47,660 bases of DNA from Clostridia bacterium (GTDB lineage: Bacteria > Bacillota > Clostridia > Christensenellales > Aristaeellaceae), in contig JAFUCP010000021.1 in NCBI GenBank assembly GCA_017459565.1, positions 1 to 47,660 on the forward strand. Reading direction: 5' to 3'. The notes beneath the pieces are model-generated. The model was not told where the DNA came from. It was given only the letters and a program-made list of their open reading frames with translations, and did no database searches. Of this stretch, positions 1-47,660 are shown one piece after another. Made by a program: the position numbers and the translations under genes. Each line of letters begins with the position of its first letter. The stretch's first letter is position 1.

Positions 1-1
1 C

Positions 2-121
2 ACCGCGGGCTACGATCTGGAGCTGGGCGAGCTGCCCGAGGACGCATACGACGAGGAAGAGACAGACGCGGAGCAGGTCGCGCCCGAAGCGCAGGACGCG
101 GAGCAGGGCGGCGAGGAATAG
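2..121 (+). CDS. C-terminal tail of an acidic protein (partial, 5' end outside window)
   Basis: An open frame enters from the left edge and ends at TAG 119-121, giving 39 residues. The tail is very rich in Glu, Asp, Ala and Gln (for example YDEEETDAEQ) and shows no motif. It is read as coding because the frame is open to the edge, the composition is a typical low-complexity acidic C-terminus, and a strong terminator follows 18 bases downstream. The family cannot be determined from this piece. Confidence 0.6.
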   Translation, partial: TAGYDLELGELPEDAYDEEETDAEQVAPEAQDAEQGGEE

Positions 122-139
122 AGCCGTCTCAATCGGCAA

Positions 140-164
140 GGCAGGCGGCATGCGCCTGCCTTTT
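140..164 (+). terminator. Rho-independent terminator of the first gene
   Basis: An 8-bp perfect stem GGCAGGCG (140-147) / CGCCTGCC (153-160) with a 5-nt loop is followed by TTTT. It lies 18 bases after the stop codon of the partial gene. Confidence 0.8.
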
Positions 165-221
165 ACCTGCGCGCAGGGCGCGTGTTTCCGCCATGTCGAC
201 CGACAAGTCATGCCGGTTTCA

Positions 222-294
222 AATGATTGTCGACGCCATCCTGCGGATGTCGCCGACCCGGAAAACGTTCCGTTTTCCTAATCATGTACAATTC
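222..294. repeat. 73-bp structured repeat, copy 1
   Basis: First of two direct tandem copies; a third is at 15338-15410. The unit has outer complementary arms (ATGATTG near the left, CAATCAT near the right) enclosing two hairpins, ATCC-TGC-GGAT and GGAAAACG-TTC-CGTTTTCC, so it can fold as a three-way junction. In this copy the right arm reads TAATCAT, which still pairs through G-U in RNA. It lies between genes and encodes no convincing protein. Confidence 0.85.
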
Positions 295-367
295 AATGAT
301 TGTCGACGCCATCCTGCGGATGTCGCCGACCCGGAAAACGTTCCATTTTCCCAATCATGTATAATTC
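295..367. repeat. 73-bp structured repeat, copy 2 (tandem)
   Basis: Begins directly after copy 1 with the same 73-base length. Outer arms pair perfectly (ATGATTG/CAATCAT). The second hairpin carries one change (CATTTTCC instead of CGTTTTCC), giving one mismatch near its loop. Followed at once by the GC-rich hairpin at 367-393. Confidence 0.85.
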
Positions 368-404
368 CCCGCGCCCGTCGTTGGGTCGCGGGGAGATGTT
401 TTTT
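367..404 (+). other. GC-rich hairpin with T-tract, possible terminator
   Basis: CCCCGCG (367-373) pairs with CGCGGGG (387-393); TTTTTT follows at 399-404 on the plus strand. The minus-strand gene ends at 412, so the hairpin could also stop its transcript, but the minus-strand side has no clear T-tract. Direction is uncertain. Confidence 0.45.
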
Positions 405-411
405 CGCACAA

Positions 412-2775
412 TCAGTTGGAAACCTTGATCTTCACCTTGGCGTATTTGCCGTTGGCGGCGGCGACGGCGATGTAACAACTGCCCTTTTTGAGGGCGGTGA
501 CATTGCCGTCGGCGTCCACGGTGGCCACCTTCGCGTTGGAGGACTTCCAGGTGAAGGACGTCACGGCGCTGGCAGGCAGCGCGCCGCACTCCAGCTTCAG
601 CGTGCCGCCTACCTTGAGGTTGACAGTGCCGCTCTTGTTCAGCACAACCTTGGAAACCTTGTTCGGGTCCACCACCTCCACGGTGATGACGGCCTTTTTC
701 TTGTTTTGGGTCACGACGCCGATCTTCGCCTTGCCCTCCTTCACCGCGGTGACCAGGCCCTGGTCGCTCACGGTGGCGACCTTCGCCTTGCTGCTGGCCC
801 AGCCCAGCGTCGCCTGCGCGGTGGAGGGAGACAGCGCCGTGGTCAGCTGTAAGGTATCGCCCACGGCGAGGGTGGCGCTCGTGCCCTGGGTGATGGCGAT
901 GGCGGTTGGCTTGGCGGGGTCCACCACCTGAACCGTTACGGTGGCCTTCTTTTTATTCGTGGTGGCGACGGTGATCTTGGCCTTGCCCTCCGCAAGCGCC
1001 GTCACGAGGCCCGAGGCGTCCACGCTGGCGCAGCCGGGCTTCGAGGATTTCACGCTGCCCAGCGTCCAGCCCTTCGCAACGGCAAAGTCCGCCGAAAGCT
1101 GCATCTTTTCGCCCAGCGCCAGCGTGACCGTGCCGTTGCCGCCGGTCTTGGTAAGAGCCTTGGGGATAACGGGGTTTTTCACGATCACGGTGCAATAGGC
1201 CGTCTTGTTGCCGTCCACGGTGGTGACGCCGACGGTGGCGGTGCCCGCGTTCACGCCGGTCACCGCGCCGTTGGCCACGCTGGCAATATTGGCGTCGCTG
1301 GTAGCCCAGGATACGCCCGTCTGAGTGGCGTCTGCGGGCAGCACCGACGCCGTCAGCGTCACGGTTTCGCCCATGTACATCGTAATTTCGGATTGGCTGA
1401 GCGAAACCCCGGTGACGGCGATATTGGAGCCGCCCTCCTCGGAAATCTCATTGGAGGGAATCGCGCCAGCGCCCGGCCACTTGATGTATTTCACATACGG
1501 GAAGCTGCTCCAGGCATTGCAGAAGCCCTGCCAGGAATAGAACCGGGTGTGCTGGGAATTGGAGTGGGAGTCCATGGTTACAAGGCCCTCGTCGTTCTTG
1601 TCCACCACGATCAGGCTGTGCCCCGTATGACCGCAGCCAAGGCCGTCGTTGTTGAAGCTGCCGCAGCTGGAGGTGCAGCCGCCGATGCGGATCGTCGCGC
1701 CCGGCTCGGTGCGCTGTATGAACGCCCGAAGATGGGACGGGGTCAGGCGGCGCTGGGCATCGTTCAGCTCCCGCAGCAGATTGTAGCCGGTGGAGGCGTT
1801 GCCGCTGAAGTTCTCGCTGAACTTGCAGCCCCACACCAGCTGGTAGATGCCCTGGGCATAGGTCCAGCAGTGGCCGGAGCCCGGATCGGGCACCATGTTG
1901 GCGCACACCTGCACGCCGTTCATGGTGAATACTGTGTCGTTGCTGTAGTCCGAATAATTGGCCAGCACCGCCAGGTCCTCCCCCCAGACGGCGTCTGCCA
2001 GGGGAACCAGGGGCAAGCTCAGGTCGTTTGCATAAAGAACCACCTGGGCGCACGTCGCGGCGGCATCCTGATAGGCGGCGGCTCCGGCAGCGTCCAGCGC
2101 CAGGATATCCCCCGCTTCCATAAAGCCCTCCAGCACATAACCGGCCACGTTGAAGGCCACCGCCGCGCGGCTTCCGACAAAGCCCGTCGCCAGCACTACG
2201 TCCTGCGCGCTCAGAAGCGCCGCGGTATCCCAATCCTCCGCGCGCACATACACTGGCGCGCCATCGGCAACCACCTGTGCATAGAACAGCGTGGCCGCGG
2301 GCGCCTGGGCCGCGTCATTGACCTCCGGTACAGCCTCCGGGGCCGTCTCGGGCGCCTGGGGCACGGGCTCCTGCACCCAAGTCTCTTCAATTGTATACTC
2401 GGGCGCCTCCGCCTGGGCCGCCTCGGACGCGCTCTGCTGAGCCGCCTCCGACTGGACCGCTTCGGGTGCGCCTTCCTGTGCCGCCTCCGACTGGACCGCT
2501 CCGGGCGCGCCTTCCTGTGCCGCCTCCGACTGGACCGCTCCGGGCGCGCTCTGCTGAGCCATTTCATCCACATAAAGACCCGTGGACGTATCCACGCTCT
2601 GAGCCGGGACAGCTTCCTCCTCGATGGCCGCTGACACATCGCCGCCCTCAGCCGCCGCTTGGCCCGCTCCCACAGCTTCGGTCACGGCCTCCTGGGCCTC
2701 GGTCAGCCCAACGGGCATCATTGAAAACAGCAGGCACATGGCCAGCGTCAGTGCCATCCATTTGATTGGTCGCAT
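412..2775 (-). CDS. Secreted Big2-domain surface protein with putative cysteine amidase/peptidase domain
   Basis: 787 residues. An N-terminal signal peptide (residues 1-27) has a hydrophobic core LTLAMCLLF. Residues about 28-160 are Ala/Glu/Gln-rich and contain a 13-residue tandem repeat (EGAPGAVQSEAAQ type). Residues about 290-435 resemble a papain-fold amidase (CHAP/C39-like): a Cys303 in GHCWTYAQ at a helix start, and His386 in GHTGHSLIVV. Four bacterial Ig-like Big2 repeats fill about 452-787, each with the usual hydrophobic-strand pattern and VATV type motifs. There is no LPXTG or SLH anchor, so the protein is secreted or wall-associated. AGGAGG at 2783-2788 sits 7 nt from the ATG. The amidase call is inferred from residue pattern only; substrate may be peptidoglycan or protein. 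Monocistronic, with its own promoter. Confidence 0.8.
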   Translation of the reverse strand: MRPIKWMALTLAMCLLFSMMPVGLTEAQEAVTEAVGAGQAAAEGGDVSAAIEEEAVPAQSVDTSTGLYVDEMAQQSAPGAVQSEAAQEGAPGAVQSEAAQEGAPEAVQSEAAQQSASEAAQAEAPEYTIEETWVQEPVPQAPETAPEAVPEVNDAAQAPAATLFYAQVVADGAPVYVRAEDWDTAALLSAQDVVLATGFVGSRAAVAFNVAGYVLEGFMEAGDILALDAAGAAAYQDAAATCAQVVLYANDLSLPLVPLADAVWGEDLAVLANYSDYSNDTVFTMNGVQVCANMVPDPGSGHCWTYAQGIYQLVWGCKFSENFSGNASTGYNLLRELNDAQRRLTPSHLRAFIQRTEPGATIRIGGCTSSCGSFNNDGLGCGHTGHSLIVVDKNDEGLVTMDSHSNSQHTRFYSWQGFCNAWSSFPYVKYIKWPGAGAIPSNEISEEGGSNIAVTGVSLSQSEITMYMGETVTLTASVLPADATQTGVSWATSDANIASVANGAVTGVNAGTATVGVTTVDGNKTAYCTVIVKNPVIPKALTKTGGNGTVTLALGEKMQLSADFAVAKGWTLGSVKSSKPGCASVDASGLVTALAEGKAKITVATTNKKKATVTVQVVDPAKPTAIAITQGTSATLAVGDTLQLTTALSPSTAQATLGWASSKAKVATVSDQGLVTAVKEGKAKIGVVTQNKKKAVITVEVVDPNKVSKVVLNKSGTVNLKVGGTLKLECGALPASAVTSFTWKSSNAKVATVDADGNVTALKKGSCYIAVAAANGKYAKVKIKVSN
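2441..2557 (-). repeat. 39-bp coding tandem repeat (13-residue unit), about three copies
   Basis: The segment beginning GCCGCCTCCGACTGGACCGC recurs at 2441, 2480 and 2519, an exact 39-base period, inside the Big2 protein gene. It encodes the Ala/Gln/Glu repeat. In-frame length means copy-number change would lengthen or shorten the linker without a frameshift. Confidence 0.85.
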
Positions 2776-2824
2776 GATACTTCCTCCTGAATCGAATACC
2801 CATATCGGTTGATATTACAATTCT

Positions 2825-2853
2825 ATTCTATCATTATGTCCAAAATTTGTCAA
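2825..2853 (-). promoter_or_regulatory. Sigma-A type promoter of the Big2 protein gene
   Basis: Minus strand TTGACA (2848-2853), 17-bp spacer, TAGAAT (2825-2830), in an AT-rich region about 50 bases upstream of the start codon. Confidence 0.8.
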
Positions 2854-2959
2854 TACACGAATATTTCAGATAAATTTCGCCTTTATTCATTCACTTTTCC
2901 ACAACACAAATCGAACGGAACCTATATAAATGAAGTTTTTGTTCACACTCGAAAACACA

Positions 2960-2988
2960 TTGACACGCGGCGTGATTTGGGCTATACT
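2960..2988 (+). promoter_or_regulatory. Sigma-A type promoter of the ABC exporter leader
   Basis: Consensus TTGACA (2960-2965), 17-bp spacer, TATACT (2983-2988). Transcription would start near 2995, giving a leader of about 210 nt before the first exporter gene. Confidence 0.85.
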
Positions 2989-3042
2989 CTTTTCCAGCGG
3001 CGCTTAAATGCGTCATAAATTTCGTAAGCGGAGGTGTGTGAA

Positions 3043-3114
3043 ATGAAGCTGCGCAGCATCGCAAGTTCCGGGGTTTCTTTCGCCTGCCGTCGTCGAAGGG
3101 TTCATTTCGCCTGA
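3043..3114 (+). CDS. Short leader peptide, 23 residues, upstream of an attenuator
   Basis: ATG at 3043 is preceded by GGAGG (3030-3034) with an 8-nt gap, a full ribosome binding site. The frame ends at TGA 3112-3114. The peptide starts MKLRSIASSG and contains four consecutive Arg codons (CGT CGT CGA AGG) near its end. An intrinsic terminator begins 19 nt later, and the exporter genes follow. The arrangement matches ribosome-controlled transcription attenuation, as known for bmrB ahead of bmrCD in Bacillus subtilis, though no sequence homology to BmrB is claimed. The segment at 3081-3087 (CGCCTGC) can pair with 3143-3149 (GCAGGTG) in the terminator, a candidate antiterminator. Translation is inferred, not shown. 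Confidence 0.65.
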   Translation: MKLRSIASSGVSFACRRRRVHFA

Positions 3115-3133
3115 ATTGATCGGGCTTGAATGT

Positions 3134-3162
3134 GCCGGGCACGCAGGTGTCCGGCTTTTTTT
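3134..3162 (+). terminator. Attenuator terminator between leader peptide and exporter genes
   Basis: GCCGGGCAC (3134-3142) pairs with GTGTCCGGC (3147-3155) with one G-U pair, loop GCAG, then seven T (3156-3162). It lies inside the leader, 44 bases before the exporter start codon, so it must be bypassed for exporter expression. Confidence 0.85.
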
Positions 3163-3206
3163 GTACACAAGCGAGCAAACTGTCGATACATAATTCGGAG
3201 GTTCCC

Positions 3207-5093
3207 ATGCAAAACCGTTCCAAAAATATGCCTGAAAACCTGTTTGTCATGCGCCGGTTTTCTGAATTCATGTCGGGCAGCGCGCTGAAATACGCGGGCA
3301 GCGTGTTCGCCGTGGCCGTCAGCGTGCTGACCGCCTTTTTGACGCCCCTGCTGATTGCCGGCGCAGTGGACGCCGTCACCGCCACGATGAACGGCCACGG
3401 CGACAGCCCGGTAAACCTGCCCGGCTTTCTGGCGGGCTGGTTCAACGCCCGGGGCGGAGCTGAGTACATGGCACGGCACATTTGGATCGTCGCCGCGCTG
3501 CTGGTGGCGGTCAGCCTGCTGGGCGGGCTGTTCCAGTATCTTCGGGGCAAGTGGAGCGCCGAGGCCAGCGAAACCATCGCCGAGCGTATGCGCACGCGGC
3601 TGTACGCCCATCTGCTGAACATGAGCTACGATTACCACGTCAAGGCCCAGACCGGCGATCTGATCCAGCGCTGCACCACCGACGTGGACACCGTGCGGCG
3701 GTTCCTGGCCTCTCAGGTCATTGAAATCTTCCGCACCGTGATCATGGTCGCGCTGGCGCTGTCGCTGATGTCCACCATTCACGTGAAGCTGACCCTGATA
3801 TCGCTGATCCTCATTCCCCCGCTGTTCGGCCTGGCCTTTTGGTTTTTCCACTGGGTACAGAAGCTGTTCCGGGAGGCGGATGAAGCGGACGGGCGGCTGA
3901 GCGCCATGCTCCAGGAGAGCCTGACGGGCGTGCGCGTCGTGCGCGCCTTTGGCCGTCAGCGCTATGAGGACAAGCGCTTCAACGTGTGCGTCGACGCCGT
4001 ACACGACGAATCCATGCGCATCAACCGGGTCATGGCCGTCTATTGGGCCGGCTCTGATATGCTCAGCATGGCCCAGACCGGGCTGACGCTGCTCTTCGGG
4101 GTGTTCTTTGCCGTGCGGGGCGAGATCACCACGGGAAACGTGCTGACCTTTGTCAGCTACATTTCCATGCTCATCTGGCCCATCCGCCAGCTGGGTCGCA
4201 TCCTGCAGGACCTTGGCAAGTCCATAGTGGCCATGAAGCGCCTGTATGAGATTCTGGACGCCCCCGCCGAGGCCGACACCCCCGGCGCGACAGAGGCCCC
4301 GCTCAACGGCGATATCGAATTCAAACATGTGCAGTTCAGCTACGACAGCGCGCACCCGGTCCTCAAGGACGTGTCCTTCACCGCCAGGGCGGGACAGACC
4401 GTGGCCATACTGGGCGCGACGGGCAGCGGCAAAAGCACCATGATGAACCTGTTGCAGCGGCTGTACGACCCCACCGGCGGCGAAATCACCATCGGCGGGC
4501 GCGAGATACGGACCATCGAAAAGAAACACCTGCGCTCCCGCGTGGGCTACGTCCTCCAGGAGCCGTTCCTGTATTCCCGCTCCATACGCGACAACCTGGC
4601 CATCACCCGGGAAGGCGCCGAAATGGATGCGTTGCGAAAGGTCGCCTCCGTCACCGCCTCCGACGGCTTCATCAGCCAGTTCAAGGAGGGCTACGACACC
4701 ATGGTTGGCGAGAGGGGCGTGACCCTCTCCGGCGGGCAGACGCAGCGCATCGCCATCGCGCGCACCCTGCTTCGGGACAACGACATCCTGATATTGGACG
4801 ATTCCCTGTCCGCTGTGGACACCGAGACGGACCGCAGCATACGCGAGGCCCTGAAGGACGGTCGCAGTCTGACGGGCAGGACGCCCACCACCTTCATCAT
4901 CTCCCACCGTCTGACCACCCTGGCCGACGCGGACCTGATCCTGGTGCTGGAGGACGGCAAAATCGCCCAGCAGGGCAGGCATGAGGACCTGATCCGCCAG
5001 CCCGGGCTCTATCAGCGCGTGTACCGCATCCAGGCCGCGCTGGAGGATGAGCTGAAGTCCGGCAGGTTTGCCGGAAATGCCGCGCAGCCGTAA
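3207..5093 (+). CDS. Heterodimeric ABC exporter, subunit 1 (degenerate Walker B; BmrC/LmrC-like)
   Basis: 628 residues: an N-terminal six-helix transmembrane domain (about 1-340) and a nucleotide-binding domain (about 370-610). Walker A GATGSGKST at 403-411, signature LSGGQ at 507-511, Walker B ILILDD with Asp532 where the catalytic Glu normally stands. That replacement marks the non-hydrolysing site of asymmetric heterodimeric exporters. Start chosen at ATG 3207 because GGAGG (3197-3201) precedes it; the longer frame from 3126 would begin inside the terminator. Forms a two-gene operon with the next gene, 49 bases away, under attenuator control. Likely exports drugs or other hydrophobic compounds; the substrate cannot be read from sequence. 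Confidence 0.9.
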   Translation: MQNRSKNMPENLFVMRRFSEFMSGSALKYAGSVFAVAVSVLTAFLTPLLIAGAVDAVTATMNGHGDSPVNLPGFLAGWFNARGGAEYMARHIWIVAALLVAVSLLGGLFQYLRGKWSAEASETIAERMRTRLYAHLLNMSYDYHVKAQTGDLIQRCTTDVDTVRRFLASQVIEIFRTVIMVALALSLMSTIHVKLTLISLILIPPLFGLAFWFFHWVQKLFREADEADGRLSAMLQESLTGVRVVRAFGRQRYEDKRFNVCVDAVHDESMRINRVMAVYWAGSDMLSMAQTGLTLLFGVFFAVRGEITTGNVLTFVSYISMLIWPIRQLGRILQDLGKSIVAMKRLYEILDAPAEADTPGATEAPLNGDIEFKHVQFSYDSAHPVLKDVSFTARAGQTVAILGATGSGKSTMMNLLQRLYDPTGGEITIGGREIRTIEKKHLRSRVGYVLQEPFLYSRSIRDNLAITREGAEMDALRKVASVTASDGFISQFKEGYDTMVGERGVTLSGGQTQRIAIARTLLRDNDILILDDSLSAVDTETDRSIREALKDGRSLTGRTPTTFIISHRLTTLADADLILVLEDGKIAQQGRHEDLIRQPGLYQRVYRIQAALEDELKSGRFAGNAAQP

Positions 5094-5142
5094 ATCCCGC
5101 AAAGCAGCCCCCTTTCCCAACCCGAGAAAAAAGGAGCCAAAC

Positions 5143-6987
5143 ATGCAATATCAACAGGAAACGGATTATACCAAGCGTCTCGACGCCGGGCTGTGGCGGC
5201 GGCTGATTCGATATATGAAGCCCTACCACAAGCACCTGTTCGGCATCATGGCGACGATGGCCGTCAGCGCGCTTTGCGACACCATCTTCCCGCTTTTGAC
5301 CCGGGAGGCCATCGATACCTTCATCACCGGCGGCGCATCCGGCGGCCGGCTGTGGTTCATACTGCGCTATGCCGGCACGGTGCTGTTGCAGACGGCCTGC
5401 ATCTTCACCTTCATCAACCTCTCCGGACGCGCGGAATGTGGCATCAACCGACATATCCGCAAGCTGTCCTTCAAGCGGCTGCAGGAGCTGTCCTTCTCCT
5501 ACTACGACCAGACGCCCGTGGGCTTCATCATTTCCCGCATGACCAGCGATACCGCCCGCCTGGGCGAAACCGTGGGCTGGGGCCTGGTGGACCTGTTCTG
5601 GGCCGCCGCCTATATCGTCATCACCGCCGTGGCCATGTTCATGCTCAACGCCCGCATGGCGCTGCTGGTTTTGAGTGTGGTGCCCATCATCGCCGTGACC
5701 GCCGTGTGGTTCCAGAAGCGCATCCTGGCCGGCTACCGCGTGGTGCGCAAGACCAATTCCCAGATCACCGGCGCGTTCAACGAGGGCATCATGGGAGCCA
5801 AGACCAGCAAGACGCTGGTGCGCGAGGAAGCCAACTGCAAGGAGTTCGCCGTGTTGACAGGCACCATGCGCAGCGCCTCCATCCGCGCGGCGGTGCTGAG
5901 CGCACTGTTTCTGCCCATCGTCACCTCCCTGGGCTCCGTGGCCACGGCCCTCGTGCTGCACCGCGGCGGCACGGAGGTGTTCAGCGCCACGGGCCTGGTT
6001 ACGGTGGGCACACTGGCAGCCTTCGTGCAGTACGCCACCGGCATTTTCGAGCCCATCAGCAGCATCGCCCGCATTTTTGCCGACCTGCAGGCCAGCCAGG
6101 CCGCGGCGGAGCGCGTAGTGAGTATGCTGGAGACGGAGCCGGAGATCTTCGACCGCCCGGAGATCGTGGAGCAATACGGCGACAGCTTCAACCCCAGGAC
6201 CGAAAACTGGCCGGGGATCCGCGGCGACGTGGAGTTCGACCACGTCTGCTTCCACTATTCCACAGGCGAGGAGGTGCTGGATGACTTCTCCCTGAAGGTG
6301 AAGGCCGGGCAGACCGTTGCGCTGGTGGGCGAAACCGGCAGCGGCAAGAGTACCATCGTCAACCTGATCTGCCGGTTCTATGAGCCCACCAAGGGCGTCA
6401 TCCGCATAGACGGCGAGGATTACAAAAACCGCAGCATCCTCTGGCTCCAGGCACATCTGGGTTATGTGCTGCAGCAGCCCCACCTGTTTTCCGGCACCAT
6501 CCGTGAAAACATACGCTTCGGAAGGCTGGACGCCACGGACGAGGAAATAGAAGAGGCCTGCCGCATGGTGGACGCGGAGGGCTTTATACTGGAGATGGAA
6601 AAGGGCTATGACACCGAGGTCGGCGAGGGCGGCAACCGGCTCTCCACCGGCCAGAAGCAGCTGATTTCCTTCGCCCGGGCCCTGATTGCAAATCCCGCCA
6701 TATTCGTGCTGGATGAGGCCACCTCCTCGGTGGACACCCAGACGGAGCAAAAGCTTCAGGCGGCCATCGCCACGGCGCTGAAGGGCCGCACGTCCTTCAT
6801 CATCGCCCACCGGCTCTCCACCATCCACAGCGCGGACATGATCCTGGTCATCAAGGGCGGGCGCATCATCGAGCGCGGCACCCACGCCGAGCTGCTGGCC
6901 CAGCGCGGCTACTATTACACGCTGTATTCCAACCAGTTCCGGGAGGAATGGGAAAAGCTGGCCTGGGACTCCGAGACGGCAAATTGA
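5143..6987 (+). CDS. Heterodimeric ABC exporter, subunit 2 (catalytic Glu present; BmrD/LmrD-like)
   Basis: 614 residues with a transmembrane domain then ATPase domain. Walker A GETGSGKST at 396-404; Walker B IFVLDE with Glu525; signature is LSTGQ (500-504) instead of LSGGQ. The degenerate signature would face the degenerate Walker B of subunit 1 in the dimer, so one ATP site is impaired and the other is canonical, as in TM287/288 and BmrCD type transporters. AAGGAG (5131-5136) precedes ATG 5143 by 6 nt; the alternative upstream start at 5068 overlaps the previous gene and has no comparable site. Confidence 0.9.
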   Translation: MQYQQETDYTKRLDAGLWRRLIRYMKPYHKHLFGIMATMAVSALCDTIFPLLTREAIDTFITGGASGGRLWFILRYAGTVLLQTACIFTFINLSGRAECGINRHIRKLSFKRLQELSFSYYDQTPVGFIISRMTSDTARLGETVGWGLVDLFWAAAYIVITAVAMFMLNARMALLVLSVVPIIAVTAVWFQKRILAGYRVVRKTNSQITGAFNEGIMGAKTSKTLVREEANCKEFAVLTGTMRSASIRAAVLSALFLPIVTSLGSVATALVLHRGGTEVFSATGLVTVGTLAAFVQYATGIFEPISSIARIFADLQASQAAAERVVSMLETEPEIFDRPEIVEQYGDSFNPRTENWPGIRGDVEFDHVCFHYSTGEEVLDDFSLKVKAGQTVALVGETGSGKSTIVNLICRFYEPTKGVIRIDGEDYKNRSILWLQAHLGYVLQQPHLFSGTIRENIRFGRLDATDEEIEEACRMVDAEGFILEMEKGYDTEVGEGGNRLSTGQKQLISFARALIANPAIFVLDEATSSVDTQTEQKLQAAIATALKGRTSFIIAHRLSTIHSADMILVIKGGRIIERGTHAELLAQRGYYYTLYSNQFREEWEKLAWDSETAN

Positions 6988-7039
6988 CCGAAGCAAGCCG
7001 CTTCCGCCAAACACTTCCCCAAGATTTAACTTTTTTCCC

Positions 7040-7069
7040 TTGAATACGGAACGCGGATTGTGTTATAAT
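7040..7069 (+). promoter_or_regulatory. Promoter of rpsB-tsf
   Basis: TTGAAT (7040-7045), 18-bp spacer, TATAAT (7064-7069). A leader of about 105 nt follows; I see no recognised ribosomal protein-binding motif in it. Confidence 0.75.
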
Positions 7070-7183
7070 CTTTCGGAAAACGCACTTTCGCCGATTCGCG
7101 CGGCGGTTGACCGTAGGGCTCATGCTCATGGTGCCGGGCGGAGTTGAAGCGAAAGGTGGAAAAAACAAGGAGGGAAACCCAAT

Positions 7184-7909
7184 ATGGCAGTCATTTCCAT
7201 GAAGCAGCTGCTGGAGGCCGGCGTTCACTTCGGCCATCAGACCCGCCGCTGGAACCCCAAGATGGCTCAGTACATCTTCACCGAGCGCAACGGCATCTAC
7301 ATCATCGACCTGCAGAAGACCGTTCGCAAGATCGACGAAGCCTATATGTTCGTGCGCGATCTGGCGCTGGAGGGCAAGAGCCTTCTGTTTGTCGGCACCA
7401 AGAAGCAGGCCCAGGAGTCCATCGAGGCGGAAGCCAAGCGCTGCGGCATGTTCTATGTGAACAACCGCTGGCTGGGCGGCACGCTGACCAACTTCCGCAC
7501 CATGCAGACCCGCATCAAGAGGCTCAACGACATCGACGCCATGGAGACCAACGGCCAGTTTGACGCGCTGCCCAAGAAGGAAGTCATCAAGCTGTGCGCC
7601 GAGCGCGAAAAGCTGCTCAAGAACCTGGGCGGCATCCGCGAAATGAAGAAGCTCCCCGGCGCGCTGTTCATCGTCGACCCCCGCAAGGAGCGCATCGCCG
7701 TGGCCGAGGCCCGCACGCTGGGCATCCCGATCGTGGCCATCGTCGATACCAACTGCGATCCCGATGAGATCGATTATGTCATCCCCGGCAACGACGACGC
7801 CATCCGCGCCGTCAAGCTGATCGCCGGCAAGCTGGCCGACGCGGTGCTGGAGGGCAAGCAGGGCGAGCAGACCGAGGACGATGCCGCGCCCGCAGCCGCT
7901 GCCGAATAA
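7184..7909 (+). CDS. rpsB: 30S ribosomal protein S2
   Basis: 241 residues. Begins [20 protein letters not shown] and contains the family signatures [34 protein letters not shown] and [11 protein letters not shown]2 is bound late in 30S assembly and helps anchor S1-like factors. Good ribosome binding site (AGGAGGG near 7168-7174). Followed by tsf, the usual bacterial order. The C-terminal tail is acidic and Ala-rich. Confidence 0.98.
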
Positions 7910-7969
7910 CATAACAGCTTATGATTCATGCGACGTCCTTTAATCAGGCGCCGCTTGAATCGCGTAAAG

Positions 7970-7985
7970 GAGCGTTTCGACGCTC
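7970..7985 (+). other. UUCG-capped hairpin in the rpsB-tsf gap
   Basis: GAGCGT (7970-7975), loop TTCG, ACGCTC (7980-7985). There is no T-tract, so it is not a terminator; a stable mRNA processing or stabilising hairpin 18 nt before the tsf ribosome binding site is possible. Confidence 0.5.
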
Positions 7986-8016
7986 AGACAACTATCAATT
8001 CTGGGAGGAATATACC

Positions 8017-8940
<924 letters not shown>

Positions 8941-8954
8941 GAAAAACTTCAAAA

Positions 8955-8982
8955 GGGAACGTGGAAACGCGTTCCCTTTTTT
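8955..8982 (+). terminator. Rho-independent terminator after tsf
   Basis: GGGAACG (8955-8961) / CGTTCCC (8970-8976) with six T following (8977-8982). Confidence 0.9.
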
Positions 8983-9025
8983 ATGAGTCACGGGGCTCCA
9001 TTCCCCCACAGCCGAGGTGAACAGG

Positions 9026-10159
9026 TTGAACACAGTAAAAGACAGGATTGTGCGCTACGCGAAGGCGCTTAACATCATGGCCATCATCGCCAGGGTTTTT
9101 GTAATCGTCGGGATGGTCGTCACCGTGCTGCAAATGATCGCGACATTCTCGCTGAACACGCCCTTCATGGCCGACTTCTACGACGGCGGGATCGAGCAAA
9201 TCGAAAGCATCCTGGGCCGCAGCGCCCTGTTTCAGGTGTTGCATGACATCGCCGATCTGAGCGCGATGGACCCGGTCTATCAAAAGGCCATCGAGTTGTT
9301 CATCACGCTGCTTTCGCTGCTGGTGTTGCTGCTTTATATCATCTTCTTTCAAAAGCTGATCGGGCACATCATCAAGGCGCAGCAGCCCTTCTCCCACGAG
9401 AGCGCCCGGCGCATGACCAGCGGATCGTGGTGGCTTCTGCTGCCGGTGCTGATCAACCCTGTGCTGGGCCTGGCGCTGTTTATGATCATGCGCTTCTTCG
9501 CCGTAATTTTTGAATATGGCGCTTACCTTCAGGACCAGGCGGACGAGACCAGCCGCATACAGGAGGAGGTCATCGTCTCTCTGGCAGAGATCACCGAAAA
9601 CAAATCTGAGCAAACCGGCCAGCACATCCGCCGCGTATCGGAGTATTCACGCATCCTCGCCAGGCAGCTGGGCTACAGCCCGGAGGCCGCCCGGAACCTT
9701 CGCCTGGCCTCCACCATGCACGATCTGGGCAAGCTGATGATCCCCTCAGAAATCCTGGATAAGCCCGGCAAGCTCACGGACGAGGAGTTTGCCGTGATTA
9801 AAAAGCATCCGGTGTACGGCGAACATCTGCTGCACAACGTGGAGGGAGAAACCATGGCCCTGGCCCGCTTGGTGGCCCTGGAGCATCACGAGCGCTACGA
9901 CGGCAAGGGCTATCCCGAGGGCAAGCAGGGCGAGGCCATCAGTCTGGACGGGCGGATCGTGGCCGTGGCCGACGTGTACGACGCGCTCACCAGCCGCCGC
10001 AGCTACAAGACCGCCTGGGACCCCAAGGACGCCTACGACGAGATCGTCAAGGGCAGCGGAACCCAGTTTGACGCCCGGGTTGTGGATGCCTTCAAGACTG
10101 CCTATGACGAAATCGACGCCACCCGGCGCAAATACGCGGACGACAAGCCCGCGGCATAG
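9026..10159 (+). CDS. Membrane-anchored HD-GYP domain phosphodiesterase
   Basis: 377 residues from a TTG start. Three hydrophobic segments occupy roughly residues 12-35, 95-115 and 135-165; the C-terminal half is an HD-GYP domain with HDLGK at 232-236, HHE at 287-289 and GYP at 295-297. HD-GYP proteins of this type usually hydrolyse cyclic di-GMP, at the inner face of the membrane. GAGGTGA (9014-9020) lies 5 nt from TTG 9026, favouring it over GTG 9017, which overlaps that site. It sits between tsf and pyrH, after the tsf terminator, with no obvious promoter seen. There is no sensory domain beyond the membrane part, and the ligand is unknown. Confidence 0.85.
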   Translation: MNTVKDRIVRYAKALNIMAIIARVFVIVGMVVTVLQMIATFSLNTPFMADFYDGGIEQIESILGRSALFQVLHDIADLSAMDPVYQKAIELFITLLSLLVLLLYIIFFQKLIGHIIKAQQPFSHESARRMTSGSWWLLLPVLINPVLGLALFMIMRFFAVIFEYGAYLQDQADETSRIQEEVIVSLAEITENKSEQTGQHIRRVSEYSRILARQLGYSPEAARNLRLASTMHDLGKLMIPSEILDKPGKLTDEEFAVIKKHPVYGEHLLHNVEGETMALARLVALEHHERYDGKGYPEGKQGEAISLDGRIVAVADVYDALTSRRSYKTAWDPKDAYDEIVKGSGTQFDARVVDAFKTAYDEIDATRRKYADDKPAA

Positions 10160-10183
10160 CACAATATGAAAGGAAGTCTGACC

Positions 10184-10903
10184 ATGTACAGGCGCATTAT
10201 ATTAAAGCTCAGCGGCGAGACGCTGGCTCCCGAAAGATTCTCCCCCACCGACGCTTCCCTTTCCTTTGACGCGGCCCGCGTGGACCGCGCGGCGTCGGCC
10301 ATCGTGAAGCTGGCGGAACTGGGCGTACAGGTCGGCGTGGTGATGGGCGGCGGCAATATTTGGCGCGGTCGCTTTACCGACGAGATGAACCCCGTTCTGG
10401 CGGACCAGATGGGGATGCTGGCGACGATCATCAACGCCCTGGCCGTGCAGGACGCCATCGTGCGGCTGGGCCATGGCGCGACGGTTTTCACTGCCCAGGA
10501 GATGACCCGCTTTGCCGAGCTTTACCGGGCCGACCGCGCCATCGAGCGCATGGAGGCCGGTGATATCGTGCTGCTGGCCGGCGGCAGCGGCAACCCTTTC
10601 TTCACCACGGACACCGCCGCCGCGCTCCGTGCCGCGGAGCTGCGCGCTGACGCCGTGTTCAAGGGCACCACGGTGGACGGCGTTTACGACTCCGATCCCC
10701 GCACGAACCCCGACGCGAAGCTGATCCGGGACATCACCTACCGCGAAACCATCGAGCGCGGCCTGAAGGTCATGGACATCACCGCCTTCCAGCTGTGCCG
10801 GGAGCAGCACATTCCCGTCATTCGCATTTTCAATATGGACGATCTGGACAACATACTGCGCGTCGCCAGGGGCGAAGCCATCGGCACCGTGGTCCACGCA
10901 TAA
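10184..10903 (+). CDS. pyrH: UMP kinase
   Basis: 239 residues, the usual length. Amino acid kinase fold: KLSGE near the N-terminus, VVMGGGNIWRG in the phosphate-binding region, GSGNPFFTTDTAA, and TVDGVYDSDPR. Phosphorylates UMP to UDP. ATG 10184 follows an AGGAAG ribosome binding site; the upstream in-frame ATG 10166 would place the site inside the gene. It starts 24 bases after the HD-GYP gene and is probably co-transcribed with it. The usual next gene, frr, is absent here; a terminator and a convergent gene follow. Confidence 0.97.
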   Translation: MYRRIILKLSGETLAPERFSPTDASLSFDAARVDRAASAIVKLAELGVQVGVVMGGGNIWRGRFTDEMNPVLADQMGMLATIINALAVQDAIVRLGHGATVFTAQEMTRFAELYRADRAIERMEAGDIVLLAGGSGNPFFTTDTAAALRAAELRADAVFKGTTVDGVYDSDPRTNPDAKLIRDITYRETIERGLKVMDITAFQLCREQHIPVIRIFNMDDLDNILRVARGEAIGTVVHA

Positions 10904-10913
10904 CCCATCTCGC

Positions 10914-10951
10914 AAAAAACCGCGGATTCCTGCTCCGAATCCGCGGTTTTT
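10914..10951. terminator. Bidirectional terminator between pyrH and the convergent glycan operon
   Basis: CCGCGGATTC (10920-10929) / GAATCCGCGG (10937-10946), flanked by an A-run on the left and TTTTT on the right, so it can work on both strands. Confidence 0.92.
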
Positions 10952-10956
10952 GTGTT

Positions 10957-12735
10957 TTATAAATTGAGATAGCCCGTCCAGAATTCCCGGGAGGTCATTT
11001 GCCCCCGTGCGACATGGTAGCTTTCGGCGGCGGCAGGATAGCAGCGCAGCAGTCTGAGTGCCCTGCCGATCATCCGAAGCACCATGGATATGGACTTTGC
11101 AAAGCTGCGCCGGGTGACAAAGCCCCTGTCTGTGGTCCTGTCGTAGTTCAAAAGCGCCTTCTTGCGATAGCAGGTGCGGGGCCAGCAGGTGGCCGCGTTG
11201 ACCACGTTCGTGCCCTGTGCCGGCAGGAACAGACCGTTCAAAAACAGTACCCGCAGCATAACCTTCCGCGTCTTGCCCTTTTCCAGGCTGTCGAGGTACT
11301 GCCTTTCGTCAAAGGGTATCTCCAGCTTCTCCACCGGCTCAAAGCGATAGGCATTTCCCATGATTTGCCGGTTGAGCGCCTCGGCGTCCGCGCCCATCAG
11401 GAAATCCGCCCCGGCGCAGAAGTCGTCCACGCCCTTCAGCACCCGCTCGCAATCGTGGTAGCGATATCGTATCACATTCACAATCAGCTTGCGGGCCATC
11501 AGCTTCACGGCGTCCATGCCGGAAAAGCGCGGCCTGTGCAGCGCGTTAAGGATCAGGTCGTTGCGCGTTTCATAGTAGACCATGCTCGAGGAATAGCGGT
11601 TGTCGAAGGATTCATGCCACACGCAGATGCCGTTCAGCGTGAGAATATCGCTGCCGGTGCGCAGGCCGAACTCCACGTCGTCCCGGTGGACAAACACCGG
11701 CAGGGGCAGGTTGTCCGGGCGTATCTTCGCCATGGGCACACAGCTGTACCACCATCCGTTGAAATCCAGCCGTTCCTCCCGCTCGTTTTCCAGAACGTTT
11801 TTTAGCGTCCGCAAATCCAGGTTTTCCTTGCGAGGCCTCGGCTCAAGGCCGTCCCACACCGCACCGCTTTCATATTGCACATGCCGCGCATCCAACCGCA
11901 TCAGCGACCCCGCGATGGTCTTTCCAGCAAACTCAGCCCGCAGCAGCCGCAGCAGCCGGTAGGTGCGCAGCAAGGCGTCGGCGCTGATCAGCACGTCGTC
12001 ATCCATCAACAGCACATGGGAAAAGCGCCGCGGGCTGTCCATGATCTCAAGCATCCCCCGGGCAAAGCCGCCCGCGCCGCCGGTATTCCTGTTTTTGAAG
12101 ATATGCACGCGGTCGCTTTCAAGCCGCGCGGCTTCAAGCGTCTGGCCGTTGTCCGAAACGTAGATCTCAAGATGCTTTCGCAATTCACTGTCCGGGTTGT
12201 TCAAAAACGTCTCGTTCAGCAGCGCCAGGTTGCCTTCGACGTAGGCCTCCCGGCGATAGGTGCATATGTCGATGGCGATATCCACGTCGTTCAGTTCCGC
12301 TTCATTGACCTTTGTGCAATAGCTGCCGCCGCGAAGCACGGCGCCCTCCCCCTCCGCCGTCAGCGCGAAGGCGAGCAGGCCGTCCTCCGGCAGCGGGCCC
12401 GGAAAGGCAAGCTCAACCGTGCCGCCTCCGGGAACGTTCAGCGCCCTTTCCGCCAGCACGCTGCGCGCCGCGCCATCCTGCGCCGCATGGATGTGCGTGA
12501 GCGCCACGCGTGCCGCACCTTCGACCTCAAGACGCAGGCTCAGATTGTCCAGCCTCGTATAGCCGCGCCATTTGCCCACGGAAAAGGCGTTAAAGAAGGT
12601 GTCCGCCGAAATGGACGCGCCCTTTTCAAGCCGCGCAGTGTCCCGCGCCGGTACTGCGCCGTCAGATCTGAAATACATCTCCGGCGCGCCACAGAGATCG
12701 GGGGCCGGGAACAGCAGCTCCTGCAATACCATCAT
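10957..12735 (-). CDS. GlfT2-like galactofuranosyltransferase (GT2 family)
   Basis: 592 residues. The N-terminal beta-rich domain contains FFNAFSVGKWRGYT, the signature seen at the start of GlfT2-type enzymes. The GT-A domain has CTYRRE, VSDNGQ, NRNTGGAGGFARG, the metal-binding DDD at 245-247, a second acidic pair in HRDDVEFG (Asp352-353) and WHESF (373-377), matching the catalytic layout of mycobacterial GlfT2. Expected reaction: transfer of galactofuranose from UDP-Galf onto a growing lipid-linked glycan at the inner membrane face. ATG 12735 overlaps the preceding wzt stop codon (ATGA), so the two are translationally coupled. Sugar specificity is inferred from family; no UDP-galactopyranose mutase gene is in the window. 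Confidence 0.85.
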   Translation of the reverse strand: MMVLQELLFPAPDLCGAPEMYFRSDGAVPARDTARLEKGASISADTFFNAFSVGKWRGYTRLDNLSLRLEVEGAARVALTHIHAAQDGAARSVLAERALNVPGGGTVELAFPGPLPEDGLLAFALTAEGEGAVLRGGSYCTKVNEAELNDVDIAIDICTYRREAYVEGNLALLNETFLNNPDSELRKHLEIYVSDNGQTLEAARLESDRVHIFKNRNTGGAGGFARGMLEIMDSPRRFSHVLLMDDDVLISADALLRTYRLLRLLRAEFAGKTIAGSLMRLDARHVQYESGAVWDGLEPRPRKENLDLRTLKNVLENEREERLDFNGWWYSCVPMAKIRPDNLPLPVFVHRDDVEFGLRTGSDILTLNGICVWHESFDNRYSSSMVYYETRNDLILNALHRPRFSGMDAVKLMARKLIVNVIRYRYHDCERVLKGVDDFCAGADFLMGADAEALNRQIMGNAYRFEPVEKLEIPFDERQYLDSLEKGKTRKVMLRVLFLNGLFLPAQGTNVVNAATCWPRTCYRKKALLNYDRTTDRGFVTRRSFAKSISMVLRMIGRALRLLRCYPAAAESYHVARGQMTSREFWTGYLNL

Positions 12736-13481
12736 TGCGCTTCCCTCTTTTGCATCCAATCCAGGTAGGCGTCGCACACCTGGTCCGATGGGCCGTCCCG
12801 CATCAGCATGCCGTGATCCAGCCAGACCGCGCGGCGGCACAGCCGCTTCACCTGCTCGGCATCGTGGGAGACAAACAGCAGCGTCCTGCCCGTATCCAGC
12901 ATCTCCTCCATGCGCCGGTAGCACTTCTGCTGAAAGTTGTAATCGCCCACGGCCAGCACCTCATCCACCACCAGGATATCCGATTGCACATGAGTGGCGA
13001 TGGAAAAGCCGAGCCTCGCGATCATGCCCGAGGAATAGCTGCGCACGGGCACGTCGATAAACTCATGCAGTTCGGCGAAATCCACGATTTCATCGTAAAT
13101 GCGCTCCATATAGGGGCGCTTGTAGCCCAGCAGCGCGCCGTTCAGAAACACGTTCTCCCGGCCCGTCAGATCCACGTCGAAGCCCGCGCTGAGTTCGATC
13201 AGCGGCGCGATGCTCCCGCGCACGCGAACGCTGCCGGAGGTGGGCTCCATCACGCCCGCAATCAGCTTGAGCATGGTGCTTTTGCCGCTGCCGTTCTGAC
13301 CGATCAGGGCTACGGAATCCCCGCGGCGGACCGAGAAGCTCACGTCCTTCAGCGCGGTAAAGCCCGTGTACTTCAAATTGCGCCGGACGAGCTTGACCAG
13401 GTATTCCTTGAGCGTATCCGTGCGCTCCTGCTCCATGATAAAGCGCATACCCGCACCAATTACTTCAATCAAATTCTCCAT
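12732..13481 (-). CDS. Polysaccharide/teichoic-acid export ABC ATPase (Wzt/TagH type)
   Basis: 249 residues. Walker A GQNGSGKST, signature-region YSSGMIARLGF in place of LSGGQ (typical for this subfamily), and Walker B ILVVDEVLAVGD. It lacks the C-terminal carbohydrate-binding extension of long Wzt proteins. Partners the permease encoded just upstream (18-base gap) to flip a lipid-linked glycan outward, and overlaps the glycosyltransferase by 4 bases. The start at ATG 13481 has only a weak G-rich ribosome binding site. Confidence 0.93.
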   Translation of the reverse strand: MENLIEVIGAGMRFIMEQERTDTLKEYLVKLVRRNLKYTGFTALKDVSFSVRRGDSVALIGQNGSGKSTMLKLIAGVMEPTSGSVRVRGSIAPLIELSAGFDVDLTGRENVFLNGALLGYKRPYMERIYDEIVDFAELHEFIDVPVRSYSSGMIARLGFSIATHVQSDILVVDEVLAVGDYNFQQKCYRRMEEMLDTGRTLLFVSHDAEQVKRLCRRAVWLDHGMLMRDGPSDQVCDAYLDWMQKREAQ

Positions 13482-13499
13482 GGGTGCATCCCCCGCCTG

Positions 13500-14282
13500 T
13501 CAAATGTAGTAGATGAAGTCCTTGCGCAGTCGGTCGAACACCAGCGCGCCGATCAGGAACATGGCCACGGACATGGCCGCGCCCAGAAGCCAGCTCCCCA
13601 GCGGCGGGATGCGGCCATAGAGCATCAGCTCCCGGAAGATGTTCACGATGATGTACAGGGGATTCAGCCGTATGAACCGCGCCACGTTCTCCGGCACGGC
13701 TTCGATGGGATAGAAGATGGGCGTGGCGTACATCCAAACCATGGTGACAATGTTGTAAAGGTGCAGCACATCCTGGAACTTCACCGCCAGGGACGACGTG
13801 ATCATGCCCACGCCGCTGGCAAACAGCAGCAGGTAGATCAGCGGTATGAAGAACAGCAGCATCGACCAGTGGAGCTGCACCCGCGTCACCAGCATGACGA
13901 TCACCACCGCAAGCAGGCTCAGCGCCATGCTCACGAAGCAGGACAGCACTCTCGACAGCGGAAACACGCATTTGGGCACATACACCTTTTTCAAAAGCGT
14001 GCTGTTCTCCAGCACCGCGTACATGGCCCGGGTGGTGGATTCGTTGAAGAAGTTGAAGATCGTCTGGCCGCAGATCAGATACAGAGGATAGTTTTCAATC
14101 TCAAAGCGGAACATATAGGAAAAGATGATCATCATGACGGTCATCATCATAAGCGGATTCAGCAGGCTCCAAAAATAGCCCAGAAAGCTGCGCCTGTATT
14201 TCAGCTTCAAATCCCGCTTGACCAGCTCCACGATGAGGTGTACATATTTGAAGGTCATCCGCACTTCATGCAAAAATCCCAA
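13500..14282 (-). CDS. ABC-2 type polysaccharide export permease (Wzm/TagG type)
   Basis: 260 residues with an amphipathic N-terminus (LVKRDLKLKYRRSFLGYFWS, characteristic of the family) and six predicted membrane helices. First gene of the three-gene export operon. Start taken as TTG 14282 with GGGAG about 10 nt upstream; ATG 14258 is an alternative with a weaker site. Together with the ATPase and the galactofuranosyltransferase it points to synthesis and export of a galactofuranose-containing surface glycan. Confidence 0.9.
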   Translation of the reverse strand: MGFLHEVRMTFKYVHLIVELVKRDLKLKYRRSFLGYFWSLLNPLMMMTVMMIIFSYMFRFEIENYPLYLICGQTIFNFFNESTTRAMYAVLENSTLLKKVYVPKCVFPLSRVLSCFVSMALSLLAVVIVMLVTRVQLHWSMLLFFIPLIYLLLFASGVGMITSSLAVKFQDVLHLYNIVTMVWMYATPIFYPIEAVPENVARFIRLNPLYIIVNIFRELMLYGRIPPLGSWLLGAAMSVAMFLIGALVFDRLRKDFIYYI

Positions 14283-14336
14283 GGCTTTTCACGCTCCCAA
14301 GGCGCGCGCGCGCGTATATATTCAACTCCAATATGT

Positions 14337-14365
14337 ATTGTACAATAGAAGCGCAGCCGGGTCAA
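14337..14365 (-). promoter_or_regulatory. Promoter of the glycan export operon
   Basis: Minus strand TTGACC (14360-14365), 17-bp spacer, TACAAT (14337-14342). The 5' untranslated region then runs through a 20-base alternating purine-pyrimidine tract (14302-14321). Confidence 0.8.
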
Positions 14366-14388
14366 CCGCATTTGGGGAAAATATGCGC

Positions 14389-14413
14389 TGTCGTTCGGCG
14401 CCGCCGAACGACA
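14389..14413. promoter_or_regulatory. 11-bp perfect inverted repeat between divergent promoters
   Basis: TGTCGTTCGGC (14389-14399) and GCCGAACGACA (14403-14413), spacer GCC. It lies 24 bp behind the glycan operon -35 and 38 bp ahead of the riboswitch promoter -35. No T-tract follows on either strand, so an operator is more likely than a terminator. The binding protein is unknown. Confidence 0.5.
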
Positions 14414-14451
14414 TTTCGTGCATCAATTGCGCGGTTTTGGGAGAAATGGCC

Positions 14452-14479
14452 TTGCGCCTGCCGGAAATGGTGCTATAAT
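14452..14479 (+). promoter_or_regulatory. Promoter of the riboswitch-controlled operon
   Basis: TTGCGC (14452-14457), 16-bp spacer, TATAAT (14474-14479), about ten bases before the aptamer. Confidence 0.7.
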
Positions 14480-14487
14480 GATGCCAA

Positions 14488-14589
14488 TCAGTACGAGGGA
14501 GTAGCCGAACGCCCGTAAAGTCGGGCGGGTCTGAAACCGTCAGTACGGTGCGCCAGCGCCCGGAGCAGATGAAACGGCAAGACTCATAT
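14488..14589 (+). ncRNA. yybP-ykoY family (manganese) riboswitch aptamer
   Basis: The segment carries the conserved elements of the family: GGGAGTAGCC at 14498-14507, CCGTCAGTACGG at 14537-14548, and GGCAAGAC at 14576-14583. A closing stem forms between about 14488-14496 and 14581-14589. Members of this class sense Mn2+. The 3' closing strand is also the 5' arm of the downstream terminator, so metal binding should prevent termination, giving an ON switch. Assigned by pattern; a covariance model search would settle it. Confidence 0.88.
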
Positions 14590-14621
14590 TGTGAACCATG
14601 TTCGCGATATGGGTCTTTTTT
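14579..14621 (+). terminator. Riboswitch expression-platform terminator
   Basis: AAGACTCATAT (14579-14589) pairs with ATATGGGTCTT (14607-14617, one G-U), followed by a T-run to 14621. The 5' arm overlaps the aptamer P1 strand, so aptamer and terminator are mutually exclusive. Confidence 0.88.
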
Positions 14622-14658
14622 CATACCCACACCGCGACAGTGACAGGAGGTAATCGTT

Positions 14659-15072
14659 ATGACCCATACCAACATCGATCAGGAGATCCGCGAGGCGCGC
14701 CAGGCCGGCATCCGAGCCCTGAACAGCCTCCGGCAGGCGCAGCGCCACATGGACAGCGCCCGGAGCTGGGGCATCTTCGACATGCTGGGCGGCGGCATGA
14801 TCTCAAGTCTCATCAAGCACTCCAAACTCGACGATGCCCAGCGCTGCGTGGAGCAGGCCCAGGACGATCTGCGGGACTTCTGCCGGGAGCTTGAGGACGT
14901 GGATATGCCCGATGTGCGTATTGACGATCTGCTGACCTTCGCCGACTTCTTCTTCGACGGCTTCCTGGCGGACTTCCTGGTGCAGCAGCGCATCAACGAG
15001 GCCCGCGCCCGGCTGGAGCAGATCTGCCGACAGGTGGAGGAGATACTCTACCGGCTGGGCGAGCGGCTGTAA
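14659..15072 (+). CDS. Uncharacterised helical protein under manganese riboswitch control
   Basis: 137 residues, apparently all helical and cytoplasmic, with heptad-like Leu/Ala spacing at both ends. A central segment WGIFDMLGGGMISSLIKHSK is followed by an acidic stretch and LLTFADFFFDGFLADFLVQ. There is no signal peptide and no known enzymatic motif. I recall similar proteins in other Firmicutes annotated only as hypothetical. AGGAGG stands 9 nt before ATG 14659. As first gene after a yybP-ykoY riboswitch it is expected to be induced by Mn2+, which suggests a role in metal stress, but nothing in the protein proves metal handling. Forms an operon with the next small gene (40-base gap). Confidence 0.85.
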   Translation: MTHTNIDQEIREARQAGIRALNSLRQAQRHMDSARSWGIFDMLGGGMISSLIKHSKLDDAQRCVEQAQDDLRDFCRELEDVDMPDVRIDDLLTFADFFFDGFLADFLVQQRINEARARLEQICRQVEEILYRLGERL

Positions 15073-15112
15073 GCTGACTGCGTTTTTTTCGCATTGCAAA
15101 GGAGATGATACT

Positions 15113-15316
15113 GTGCTGACGCTCATTGTACTGTTTCTCGTATTCCGCATGATGATCCCCTGGCGCCGCTATCGCCCCTGGGGCATGTTCATGGGCGGGC
15201 CGCACATGTGGCGCCGTCCCCCGATGGGAGGCATGTTTATGGGCGGCTTCGGACCTCACGGTCCCCGTGGCTTCGGGCCCGGCGGCCCCCGCGGCTTCGG
15301 CGGCGGACGCTTCTAA
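15113..15316 (+). CDS. Small Met/Gly/Arg-rich membrane peptide
   Basis: 67 residues from GTG 15113, with AAAGGAG 8 nt upstream. The N-terminus MLTLIVLFLVFRMMI is one short hydrophobic segment. The rest is low complexity, rich in Gly, Met, Pro, Arg and Phe (repeats of GGPHMW, GGMFMGGFGPHGPRG type) with two His. Because of its good ribosome binding site and position directly after the riboswitch-controlled gene I read it as a real second gene. Function unknown; the Met and His residues could bind a soft metal but this is speculation. Confidence 0.65.
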   Translation: MLTLIVLFLVFRMMIPWRRYRPWGMFMGGPHMWRRPPMGGMFMGGFGPHGPRGFGPGGPRGFGGGRF

Positions 15317-15337
15317 AGGATATCTGGCGGTTTTTAC

Positions 15338-15410
15338 AATGATTGTCGACGCCATCCTTCGGATGTCGCCGACCCGGAAAACGTTCCGTTTTCCCAATCA
15401 TGTACAATTC
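15338..15410. repeat. 73-bp structured repeat, copy 3
   Basis: Same length and direction as the tandem pair at 222-367, about 15 kb away. Differs by loop base changes (ATCC-TTC-GGAT in hairpin 1) while both stems and the outer arms ATGATTG/CAATCAT remain paired. It lies 21 bases after the small membrane peptide gene and is followed by a GGCCGG/CCGGCC hairpin (15418-15442). Confidence 0.85.
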
Positions 15411-15417
15411 CAATAAA

Positions 15418-15480
15418 GGCCGGACGCACCGCGCGCCCGGCCACATTATTTGGGAGGTTTAACACCGCCGTTCCGGCGGT
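15418..15480. other. Two GC-rich hairpins between convergent genes
   Basis: GGCCGG (15418-15423) / CCGGCC (15437-15442), and ACCGCCG-TTC-CGGCGGT (15464-15480). Neither has a strong T-tract, but together they sit between the plus-strand small operon and the 3' end of thyX and may help end both transcripts. Confidence 0.4.
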
Positions 15481-15491
15481 CATTTCAGGCC

Positions 15492-16817
15492 TTACGGCCA
15501 GGCCCTCGGCTGCGGGTTGCCGCAGCTCATCTTCCCCTCCGGGCAGGGTCCAAGGCGGCAGCTTGCCCCATAGCAGCCGAAAAGCTCGGGCAGCTCCTCT
15601 TGCAGCAGCGCCAGCATCCGACCGGCCACGCCGCGAATCTCCCACTGGGCGCGGGCGCAGGTTCGCAGCTTCATGAAGTGGAGCAGCTCCCTGGCGTTCA
15701 TGCTCATCAATATATCCAGCTGGTGGCCGCTCATGGCGAAATAGCCCGCGTCCTGGGCGGACAGGCCCAGCGACAGCGCCCTTTGGGCCGCGTCGGTCTG
15801 CGCCGAAAATGCGCCGCGATAGACGGACTCCGCCGCCGGGTTCGCCCTGACGGAATCCGGCAGGACATACCGCCCTCCGGCCAGCGCCGTCAATACCGGC
15901 GGGATCACGGAGGACTGTATCCTGTGGCGGGCAAAGTGCGTCAGGCAGGCCAGCGATATACCCTTGATCCTGAAGGCATAATTCAGCATTTCAAGCTCCC
16001 TGGGGCGCGCGTCCGTCAGCAGGGATTTGACGCGCTCCGGCGTCAGACCCTCCCCCGCCCCGAACCGCCCGGAAAAGGCCAGCGCGGCGCTCAAAAGGCC
16101 CCTGGCATCCGCCGGAGCGGAGATCAGCTCCGCATCGCCCACGCCCTCCCACGGCGTTTTGAGCCCGGTGGGAAGCGGCATAGGGGCGCTGATCGCGCGG
16201 CGGTGCAGCTCCCCGTCGATCACGCCGGGATAGCGCGCGTCAAACTGCGTCTTCAGCTGCGTGCCCAGGCTTTCTATTTCACCGAAGCCCGCGCCGCGCC
16301 CCTGGAGCATGGCGCAGACGAGGGCGATCAGCTCCCGGGCGTTCACGGTCATAAAGAAGTTGCTGCGCAGGCTGTAGGGCAACACGAATCGGGCGTCCTC
16401 CTTGGGAACGCCCAGCGCCATGAGCTTTTCATAGTCGCCAAAGCGGTCGGCCATCGTTTGGTCGTAAAGCTCCGCCAGTTCGCCCTCAAGGTTCGCCGGG
16501 CGGACGCAGCCCGCGTTGGAAAAATCCACATAGCGGCGGGACTTGACGGTGTAGGAGGCCAGGCGCGCCTCTATGACGAACTGCTCCACCAGCACGGAGA
16601 CGTTGTCGAAGGCCACGCCGAAGGTCTGATGCTCTATGACGGACTTATGCCCGGAGGAAAGCACCTTGTCGATCAGCTTCAGGTCCCTTTCGTCCCCGAG
16701 ACTGCGCTCAAAGATCTCCATGGCCGTGCCCTGCTGGGTGGATATGCGCGCGGAGGACGCGGCGACGCGCAGCGCGTCCCGGTTCTCCACGACAATGATG
16801 GCTCTGCTGTTGTTCAC
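15492..16817 (-). CDS. thyX: Double-domain FAD-dependent thymidylate synthase (ThyX)
   Basis: 441 residues, about twice a standard ThyX. Domain 1 (about 1-215) has GHKSVIEH, then IEARLASYTVKSRRY at 82-96 where ThyX has its RHR...RY motif, and LPYSLRSNFFMTVNARELI. Domain 2 (about 230-441) has FARHRIQSS with RHR at 297-299, GGRYVLP, and MNARELLHFMKLR, the FAD/dUMP-binding pattern. ThyX makes dTMP from dUMP with FAD, NADPH and methylenetetrahydrofolate. The C-terminus has four Cys (415, 420, 425, 432) that could bind a metal. GTG start at 16817 with a G-rich site upstream. Monocistronic. The normal enzyme is a homotetramer, so two fused domains may act as a half-tetramer. Confidence 0.88.
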   Translation of the reverse strand: MNNSRAIIVVENRDALRVAASSARISTQQGTAMEIFERSLGDERDLKLIDKVLSSGHKSVIEHQTFGVAFDNVSVLVEQFVIEARLASYTVKSRRYVDFSNAGCVRPANLEGELAELYDQTMADRFGDYEKLMALGVPKEDARFVLPYSLRSNFFMTVNARELIALVCAMLQGRGAGFGEIESLGTQLKTQFDARYPGVIDGELHRRAISAPMPLPTGLKTPWEGVGDAELISAPADARGLLSAALAFSGRFGAGEGLTPERVKSLLTDARPRELEMLNYAFRIKGISLACLTHFARHRIQSSVIPPVLTALAGGRYVLPDSVRANPAAESVYRGAFSAQTDAAQRALSLGLSAQDAGYFAMSGHQLDILMSMNARELLHFMKLRTCARAQWEIRGVAGRMLALLQEELPELFGCYGASCRLGPCPEGKMSCGNPQPRAWP

Positions 16818-16849
16818 GTGATGACCCCCATAGGTGTATTCTGATGTTG

Positions 16850-16878
16850 ATTATAGCACAAGGGGCGACGTCTGTCGC
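16850..16878 (-). promoter_or_regulatory. thyX promoter embedded in upstream terminator
   Basis: Minus strand TATAAT (16850-16855), 17-bp spacer, GCGACA (16873-16878, four of six consensus). The -35 lies inside the hairpin that ends the symporter transcript. Confidence 0.55.
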
Positions 16879-16884
16879 CCCTTG
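16859..16884 (-). terminator. Hairpin terminator of the symporter gene
   Basis: An 11-bp perfect stem CAAGGGGCGAC (16859-16869) / GTCGCCCCTTG (16874-16884). The minus-strand tail is only weakly T-rich. Confidence 0.6.
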
Positions 16885-16900
16885 CCTGTTAAATGCGCGA

Positions 16901-18463
16901 TTATTTTACCTCTTCCCGCTTGCCGCCCAGGGCGTCTCTGGCCGTGACGACCACCTTTCGGTTGTAGCCCTCGAAGGCAAAATCCACCAGCTTTTTGTCC
17001 GGCTTAGGCGTCACGAGGCTGACCACCGGCACGATCACCAGACCTGCCAGCATCGCAAACGCGCCGCAGTTGATGGGCGACTGGAGGAACGCGGGGAAAG
17101 CGCCCTTGAAGAACATGTTCGCCACCATGATGCCCGCGCCGAAGATCATGCTGCACCAGGCGGAGGCGCAGGATGCCTTCTTCATGTACAGGCCATACAT
17201 GAACGGGGCCAGGAACGCGCCCGCCAGCGCACCCCAGGAAATGCCCATGAGCTGGGCGATGAAATTCACCGTCGTGCTGTACTGTATGATGGCGATGACG
17301 ACGGAGATGAGGATGAACACCACGATCAGCAGTCGCATGGTCATGACCTGCTTCTTCTCATCCATATCCTTGACGATGTTGTCCTTGAGGAAGTCCAGCG
17401 TCAGCGTGGAGCTTGAGGCCAGCACCAGCGAGGACAGCGTGGACATGGAGGCGGAAAGCACCAGGATCACGATGACGCCCAGCAGCAGCGGAGAGAGACC
17501 CTCCAGCATTGTGGGCACAATGGAATCGTAGCCTGCGGCGGGAACGCCCGTCCCGGCAGGATCGATGGCCGAGGTGAACAGCCGCCCGAAGCCGCCCAGG
17601 AAGTAGCAGCCGCCCGCCACGATCACCGCGAAAACAGTGGAGATGATCGTTCCCTTGGAGATGGCGTTTTCAGACTTGATGGCATAGAACTTCTGCACCA
17701 TCTGGGGCAGGCCCCAGGTGCCCAGAGAGGTCAATATGACCACGCCCAGCAGGTTCAGCGGGTCCGGGCCTAAGAACGAGGCAAAAGCGCCGTTCATGCC
17801 CTCGCCGGGAACCTGGGCGAGGCCCTTGTAGGCCTCCATGAAGCCGCCGTTGACCTTCAGCACCGCCGCGACCACGGCGATGATGCCGAAGATCATGATA
17901 ATGCCCTGTATGAAGTCGTTGATGGCGGTGGCCATGTAGCCGCCGGCAATGACGTACACGCCGGTCAGCACCGCCATCATGATGATGCACACCGTGTAAT
18001 CGATGTTAAAGGCCATGCCGAACAGGCGGGACAGGCCGTTGTACAGCGAGGCCGTGTAGGGAATCAGGAAGATGAATATGATGACGGATGCGCCGATCTT
18101 CAGGGCGTTGCTGTTATAGCGCTTGCCCAGGAATTCCGGCATGGTGGCGCTTTGCAGCTGCTGCGTCATGACGCGGGTGCGGCGTCCAAGCACCACCCAG
18201 GCCATCAAAGAGCCGATGAAGGCATTGCCCAGGCCGATCCATGTGGAGGCCAGGCCGAAACGCCAGCCGAATTGGCCCGCATAACCCACGAAAATGACCG
18301 CGGAGAAATACGAGGTTCCGTAGGCAAAGGCCGTCAGCCAGGGACCGACGGAGCGCCCGCCCAGTACAAAGCCGTCCACGTTTGTCGCGTGCTTGCGGCT
18401 GTAGAAGCCGACGCCGACCATGATGCCGAAGAAAACCACCAGCATGAGAATCTTGATGAACAC
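16901..18463 (-). CDS. Sodium:solute symporter (SSS/PutP-like family), T-box controlled
   Basis: 520 residues with about 13 predicted membrane helices. The N-terminus VVFFGIMVGVGFYSRKHATN, then VDGFVLGGRSVGPWLTAFAYGTSYFSAVIF and WRFGLASTWIGLGNAF, are typical of the sodium/solute symporter family (proline, pantothenate and related carriers). Start chosen at GTG 18463 because AAGGAGGA (18471-18478) lies 7 nt upstream; the longer frame reads through the T-box terminator. A T-box leader immediately upstream shows that the gene answers to an uncharged tRNA, so the cargo is probably an amino acid or its precursor. Confidence 0.9.
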   Translation of the reverse strand: MFIKILMLVVFFGIMVGVGFYSRKHATNVDGFVLGGRSVGPWLTAFAYGTSYFSAVIFVGYAGQFGWRFGLASTWIGLGNAFIGSLMAWVVLGRRTRVMTQQLQSATMPEFLGKRYNSNALKIGASVIIFIFLIPYTASLYNGLSRLFGMAFNIDYTVCIIMMAVLTGVYVIAGGYMATAINDFIQGIIMIFGIIAVVAAVLKVNGGFMEAYKGLAQVPGEGMNGAFASFLGPDPLNLLGVVILTSLGTWGLPQMVQKFYAIKSENAISKGTIISTVFAVIVAGGCYFLGGFGRLFTSAIDPAGTGVPAAGYDSIVPTMLEGLSPLLLGVIVILVLSASMSTLSSLVLASSSTLTLDFLKDNIVKDMDEKKQVMTMRLLIVVFILISVVIAIIQYSTTVNFIAQLMGISWGALAGAFLAPFMYGLYMKKASCASAWCSMIFGAGIMVANMFFKGAFPAFLQSPINCGAFAMLAGLVIVPVVSLVTPKPDKKLVDFAFEGYNRKVVVTARDALGGKREEVK

Positions 18464-18499
18464 AGCAGATTCCTCCTTTGTCCTTTGTCGCGGAGGCGC

Positions 18500-18532
18500 A
18501 AAAAACCGCCCTCCGCATGTCGCAGAGGGCGG
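18500..18532 (-). terminator. T-box terminator
   Basis: Minus strand stem CCGCCCTC / GAGGGCGG (plus 18525-18532 and 18506-18513) followed by six T (18500-18505). It competes with the antiterminator that contains the T-box sequence. Confidence 0.92.
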
Positions 18533-18779
18533 ATCGTTCCGCGGTACCACCTCTATTCGGCGCGTTCTCACGAAGCGCGCCCTCGTCGGGTGCGGACAGA
18601 TGCGTCCAAACCCTATCGCTGTAACGGGCGAACCCGTCGCCGCTTAATCGGGCATCCCCTTTCAGCGCGCGGCTACCGGAATGTAATTCAATCGGACGCC
18701 GTATGCCGTCTCGCACCCTCCGACGGTTCTCTGAATACGTTATCGCCCATCTACTTGTTCCCGGTCACTGCCTTTAACG
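18500..18779 (-). ncRNA. T-box leader (tRNA-sensing riboswitch)
   Basis: On the minus strand the T-box core AGGTGGTACCGCGG occupies 18539-18552. Stem I is recognisable: base ACCGG...CCGGT, AGTAGA on the 5' side of the specifier loop, CGTAT/ATACG with CAGAGA bulge, and distal hairpin CCGTC/GACGG. The specifier loop 3' strand reads GAATTACA just before TTCC; TAC (Tyr) followed by a purine is the best fit, with ATT (Ile) the alternative. The TGGT bulge fits a tRNA with discriminator A, which suits both. Confidence 0.92.
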
Positions 18780-18785
18780 CGATAC

Positions 18786-18814
18786 AGTTTACCACTTTAT
18801 CAGAGTGTTGTCAA
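18786..18814 (-). promoter_or_regulatory. Promoter of the T-box leader
   Basis: Minus strand TTGACA (18809-18814), 17-bp spacer, TAAACT (18786-18791). It begins 20 bases after the stop codon of the TraX-like gene. Confidence 0.85.
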
Positions 18815-18834
18815 GCGTTTTTTGACTTTTTTCG

Positions 18835-19629
18835 TCACCCCTGCTTCAGCGCGAACTGAATCAGCATAATGGCGATCAGGTGCGCCGGATAGTAGAGATA
18901 ATACACCCATTTGTTGATCTTCAGATTCGTGTAGGTGGGAATATAGATCAGCGGCAGCGCCAGCACGGCGAACATCTGTATGCCAAAGCGCACGCCGAAG
19001 AGCTGATAGCTGCTGCACTCAAGCCCCCACCAGATCATAAAGGCCAGTATAATGGGCAGGGACAGCCACCAGCGGTTGATGAACAGATAAAACAGCACGA
19101 TCAACGCCACGCCCTTCCAGCCGTAATTGATGCTGCCCTGGAGCTTATAGACCAGCAGCGCCAGCGCCAGCGTGCAAACGATCTGCCTGTCCCGCAGGGA
19201 CCAGATGATCAGCAGGCCGAAGGCAAGGGTATACATGATGTTCGGGACCGCCCAGCTCCGCACATAGAAATTGAGGATAGCGCCGATGGGATTGTCCGCA
19301 AAGCGTACGGTGAACATGGCCGGCACGGTATGTGCCAGTGCCATGGCGTAAAAGGGCTGGGACACGAGGCCCATCAGCAGGATGCGGGACAGGTATTTCA
19401 GCCGGTTGCGGGAATAGACGCAGCCCACGGCGATGCAGTAGGCATAGATCGGAAAGGCCAGACGGCCAATGATGCGCAGGACCTGGTAACGGCCAAAGAA
19501 CATTTTGCCGGCATGATCGCACAGCATGGCGATCATGGCAATCAGCTTCAGCAGGTTCGTGTCCCTGTTCAGCGCAACTTCCTTCGGCACGAAGGGCCAG
19601 GCCAGAGCGCCGGGTTTTTTGGATGCCAA
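18835..19629 (-). CDS. TraX family integral membrane protein
   Basis: 264 residues, about eight membrane helices. The start region LKLIAMIAMLCDHAGKMFFG and LRIIGRLAFPIYAYCIAVG are the characteristic opening of TraX family proteins; the plasmid F member acetylates pilin, but chromosomal members in Firmicutes have no settled role. TTG start at 19629, GGAGG 10 nt upstream. Standing alone between the two-component system terminator and the T-box promoter. A membrane acyltransferase acting on a surface polymer is a reasonable guess, not shown. Confidence 0.82.
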   Translation of the reverse strand: MASKKPGALAWPFVPKEVALNRDTNLLKLIAMIAMLCDHAGKMFFGRYQVLRIIGRLAFPIYAYCIAVGCVYSRNRLKYLSRILLMGLVSQPFYAMALAHTVPAMFTVRFADNPIGAILNFYVRSWAVPNIMYTLAFGLLIIWSLRDRQIVCTLALALLVYKLQGSINYGWKGVALIVLFYLFINRWWLSLPIILAFMIWWGLECSSYQLFGVRFGIQMFAVLALPLIYIPTYTNLKINKWVYYLYYPAHLIAIMLIQFALKQG

Positions 19630-19658
19630 CGGATTTCTACCTCCAATTTAGGAAAAGC

Positions 19659-19688
19659 GGGGCGCGCGTCATTGAGACTGCGCGCCCC
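19659..19688 (-). terminator. Terminator of the two-component operon
   Basis: GGGGCGCGC (19659-19667) / GCGCGCCCC (19680-19688), with a short T-tract on the minus strand (plus GGAAAAG just left) and GTTTTT on the right. Confidence 0.75.
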
Positions 19689-19699
19689 GTGTTTTTCGG

Positions 19700-21457
19700 T
19701 CACATCTGATCGAATATGGTCTCCTTCTCCGGGTTCTCCTTCGGGGCGAGGGGCAGCGTGATCAAAAACTCCGTGCCCTCACCCAGCTTGGAGTGGACCT
19801 CAATCTCGCCGTTCATGGAACGCACAATGTGCTTGACGATGGCCAGTCCAAGGCCGGTGCCGCCCATCTGCCGGGAGCGGCCCTTGTCCACACGGTAAAA
19901 GCGCTCAAACAGCCTGGGCAGGTTTTCCTCGGCGATGCCGATGCCCGTGTCCGATATGGTGACATTGGCCTCCTGGCCGTTGGAAAACACCTGCACTGTC
20001 ACGGAGCCGCCGGGCTTGTTGTACTTGACCGCGTTCTCCGTCAGGTTGATCAAAAGCTGCTCCACGCGGTCCGGGTTGCCGATGATGAACACGGGCTCGC
20101 TGTTCAGACGGCAATTGATGGAAACCTGCTTTTCCTGGGCGTGGATTTGCAGCATCTCGCATACATCGTATGCCTTCTTGTCCAGCCTTATGCGCTCGGT
20201 CGCCACCTCGTCGTTGCCCGATTCCAGCTTGCTGATGGACAGGATATCGTTGATCAGGCGCGTGAGGCGCTCCGTTTCCATCATGATGATGTTTAAAAAC
20301 TTGTGCGCCATCTCCGGGTGATCGATCGCCCCGGCCTGGAGCGTCTCCACAAAGCCGCGGATGCTGGTCAGTGGGGTTTTCAGCTCATGGGAAACGTTGG
20401 CCGCAAAGTCGGTGCGCACCTGTTCCAGTCTGCGAAGCTCCGTAATGTCCTCCACGATGGCCAGCGCGCCCACCACCTCTTCATCGCGGCGCATGGGCGA
20501 CACATACAGTCTCAGGGGCCGGTGTCCCCTGCCCACGGCGGTGCGGGCGGCCACCTCGTTGGTATAGACGCCGCCCTGGCGCATGGCCTCGGTGAACACC
20601 TCGTCCAGCTTGACATCCTTGGATACGTCGTTGACGTTTTTATACTCCGGGTCTCCGACGATCCCCAGCAGCTTTTTGGCCACAGAGGTGATATAAATCA
20701 CGTTCAGCTGCTGATCCACGGCGATGATGCCGTTTTGCATCTGGGACATGACCGTACTCAGCACGTGATTTCTGTTTATTTGCTTGAATATGCGATCCTG
20801 TATGCGGGCAATGATGGCGTTGTACTGGGCCACCATGGGCTCCCTGTCGGAAAAGCCCTCGATTCTCGCGTCGAAATTCCCGTCCGAGAAGCGATCCAGC
20901 GCCTGCATGACCTGGTTGACCCGCTTTTCGCGCTCCAGCACGTTCACCAGCACCGACACGAACAGCACCATGCTCAAGCCAACAATCGCGGCAAGCAATA
21001 TGAGGGATTTATGCCTGCCCAGTACCGCGCCGATGTTCACCAGCGGCTTGGCATAAAGCAAAAATCCGCCATCCTCATATTGATAGATGGCGTAAACAGC
21101 TGTCGCCCCGTCAGGGTTGACACGCTGATAGACCACGGTGCTGTTCACCGCGGTCTGCGCAACGTCATCGCCGGAAAGCTGTCGATAAGCCTCGTTGGAT
21201 GCGTAGACGGCATCGCCGTTTGCGTCATACAGGGCCTTCACCGTCTCCTCACTCACCTCAAGCACGCTGAGCGTCCGCACACGATCCTCCATCGTGTCGC
21301 TTCGGCTGAAGCAGCCGGTCGCTTCACACACGATGGAGAGATCCCTGCGCACCTCGTCGTTTGCCTCTTCGGCAAGCTTGGAGCAGTTAAAGGTGAACAA
21401 CAGTGCCAGAGCAACCAGGGAAATCAGGGTCACAATCAATGTAACCCTTGATTTCAC
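19700..21457 (-). CDS. phoR: Sensor histidine kinase, PhoR/WalK-like
   Basis: 585 residues: membrane helix 1 (about 5-24), an extracytoplasmic sensor domain, membrane helix 2 (about 150-172), HAMP, a PAS domain, then the phosphoacceptor box NVSHELKTPLTSIRGF and an ATPase domain with NLTENAVKYN, DTGIGIAEENL and GGTGLGLAIVKH. Overlaps the response regulator by 4 bases (ATGA), so the pair is co-translated. The architecture matches PhoR-type kinases that respond to phosphate limitation or envelope signals; no phosphate transport genes are nearby, so the signal is not established. Confidence 0.88.
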   Translation of the reverse strand: MKSRVTLIVTLISLVALALLFTFNCSKLAEEANDEVRRDLSIVCEATGCFSRSDTMEDRVRTLSVLEVSEETVKALYDANGDAVYASNEAYRQLSGDDVAQTAVNSTVVYQRVNPDGATAVYAIYQYEDGGFLLYAKPLVNIGAVLGRHKSLILLAAIVGLSMVLFVSVLVNVLEREKRVNQVMQALDRFSDGNFDARIEGFSDREPMVAQYNAIIARIQDRIFKQINRNHVLSTVMSQMQNGIIAVDQQLNVIYITSVAKKLLGIVGDPEYKNVNDVSKDVKLDEVFTEAMRQGGVYTNEVAARTAVGRGHRPLRLYVSPMRRDEEVVGALAIVEDITELRRLEQVRTDFAANVSHELKTPLTSIRGFVETLQAGAIDHPEMAHKFLNIIMMETERLTRLINDILSISKLESGNDEVATERIRLDKKAYDVCEMLQIHAQEKQVSINCRLNSEPVFIIGNPDRVEQLLINLTENAVKYNKPGGSVTVQVFSNGQEANVTISDTGIGIAEENLPRLFERFYRVDKGRSRQMGGTGLGLAIVKHIVRSMNGEIEVHSKLGEGTEFLITLPLAPKENPEKETIFDQM

Positions 21458-22155
21458 AGGCGATTCTCCTGACGGTCATTGAATTTGTAGCCAACGCCGC
21501 GAATGGTTTCGATATAATGCGCATCGTCGCCCAGCTTCTGGCGAATGTGACGGATGTGGACATCGACCGTGCGGGTTTCGCCATAGAACTCATAGCCCCA
21601 GATGCGATCCAGCAGGAAATCGCGAGTCAACACCTTGCCGCGGCTCAACACAAGCAGCTTGAGCAGTTCAAACTCCTTGAGCGTCAGCGACAGCTTTTCG
21701 CCGTTCCTGAAGGCTTCATAATTGCCCACATCGATGGTCAGGCCGCCGACATGCAGTATGCCCTCTTCCTCGCTCTGGGGCGCGGCGCGGCGCAACAGCG
21801 CCTTTACGCGCGCGATCAGCTCCCGCACGGAGAACGGCTTGGTGATATAGTCGTCCGCGCCCAGCTCCAGGCCCAGAATCTTGTCCACCTCGTCGCCCTT
21901 TGCGGTCAGCATGATAATCGGGATATCCGCCGTCGTGGGTGCGCTCTTCAAGCGACGGCACACTTCCATGCCGTCGATTCCGGGGAGCATAATGTCCAGC
22001 AATACCATCGCGGGACGCTCATGCGCACAAACCACCAGCGCATCCTCGCCTGTGGCGGCAGTAACTACCCGGTAGCCGGAAGCCTCAAGGTTGAACGAAA
22101 GCAGTTCAAGAATGTGGGCTTCATCGTCAACGGCCAAAATCAGTTCGTTTGCCAT
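21454..22155 (-). CDS. phoP: OmpR/PhoB family response regulator
   Basis: 233 residues. The receiver domain (1-about 120) begins LILAVDDEAHILELL and has the phospho-accepting Asp in MVLLDIMLPGIDG and the conserved Lys in DYITKPFSVRELIARVKALLRR; the winged-helix DNA-binding domain carries LSLTLKEFELLKLL and RTVDVHIRHIRQKLG. Works with the overlapping kinase gene. GAGAGG stands before the ATG. Symbol given by family similarity; WalR or a generic PhoB-like regulator is also possible. Confidence 0.88.
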   Translation of the reverse strand: MANELILAVDDEAHILELLSFNLEASGYRVVTAATGEDALVVCAHERPAMVLLDIMLPGIDGMEVCRRLKSAPTTADIPIIMLTAKGDEVDKILGLELGADDYITKPFSVRELIARVKALLRRAAPQSEEEGILHVGGLTIDVGNYEAFRNGEKLSLTLKEFELLKLLVLSRGKVLTRDFLLDRIWGYEFYGETRTVDVHIRHIRQKLGDDAHYIETIRGVGYKFNDRQENRL

Positions 22156-22197
22156 GTGCGTATCCTCTCTCTTTCATAGTATTATGGTTGATCTGAC

Positions 22198-22674
22198 TTA
22201 TTCGTCAGCTGTACCCGAATCAAAGTCCGCAAGCAGCTTGTTCAACTCGTCTCTAAAGGATTGTATGTCCCTGAACTGGCGATAGACGGAGGCAAAGCGC
22301 ACATAGGCGACCTCGTCCAGCTTTTTCAGCCCGTCCATGACCAGCTCCCCCACCATTTTGCTGGTGATCTCCGAATCCGGCTGATTGTTGAGCTTTTGTT
22401 CAATATCACGCACGAGTTCATCGATCTTTCCCAGGGAGACCGGGCGCTTTTCGCATGACTTGACAATGCCGGAGCGCAGCTTTTCCACGTCGAAGGCCTC
22501 CCGCGTCTGATCCTTTTTAATGATCATCAGCGGCACCAGATCGATGCGCTCATAGGTGGTAAAGCGCCGCCCGCAGTTTTCACATTCTCTGCGCCTGCGG
22601 ATGGAGGAGCCGTCCTCGTTCTGGCGGGAATCCACCACCCGGCTCTGCATACACCCGCAATAGGCACACCTCAT
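22198..22674 (-). CDS. nrdR: Transcriptional repressor NrdR of ribonucleotide reductase genes
   Basis: 158 residues, the normal length. The N-terminal zinc ribbon has Cys3, Cys6, Cys31 and Cys34 in the MRCAYC...RECENCGRRFTTYER pattern; the ATP-cone domain follows (VPLMIIKKDQTREAFDVEKL). NrdR binds NrdR boxes and represses nrd operons when dATP is high. GAGGTGAT precedes ATG 22674. Same strand as ymxH but separated by a terminator and its own promoter. Confidence 0.97.
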   Translation of the reverse strand: MRCAYCGCMQSRVVDSRQNEDGSSIRRRRECENCGRRFTTYERIDLVPLMIIKKDQTREAFDVEKLRSGIVKSCEKRPVSLGKIDELVRDIEQKLNNQPDSEITSKMVGELVMDGLKKLDEVAYVRFASVYRQFRDIQSFRDELNKLLADFDSGTADE

Positions 22675-22689
22675 GCTTGTATCACCTCA

Positions 22690-22705
22690 TGTAATATATT
22701 ATACA
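22690..22705 (-). promoter_or_regulatory. nrdR promoter -10 inside a near-palindrome
   Basis: Minus strand TATAAT (22698-22703) lies within TGTATAATATATTACA, an A/T-rich inverted repeat of 16 bp. No good -35 is seen. The 16-bp palindromic size resembles an NrdR box, so autoregulation is possible, but the match is loose. Confidence 0.45.
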
Positions 22706-22750
22706 CAAAAAATAACGTAAAGTCCAGTACCTTTTCTAAATTAATTGCAC

Positions 22751-22783
22751 AAAACCATCGGAAATTATGCATTATCCTCCGAT
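22751..22783 (-). terminator. Probable terminator of ymxH
   Basis: Minus strand ATCGGA ... TCCGAT stem (22757-22783, with G-U extension) followed by GGTTTTG. It starts 10 bases beyond the ymxH stop codon. Confidence 0.55.
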
Positions 22784-22792
22784 ATTTACAGT

Positions 22793-23044
22793 TTACGCCT
22801 CCGCCCGCTCGGAATTGACCTCCACCAGAATCACATCGTCCCCTATCCTGCGCACCCGACTCCAGGGTATGACACAGCCCTCCCGGTCCTGTTTGAGAAA
22901 GCCCAGCAGCCCGCCGGAGCCGCCCGGCACCACCAGCGCCTCCGCGGCTGCGTTGTCGTTCAGGATCAGATCGATCGGCTTGCCCAGTTTCCTGCCGTCG
23001 CAGATGTTCACGACATCCTTGCGCTTGATTTCCGAAAAGCTCAT
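22793..23044 (-). CDS. ymxH: YlmC/YmxH family PRC-barrel sporulation protein
   Basis: 83 residues, a single PRC-barrel fold: VVNICDGRKLGKPIDLIL, then GLLGFLKQDREGCVIPWSRVRRIGDDVILVEV. This small family occurs in endospore formers, commonly beside sigma-E/sigma-G genes and nrdR, as here. Its biochemical role is unknown. AAGGAGGGGG lies upstream of ATG 23044. Divergent from spoIIGA across a 355-bp control region. Confidence 0.88.
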   Translation of the reverse strand: MSFSEIKRKDVVNICDGRKLGKPIDLILNDNAAAEALVVPGGSGGLLGFLKQDREGCVIPWSRVRRIGDDVILVEVNSERAEA

Positions 23045-23098
23045 CTGATCGCCCCCTCCTTAAGAATATGCACTCGCCCTCCGCGCGTGAAAAAAAAA

Positions 23099-23280
23099 TG
23101 TCGAATTATCGATTCGCGGGCAGTCATGTCCAGATAATATCGAATTTCATCGACAATGTCCCGGGACTTCGACAATCGGCGCGAAGAGGCGTATGCGCCT
23201 GTGTTTTCGGACCGTTCAGACGGTCATATCCCGGTCATGATCGGCTTTGTTTGCCCGTTTTTCCCGCCCTCGCTGTCGAA
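23099..23280. promoter_or_regulatory. Cluster of three Spo0A boxes upstream of spoIIGA
   Basis: Exact matches to the Spo0A box TGTCGAA or its complement at 23099-23105 (TGTCGAA), 23168-23174 (TTCGACA) and 23274-23280 (TGTCGAA); one-mismatch copies ATCGACA at 23149-23155 and 23337-23343. spoIIG is a classic Spo0A-P-activated operon in Bacillus, so these probably drive spoIIGA-sigE. The sigma-A elements near the start are poor, as expected for an activated promoter. The rest of the 23045-23399 gap shows no gene. Confidence 0.75.
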
Positions 23281-23352
23281 AAACGCCCGCCGACGCGCGA
23301 AACAGGCGACATTTCCCCGATAATTTGTTAAAGCGTATCGACACAAAATCGT

Positions 23353-23379
23353 TGATAACGCAGCTTTGGGGCGTTATCA
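23353..23379 (+). other. 9-bp perfect inverted repeat in the spoIIGA leader
   Basis: TGATAACGC (23353-23361) / GCGTTATCA (23371-23379) with a 9-nt loop, ending 7 bases before the ribosome binding site GAGGTGA (23387-23393). No T-tract follows. It may be an operator or an mRNA hairpin next to the site of translation start. Confidence 0.6.
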
Positions 23380-23399
23380 TCTCTGCGAGGTGACGCCGA

Positions 23400-24140
23400 T
23401 TGAGCATTGAGCTGTTCCTTCTGGTCAACCTTTTCGCCGACACGGCTCTGATCTGCGCCGTCACACGGACGCTGGGCTGCTTTGCCTGGCGGCGCACGCT
23501 GACTGCCGGGGGACTGTGCGCCGCATACGCCGCGCTGGCCGTCGCCCGGCCCGTGTGGGGCTCGCCGGTGGTGCAACTGGCGCTGCTGGCCGCCATATCC
23601 GCGCTGCTGGCCGGGCGCTTCTGCCTGCGTGCGGCAAGGATAGCCCTGCTGCTGCCGGGCGCGGCACTGGTGTCAGGCGGACTGTGGCTGTTGAATGTGT
23701 CTTTCCCTTCCGGCCCGGCTATCGCCCTTCCCTGCGCCGGCAGCGGTGCGCTGCTGATATGGGCGATGCTGTCGGCGCAGCACCCGCTTCGGGACGGCTG
23801 GCAGGTCCGCGTCGCGCTGCGGGTCGGCGTGCGAACCGTGCGCTTTGAGGCGCTGATCGACACCGGCAACCGGCTGCGCGAGCCCATCTCTGGCCTGCCG
23901 GTGCTGATCGCGGAGGCTCCGCTGCTGGAGGGGGTGCTGCCCGAATCCGGATGGCGTGCGTTGCGCTTTGGCGCGCTGGGCGGCGACGGCCGTCTGGCCT
24001 GCTTCAAGCCCAGCGCCGTCTGGATAGAGCGCGGAAGGCGCAGGCAGCGCGCCCCGGACGTCTGGATCGCCGTGGCGCAGTCGCCGCTGCCCGGCCTTGC
24101 CCGCGCCCTCGCACCCTGTGAGTTTGCCGCTTATCCATAG
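23400..24140 (+). CDS. spoIIGA: Sigma-E processing peptidase SpoIIGA
   Basis: 246 residues, shorter than the roughly 300 of Bacillus. The N-terminal half is five hydrophobic helices (about 3-125); the C-terminal half is an aspartic-protease-like domain with Asp154 in [18 protein letters not shown], the family active-site motif. It removes the pro-sequence of SigE in the mother cell after contact with forespore SpoIIR. TTG start at 23400 with GAGGTGA 6 nt upstream. Immediately precedes sigE (37-base gap) in the conserved order. Confidence 0.92.
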
Positions 24141-24177
24141 CCCATCGAACGATTCATTACATAAAGGAGGACTCTAT

Positions 24178-24885
24178 ATGGCCATGAAATCCATTCGTCA
24201 ATCCATTTTCGGGCTCATCGTCCAGATTCGCAGAGGCTCCGTGTGCTACATCGGCGGCAGCGACCTGCTTCCCCCGCCTCTGTCCCGGGAGGAGGAAATC
24301 GCACTGATGCGCCGCGCGAACCAGGGCGACGGCGTCGCGCGGGCCACGCTGATCGAGCGAAATCTCAGGCTGGTGGTCTACATATCCCGCAAGTTCGAAA
24401 ACACCGGCATCAGCATCGAGGATCTCATCTCCATCGGGGCCATCGGGCTGATCAAGGCCGTCAACTCCTTCGACCCGGACAAGAACATCAAGCTGGCCAC
24501 CTACGCCTCCCGCTGCATCGAAAACGAGATCCTCATGGTGCTGCGCAAGACGAACCGGCTGAAGCTGGAGGTCTCCTTTGACGAGCCGCTGAACACGGAC
24601 TGGGACGGCAACGAGCTGCTGCTGTCCGACATCCTGGGGACAGAGCCTGACCTGGTCAGCAAGGATCTGGACGCCGACGTGGAAAAGCAGATGCTGCACA
24701 CAGCCATCGAAACGCTGAACGCCCGGGAAAAGTACATTGTTGGACTTCGGTACGGGCTGGGCGAGGCCAAAGAGCATACGCAGAAGGAGGTGGCGGACAT
24801 GATGGGCATATCCCAGAGCTATATCTCCCGCCTTGAAAAGCGGATCATCGGCAAGCTGCGGGAGGAAATGGCCAAAATGGCCTGA
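24178..24885 (+). CDS. sigE: Sporulation sigma factor SigE
   Basis: 235 residues of sigma-70 type. Region 2 has [34 protein letters not shown] and [19 protein letters not shown]; region 4 ends with [23 protein letters not shown]. The pro-region before region 2 is consistent with the SpoIIGA-cleaved precursor. Directs early mother-cell transcription. AAAGGAGG precedes ATG 24178. sigG, which often follows sigE, is not downstream here; a terminator and a convergent gene are. Confidence 0.95.
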
Positions 24886-24905
24886 CGCGGTGCCATGACA
24901 CAGCA

Positions 24906-24964
24906 TGAAAAATCCTTCGTTTCGCTCAATGCGCCTTTGGGCCGATTGAGTGAAACGAAGGATT
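24906..24964 (-). terminator. Long-stem terminator between sigE and the mgl operon
   Basis: A 20-base arm at 24911-24930 pairs with 24945-24964 with one internal mismatch; on the minus strand a T-tract follows (ATTTTTC, plus 24906-24912). It ends the mgl transcript and probably also stops sigE transcription. Confidence 0.88.
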
Positions 24965-24967
24965 GTG

Positions 24968-25213
24968 TTACTGCGGATTTCCGGTGGCGATGCCATAGAC
25001 CAGCGCGGCGACGAGCAGGAGGGCCGTGACCGCTATGATCACGTTGATCGCCGTCAGCGAAAGCTTGTCGCCGATCCTGTCGTACAGCTTGTAGCGCCTC
25101 GGCCGCCCTGTCCTGGCCCGTTCGGCGGCCTCCTGTTGATTCCGTGAGGCCGTCTCCGCCTGTTCCATGCGCGCGCGCGCCGCCTTATCCGTATTGTTTA
25201 ATCCCTTCATCAT
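24968..25213 (-). CDS. Small single-pass membrane protein after mglC
   Basis: 81 residues. Charged N-terminal half (ARARMEQAETASRNQQEAAERARTG region, mostly helix), then YKLYDRIGDKLSLTAINVIIA leading into one membrane helix (about 54-75) and a short tail. It begins 6 bases after the mglC stop and ends just before the operon terminator, so it is the last gene of the mgl transcript. No known family recognised; the position suggests an accessory part of the sugar transporter, without direct support. Confidence 0.65.
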   Translation of the reverse strand: MMKGLNNTDKAARARMEQAETASRNQQEAAERARTGRPRRYKLYDRIGDKLSLTAINVIIAVTALLLVAALVYGIATGNPQ

Positions 25214-25219
25214 TCGGTA

Positions 25220-26893
25220 TTACTTCTTCACGATGTACTTGCGCACGTCGATGGAAACGGCCAGAATGATGATCAGGCCACGAATGATATACTGGATATA
25301 GGGGTTGACCCCCAGGAAGTTCAGGGCGTACACGATGGCCTGCATGATCACCGCACCGATGACAACGCCCTGGATGGTGCCGACGCCGCCGGAGAAGGAG
25401 ACGCCGCCGACCACGACCGCGCTGATGGCGTCCGTTTCGTAGTTCAGGCCGGTGTTGGCGCCGACCGCGGTGATACGGGCCGCTTCGAGGAAGGAAGCGA
25501 TGCCGTACAGCACGCCGGCCATCAGGTAAACCAGCATGATGGTCTTTGCCACGTTGACGCCGGAAACCGCGGCGGCTTCCGTATTGCCGCCAACGGCAAA
25601 CATGTTCTTGCCCAGCGTGGTCTTGTTCCAGATCACCCAAACGATGGCCGCCATCACAATGAAGTAGATAACCACCAGCGGGATGCGGATGCCGCCCACA
25701 AAGATGCCGCCCGCGGCCACGTTCAGGAACGTGGAATCGAAGGTGGACAGCGCCTGGGCCGTGCCGGAGGGCTGGGACTCAATGTACAGGCAGTTCGCGC
25801 CATAGGCGATCAGCTGGGTGCCCAGGGTGACGATGAAGGCGTGCAGGTGCAGCTTTGCCACACCAAAGCCGTTGATCAGGCTGAACAGCACGGCCACGGC
25901 GATGGAGGCGAGCAGGGGCACCACCAGACCGAAGCCGCCCAGCGGGTTCACCATGGTGGGATACATGCGGCTGGCATAGGTGACAGACTGCACCAGGGAA
26001 GCCGTCATGGCCGCGGAAATGCCCAGAACGCGTCCGATGGACAGGTCGGTGCCGGCCAGCACGATCAATCCCGCGCAGCCCAGCGCAAGGATGCCCTTGG
26101 TGGAGGCGTTTTGCAGGATGTTCAGGATGTTGTCAATGCTCAGGAAATCCGGGCGCATGATGGAAACCACGATCAGAATCAGGCCCAGAATGATGAACAG
26201 CGCGTAGTTCAGCAGAACCGAGGTGATCTTTTCCATCTTGGGATTGGACGCCTTCACCCGGGCCTTGGGCTTGATATCCATGGCCTGGATGAGGAAGTAA
26301 GCCAGCGCCGCCACAACCAGTATGATGCCGATAAACTGAATGGTCACGGCCATGGTCATATGGCTGTTGTCCAGCAGCTTCGGAAGCCCCTCGCGGTACA
26401 TGCCCAGCAGCGCTTCATTGGAGGCCAGCGCATCGAACTGCGCCTCGTCCGCAATGCCCATTTCGGTCATGGCCATGGCCTTCTTCATGGGATCGCTGGT
26501 GTCGTGGTCCTTGATCAGGTCGTTGATGTTCTCCTCGGTCCAGGATTCATCCTGGGCGTGGGCGTACTCCAGGAACCTGTTGCGGTCCTTGGCGTTGTCC
26601 GTGGCGGTCTCATAGGCCACGCGCGCGTCTACCGCCGCGTCCACCGCCGCCGCGTCCAGTCCCAGCTCCTTCAGGAAGCCCTTCACCTTGTCCGGGCCGA
26701 TCTTGTTCACAGAGCCCAGCTCCGTCAGCTTGTCCGGCTCCTGGATAAAGGTCATCGCCGATTTCTTGTCGCTGCCCATCATGGCAGCCGCGTTTTCATA
26801 GATGCCCGTACCCGTCATGCCGTACACAACGCAAGCGATGCCGATCGCCAGCACGACCAGCATGATGATGCTGGCAATTCTCTTTTTACTCAT
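25220..26893 (-). CDS. mglC: Galactose/methylgalactoside-type ABC permease with N-terminal insertion
   Basis: 557 residues; usual MglC is about 340. The C-terminal 350 residues are a clear MglC/RbsC permease (VLAGTDLSIGRVLGISAAMTA, AVGGNTEAAAVSGVNV, TDAISAVVVGGVSFSGGVG). A membrane helix at about 5-27 is followed by roughly 150 polar residues with many Asp, Glu and Lys and then a helix at about 182-203, so an extra mainly helical domain likely faces the outside. Partner of MglA and MglB. The insert has no motif I recognise. Confidence 0.88.
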   Translation of the reverse strand: MSKKRIASIIMLVVLAIGIACVVYGMTGTGIYENAAAMMGSDKKSAMTFIQEPDKLTELGSVNKIGPDKVKGFLKELGLDAAAVDAAVDARVAYETATDNAKDRNRFLEYAHAQDESWTEENINDLIKDHDTSDPMKKAMAMTEMGIADEAQFDALASNEALLGMYREGLPKLLDNSHMTMAVTIQFIGIILVVAALAYFLIQAMDIKPKARVKASNPKMEKITSVLLNYALFIILGLILIVVSIMRPDFLSIDNILNILQNASTKGILALGCAGLIVLAGTDLSIGRVLGISAAMTASLVQSVTYASRMYPTMVNPLGGFGLVVPLLASIAVAVLFSLINGFGVAKLHLHAFIVTLGTQLIAYGANCLYIESQPSGTAQALSTFDSTFLNVAAGGIFVGGIRIPLVVIYFIVMAAIVWVIWNKTTLGKNMFAVGGNTEAAAVSGVNVAKTIMLVYLMAGVLYGIASFLEAARITAVGANTGLNYETDAISAVVVGGVSFSGGVGTIQGVVIGAVIMQAIVYALNFLGVNPYIQYIIRGLIIILAVSIDVRKYIVKK

Positions 26894-26908
26894 TCTGTCG
26901 TCACCTCA

Positions 26909-28426
26909 TCATACATACTTGGCCGCCAGAGCCATGATCGTCTCCTGCTCGCCGGGGATATCGCCGAAGTCCTTGCCCCGCTCCACGATGCCGGCCAGCT
27001 GTCCGTTGGACATGACCAGGATGCGGTCGCAGATGCCCAGCAGCTCAGGCATTTCAGAGGAGACCATCATAACGCCCTTCCCCTGTTCCGCCAGATTCAG
27101 GATCAGCTGGTAAATTTCATACTTCGCGCCGACATCAATGCCTCGGGTGGGCTCGTCCAGCAGCAGCACGTCCGGCTGGGTCAACAGCCAGCGCCCGATG
27201 ATCACCTTCTGCTGGTTGCCGCCGGAGAGGCTCTTGATGTGGGTTTTTTTGCTGGGGGTCTTGACCTTGATGGAATCGATGACCCAGTCGGTGTCCCTGT
27301 CCATTTTTCTGCCGTTCAAAAGCAGCTTTCCATAGCTGTTCACATTGGCGATGATGGAATTAAACAGGATGGTGTTTTCGCCGAAGATGCCCGTGGCGCG
27401 GCGCTCCTCGGTGATCAGGGCGAAGCCGTTCCTGCGGGCCTCGTCCGTGGTCACATTGTTGATGGGCTTGCCCTGCATGACGACCTCGCCCCCGCCGCGG
27501 GTGAAATACCCGAACAGGGAGTTCAGCAGCTCCGTGCGCCGGGAGCCCACCAGGCCCGCCACGCCCAGCACCTCGCCGCGGTGCAGCTGGAAGGTGACGT
27601 TGTGGCAGGTCGGCTCATACATGCCGGAGAAGTCCTTCACATCCAGAAGCACATCGCCGATCTGATTGTTCTTCGGCGGGAACTGGTTGGTCATCTCCCT
27701 GCCAACCATCAGGCGAATGATTTCCGCCTTGGTCAGCTCGCTGGCGCTCTTGGTGGCGATCCATTGGCCGTCGCGCATGATGGTCACGTCATCGGAGATG
27801 CGTAGGATCTCATCCATCTTGTGGCTGATATAGATGATGCCCACGCCCTCGGCAGTCAGGCGCTTCATGATGCGGAACAGATGCTCCACCTCGTCCTCGG
27901 TCAGAGAGCTGGTCGGCTCGTCCAGCACCAGTATGCGCGCATTATAGGAAACGGCTTTGCCGATTTCCACCATCTGGCGCTTGGACACGGACAGCTCGCC
28001 GATGATCTGCTTCGGGTCAACATCGATCTCCAGCCTTTCGAAGATCGACCTGGTCTCGTTGTACATCCTCTTGCTGTCCACGATGCCCAGCTTGTTGGTG
28101 GGGAAACGGCCCAGCCAGACATTTTCCATCACGTTGCGGCGCAGCACCTGGTTCAGCTCCTGGTGTACCATGGCCACGCCGTTGTCCAGCGCGTCCCTGG
28201 GGCTTGTGAACGCCACGGGCTTTCCATCCATCGTGACGGTGCCGCCGTCGCGGGTGTAGATGCCGAAAAGGCACTTCATCAGCGTGGACTTGCCCGCGCC
28301 GTTTTCACCCATCAGCGCGTGTACCGTGCCGGGGCGCAGCTGGAGCTTTGCGTGGTCCAGCGCCTTGACGCCGGGAAACTGCTTTTCAATATCCAGCATT
28401 TCCAGCAGGTATTGACTTTCTGACAT
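26909..28426 (-). CDS. mglA: Galactose/methylgalactoside ABC importer ATPase
   Basis: 505 residues with two ABC domains. Domain 1: Walker A GENGAGKST, signature region ELSVSKRQMVEIGKA, Walker B ILVLDEPTSSL. Domain 2: GLVGSRRTELLNSLFG in place of a normal Walker A, signature LSGGNQQKVIIGRW, and VLLLDEPTRGIDVGAKYEIY. The asymmetric pattern is normal for the monosaccharide CUT2 family. Located between mglB and mglC. The ribosome binding site is weak. Confidence 0.94.
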   Translation of the reverse strand: MSESQYLLEMLDIEKQFPGVKALDHAKLQLRPGTVHALMGENGAGKSTLMKCLFGIYTRDGGTVTMDGKPVAFTSPRDALDNGVAMVHQELNQVLRRNVMENVWLGRFPTNKLGIVDSKRMYNETRSIFERLEIDVDPKQIIGELSVSKRQMVEIGKAVSYNARILVLDEPTSSLTEDEVEHLFRIMKRLTAEGVGIIYISHKMDEILRISDDVTIMRDGQWIATKSASELTKAEIIRLMVGREMTNQFPPKNNQIGDVLLDVKDFSGMYEPTCHNVTFQLHRGEVLGVAGLVGSRRTELLNSLFGYFTRGGGEVVMQGKPINNVTTDEARRNGFALITEERRATGIFGENTILFNSIIANVNSYGKLLLNGRKMDRDTDWVIDSIKVKTPSKKTHIKSLSGGNQQKVIIGRWLLTQPDVLLLDEPTRGIDVGAKYEIYQLILNLAEQGKGVMMVSSEMPELLGICDRILVMSNGQLAGIVERGKDFGDIPGEQETIMALAAKYV

Positions 28427-28484
28427 GTGTTAACTTCACCACTTTTCAGCAAATATCGATTGTTCCAAACAGCTCTCCATATCT

Positions 28485-28518
28485 CAAAACGGTTCCGGCA
28501 GCCGAAGCCGCCGGAACC
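28485..28518 (-). terminator. Intercistronic hairpin between mglB and mglA
   Basis: GGTTCCGGC (28491-28499) / GCCGGAACC (28510-28518); the minus-strand tail is GTTTTG. It is probably a partial terminator that leaves the binding protein gene more highly expressed than the ATPase and permease genes. Confidence 0.65.
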
Positions 28519-28556
28519 ATCTGATCTGACTTCCTGCGTTGACCGAAAGCCAGAAC

Positions 28557-29606
28557 TTATTCTGCCACGCTGTCAGCGGTGATCTTGGCATAGGGGATGT
28601 ACACGGAGCAGCCGTCGTCGTTCACGGTGTACTTGTCCTCCAGGCCCTCCATCCACGCGCCGTTCAGCAGCCAGTTCATCGCAAAGCGGATGTTGGCTTC
28701 GCCCATGGCGTCGCCGTCCTGCTTGACGGTAGCGGTCATCTTGCCGGCCTTGATAGCCTCGATGGCGGCGTCGGTGGCGTCGACACCGATGACGGCGATG
28801 GAAGGATCGCCCTCGTTGCCGGTGTTGTAGCCGGACTGGTTCAGAGCCGCGATGACGCCGATGGCCATGTCATCGTTGTTAGCGAAGACCAGCTCGATTT
28901 CAGGATGAGACTGCCAGATGGACAGCATCGCGTCGTTGGCCTTGCCGGTGTCCCAGTCGGCAACGATGATGTCGTTGACCATCTCCAGCGGCACGCCCAG
29001 CTCCTTGGCGGTCTCCTCAGAGTACTGGGTACGCGCGATGGCTTCGGGGTTGTTGGCAACGCCCTTGAACTCCACGAACTGCACGGTGCCGTCGCCGTTC
29101 AGGTCGATGGCGGCGGAATCAGCGGCCCACAGATCGGCCAGGATCTCGCCCTGCATGTCGCCGGCCTCGCGGGGCAGCGTGCCCACGAAGAAAGCGCCGG
29201 AATCCTTCACGACGGAATCATAGGTATCCTCCGACGGCGGAATGTTGTAGAACAGGAAGGGGATGCCGGCCGCGGTGAACTTGTCCACCAGGGTCTGGCC
29301 GCCGGCGGGCTCCGCCAAGTTAATGATCACGAAGTCGGGCTTCTTGCCGATGATCTGGTCGGCCTGCTCGACCTGCTTGGCCATGTCGTCCTGCGCGTCA
29401 TCCATCGTCAGGTTGATGGTCACGCCCAGCTCCTCCGCGACGATATCCTTCCACTTCATCATGCCGGTGCGCACGGTGGAGCCGTAGGTGTCGTCAAACT
29501 TCCAGACCAGAACGTGGATGTTGTACTCGTCCTTCGTCTCCGCGACAGCGGCGAAGCAGGACAGCGCCAGCACGAGAGCCAGCACGAGGACCAGGATTTT
29601 CTTCAT
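28557..29606 (-). CDS. mglB: Galactose/glucose-type periplasmic-binding protein
   Basis: 349 residues, type I periplasmic-binding fold. Signal peptide at 1-24 (LVLVLALVLALSCFAAVAE). A calcium-binding loop DLNGDGTVQF, as in enteric MglB, is present, plus AFANNDDMAIGV-like VFANNDDMAIGVIAALNQ and IAVIGVDATDAAIEAIKAG. It should bind galactose or glucose at the cell surface and hand it to MglA-MglC. The Cys at the end of the signal peptide (ALSC) is a poor lipobox; the site AVA/E fits signal peptidase I better. AAGGAGG upstream of ATG 29606; consensus promoter at 29703-29731. Confidence 0.92.
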   Translation of the reverse strand: MKKILVLVLALVLALSCFAAVAETKDEYNIHVLVWKFDDTYGSTVRTGMMKWKDIVAEELGVTINLTMDDAQDDMAKQVEQADQIIGKKPDFVIINLAEPAGGQTLVDKFTAAGIPFLFYNIPPSEDTYDSVVKDSGAFFVGTLPREAGDMQGEILADLWAADSAAIDLNGDGTVQFVEFKGVANNPEAIARTQYSEETAKELGVPLEMVNDIIVADWDTGKANDAMLSIWQSHPEIELVFANNDDMAIGVIAALNQSGYNTGNEGDPSIAVIGVDATDAAIEAIKAGKMTATVKQDGDAMGEANIRFAMNWLLNGAWMEGLEDKYTVNDDGCSVYIPYAKITADSVAE

Positions 29607-29702
29607 TGGGTTCTACCTCCTTGTTTTTTGTTATAACAGGGTGCTTTCGCCCCGAATAACCCATGAAAAGCATTTCTGAAGCGGCTTGCAGCTTTACAAT
29701 CG

Positions 29703-29731
29703 ATTATAACATTCCGGCAATAGAATGTCAA
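29703..29731 (-). promoter_or_regulatory. Promoter of the mgl operon
   Basis: Minus strand TTGACA (29726-29731), exact 17-bp spacer, TATAAT (29703-29708): a full consensus promoter. A leader of about 90 nt follows. I found no convincing catabolite-repression (cre) site in it. Confidence 0.92.
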
Positions 29732-29893
29732 CATAAAAAGCCACTTCGGGTCATTTTTATATAATACGCGCCCGGGCAGGTCCATTCCGCCGTAAATCAC
29801 AACAGAATACCCGTCTTCGCGGCGCCCGTTTACATTTTTGTCGCAATGAACGGTTTTTTCTTCAAATTTCCTCCTTTTTTGCGGGCGCACATC

Positions 29894-29923
29894 TTGATTT
29901 GTTTGATTAAGTCATGCTATAAT
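29894..29923 (+). promoter_or_regulatory. Promoter of the BMP-family binding protein gene
   Basis: TTGATT (29894-29899), 18-bp spacer, TATAAT (29918-29923), about 55 bases ahead of the start codon. No purine-type riboswitch is seen in the leader. Confidence 0.78.
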
Positions 29924-29978
29924 ACCCGCAGACGGACATGCAATACATGTCGGTTAATAATTCTTTGGAGGCACGGAT

Positions 29979-30983
29979 ATGAAAAAGATTCTCTCTGTCG
30001 CTCTGCTTCTGTGCATGGTTCTCATGATGGCTGTTCCGGCTGCCGTCGCTGAGAAGACCACCGTCAAAATCGGCATGGTGACCGACGTCGGCGGCGTCAA
30101 CGACAAGTCCTTCAACCAGACTTCCTGGGAAGGCCTGCAGGCCCTGGCCGCCGAGGACGATTCCTTTGAAGTCAACTATCTGGAGAGCAAGACCGACGCC
30201 GACTATCAGACCAACATCAGCACCTTCGTCGAAGAAGGCTATGACCTGATCATCTGCGTGGGCTATATGCTGGCCGACGCCACCCGCGAGGCTGCCGAGG
30301 AGAACCCCGATCAGCTGTTCGCCATCATCGATGATTCCTCCATCGATCTGCCCAACGTGGCTTGCCTGATGTTCGCCCAGGAGCAGGCTTCCTACCTGGT
30401 GGGCCTGGTTGCCGGTTCCGTGACGCAGACCAAGAACGTCGGCTATGTCCAGGGCATGGTTTCCGATTCCATGAACCTGTTCGGCATCGGCTACATTTCC
30501 GGCGTTCTGGAAGTGTGCCCCGACGCCACCATCCAGCAGTACAATGCCAACAACTTCGGTGACAGCGCCGGCGGCTCCACCGCGGCCAAGAACATGATCA
30601 CCAACGGCGCCGACGTCATCTATCACGCTGCCGGCGGCACGGGCATGGGCGTCATCGAAGCCTGCAACGAGGAGAAGATCTGGGCTATCGGCGTTGACAC
30701 CGACCAGTCCATCCTGGCTCCCGATCATGTGATCACCTCCGCCATGAAGCGCGTTGACGTCGCTTCCCAGGACATCTCCAAGGCTGTCAAGGACGGCACC
30801 TTCGAGGCCGGCATCCACATGTATGACCTGTCCAATGGCGGCGTCGACCTGGCTCCCACCCGCGATCACATCCCGGAGGACGTTCTGGCTTTGGTTGAGG
30901 ATGCCAAGGCTGCCATCATCGCCGGTGAAAAGACCGTGCCCACCTCCGTGGACGACGTGCCCGAGTTCACCCTGGACGACTGA
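29979..30983 (+). CDS. BMP family (PnrA/NupN-like) substrate-binding protein
   Basis: 334 residues. Signal peptide 1-24 ending AVAE; then KIGMVTDVGGVNDKSFNQTSWEGL, the family signature, with TDADYQTNISTF, VDTDQSILAPDHVITSAMKRVDVA and a C-terminal lobe. Members bind nucleosides (PnrA, NupN). They are normally lipoproteins, but here the single Cys (residue 12) is within the hydrophobic core and no lipobox is present. Its transporter partners are almost certainly the ATPase and permeases at 33685-37281, which lack their own binding protein; two glycyl-radical genes on the other strand lie between. Own promoter and strong terminator. Confidence 0.92.
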   Translation: MKKILSVALLLCMVLMMAVPAAVAEKTTVKIGMVTDVGGVNDKSFNQTSWEGLQALAAEDDSFEVNYLESKTDADYQTNISTFVEEGYDLIICVGYMLADATREAAEENPDQLFAIIDDSSIDLPNVACLMFAQEQASYLVGLVAGSVTQTKNVGYVQGMVSDSMNLFGIGYISGVLEVCPDATIQQYNANNFGDSAGGSTAAKNMITNGADVIYHAAGGTGMGVIEACNEEKIWAIGVDTDQSILAPDHVITSAMKRVDVASQDISKAVKDGTFEAGIHMYDLSNGGVDLAPTRDHIPEDVLALVEDAKAAIIAGEKTVPTSVDDVPEFTLDD

Positions 30984-30997
30984 TCGGTTTTCTTCGC

Positions 30998-31026
30998 AAA
31001 AGAGCTGCCCGCCGGGCAGCTCTTTT
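30998..31026. terminator. Bidirectional terminator after the BMP gene
   Basis: AAAAGAGCTGCCC (30998-31010), loop GCC, GGGCAGCTCTTTT (31014-31026): a perfect 13-bp stem whose A and T ends act for both strands, between convergent genes. Confidence 0.92.
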
Positions 31027-31076
31027 GTCATATCTGAGCGCGCGGGCAGGGCCCGCCGCTGTTTTTCAGGGAATTG

Positions 31077-31919
31077 TCAAACTACAAAGGCCCTCCCGGC
31101 TCCCAGCTTACGGGCCAGACGGGCGTAGCCTTCGGCATAGGCCGAATCGGTCGTATCCTCCCCCAGCAGCTTTTGATAGCGCTCGCGCACGCCAAAGGGT
31201 CGGTAGCAAATGATCTTATAGTCGCACGCATCGCCGATATGCCCGGCCACATAGCGCACCGTGGTCTCATTGTCCGCGTCCCGGTCCGGGAAAATGACTG
31301 TCCGAACCTCCTGGAGCTTTCCGGCTTTCAGAAGATAATCGAGGTTGCGCAGCACAATTTCTCCGTCGCAGCCAATCAGGCGTTCGCTCCAGGACCGGTC
31401 CACCGCCTTTACATCCAGCATCACGCCGTCGCAGACCTCGAGCAGCCTGGGATCGGCCTCAAAGTCAAAGGAGCCGTTTGAATCGACCAGGCATGTCTTG
31501 CCCAGGCTTCTGACTTCCCTGAAAAGGGCGATCAAAAAATCATATTGCTGCGTACACTCTCCTCCCGAGGTCGTGACGCCGCCGATATACGGCGCGGCGC
31601 GGCGCACCTGGGCCATCACCTCCTCCACCGTCATCCAGCGGACCCGGGGCGAGGCATCGTGGGGACAGACATGTATGCAGGTATCGCAGCCAACGCACAG
31701 CCCGCTATCCCATGCCACGCGGCCTCCGTCGTCCATCCGAAGGGCCTTCACAGGGCATTTGTCCACGCAGGCTCCGCAGCCGCGGCACATGTGAATCGTC
31801 TCCGGGTTATGGCAGAACAGACAGTTGAAGGGACAGCCCTGGAAAAAAATGGAGGTCCTGTTTCCGGGACCGTCCACGTTTGAAAAGGGAATTATCCTGT
31901 TAACCGGCGCTCTCATCAT
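31077..31919 (-). CDS. yjjW: YjjW family glycyl radical enzyme activase (radical SAM)
   Basis: 280 residues. Radical SAM cluster motif CPFNCLFC (Cys29, 33, 36), followed by two ferredoxin-like clusters (CRGCGACVDKCPVKAL and CVGCDTCIHVCPH), then TTSGGECTQQ. Such enzymes abstract a hydrogen from a glycine of their partner with S-adenosylmethionine. Start ATG 31919 chosen since AGGAGG lies 10 nt upstream; the frame extends further (31955) without a site. It overlaps the 3' end of yjjI by 20 bases, which confirms the pair. Oxygen-sensitive chemistry fits an anaerobe. Confidence 0.93.
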   Translation of the reverse strand: MMRAPVNRIIPFSNVDGPGNRTSIFFQGCPFNCLFCHNPETIHMCRGCGACVDKCPVKALRMDDGGRVAWDSGLCVGCDTCIHVCPHDASPRVRWMTVEEVMAQVRRAAPYIGGVTTSGGECTQQYDFLIALFREVRSLGKTCLVDSNGSFDFEADPRLLEVCDGVMLDVKAVDRSWSERLIGCDGEIVLRNLDYLLKAGKLQEVRTVIFPDRDADNETTVRYVAGHIGDACDYKIICYRPFGVRERYQKLLGEDTTDSAYAEGYARLARKLGAGRAFVV

Positions 31920-33417
31920 GGCGCTGAATCCTCCTGTCCAGGGCGTGGCCGCCATCCTGGGCGCCCATGCCGTAGAGCGTTACCTGGTTGAGGGACTGCT
32001 TTTTCTGGCGCAGCTTCTCAATCTCGCTCTTCTTGACCAGATAGCCCGTCACGCGCACCACGTCGTTGTTCTCCAGGTACCCGGAGAAATAGCGCAGGCC
32101 GTTGGCCAGAGAGCCCTTGATGATGGGAAGCACGGCCTCCGGCGTCTTGAGGTACGTCTCCTCGAACTTGAAAATATCGCCGGTGCCGGTGGGGAAATAC
32201 GGGTGGAACTTCTCGTTGACCTCAAGCTGCTCCAGCATCGTGGGCTCCACGCCGATAGGAATACGGGTTCCGGGCGAATCGTCCATGCCGTCCGTATCGA
32301 TGCCCACCTGGGCATGCAGGCGGTAGCGATGATCATAGGCGTCGCAATAGGGCGCGACATGCTCGCTCACCCGCTTTTCGATGGCGTCCATGATGCGGAT
32401 GCCCAGCGCCGTGGCCGCTTCGTTCATGCCGAAGCCCTTCTTCTTGTCCGCAATGTGCAGAAGGTTGTTGCAGCACTCCGCAAGCCCGACCACGCCGAAC
32501 ATGCCGGTAAAGTTCTCCTGGCGGACAAAGCCCTCCGTGACAAGGAAGTTGGTCTTGAAAAAGCTGGACTGCTCCACGATGAATTTGACGCGCTTGTCCA
32601 TGTATTCCAGCTGCAAATCGATGTATTTCGGAAGCTCGTTTTCGAGGAAGTCCTCCACGCTCTTCGCGTCCAGGGAACACTCATAGAGTCTGAGCCTGGG
32701 CAGTGTAAATCCGCCGCCGCCGATGGAAAGGCCGTTGTAGCAGGAGGCGATGGCATAGCGCTTACCCCACTCCTTCACAAACATCCTGTGATTGGCAAAA
32801 GAGGGCTTCGCGGTCCTGAGCATGCATTTCACGCAGGCCAGGGCAAATTCGTCACTGGTGCGCTCGGGATCGTAGCGAAGCGTCAAATTGGGCACCGCCA
32901 GCTGCATTTCCTCCGTCAGCTCCAGCAGCAGGCGGCCGGTAAGCGTATCCTCCGGCCCGATGTCCGCGTGGACAAAGGAATCCGTCTGCACGCGGTCGAT
33001 ATTGCGCAAAAACAGGCGCAGAACCTTCTTCGCGTATGCCCTGTCCTCCTTCAGCACAAAGGGCTCCAGCAGCTTGTCCAGATCACCCAAATACACGGGA
33101 TAGGTGGTGATCGAAGGAACGTGGCAGTAGAAGATTTCCAGCACGTTCACCGCTTCCAGCAGGTCCTTCGGAGGCTCCAGCTCCAGAAATGCGCAGCCCT
33201 TTTCGAACAAAAGTTCATAATCCGGGCATATGTAGCGCGGACGGAACGGCATAACGCCCTCGTTCAGGTCGCAGAGCGCGCCTTTTTTCCTGGCCGCGTA
33301 ATATGCATCGGAATAGCGGATGCTGTCGTCCGTACTCTCTCCGAGCCGGGCAAGGTTGACCAGCTGCTGCCGGTAGGTCAAGGTGGGATCCTGTATAATT
33401 TTCAGCGCGTCAGACAC
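31900..33417 (-). CDS. yjjI: YjjI family glycyl radical enzyme
   Basis: 505 residues from GTG 33417 (GGAGG 8 nt upstream; the longer frame from 33465 lacks a site). Glycyl radical fold with the presumed thiyl Cys226 in ASCYNGLSIGGGG and radical Gly458 in RVTGYLV near the C-terminus. YjjI is a glycyl radical enzyme group whose substrate has not been settled. The gene forms a two-gene unit with its activase and has its own promoter. Its place inside a nucleoside-type transporter locus is suggestive of a nucleoside- or sugar-related substrate but is not proof. Confidence 0.94.
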   Translation of the reverse strand: MSDALKIIQDPTLTYRQQLVNLARLGESTDDSIRYSDAYYAARKKGALCDLNEGVMPFRPRYICPDYELLFEKGCAFLELEPPKDLLEAVNVLEIFYCHVPSITTYPVYLGDLDKLLEPFVLKEDRAYAKKVLRLFLRNIDRVQTDSFVHADIGPEDTLTGRLLLELTEEMQLAVPNLTLRYDPERTSDEFALACVKCMLRTAKPSFANHRMFVKEWGKRYAIASCYNGLSIGGGGFTLPRLRLYECSLDAKSVEDFLENELPKYIDLQLEYMDKRVKFIVEQSSFFKTNFLVTEGFVRQENFTGMFGVVGLAECCNNLLHIADKKKGFGMNEAATALGIRIMDAIEKRVSEHVAPYCDAYDHRYRLHAQVGIDTDGMDDSPGTRIPIGVEPTMLEQLEVNEKFHPYFPTGTGDIFKFEETYLKTPEAVLPIIKGSLANGLRYFSGYLENNDVVRVTGYLVKKSEIEKLRQKKQSLNQVTLYGMGAQDGGHALDRRIQRHDESAG

Positions 33418-33469
33418 GGCCAAAACCTCCATGCTTTGTAATTTGCGGGATCTCAATTTCCCCACTCAT

Positions 33470-33498
33470 ATTTTATAGCATCCGGCCCGGACTGTCAA
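33470..33498 (-). promoter_or_regulatory. Promoter of yjjI-yjjW
   Basis: Minus strand TTGACA (33493-33498), 17-bp spacer, TAAAAT (33470-33475). Confidence 0.8.
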
Positions 33499-33567
33499 CC
33501 GCTTCGCGCAAAGGACATCTACAGCCGTGCAAACGCCTTCGAAACCTGCCGAAAATTCAAAAAAAGG

Positions 33568-33596
33568 TTGACCTTGGAGGCCAAATAAATTAAAAT
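33568..33596 (+). promoter_or_regulatory. Promoter of the nucleoside-type transporter operon
   Basis: TTGACC (33568-33573), 17-bp spacer, TAAAAT (33591-33596). It diverges from the yjjI promoter with about 70 bp between the two -35 elements. Confidence 0.8.
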
Positions 33597-33684
33597 AGAA
33601 ATGAGGTATACAGGCGGTTTACGGAATCGCAATGCTTCCGCCCTTGCCGCCGGACAACGGATTACTGTAAAGGAGGCGGATTCC

Positions 33685-35223
33685 TTGTCAAAAGAGTACG
33701 TGGACATGTCGAAGCCTGTCATAGAGATGCGCAATATCGTCAAGAAGTTTGGCAGCTTTGTGGCAAACGACGGCATCAACCTTACCGTCCACAAGGGTGA
33801 AATCCATGCGATACTTGGCGAAAACGGCGCCGGTAAATCCACGCTGATGAACCAGCTGTACGGCCTGCTCAAGCCCACCTCTGGCGAGATACTGGTCAAC
33901 GGCAAGCCCATCGTCATGAATACGCCCCGCGACGCGATCAGCGCCGGGATCGGCATGGTGCACCAGCACTTCATGCTGGTACAGCCCTTCACCGTGACGG
34001 AGAATATCGTGCTGGGCACCGAGCCGGTCAAGGGCGTTTCGCTGGATATGGCCACCGCCCGCAAAAACGTGGTGGACATTTCCGAGCGCTATGGCCTTTC
34101 CATCGATCCCGACGCGAAGATCGAGGATATTTCCGTGGGTATGCAGCAGCGCGTCGAAATCCTCAAGGCGCTGTATCGGGGCGCGGACATACTGATTCTT
34201 GACGAGCCCACCTCCTCCCTCACGCCCCAGGAGATCGTCGAGCTGATCGGCATCATGCACAAGCTGACGGCGGACGGCAAGAGCATCATCCTCATTACCC
34301 ACAAGCTGAAGGAGATCAAGGAATCCGCCGACTTCTGTACCATCATCCGAATGGGCAAGTACATCCAGACCGTGGATGTGGACAGCGTGGATGAAAACGA
34401 GCTGGCCAGTCTGATGGTGGGCCGCAAGGTCACCTTCAACGTCGACAAGCCCGAGCAGGCTCCCGGCAAGGTCATTCTCGAGGTCAAGGACCTGCACGGC
34501 GTGGATTACCGCGGCGTAGAGATCCTCAAGGGCCTGAACCTTGAGGTTCACGCCGGAGAAATCGTGGGCATTGCCGGAATCGACGGCAACGGCCAAACGG
34601 AGCTGGTGGAGATACTGACCGGTCTGCGCAAGGGAACCCACGGAGAAGCGAAGATCAACGGCGTCAGCATTTTGAACAAGCCCCCCCACTTCGGCTTTGA
34701 CCACGGCGTTTCCAGCATCCCGGCGGACCGCCAGAAGCACGGCCTGGTGCTGGAGTTCCCCATCGAGGACAACCTGATCCTCCAGAATTTTGCCAAGCAG
34801 CCCTTCTCCAAGAGCGGCTTCCTCAAGCGTTCGCCCATCAACTCGCACGCCTCAAGGTCCATTGAGAATTACGATATCCGTCCACGCCAGAGCGAAAAGC
34901 GCCCGGCGGGGACGCTCTCCGGCGGCAACCAGCAGAAGGTCATCATCGCCCGCGAGGTCCAGAACGACAAGGATTTGCTGATCGCCGTCAATCCGACCCG
35001 AGGGCTTGACGTCGGCGCAATCGAGTATGTCCATAAATACATCGTCGAGCAGCGCAACAAGGGCAAGGCTGTGCTGTTGGTATCGTTTGAGCTGGATGAG
35101 ATCATGAGTCTGTCCGACGTGATCGACGTCATTTTCGACGGCAGGATCGTCAGCTCCATTCCTGGCAATCAGGCCACCGAAAACCAACTGGGACTTCTGA
35201 TGGCGGGAGGAAAGAACGCATGA
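33685..35223 (+). CDS. Nucleoside/simple-sugar ABC importer ATPase (NupO/YufO-like)
   Basis: 512 residues with two ABC domains. Domain 1: GENGAGKST, SVGMQQRVEILKALYRG, ILILDEPTSSLTP. Domain 2: GIDGNGQTELVEILTG, LSGGNQQKVIIAREV, LLIAVNPTRGLDVGA, in which Gln of the usual AQPTRGLD is Asn. Start TTG 33685 because AAGGAGG lies 8 nt upstream. Followed by two permeases with a 4-base overlap. With the BMP protein at 29979 it probably imports nucleosides for salvage. Confidence 0.92.
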   Translation: MSKEYVDMSKPVIEMRNIVKKFGSFVANDGINLTVHKGEIHAILGENGAGKSTLMNQLYGLLKPTSGEILVNGKPIVMNTPRDAISAGIGMVHQHFMLVQPFTVTENIVLGTEPVKGVSLDMATARKNVVDISERYGLSIDPDAKIEDISVGMQQRVEILKALYRGADILILDEPTSSLTPQEIVELIGIMHKLTADGKSIILITHKLKEIKESADFCTIIRMGKYIQTVDVDSVDENELASLMVGRKVTFNVDKPEQAPGKVILEVKDLHGVDYRGVEILKGLNLEVHAGEIVGIAGIDGNGQTELVEILTGLRKGTHGEAKINGVSILNKPPHFGFDHGVSSIPADRQKHGLVLEFPIEDNLILQNFAKQPFSKSGFLKRSPINSHASRSIENYDIRPRQSEKRPAGTLSGGNQQKVIIAREVQNDKDLLIAVNPTRGLDVGAIEYVHKYIVEQRNKGKAVLLVSFELDEIMSLSDVIDVIFDGRIVSSIPGNQATENQLGLLMAGGKNA

Positions 35224-36332
35224 AAAAGAAGAGCTTTCTGGATTTCGTATCGGAAAACCGCTTTATCCACATCATCCTGTCCATCATTCTCGGTCTGGTG
35301 GTCGGCGCGCTGTTCCTGGTTATCATGGGACTGCGCGTGGATGCGGTCTATGGCAAGCTGATTGAGAGCGTCTCCAGCATAAAGGGCCTCTCCAACGTCA
35401 TCGTTTATGCCATCCCCTACATCGTCGCGGGTCTTTCCGTGGCCTTCTCGTTCAGAACCGGCGTATTCAACATCGGCGCAGAAGGTCAGTTTGTGATGGG
35501 CACAATGGGCGCCGCGGTGGTCGGCATACTGCTGCCGGACCTGCCCAGCGTGATCCTGGTGCCCCTGTGCTTCCTGGCGGCCATGGTCGTCGGAGCCGCG
35601 TGGGGCATCATCGTGGGCATCCTCAAGACCAAGCGAGGCATCAACGAGGTGCTGAGCATGATCATGTTCAACTGGATCGCCTTTTACCTTTCGAACTTCA
35701 TCGCGGGGCTGCCCGCCATCAAGAACGAGGGCAATGCCGAAGCGACCAAGAACATTGCCGACAACGCCATCATCCGCTTCCCCAAGGAAATGACCCAGGC
35801 GCTGGGCGTGGACAAGACCTTCAACTGGGGCTTCATACTGGCGCTGGCGCTGGCCATCATCGTGTGGCTGATCATCGAAAAGACGACCCTGGGCTATGAA
35901 CTCAAGGCCGTGGGCTACAACAAATACGCCGCGGAGTACGGCGGCATCAATGTCGACCGCTCCATCCTCACGGCGCTGGCTATTTCCGGCGCGCTGGCCG
36001 GCCTGGCCGGGGCGCTGCACCTGATGGGACGTTCCACCCGAATTCCCATCTTCCCGGCCCAGGAGGGCTTCGGCTTTGCCGGTATCGTCGTGGCGCTGAT
36101 CGGATGCTCCAATCCCTTCGGAGTCTACATCGCCGGCCTTTTCTACGGCGCGCTGATGTACGGCGGCACGAGACTGACGCTGGTGGGCGCATCTTCCCAG
36201 CTGATCAACGTCATCGTGGGCACCGTGGTGTTCTTCATCGCCATTTCGGTGATCTTCAGCAATCTGAAGTATCTCAGGCGCAAGCCGCAGTCCGCCGACA
36301 AAACGACCGACGCGACCGGAAAGAAAGGGTGA
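35220..36332 (+). CDS. Nucleoside-type ABC permease 1 (NupP/YufP-like)
   Basis: 370 residues, about ten membrane helices. Contains GVFNIGAEGQFVMGTMGAA and RGINEVLSMIMFNWIAFYL, the family marks of the BMP-linked permeases, and a cytoplasmic KTTLGYELKAVGYNKYAAEYGGI loop segment that meets the ATPase. ATG 35220 overlaps the ATPase stop codon (ATGA), so the genes are coupled. Acts as a heterodimer with the following permease. Confidence 0.92.
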   Translation: MKKKSFLDFVSENRFIHIILSIILGLVVGALFLVIMGLRVDAVYGKLIESVSSIKGLSNVIVYAIPYIVAGLSVAFSFRTGVFNIGAEGQFVMGTMGAAVVGILLPDLPSVILVPLCFLAAMVVGAAWGIIVGILKTKRGINEVLSMIMFNWIAFYLSNFIAGLPAIKNEGNAEATKNIADNAIIRFPKEMTQALGVDKTFNWGFILALALAIIVWLIIEKTTLGYELKAVGYNKYAAEYGGINVDRSILTALAISGALAGLAGALHLMGRSTRIPIFPAQEGFGFAGIVVALIGCSNPFGVYIAGLFYGALMYGGTRLTLVGASSQLINVIVGTVVFFIAISVIFSNLKYLRRKPQSADKTTDATGKKG

Positions 36333-36339
36333 GTGAGCT

Positions 36340-37281
36340 ATGACAGGAATCATCAACAGTCTGGGAATTCTACTCTATGCCACGCTGGTCTATACACCGC
36401 CCCTTCTCTATGCAGCGTTGGGCTCCTGCTTTTCTGAGGTCTCAGGCGTGGTCAACATCGGCATCGAAGGCATGATGACGGTGGGCGCCTTCACCGGCGC
36501 GACCGTGGCCTTCTTCACCGGCAATCCCTGGATCGGCTTTTTGTGCGCGGGTCTGGCGGGTATGCTGTTCGGGCTTTTGCACGCCATCGCCACCGTGAAA
36601 CTGGGTGCGGATCAGACCATCGCCGGCACAGCCATCAACATGCTGGGCCCCGGCGTCGCCATCATGATCGCCATGGTGCTGTTCAACTCTACCGACACCG
36701 AACCGCTGCTGAACGCCAAGCTTCCCCGGCTTTTCACCACGGTTTTTGACAAGAACACGGTGCTGGGCCGCTTCCTCGACAATGTGTTTGCCCAATACGC
36801 CTCAACGTATCTGGTGTTCTTTGTCGTCATACTGGTTTGGTTCATATTCTACAAAACCCGCTTCGGCCTGCGCCTGCGCGCCTGCGGCGAGCATCCCAAG
36901 GCCTGCGAGACACTGGGCATCAACGTCATTCGGACCCGCTTTATCTGCGTCTGCATCTCTGGCTTGCTCGCCGGATTGGGCGGCGCGTGCGTGACGATGG
37001 CCATATCCAACCAGTTCCGCCCGATCTCCATCGTCGGCCAGGGCTTCATCGCCATCGCCGCGGTCATATTCGGCAAATTCAAGCCCCAGGGCGCGTTGCT
37101 GGGCTGCCTTCTGTTCGGCTTCTGCTCCGGCCTGAAGGTCGTTCTCGGCGACTCCTCCGGCGTAAACATGCAGCTTTTGTCCATGATCCCCTATGTGGTG
37201 ACGGTCATCGTGCTGATTCTCTTCGTCGGCAAATCCCATGTTCCCTCGGCAAACGGCAAGCCCTATGTCAAGGCAAAGTAA
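36340..37281 (+). CDS. Nucleoside-type ABC permease 2 (NupQ/YufQ-like)
   Basis: 313 residues, about nine membrane helices. GVVNIGIEGMMTVGAFTGA, LGADQTIAGTAINMLGPGVA and the cytoplasmic loop RLRACGEHPKACETLGINV are typical of the second permease in this transporter type. Starts 7 bases after permease 1; the AAAGGGTGA upstream serves as binding site. Last gene of the operon, ended by a strong terminator. Confidence 0.92.
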   Translation: MTGIINSLGILLYATLVYTPPLLYAALGSCFSEVSGVVNIGIEGMMTVGAFTGATVAFFTGNPWIGFLCAGLAGMLFGLLHAIATVKLGADQTIAGTAINMLGPGVAIMIAMVLFNSTDTEPLLNAKLPRLFTTVFDKNTVLGRFLDNVFAQYASTYLVFFVVILVWFIFYKTRFGLRLRACGEHPKACETLGINVIRTRFICVCISGLLAGLGGACVTMAISNQFRPISIVGQGFIAIAAVIFGKFKPQGALLGCLLFGFCSGLKVVLGDSSGVNMQLLSMIPYVVTVIVLILFVGKSHVPSANGKPYVKAK

Positions 37282-37296
37282 AACCAGCCGATTTTC

Positions 37297-37328
37297 GGAA
37301 GGCGGACGGTTCCGCCTTCCATTTTTTT
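37297..37328 (+). terminator. Terminator of the nucleoside-type transporter operon
   Basis: GGAAGGCGGA (37297-37306), loop CGGT, TCCGCCTTCC (37311-37320), then A and seven T. Confidence 0.93.
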
Positions 37329-37359
37329 GAATATTTATATGCAAAACGCAAAAAGGTAC

Positions 37360-37388
37360 TTTATTTTCGGCCATTCATGTGCTATAAT
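37360..37388 (+). promoter_or_regulatory. Promoter of mscL
   Basis: TATAAT at 37383-37388 with a weak -35 TTTATT (37360-37365), 17-bp spacer, about 50 bases before the start codon. Confidence 0.6.
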
Positions 37389-37438
37389 AGCAATGCATTT
37401 GGGTAAGCAATCCGATACAAACGAGGGAGGAATTATTC

Positions 37439-37831
37439 ATGGGAAAGCTGATCAGTGAGTTCAAAGAGTTCGCAATGAAGGGCAATGTCGTCGATATGGC
37501 CATCGGCGTTGTCATCGGCGGCGCGTTCGGCGCGATCGTCACCAGCGTCGTGGAAGACCTCATTACCCCGCTCATCGGCTCGATCTTCGGACAGCCTGAT
37601 TTCTCCGGCATCACGCTGGGCCCCATCCAGCTGGGCAATTTCATCAACGCCGTCGTCAATTTCCTGATCATCGCCGTGTGCCTGTTCGCCGTTGTGAAGG
37701 CCATCAACAAGCTGAAGAAGCCCGCCCCCGCCCCCAAGGCCGCGCGCGTGTGCCCCTTCTGCAAGAGCGAAATCGCGGACGACGCGACCCGTTGCCCGCA
37801 CTGCACCTCTGAACTCAAGCTCGCCAAGTAA
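37439..37831 (+). CDS. mscL: Large-conductance mechanosensitive channel with C-terminal zinc ribbon
   Basis: 130 residues. The MscL core (1-about 92) has FKEFAMKGNVVDMAIGVVIGGAFGAIV, the pore helix, and FLIIAVCLFAVVKAINKL, the second helix. Instead of the usual charged helical C-terminus there is a zinc ribbon with Cys105, Cys108, Cys119 and Cys122 (CPFCKSEI...RCPHC). The channel opens under membrane tension to release solutes on hypo-osmotic shock. GGGAGG before ATG 37439. The zinc ribbon could aid subunit assembly or sensing; untested. Confidence 0.95.
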   Translation: MGKLISEFKEFAMKGNVVDMAIGVVIGGAFGAIVTSVVEDLITPLIGSIFGQPDFSGITLGPIQLGNFINAVVNFLIIAVCLFAVVKAINKLKKPAPAPKAARVCPFCKSEIADDATRCPHCTSELKLAK

Positions 37832-37861
37832 TCCGGGCCGGTTCAGCAAATTGACCAATGT

Positions 37862-37894
37862 ATATCGGCGTCGATCTCGCATTGACGCCGATAT
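37862..37894. other. 11-bp inverted repeat between mscL and the kinase gene
   Basis: ATATCGGCGTC (37862-37872) / GACGCCGATAT (37884-37894). The tail TGTGTATATGG is not a T-tract, so termination would be weak; it may be a terminator remnant or an mRNA hairpin. Confidence 0.5.
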
Positions 37895-37917
37895 TGTGTA
37901 TATGGACGGGTAAGACG

Positions 37918-38820
37918 ATGCGACTATCACCGCAGGACAGGCTGAACGTCAAAAAAGCCGCCAGATTCGCCATTGCCGTCAACGCGCTGCAAATCGCGGC
38001 GATGCTGGCGGTGCTGCTCTATGCCCTTTTTCGGTCGAATACCGAAGGGCGTTTTGTGGAAATCGGCGCCATCGCGGGAGCGCTGCTGATCGTCTCCTGG
38101 GGCGCGATACTGGACATACGCGAGGCGCTGAACGCCGACAGGATCGCCGAACAGTCGCAGATGCTGGAGGACGCCTACCGCCAGCTGGAGGACCTGAACG
38201 GCACTCTGCGCCGCCAGCGGCACGATTTCATGAACCACCTGCAGGTAGTGTTCTCCCTGCTTGAGCTGAACGACCCCGATGAAGCCATGAAATACGTGGA
38301 GAGCGTATACGGCGATATCAAAAAGACCGGCAGTGTCTTAAAGACCGCCGTTCCCGCGGTCAACGCCCTGATTGCCGCCAAGCGCCAGGATTGCGAGGAG
38401 CGCGGCATAGCGCTGGATCTGCGCATCGGCTCCGGCTGGCAGGCGCTGCCCCTGCCGGCCTGGGAGATGTGCCGCGTGCTGGGCAACCTGATCGACAACG
38501 CCCGCGACGCACTGCTGGAGGACACCGAAAACGGCGACAAGCGCATCCTGCTGGTCATCGACGAGACCCCGGGGGCCTTCACCTTCCGCGTGGAAAACAA
38601 CGGCCCCGCCATTCCCGCGCACCAGCGGCAGAGCATCTTCCAAATGGGCTTCACCACCAAGAGCGACGGGCACGGCTCCGGGCTGGCGATTGTGCGCCAG
38701 ATCATGAAATCCTGCGGCGGAAGCATCGACGTGGAATCCTCGCCCGAAAGCACAGCCTTCTTCGGCAGCGTGCCCAAGCGCGCCGAGGCCACAACCCCGG
38801 AAGCCGAAAACGAACCGTAG
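37918..38820 (+). CDS. Orphan sensor histidine kinase (DcuS/AgrC/Spo0B-type dimerisation domain)
   Basis: 300 residues. Two hydrophobic helices at about 15-37 and 47-67 with almost no external loop, then a coiled segment and LRRQRHDFMNHLQVVFSLLEL, where His in RHDFMNHLQ is the phospho-acceptor of the SpoOB_a/AgrC-like group; the ATPase domain has LGNLIDNARDALLE and KSDGHGSGLAIVRQI. No response regulator is adjacent. ATG 37918 preferred over 37858, which lies in front of the hairpin and has no binding site. The signal is unknown; the lack of a sensor domain suggests membrane or cytoplasmic input. Confidence 0.82.
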   Translation: MRLSPQDRLNVKKAARFAIAVNALQIAAMLAVLLYALFRSNTEGRFVEIGAIAGALLIVSWGAILDIREALNADRIAEQSQMLEDAYRQLEDLNGTLRRQRHDFMNHLQVVFSLLELNDPDEAMKYVESVYGDIKKTGSVLKTAVPAVNALIAAKRQDCEERGIALDLRIGSGWQALPLPAWEMCRVLGNLIDNARDALLEDTENGDKRILLVIDETPGAFTFRVENNGPAIPAHQRQSIFQMGFTTKSDGHGSGLAIVRQIMKSCGGSIDVESSPESTAFFGSVPKRAEATTPEAENEP

Positions 38821-38860
38821 TCCGTTTTTGCGACAGCAATACAGACTACGGTTCGTTTTA
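38810..38860. terminator. Terminator between the kinase and dus genes
   Basis: A 13-bp perfect stem ACGAACCGTAGTC (38810-38822) / GACTACGGTTCGT (38844-38856), then TTTTA. The left arm includes the last codons and the stop of the kinase gene. The A-rich left side gives a T-tract on the minus strand, so it probably also ends dus. Confidence 0.88.
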
Positions 38861-38878
38861 TGAATTATCCCTGAATGA

Positions 38879-39856
38879 CTATTCATTCTCCCGCGCGAAG
38901 ACGCGCAGTGCCTCCATCACCCGGCTGGCGTCGTCCATGGCGTTGATCTTCTCCCTGAACCGGGACGCGCCCTTCATGCCGTGGACGTACCACGCGATGT
39001 GCTTGCGCATTTCCAGCACGGCCAGCTTTTCACCATACAGCGCCCTCTCCAGCTCATAGTGGCGCAGCGCCATTTCCACGCGCTCACCGTTGGTCGGTTC
39101 CAGCGCGGACTCTCCTTTGATGGCGGCGACAATGTCCCGAAAGACCCAGGGATTTCCCTGGGCGGCCCTGCCCACGATCACGCCGTCGCAGCCCGTTTCC
39201 GCCAGCATACGCACGGCGTCCGCGCCGCAGCGCACATCGCCGTTTCCGAACACCGGTATGGATACCGCTCTCGCCACATCCCCTATGACGCGCCAGTCCG
39301 CCTGGCCGGAATACTGTTGGGCGCGCGTGCGGGCATGGACGGCCACGGCCGAGGCTCCGTTTTCCTCGCAGACGCGGGCGACCTCGACGGCATTGATGTG
39401 CGCCTCGTCCCAGCCGGAACGAATCTTCGCGGTCACGGGCAGGTCGGTTGCGTCCACCAGGGCGCGCACCACCTCACCGATCTTTTTCGGTTCAAGCATC
39501 ATGGCGCTGCCCTCGCCGTTGCCAGTGATCTTCGGGGCAGGACAGCCAAAGTTCAGGTCGAAAAATTGAAAGCCGCGACCCTCAAGCTGTCGCGCCGCCT
39601 CCGCGATACAGGCTGGATCGCTGCCGAAGAGCTGCAAGCCCACGACGCCCTCCCCGGGGAGGCGCTTCAAAAGATCGTTGGCATTTCGGTTTTTGCCGCC
39701 GGAAAACACCCAGCCCTTGGCCGACAGCATTTCGCTGACCGCCCATGCCGCGCCCTGTTCATGGCATAACAGCCGCATGGCCGCGTCCGTGACGCCCGCC
39801 ATCGGCGCAAGTCCTGCGCCGCCCGCGGACAATAAATCGGTGATCTGAAATGGCAT
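38879..39856 (-). CDS. dusB: tRNA-dihydrouridine synthase (DusB type)
   Basis: 325 residues, FMN-binding TIM barrel. LAPMAGVTDAAMRLLCHEQG at the N-terminus, QLFGSDP, DLNFGCPAPKITGNGEGSAM with the catalytic Cys, VTAKIRSGWD, VHARTRAQQYSGQADW and VFGNGDV, GVIVGRAAQGNPWVF. Reduces uridines in the tRNA D-loop. ATG 39856 with GGGAG just upstream; the longer frame to 39949 has no site. Stands alone, convergent with the kinase gene. Confidence 0.95.
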   Translation of the reverse strand: MPFQITDLLSAGGAGLAPMAGVTDAAMRLLCHEQGAAWAVSEMLSAKGWVFSGGKNRNANDLLKRLPGEGVVGLQLFGSDPACIAEAARQLEGRGFQFFDLNFGCPAPKITGNGEGSAMMLEPKKIGEVVRALVDATDLPVTAKIRSGWDEAHINAVEVARVCEENGASAVAVHARTRAQQYSGQADWRVIGDVARAVSIPVFGNGDVRCGADAVRMLAETGCDGVIVGRAAQGNPWVFRDIVAAIKGESALEPTNGERVEMALRHYELERALYGEKLAVLEMRKHIAWYVHGMKGASRFREKINAMDDASRVMEALRVFARENE

Positions 39857-39954
39857 TTTCTCCCTGTCCCCTGTTTTCTGTCTTGCGTCCAGTATACCTT
39901 TTCCGCCTCCGGTTGTCAAACCGAAGTGTTGTTCACACAAATCCGGCAAATGGC

Positions 39955-39984
39955 TTGCAATTCATACATACAATCGTGTATAAT
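39955..39984 (+). promoter_or_regulatory. yqfC-yqfD region promoter, with sigma-E-like -10
   Basis: TTGCAA (39955-39960), 18-bp spacer, TATAAT (39979-39984) form a sigma-A type promoter. Overlapping it, CATACAAT at 39967-39974 is an exact sigma-E -10 (CATACANT); its expected -35 position (around 39946-39952) is only partly matched. yqfC and yqfD belong to the sigma-E regulon in Bacillus. Confidence 0.65.
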
Positions 39985-40078
39985 ATGATAGAAAAGTTTT
40001 GTACCGGCGCGCCGGATGAATCCGCGTCCCGCCGCATAAGGTGATGGCGAAGCCTATTGCCGAAGCGGAGGGATTGAA

Positions 40079-40423
40079 ATGAGATTGTTTGACCGTTCCC
40101 GTCGCGCCCGCGGGGGACGCTTTCCCAAACCCGAAAGACATTCCCCGCGCGTCGCCCCGGCGCTGGAGTGGGCCGAGGACGTCTCCGGCAGGTGCGCCCG
40201 GACCACCGCCATCGGCAACAAGCGGCTGCTCGTGGAGAACCACCGGGGGATACTGGCCTTTTCGGACGACCTCGTCCGGCTGGCCACCGCCGGCGGCGAC
40301 CTTTGCGTGACCGGCCGCCATCTGACGCTGCAGGACGTGCGCCAGGGGGCGCTGATCATCCACGGCAGCATACGTCGGCTGGAGCTGCCCTGCGCGGGGG
40401 GTGACGGGCCGGATGAGGGGTGA
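40079..40423 (+). CDS. yqfC: Sporulation protein YqfC (YabP/YqfC family)
   Basis: 114 residues. The central part ENHRGILAFSDDLVRL...GDLCVTGRHLTLQDVRQGALIIHG carries the family pattern of short beta strands; N-terminus is Arg-rich. Mother-cell sporulation protein of unknown biochemistry. ATG 40079 with GGAGG 7 nt before. Overlaps yqfD by 11 bases, as in the conserved order. Confidence 0.87.
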   Translation: MRLFDRSRRARGGRFPKPERHSPRVAPALEWAEDVSGRCARTTAIGNKRLLVENHRGILAFSDDLVRLATAGGDLCVTGRHLTLQDVRQGALIIHGSIRRLELPCAGGDGPDEG

Positions 40424-41603
40424 CGTCGTCGTCCGGGCGCAATGCCTGATGCCTGAGCGCCTGATCGGGCGCGCCCTTGAGCTGGGGGCACGCTTCGCGC
40501 ACATCAGACGCCCCGATCCCCGCACGCTCATCGTCAGCTGCGACGCGGCCAGCGCGGACACGCTGCTTGCCATCTGTCAGCGCTTTTCCATCCCCGCCAT
40601 GGTTCTCTCCCGCCGGGGCATGAGCGCCGCGATCCAGCGCGCGCGGCGGCGCGCGACGCTGCCCATCGGAATCGCGGTGTTCGCGGCGCTGTGCTGGTTC
40701 TTCCTGGGCCATATCTGGATCGTGGACATCGCCTTTACCGGGCAGAGCGCCGCGCTGGGCGATCGGGAGGCGTTCCGGCGCGACCTTGCGGAGGCGCATC
40801 TCAGCCCCGGCATATCGCGCGGCGTGGACACGGGCCTCATCGCCCAATCCCTCGCAGCCCGTCAGAGCGCGTACAGCTATGTCGGAGCCCATTTGCAGGG
40901 CGTCCGGCTGCTCATCGAAGCCGTTCCGGAGGTTCCCGCGCCGCCTCTGTACGACGTGGAGGCCGCCAGGGACCTGGTTTCGGACCGCGACGGCATCGTG
41001 GTATCGGCCAACGTACGCTCCGGCGCGCTTTGCGTGAAGCCCGGCGACGCTGTAAGGCGCGGCCAGCTGCTGATCCGGGGCGAGGAGAAGGCCGCCGCGG
41101 ACGAGACGCGGCCCATCGCGGCGCTGGGCGAGGTCGTCGTCCGCGCGTGGTACGAGGGCAGCGCCAGCCTGCCGACCCACGCCACGCGCGTGGAATACAC
41201 CGGCCGCGCCGCCGTCTCCAGTGCGCTGTGCCTGTTTTCGTGGCGCTGGCCCATCCTCGTGGCCGAGGGCTTTGACGATATGACCGCGGCGACGGAATAC
41301 CTGCCCGTGGGCGGACTCTATCTGCCGCTGGCCATTCAGAGGACGACCCTTCGGGAGGTGCGGCGACGGCAGGAGGCGCTCAACGCCAATCTGCTTCGCG
41401 CGCAGCTTGCCCGGCTGGCCCTCGCGGACGCGGCGCTGGCCCTTGCCCGCGAAGGGCCAAGGGACTATGAAATTGTCCGCAGCTGGACAGACTATGATTC
41501 CGACGGCGACGCGATGCGCGCCCACGCCGTCTATGAAATACACGCCAACGCCGCCGTGAGCCGGAGTGCGCTGGCGGAGGACGAAAAAGGCACCTACGGT
41601 TGA
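40413..41603 (+). CDS. yqfD: Sporulation protein YqfD
   Basis: 396 residues. N-terminal domain (about 1-85), one membrane helix (LPIGIAVFAALCWFFLGHIW, about 88-110), then an extracytoplasmic domain with an FtsQ/POTRA-like region (VDIAFTGQSAALGDREAFRRDL) and a later segment VSANVRSGALCVKPGDAVRRGQLLI. YqfD acts in the mother cell during spore formation. Start ATG 40413 fits GGGGTGA 8 nt upstream; GTG 40401 is an alternative. Confidence 0.87.
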   Translation: MRGDVVVRAQCLMPERLIGRALELGARFAHIRRPDPRTLIVSCDAASADTLLAICQRFSIPAMVLSRRGMSAAIQRARRRATLPIGIAVFAALCWFFLGHIWIVDIAFTGQSAALGDREAFRRDLAEAHLSPGISRGVDTGLIAQSLAARQSAYSYVGAHLQGVRLLIEAVPEVPAPPLYDVEAARDLVSDRDGIVVSANVRSGALCVKPGDAVRRGQLLIRGEEKAAADETRPIAALGEVVVRAWYEGSASLPTHATRVEYTGRAAVSSALCLFSWRWPILVAEGFDDMTAATEYLPVGGLYLPLAIQRTTLREVRRRQEALNANLLRAQLARLALADAALALAREGPRDYEIVRSWTDYDSDGDAMRAHAVYEIHANAAVSRSALAEDEKGTYG

Positions 41604-41624
41604 GATTACAGGGAGGCTGTGAGT

Positions 41625-42635
41625 TTGGACAACAGAGAGCAGGCCTATACGGAGCATATGAACGTGGATTCTCCCGAGCAGTTTATCGGCATGTTCGGCA
41701 TACGCGAGGAAAACATTCCCCTGTTCCGCGAGGAGCTGGGCGTGGAAATCTACGCCCACGGCGGCGAAATCACGCTGAGCGGCGAGCCGGAAAAGGTTTC
41801 GCTGGCGCGGCTGACGCTGGAAAAGCTGAATGAAATCGTGCTGCGCGGGGAGAGCGTGGACCGCACGCGCATACGCTATGCCATCGAGCTGGCCGCCGAG
41901 GGCAAGGCGGACCGCATCGGAGAAATCATGCGGGATGTCATTGCCATCACCTACCGCGGCCGCCAGGTCAAGTGCAAGACGCTGGGCCAGAAGCAATACG
42001 TGGACGCCATCAAGGAAAACACAGCCACCTTCGCGGTGGGCCCCGCCGGAACCGGCAAGACCTATCTGGCCATCGCCATGGCCGTAGTGGCGCTGAAAAA
42101 CAAGGAAATCGAGCGCATCATCCTCACGCGGCCCGCCGTGGAGGCCGGCGAAAAGCTGGGCTTTTTGCCCGGCGACCTGGCGCAAAAGGTGGACCCCTAT
42201 CTGCGGCCCCTTTACGACGCGCTCCATGAAATGCTGGGGGTGGACGCCTACCAGCGGCTGCTGGAGCGCGGCGCAGTGGAGGTGGCGCCCCTGGCCTACA
42301 TGCGCGGGCGCACACTCAACGACGCGTTCATCATCCTGGACGAGGCCCAGAACACCACCTCGGAGCAAATGAAGATGTTCCTGACCCGCATGGGCATGGG
42401 ATCGAAAATGGTCATCACCGGCGATATCACCCAGATCGACCTGCCCAGCGGCAAGCGCTCCGGGCTTGTGGAGGCGCTGGAGGTTCTGAAGGACGTAAAG
42501 GATATCGGCATCGTGCAGCTGTCACACAGGGATGTGGTGCGCCATGAACTGGTGCAGGCCATCGTGCGCGCCTACGAAAAGCACGCCCAAAGGACTGAGC
42601 GGAACGAGCGCCCCAGGCGCGTCTTTCGCCCGTAA
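41625..42635 (+). CDS. phoH: PhoH family ATPase (YbeZ-like)
   Basis: 336 residues. N-terminal KH-like segment, then Walker A GPAGTGKT at 139-146, TRPAVEAGEKLGFLPGDLAQKVDPYLRPLYDAL, Walker B FIILDEAQNTT and MVITGDITQIDLP. PhoH/YbeZ proteins are RNA-linked ATPases that work with the endoribonuclease YbeY, encoded two genes on. TTG 41625 chosen since GGAGG (41612-41616) is 8 nt away; GTG 41619 is too close. Confidence 0.94.
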   Translation: MDNREQAYTEHMNVDSPEQFIGMFGIREENIPLFREELGVEIYAHGGEITLSGEPEKVSLARLTLEKLNEIVLRGESVDRTRIRYAIELAAEGKADRIGEIMRDVIAITYRGRQVKCKTLGQKQYVDAIKENTATFAVGPAGTGKTYLAIAMAVVALKNKEIERIILTRPAVEAGEKLGFLPGDLAQKVDPYLRPLYDALHEMLGVDAYQRLLERGAVEVAPLAYMRGRTLNDAFIILDEAQNTTSEQMKMFLTRMGMGSKMVITGDITQIDLPSGKRSGLVEALEVLKDVKDIGIVQLSHRDVVRHELVQAIVRAYEKHAQRTERNERPRRVFRP

Positions 42636-42647
42636 AAGGAGAGCGCA

Positions 42648-44843
42648 ATGAGCAAAAAAACGCGCAAGGCAGGCGCGGCGCGGCTTGCCCCGGTGCTGCA
42701 AAACACGCTGGTCATCGCCGCGACCTACCTGCTGCTGGCGGCAATGCTGCTGATCGGCATTACGCCGGAGCAGCACGACATTCAGATCGGCGCGCCCGCG
42801 AGCATGGATATCCTTGCGACCAAGGATGTCAACGACGTCGTCACCACCGAGGAGCATCGGGAGGCCGCCGCCGCAATGGTGGAGCCCAGCTACAGGAGCA
42901 TCGATTTTTCGGTAGTGGGCACCGTCTCCGCCAACATGGACGCCGCGTTCAACCAGCTTTTCGACCTGAGAAGCGAAGAAGCCACGGACCTGGTCAGCGT
43001 CACCGACGATCAGCTGGCCACGCTGAACCAATCGCTGCCGGTGGAGCTTTCCCTGGAGGAATACGTTGCCCTGATGCGCAGCGACGAGGACAACGTCCGA
43101 CACCTGTTCAACGACGCCATTCTCAATATGCGCGACGTGCTGAACTCCACGCTGCCGGAGGGACAGGAGATCGCGGCGGTAAACCGGCTCTCCCGCTCTC
43201 TGGCGGCCACCGGCTATTCCCAGCCGCTGGTATCGCTGGCGACCAAGGTAATCGCGGCAAACATACAGCCCAATATGCTTATCGACGAGGAGATCACCGA
43301 GGCCAACCGCCAGAAGGCCCGGGACGCCGTGGAGATGGAGACCTGCGTGAAGGGCGAGGTCATTGTGCGCAGGGGCGAAATCGTGACCCAGGCACAGTAC
43401 ACCATGCTTTCCTCCCTCGGTCTTTTGAAGGAGGATTCCATGGACGTGCCGCTGCTGGCCGGCATTGCGCTGCTGGTGCTGCTGGTCATGGCCGCCGTGG
43501 GCGTCTACCTGCGCCGCTATTTGCCGGACAGGCTGACGACAAAGAACGTCATGCTGCTGTGCCTGATCGCCGTGGTGGTCGTAGGGCTCTGCCTGGCCAT
43601 CAGCCGCTGGAACGCCTACGCGATGCCCGTTTCCCTGGGAGTCATGCTGGTGGCCCTGCTGTTTGAGCATCGCTCCGCCCTGTTTATCAATATCGCCATG
43701 GGCATACTGGCCTCTCTGCTGCTGGACGCCAGCAGCGGCCTGTTTGCCGTGTCGATGTTCTCCATCGTGCTGATGAGCCTGCTCTCCGGCCCCATCGTGC
43801 TGGCGGTCTACAGCCACAGGATGCAGCGCATCAGCTCTCTGTTGGCGGGTATGCTGGTGGGCCTGTCCAACTTTCTGTGTACCCTCGCGGTGGGCCTCAT
43901 CAACAGCGCAGAGCTGCGCGGCGTCATGACCAACGCCCTCTGGGCCATGACCGGCGGCATCGTCAGCGCCATCCTCTGCATCGGCCTGCAGCCCGTGCTG
44001 GAAGCCCTGTTCAACATCGCCACCAACAGCAAGCTGATCGAGCTTTCCAACCCGAACCAGCCCCTGCTGCGCCGGCTGCTGCTGGAGGCGCCGGGCACCT
44101 ATCACCACTCCATCATCGTCGCCAATCTTGCAGAGGCCGCCGCCAGCGCCGTGGGCGCGAACGCGCTGCTGGCCCGCGTGGGCGCGTATTACCACGATAT
44201 CGGCAAGCTGAAGCGGCCCGTCTATTTCAAGGAGAACCAGATGGGCGACAACCCCCACGATCGCACGGACCCCCGGGTATCCGCCGCCATACTCACCGCC
44301 CATCCCCGGGACGGCGTGGCCATGGCCCAGAAGGCCCGAATCCCCGCCCCTGTGCTGGACATCATTCGCCAGCACCACGGCGACGGCATCACCATCTACT
44401 TCTTCGACAAGGCCACGAAGCTCTACGGCGCCGAAAACGTGGATGTCAACGCCTTCCGATATGAGGGTCCCCGGCCCCGCACCAAGGAGGCTGCGGCCGT
44501 GATGCTGGCGGACACCATAGAGGCCGCCGCCCGCGCCATCCCTGATCCCACGCCGGAAAAGATTGACGCGCTGATCCACAAGCTGGTGCGCGACAAGCTG
44601 AACGACGGCCAGCTGGACGAATCGGACCTGACCTTCAGCGATCTTGAAAAAATCTGCGGCGCGTTTTCCACGGTACTTACAGGTGTGTTCCATGAGCGCA
44701 TCGAATACCCCGATGTGAGCATCCCGCCGCGCATGGAGCAGGCCGCATCCGCCCCCGCGGCGGAGCCGACTGACAGCGCGGGCCCGCAGGCGGAGGCCGG
44801 CGCGGGCACATCGTCGGTCAAGGAGGCCAAAGATGACGATTGA
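42648..44843 (+). CDS. pgpH: 7TMR-HD cyclic di-AMP phosphodiesterase
   Basis: 731 residues. An N-terminal membrane helix (about 18-38), a long extracytoplasmic 7TMR-HDED domain (about 40-260), seven membrane helices (about 265-455), then a cytoplasmic HD domain with GTYHHSIIVANLAEAAA, HD at 516-517 in YYHDIGK, and HHGDGITIYF. PgpH-type proteins break c-di-AMP to pApA and so tune turgor and potassium uptake. C-terminal tail is Ala/Glu-rich. ATG 42648 follows AAAAGGAGA. Overlaps ybeY by 11 bases. Confidence 0.94.
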   Translation: MSKKTRKAGAARLAPVLQNTLVIAATYLLLAAMLLIGITPEQHDIQIGAPASMDILATKDVNDVVTTEEHREAAAAMVEPSYRSIDFSVVGTVSANMDAAFNQLFDLRSEEATDLVSVTDDQLATLNQSLPVELSLEEYVALMRSDEDNVRHLFNDAILNMRDVLNSTLPEGQEIAAVNRLSRSLAATGYSQPLVSLATKVIAANIQPNMLIDEEITEANRQKARDAVEMETCVKGEVIVRRGEIVTQAQYTMLSSLGLLKEDSMDVPLLAGIALLVLLVMAAVGVYLRRYLPDRLTTKNVMLLCLIAVVVVGLCLAISRWNAYAMPVSLGVMLVALLFEHRSALFINIAMGILASLLLDASSGLFAVSMFSIVLMSLLSGPIVLAVYSHRMQRISSLLAGMLVGLSNFLCTLAVGLINSAELRGVMTNALWAMTGGIVSAILCIGLQPVLEALFNIATNSKLIELSNPNQPLLRRLLLEAPGTYHHSIIVANLAEAAASAVGANALLARVGAYYHDIGKLKRPVYFKENQMGDNPHDRTDPRVSAAILTAHPRDGVAMAQKARIPAPVLDIIRQHHGDGITIYFFDKATKLYGAENVDVNAFRYEGPRPRTKEAAAVMLADTIEAAARAIPDPTPEKIDALIHKLVRDKLNDGQLDESDLTFSDLEKICGAFSTVLTGVFHERIEYPDVSIPPRMEQAASAPAAEPTDSAGPQAEAGAGTSSVKEAKDDD

Positions 44844-45741
44844 GCTGCAATGGGACATTCCCGCTGACGGGGATCTGAAGGGCCTCGACGCGCTGCTGGG
44901 CGAGGTGGCCCGGGCGTGCTTCAGGGTGGAGGGCATCCGCGGCGCGGGCTTTGCCGTGCGCATGGTGGATGACGAAGGCATCCGGGCGCTGAACCGCCAG
45001 ATGCGCGGCATCGACAGCGTGACGGACGTGCTTTCCTTCCCCACTGTCAGCTATCCCGCGGGCAGGACGGCCCGGAGCTGTCCCAAGCGCCTGCGCCGGG
45101 AATTTGACCCCGCTCTGGGGTGCGTCAATCTCGGGGATTGCGTCATCAACCTGTGCCGCGCCCGCAGCCAGGCCGCGGAATACGGCCACAGTCTCACGCG
45201 GGAGCTGTGCTATCTGACGGCGCACTCCGCCTTCCACCTGATGGGCTATGATCACATGAACGAGGAGGAAAAGGCCATCATGCGCGAAATGGAAGAACGC
45301 GCCCTCGGCGCCGTGGGCATCACGCGCGACAGCGGCGATATGACCTATGAGCATCTGTTTGAGCTGGCCTGCGAGGCCATGCAGAACAGCTACAGCCCCT
45401 ATTCCCACTTCAAGGTGGGCGCCTGCATACTGGCCGCCGACGGGCGGACCTTCAAGGGCTGCAACTTTGAAAACGCCTCCTACGGCGCCACCATTTGCGC
45501 CGAGCGCTGCGCCGCGGGAAACGCCATCGCCGCGGGGGCGCGGCACTTTGCGGCCATCGCCGTGGTGGGCTCCACCGCGGTGGCATGGCCCTGCGGCATC
45601 TGCCGCCAGGTGCTTCGGGAGTTTTCTGACCTGAGCCTGCCCGTGATCGTGGGCGCATACGGCAAAGGCTATTTCGTAAAGACGCTGGGCGAGCTGTTGC
45701 CGGAATCCCTGAGCCCGGAGGATCTGGGCGTCACCGTATAA
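44833..45741 (+). CDS. ybeY-cdd: Fused rRNA maturation endoribonuclease YbeY and cytidine deaminase
   Basis: 302 residues with no stop between two enzymes. Residues 1-about 165: YbeY, with zinc triad His131, His135, His141 in HSAFHLMGYDH and the preceding TDVLSFPT and LGCVNLGDCVIN. Residues about 172-302: cytidine deaminase, NSYSPYSHFKVGAC, CAE at 222-224 and PCGIC at 253-257, the zinc-binding and catalytic set. In related genomes ybeY, dgkA, cdd and era are separate; here dgkA is missing and the two ends are joined. An internal ATG in the joint could in principle give a free Cdd but no binding site is obvious. The fusion would couple 16S rRNA 3' end maturation and pyrimidine salvage. Confidence 0.9.
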   Translation: MTIELQWDIPADGDLKGLDALLGEVARACFRVEGIRGAGFAVRMVDDEGIRALNRQMRGIDSVTDVLSFPTVSYPAGRTARSCPKRLRREFDPALGCVNLGDCVINLCRARSQAAEYGHSLTRELCYLTAHSAFHLMGYDHMNEEEKAIMREMEERALGAVGITRDSGDMTYEHLFELACEAMQNSYSPYSHFKVGACILAADGRTFKGCNFENASYGATICAERCAAGNAIAAGARHFAAIAVVGSTAVAWPCGICRQVLREFSDLSLPVIVGAYGKGYFVKTLGELLPESLSPEDLGVTV

Positions 45742-45766
45742 AAACACACCATTTTACGGAGGAAAT

Positions 45767-46660
45767 ATGTCTGATACCAAGAAATTCCGTTCCGGCTTTG
45801 TGGCCATCCTCGGTCGGCCGAACGTGGGAAAATCCAGCCTGATGAACCGCTTTGTGGGCGAAAAGGTGGCCATCATATCCAACCATCCCCAGACCACGCG
45901 CAGCAAGCTGCTGGGCGTCGCCACCGGGGAGGACTGGCAGATCGTGTTCGTGGATACCCCTGGTCTGCACAAGCCGCGCACCAAGCTGGGCGAATACATG
46001 ATGAAGAGCGCCAACGATGCCCGCGAGGGCGTGGACGCCGTGCTTTGCGTGGTAGACGGCCAGCACATCGGCGCGGGCGACATGGCCATCATACAGGACA
46101 TCGCCCAGATGCGCTGCCCTAAATTTCTGGCCGTGAACAAAATCGATATCGTGCCGGAGGAAAAGCTGTTCCCCCAGCTGGCCCAGCTGCACGAAATCGG
46201 CTATGACCAAATCGTCTCCACCTCCGCCCGGTCGGGCGAAAACGTGGAGCTGCTGCTCAAGCTGCTGATCGATGCCATGCCCGAGGGTCCGAAGTACTTC
46301 CCCGACGACATGATCACCGACCAGCCGGAGCGCGTGATGTGCGCGGAGATCATCCGGGAAAAGGCGCTGCGCAACCTGCGGGACGAGGTGCCCCACGGCA
46401 TCGGCGTGGAGATGCTCCAGATCAAAAAGGTGTCCGATACCCTCACGGAGATCCACGCGAACGTGTACTGTGAGCGCGCGTCGCACAAGTCCATCATCAT
46501 CGGCAAGCAGGGCGCGATGCTGCGCACCATCGGAAGCGAGGCCCGGGAGGATATCGAGCGGCTGCTGGGCACAAAGGTGATGCTCAAGCTGTGGGTCAAG
46601 GTGCGTGAGGACTGGCGCAACCGCACCGGGGACCTTCGGACGCTGGGCTACGAGGACTGA
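45767..46660 (+). CDS. era: GTPase Era
   Basis: 297 residues. G1 GRPNVGKSSLMN, G3 DTPGLHKPR, G4 NKID; the C-terminal KH domain has ERASHKSIIIGKQGAMLRTIG. Era checks 16S rRNA 3' end during 30S assembly, consistent with YbeY next door. ATG 45767, GGAGGAAAT before it. recO starts 2 bases after its stop. Confidence 0.98.
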   Translation: MSDTKKFRSGFVAILGRPNVGKSSLMNRFVGEKVAIISNHPQTTRSKLLGVATGEDWQIVFVDTPGLHKPRTKLGEYMMKSANDAREGVDAVLCVVDGQHIGAGDMAIIQDIAQMRCPKFLAVNKIDIVPEEKLFPQLAQLHEIGYDQIVSTSARSGENVELLLKLLIDAMPEGPKYFPDDMITDQPERVMCAEIIREKALRNLRDEVPHGIGVEMLQIKKVSDTLTEIHANVYCERASHKSIIIGKQGAMLRTIGSEAREDIERLLGTKVMLKLWVKVREDWRNRTGDLRTLGYED

Positions 46661-46662
46661 CG

Positions 46663-47400
46663 ATGGCCTCCATCACCATTCCCGCCATCGTGATCCGGCG
46701 CTCCGACTATGGCGATTATGACCGCATGGTCACACTGTTTTCGCCGGATATGGGCCGCGTGGACGCCATCGCCCGGGGCTGTCGCAGGCCGAAGTCCCCC
46801 CTGGTCAACGCCGTGGAGCCCTTCACCAGCGGTGAGTTCCAGCTGTTTTCCCTGCGGGACCGCTTCACCCTGGAGCAGTGCCAGGTTTCCGACAGCTACT
46901 ATGAGCTGCGCGCCGACTACGACCGGCTGTGTCACGGGGTTTACTGGCTGCGGCTGTTGGACACGTCGATCCTGCCGGACACTCCCATGCCGGAGCTGTT
47001 CATCGTCACGCTGCGGGCGCTGGCCCATCTGAACTACGGGGAGCTGCCGCCGGAACTGGTGACGCTGGCCTTTGAATCCCATCTGATGCGCCTGTCCGGG
47101 CTGTCCCCCCGCATGGACGCCTGCGCCATCTGTCAAAGGCCCATCGACGGCGACGCCCGCTTCGATTCCCAGCTGGGCGGCGCGGTGTGCCTGAACTGCC
47201 TGTCCGAAGCGCCGCACATTTCCAACGGCGCGCGGCGCATATTGATGAAGCTGCCCCGCACGCAGTTCGACAAATTCCAGCTGCTGTCGCAGCGGCCCGA
47301 ATGGCCCGAGGCCGCGCGGCTGTTGCGCAGCCACGTCAATTTGCGGCTGCATATGGATAAATTCGCGCCTCCGCTCTATGAAGAAACCGATGGTCGATAA
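46663..47400 (+). CDS. recO: DNA repair protein RecO
   Basis: 245 residues. OB-fold N-terminus (PAIVIRRSDYGDYDRMVTLFS, DAIARGCRRPKSP), helical middle, and the zinc finger CAIC...CLNC. RecO helps load RecA on SSB-coated DNA through RecR. Directly follows era, so translation is probably coupled. Confidence 0.97.
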   Translation: MASITIPAIVIRRSDYGDYDRMVTLFSPDMGRVDAIARGCRRPKSPLVNAVEPFTSGEFQLFSLRDRFTLEQCQVSDSYYELRADYDRLCHGVYWLRLLDTSILPDTPMPELFIVTLRALAHLNYGELPPELVTLAFESHLMRLSGLSPRMDACAICQRPIDGDARFDSQLGGAVCLNCLSEAPHISNGARRILMKLPRTQFDKFQLLSQRPEWPEAARLLRSHVNLRLHMDKFAPPLYEETDGR

Positions 47401-47412
47401 GCGAAATTAGGG

Positions 47413-47441
47413 TGTACAAAGTCGTTTTTTTCGTTTATAAT
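47413..47441 (+). promoter_or_regulatory. Promoter of the reverse rubrerythrin type gene
   Basis: TGTACA (47413-47418), 17-bp spacer, TATAAT (47436-47441), about 50 bases before the start codon. No clear PerR box is seen. Confidence 0.6.
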
Positions 47442-47493
47442 GGATATGTACCCAAAGGACATTTACAACGATTTTATTAAGGAGGATTCATCC

Positions 47494-47660
47494 ATGAAGA
47501 AGTTTGTCTGTTCCGTTTGTGGTTACGTGTACGAGGGCGAAGCCGCGCCTGAGTTCTGCCCTGTCTGCAAGGCACCCGCCAGCAAGTTCATCGAACAGTC
47601 CGAGGAAATGACCTGGGCCGCCGAGCATGTCGTCGGCGTCGCGCAAGGCGCGCCCGAAGA
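47494..47660 (+). CDS. Reverse rubrerythrin/NADH-peroxidase-type protein (N-terminal part)
   Basis: ATG 47494 after AAGGAGG; the frame runs off the right edge after 55 residues. N-terminal rubredoxin-like centre: KKFVCSVCGYVYEG and EFCPVCKAP supply four Cys. The continuation MTWAAEHVVGVA is typical of reverse rubrerythrins, where the diiron domain follows. These remove peroxide and oxygen in anaerobes. The diiron domain is outside the window. Confidence 0.85.
   Translation, partial: MKKFVCSVCGYVYEGEAAPEFCPVCKAPASKFIEQSEEMTWAAEHVVGVAQGAPE

Follow-up and report, generated by a model that had tools for sequence, protein, structure and literature searches.

A predicted manganese riboswitch of the yybP-ykoY class upstream of two uncharacterised small genes in a Clostridia bacterium

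Results

Layout of the locus

The stretch of DNA analysed here (the window, 47,660 nucleotides) comes from a Clostridia bacterium. Between positions 14452 and 15316, a likely promoter, a leader with the core of a yybP-ykoY (Mn2+) riboswitch and two small open reading frames, ORF1 and ORF2, follow one another on the plus strand:

14452-14479 (+): likely promoter, picked by eye; TTGCGC at 14452-14457, a 16-nt spacer and TATAAT at 14474-14479
14491-14617 (+): leader, with yybP-ykoY (Mn2+) riboswitch core
14491-14590 (+): predicted Mn2+ riboswitch aptamer of yybP-ykoY type, a three-way junction without P4, as drawn from the leader alignment A1, its covariation and the covariance model R1
14497-14506, 14538-14549 and 14576-14583 (+): conserved blocks GGGAGTAGCC, CCGTCAGTACGG and GGCAAGAC
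14493-14497 (+): 5' strand of the switch helix P1.1, pairing with 14583-14587, with one C.A mismatch in the window
14497-14506 (+): 5' side of L1, GGGAGTAGCC; all 32 rows of A1 have GGGAGTAGC, as the search pattern demanded
14504-14507 (+): 5' strand of P1.2, GCCG, pairing with CGGC at 14575-14578
14510-14527 (+): P2 hairpin, with two-sided changes in three of its four pairs
14529-14570 (+): P3 and loop L3; P3a is 14529-14534/14565-14570, P3b is 14547-14550/14557-14560
14540-14546 (+): L3, UCAGUAC, in which A14542 corresponds to A41 of L. lactis (in UCAAUUC), the adenosine in contact with Mn2+
14579-14617 (+): intrinsic terminator, 18 pairs, 3-base loop and T run
14659-15072 (+): ORF1, 137 aa, with AGGAGG upstream as a good ribosome-binding site
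15113-15316 (+): ORF2, 67 aa, GTG start, with AAAGGAG upstream as a good ribosome-binding site

The predicted promoter, which was unlisted by a promoter scan of the window, likely places the transcription start just 5' of the aptamer; TATAAT or TATATT was also seen by eye directly upstream of many relatives' leaders. Further along, on the minus strand, a T-box leader (18522-18777, 103.9 bits) lies at the start of an open reading frame (16901-18571) that looks by eye like a sodium/solute symporter, and a 441-aa open reading frame (15492-16817) may encode a ThyX-type thymidylate synthase, its length being enough for two domain copies.

Structure and conservation of the aptamer

Leaders of ORF1 homologues were collected with a pattern consisting of GGGAGTAGC followed, at a set distance, by (G/A)C(A/G)AGAC(T/C). 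The pattern gave 42 places, of which 32, all upstream of ORF1 homologues, were aligned (alignment A1); left out were two leaders with long inserts (L029, L030), L060, whose letters are identical to those of L057, and L081-L084, L087, L088 and L092, whose letters are identical to those of the window, L001-L004, L006 and L024. The constancy of L1 in A1 is partly built in by the pattern, while L3 and the helices lie outside it.

The three conserved blocks named in the original prediction are all present in the window. A three-way junction made of P1.1, P1.2, P2, P3a and P3b is paired in 95.5% of the cells of A1, compared with 33-45% in slid controls, and two-sided changes occur in 15 of 24 pairs; none of 500 shuffles reached any of the five measures used. 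The changes fall in 14 of the 19 pairs of P1.2, P2, P3a and P3b (nine of 11 in P3a and P3b together) and in one of the five pairs of P1.1 (columns 3-7 with 99-103), which is the least variable helix; over the 32 rows 91.9% of its cells are paired, and one of its pairs is open in 12 rows. RNAalifold applied to A1 recovered P1.2, P2, P3a and P3b unaided; instead of P1.1 it predicted pairing between columns 9-12 and 98-101. The minimum-free-energy fold of positions 14485-14625 is the terminator and not the aptamer (z -4.6, none of 200 shuffles equally stable), and the aptamer therefore rests on comparative evidence.

In the yybP-ykoY reference RNAs, L1 has GGGAGUAG opposite CAAGAC, as in the window. 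All 32 rows of A1 show the same arrangement, GGGAGUAG opposite (C)AAGAC, one position being either A or G; the window's case is the only one independent of the search pattern. The counterpart of the Mn-contacting adenosine, at a position left free by the pattern, is A in all 32 rows; it stands in UCA (L3 with CGUCA) in 29 rows and in ACA (CGACA) in three. According to the available text of PMC6754395, the reference forms of L3 are UCA41AU43UC in L. lactis and ACA48U49ACU52 in X. oryzae, and N7 of this adenosine touches Mn2+. The equivalence of A14542 and A41 is based on these reference forms, as given in the accessible parts of PMC6754395 and PMC9190785.

Overlap of the aptamer with the terminator

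The strand that closes the aptamer was predicted to be shared with the terminator, and this is so: the 3' strand of P1.1 (14583-14587) lies inside the 5' arm of the terminator. P1.1 and the terminator are therefore mutually exclusive. A terminator hairpin with a T run that starts at the (A/G)AGAC of the aptamer was found in all 32 leaders (the end of the hairpin was chosen for best energy), and in each of them P1.1 is exclusive with this expression platform.

In the parts of PMC6754395 and PMC9190785 available to us, Mn2+ stabilises P1.1 of this class of riboswitch and termination is thereby prevented. A review labels the yybP-ykoY class as OFF switches (PMC11477304, in the text accessible), against both of these papers. 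The two papers, together with the anatomy of the window leader, point to the ON direction.

Class membership and the Rfam model

The Rfam yybP-ykoY model, which had been proposed as a check, failed to detect the leader. RF00080 gave no match in the window at its gathering score (cut-off 45 bits), none in positions 14440-14680 even at E<=10, and none across the whole genome of the organism at E<=0.001; by the Rfam definition, with its 45-bit cut-off, the leader is thus not a member of RF00080. The best of three Rfam matches in 14440-14680 at E<=10 was SSRC10, with 18.1 bits against a cut-off of 56. For RF00080, the lack of a significant covariance hit, named in the original prediction as an outcome that would refute it, did therefore occur. 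This failure is not decisive, since the model misses sister leaders too (17 loci tried at the gathering score and seven at E<=1), and a model built from the family finds these as well as known Mn2+ targets.

The latter model, R1, is a covariance model made from the 32 leaders of A1. It scores the window aptamer, which belonged to its training set, at 82.7 bits (E 7e-19), and this is its one match in the organism's own genome at E<=1. Run over 151 genomes of the order, RF00080 gave matches in 16 (E<=0.001), all of them below the cut-off. At 13 of the 16 RF00080-found loci R1 matched in the same place at E<=1 (at 12 of them at E<=0.01), and at three (L094, L104, L107) it gave no match at E<=1. 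In 391 genomes of the class, R1 matched 61 at E<=0.01. When RF00080 was run at E<=1 on 20 of the R1-found class loci it saw one, with 24.1 bits, and missed 19; the present Rfam model is therefore the weak point.

In the window, the legs P1 and P3 are joined by a junction with P2, and P4 is absent. The leader shares its RNA family with those in front of Mn2+ exporter genes, MntP being the target in eight of the 13 R1-matched RF00080 loci. The original identification as a Mn2+ riboswitch is supported by the core, the covariation, the reciprocal model matches and the transporter genes behind other copies. We conclude that the leader almost certainly belongs to the yybP-ykoY class, and that Mn2+ is very probably its ligand.

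Genes behind other copies of the riboswitch

Target genes were assigned by the best tblastn match on the same strand, and representatives were checked in Pfam. Behind the 16 RF00080-found loci lie MntP (10), Na/Ca exchangers (two), P-type ATPases (two), OAD_beta (one) and none of these (one); the Pfam check identified the first L094 gene as an exchanger. The 13 loci also matched by R1 have MntP (eight), ATPases (two), Na/Ca exchangers (two) and OAD_beta (one). In 29 new loci of the class, fetched with R1, the targets are Na/Ca exchangers (13), OAD_beta (nine), ATPases (six) and an SPFH protein (one). The organism's own genome has one MntP gene, and the stretch upstream of it is without such a leader.

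A larger sample was taken from the family of Blautia schinkii (genome G549, locus L035). Among 120 genomes, R1 matched 63 places in 45 genomes and a profile of ORF1 matched 44 places in 39 genomes; 33 of the latter are without an adjoining R1 match. In 11 cases a leader and a profile match are adjacent on the same strand, with 77-305 nt between the end of the leader and the profile match. These 11 are the best-scoring of the 63 R1 places, a ranking that is partly built in, as R1 was trained on leaders of the ORF1 family. The other 52 places precede ATPases (22), Na/Ca exchangers (11), OAD_beta (five), HflK-like genes (four), a flotillin (one), MntP (one) and none of these (eight, one of which is a contig end). 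In this sample, the ORF1 family is thus tied with Na/Ca exchangers behind the switch (11 each), after ATPases (22). Ten genomes that bear ORF1 homologues were also searched with R1, which found two or three matches in each of eight and none in two (20 places in total). Thirteen of these places, the operon of L039 included, precede ATPases (five), HflK-like genes (four), flotillins (two), OAD_beta (one) and a Na/Ca exchanger (one).

SPFH genes (HflK-like or flotillin) were seen behind Mn2+ riboswitches in L116, L144, L146, L148, L149, L150, L151, L173, L183, L191, L193 and L215. A Mn2+ riboswitch stands before OAD_beta, the beta subunit of a decarboxylase sodium pump, in nine of the 29 class loci (L111, L113, L114, L120, L121, L124, L127, L136, L137) and in L145; we know of no reason for Mn2+ control of this gene. 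In three of these loci the Rfam family V_AS7 gave matches of 45-57 bits against a cut-off of 90 (L111, 1154-1322; L114, 1155-1323; L121, 2746-2914, minus strand). Rarer genes behind R1 matches (L179, L180, L181, L196, L213, L221, L222) look by eye like PerM-like, phosphate-cotransporter-like, CNNM/CorC-like and ArsB/NhaD-like membrane proteins, that of L196 being without a name.

The ORF1 family

Both genes had been described as uncharacterised, and they remain so: neither has a Pfam family above cut-off, and neither has one in NCBIfam. PspA is absent from the six Pfam families listed for ORF1 at E<=10, as well as from the Pfam matches listed (25 of 78 families) for 64 aligned members, namely the window and 63 of 76 non-identical homologues (alignment A2). 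Eight acidic residues (E9, E12, D41, E77, D80, D96, D100, D105) are invariant in these 64 members, and H54 is kept in 63. The first gene product had been taken to be helical; its AlphaFold2 model (pLDDT 80.5, pTM 0.74) is indeed all-helical, with four predicted helices (3-43, 48-80, 88-100, 105-136). The matches of this model are generic helical bundles, and the predicted fold says nothing on function.

Searching one genome per species turned up 256 ORF1 relatives, and the comparison of loci used the 80 best. The leader is found in 31 of these 80 loci, at most 400 nt upstream of the homologue in 30 of them and about 2.2 kb upstream in L039, so it is not the case that the homologues are never near a metal-responsive element. 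Recurrence upstream of ORF1 homologues with strong covariation argues that the leader is non-random. At the remaining 49 loci R1 finds no leader at E<=1, three of them (L008, L016, L021) holding less than 200 nt upstream and being unjudgeable. As the leader is missing at many homologue loci, many species use ORF1 without such control. Of 25 genomes of the window's genus, counting that of the window, 12 have the protein, and all of the 16 other genomes searched in the order lack it; the leader stands at ten of the 12 genus loci, L085 and L086 being without it.

In proteins of 295-364 aa (L152-L162), the ORF1-family domain was seen by eye at the C-terminus; the part before it is a coiled coil in most, with an Asn/Gly-rich stretch in L152. 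One further match to the family (G649:C360:4295-4696) has two in-frame stops and is perhaps a decayed copy.

ORF2, YccF and other neighbours

ORF2 has one N-terminal hydrophobic stretch and a tail rich in Met, Gly, Pro, Arg and Trp; it matches no Pfam family at E<=10, PF03733 included. By a composition filter, a counterpart of ORF2 lies downstream of ORF1 in eight of the 12 genus loci, the window included, and the filter found none in L084, L085, L087 and L092. This counterpart, a short open reading frame whose product has a single hydrophobic stretch and a tail rich in Met, Gly and Trp, occupies in the genus the place held elsewhere by YccF, of which the organism's own genome has none at E<=0.001.

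Among the 31 loci that have the leader, 17 have YccF at most 1 kb downstream of the ORF1 homologue; among the 49 leaderless ones, three do (Fisher p 1.5e-6, with relatedness ignored). The YccF of L008, at a distance of 2.3 kb, is outside this count. Pfam confirmed the identity of one YccF (PF03733, E 1.4e-40). In Lachnospiraceae and their kin, the leader often precedes an ORF1 homologue and YccF, with a flotillin in front once: the row in L039/L151 is leader, flotillin, ORF1 homologue, YccF. In L009, PspC adjoins the ORF1 homologue upstream. Flotillin and PspC each adjoin the homologue once among the 80 loci. Leaderless homologues in L010, L013, L044, L072 and L078 adjoin another small hydrophobic protein, for which no Pfam family was found in L013.

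Discussion

The anatomy of the leader argues for antitermination. We infer from the riboswitch class that the window leader binds Mn2+ and acts as an ON switch. Without Mn2+, the 3' strand of the aptamer, from AAGAC on, would fold into the terminator, and transcription would end near position 14620. At excess Mn2+, L1 and L3 would dock around the metal and hold P1.1 (14493-14497/14583-14587); the terminator would be blocked and ORF1 and ORF2 would be transcribed.

Two other accounts of the leader were weighed against a Mn2+ riboswitch. The absence of an RF00080 match in the Rfam scan and a best RNAfold structure that is not the aptamer would suit an ordinary terminator leader that carries GGGAGTAG and CGTCA by chance, but such a look-alike, of negligible probability in our view, is ruled out by covariation over 32 leaders that none of 500 shuffles reproduced and by the reciprocal matches of R1 at RF00080 loci. 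It is improbable, if less so, that the leader responds to a different divalent ion, or to Mn2+ plus pH, and that ORF1 and ORF2 answer that stress. RF00080 misses the leader, none of the 80 loci has ORF1 next to MntP, a Na/Ca exchanger, a cation ATPase or OAD_beta, and the class also binds Co2+, Cd2+ and Ni2+ (PMC11477304, in the text available), all of which would fit another ligand; against it, the L3 sequences, UCA in 29 leaders and ACA in three, are the forms of L. lactis and X. oryzae, and R1 also finds the leaders of MntP, Na/Ca exchangers and ATPases.

As to the genes, we propose that ORF1, a helical and probably cytoplasmic protein, has a small partner in the membrane, namely ORF2 in the window and YccF in many relatives. 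When Mn2+ is in excess, the two would serve to protect the membrane or control its quality, beside the exporters and SPFH proteins that the switch also governs. This role in membrane maintenance is suggested by the neighbours of ORF1 homologues (YccF, flotillin, PspC), together with papers that tie Mn2+ to membrane protein quality control; we put it forward tentatively, and it ranks first among several functional readings. Second, and unlikely, is a function of ORF1 as a Mn2+ buffer or metallochaperone in the cytosol, with a four-helix bundle that binds metal, and not as a membrane-maintenance factor. The eight invariant acidic residues, H54 and the all-helical model agree with this, and Mn2+ control suits a small soluble protein. 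However, H54 is the sole conserved His and has no conserved acidic residue three before it, so the ExxH pair of diiron bundles is missing; homologues recurrently adjoin membrane proteins (YccF, small transmembrane proteins, PspC), and the leader is absent at 49 of 80 loci. More unlikely still is that ORF1 and its partner directly regulate Mn2+ or Mg2+ transport by joining, as accessory subunits, an exporter or importer whose gene lies elsewhere. The organism's one MntP gene does not have such a leader and its only R1 match controls the ORF1-ORF2 operon, as this would predict, but a search of the 80 loci (flanks of at most 4 kb) for four types of transporter gave two distant matches only: MntP 2.2 kb upstream in L036 and a weak ATPase match 2.6 kb upstream in L047. 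By eye, an ABC transporter gene follows the ORF1 homologue in L042 and L045.

For the RNA and the genes together, we hold with good confidence to an antiterminating ON Mn2+ riboswitch that controls ORF1 and ORF2 as the best explanation, in which protection of the membrane under Mn2+ excess by ORF1 and its partner is the tentative last step. The 'metal-stress module' of the original prediction would be an interpretive label for ORF1-ORF2. A wider conjecture, which we consider doubtful, is that Mn2+ riboswitches of Clostridia run a membrane-maintenance regulon besides exporters, made up of the ORF1 family, YccF or the Met/Gly-rich peptide, HflK-like proteins and flotillin, with ORF1 as a Mn2+-induced, possibly Mn2+-binding adaptor to membrane protein quality control.

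The leader gives a first regulatory handle on the unnamed ORF1 family, which occurs widely among Clostridia of gut and rumen (the one-genome-per-species scan gave 256 relatives), and makes Mn2+ a candidate trigger. The same switch stands before ORF1 relatives in many gut and rumen bacteria, where the standard Rfam model missed it. RF00080 overlooks clostridial Mn2+ riboswitches, the targets of those found by R1 in the class being exchangers, ATPases and similar proteins, and Mn2+ regulons are therefore under-annotated. SPFH membrane proteins are indicated as targets of Mn2+ riboswitches; no report of this was found in titles and abstract starts of open-licence papers, nor was an open-licence paper found on yybP-ykoY together with YccF, the two founding papers of 2015 lying outside the scope of both searches.

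Comparison with known systems

The proposed operon resembles pspA-ydjGHI of B. subtilis, where, in the available text of PMC8581546, a helical protein (PspA) is held at the membrane by two membrane proteins and an SPFH partner (YdjI). In contrast, pspA-ydjGHI is under the control of sigma-W and not Mn2+, and ORF1 has no Pfam match to PspA. The quality control of membrane proteins is tied to Mn2+ in B. subtilis: MgtE is acted on by YqgP and FtsH when Mn2+ is high and Mg2+ low (PMC7231995), and TerC proteins co-purify with FtsH, FloA and FloT (PMC10550928), as far as the accessible parts of these papers go. The available text of PMC10550928 names flotillins and the yybP-ykoY riboswitch, not as target and switch. 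The likeness of these systems to ORF1 is one of theme, with no sequence relation claimed.

At the RNA level, Streptococcus sRNA 10 (SSRC10, RF02617) matches the same RNA weakly (window 14508-14622, 18.1 bits) and also matches R1 places in five of 20 class loci (L111, L114, L119, L123, L127), with up to 45.1 bits. All these matches are under its gathering score of 56, and Rfam files SSRC10 as an sRNA without a clan; SSRC10 itself may be a streptococcal Mn2+ riboswitch. The closest relatives are the yybP-ykoY riboswitches (RF00080) of L. lactis yoaB and X. oryzae yebN. The window leader differs from their crystal forms, as described in the text accessible to us, in having a three-way junction without P4 instead of a four-way junction, RF00080 is blind to it, and its target is no transporter. 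It shares with them L3 UCA with the Mn-contacting A and a P1.1 in common with the terminator. The kind of RNA is known, and the kind of target is new.
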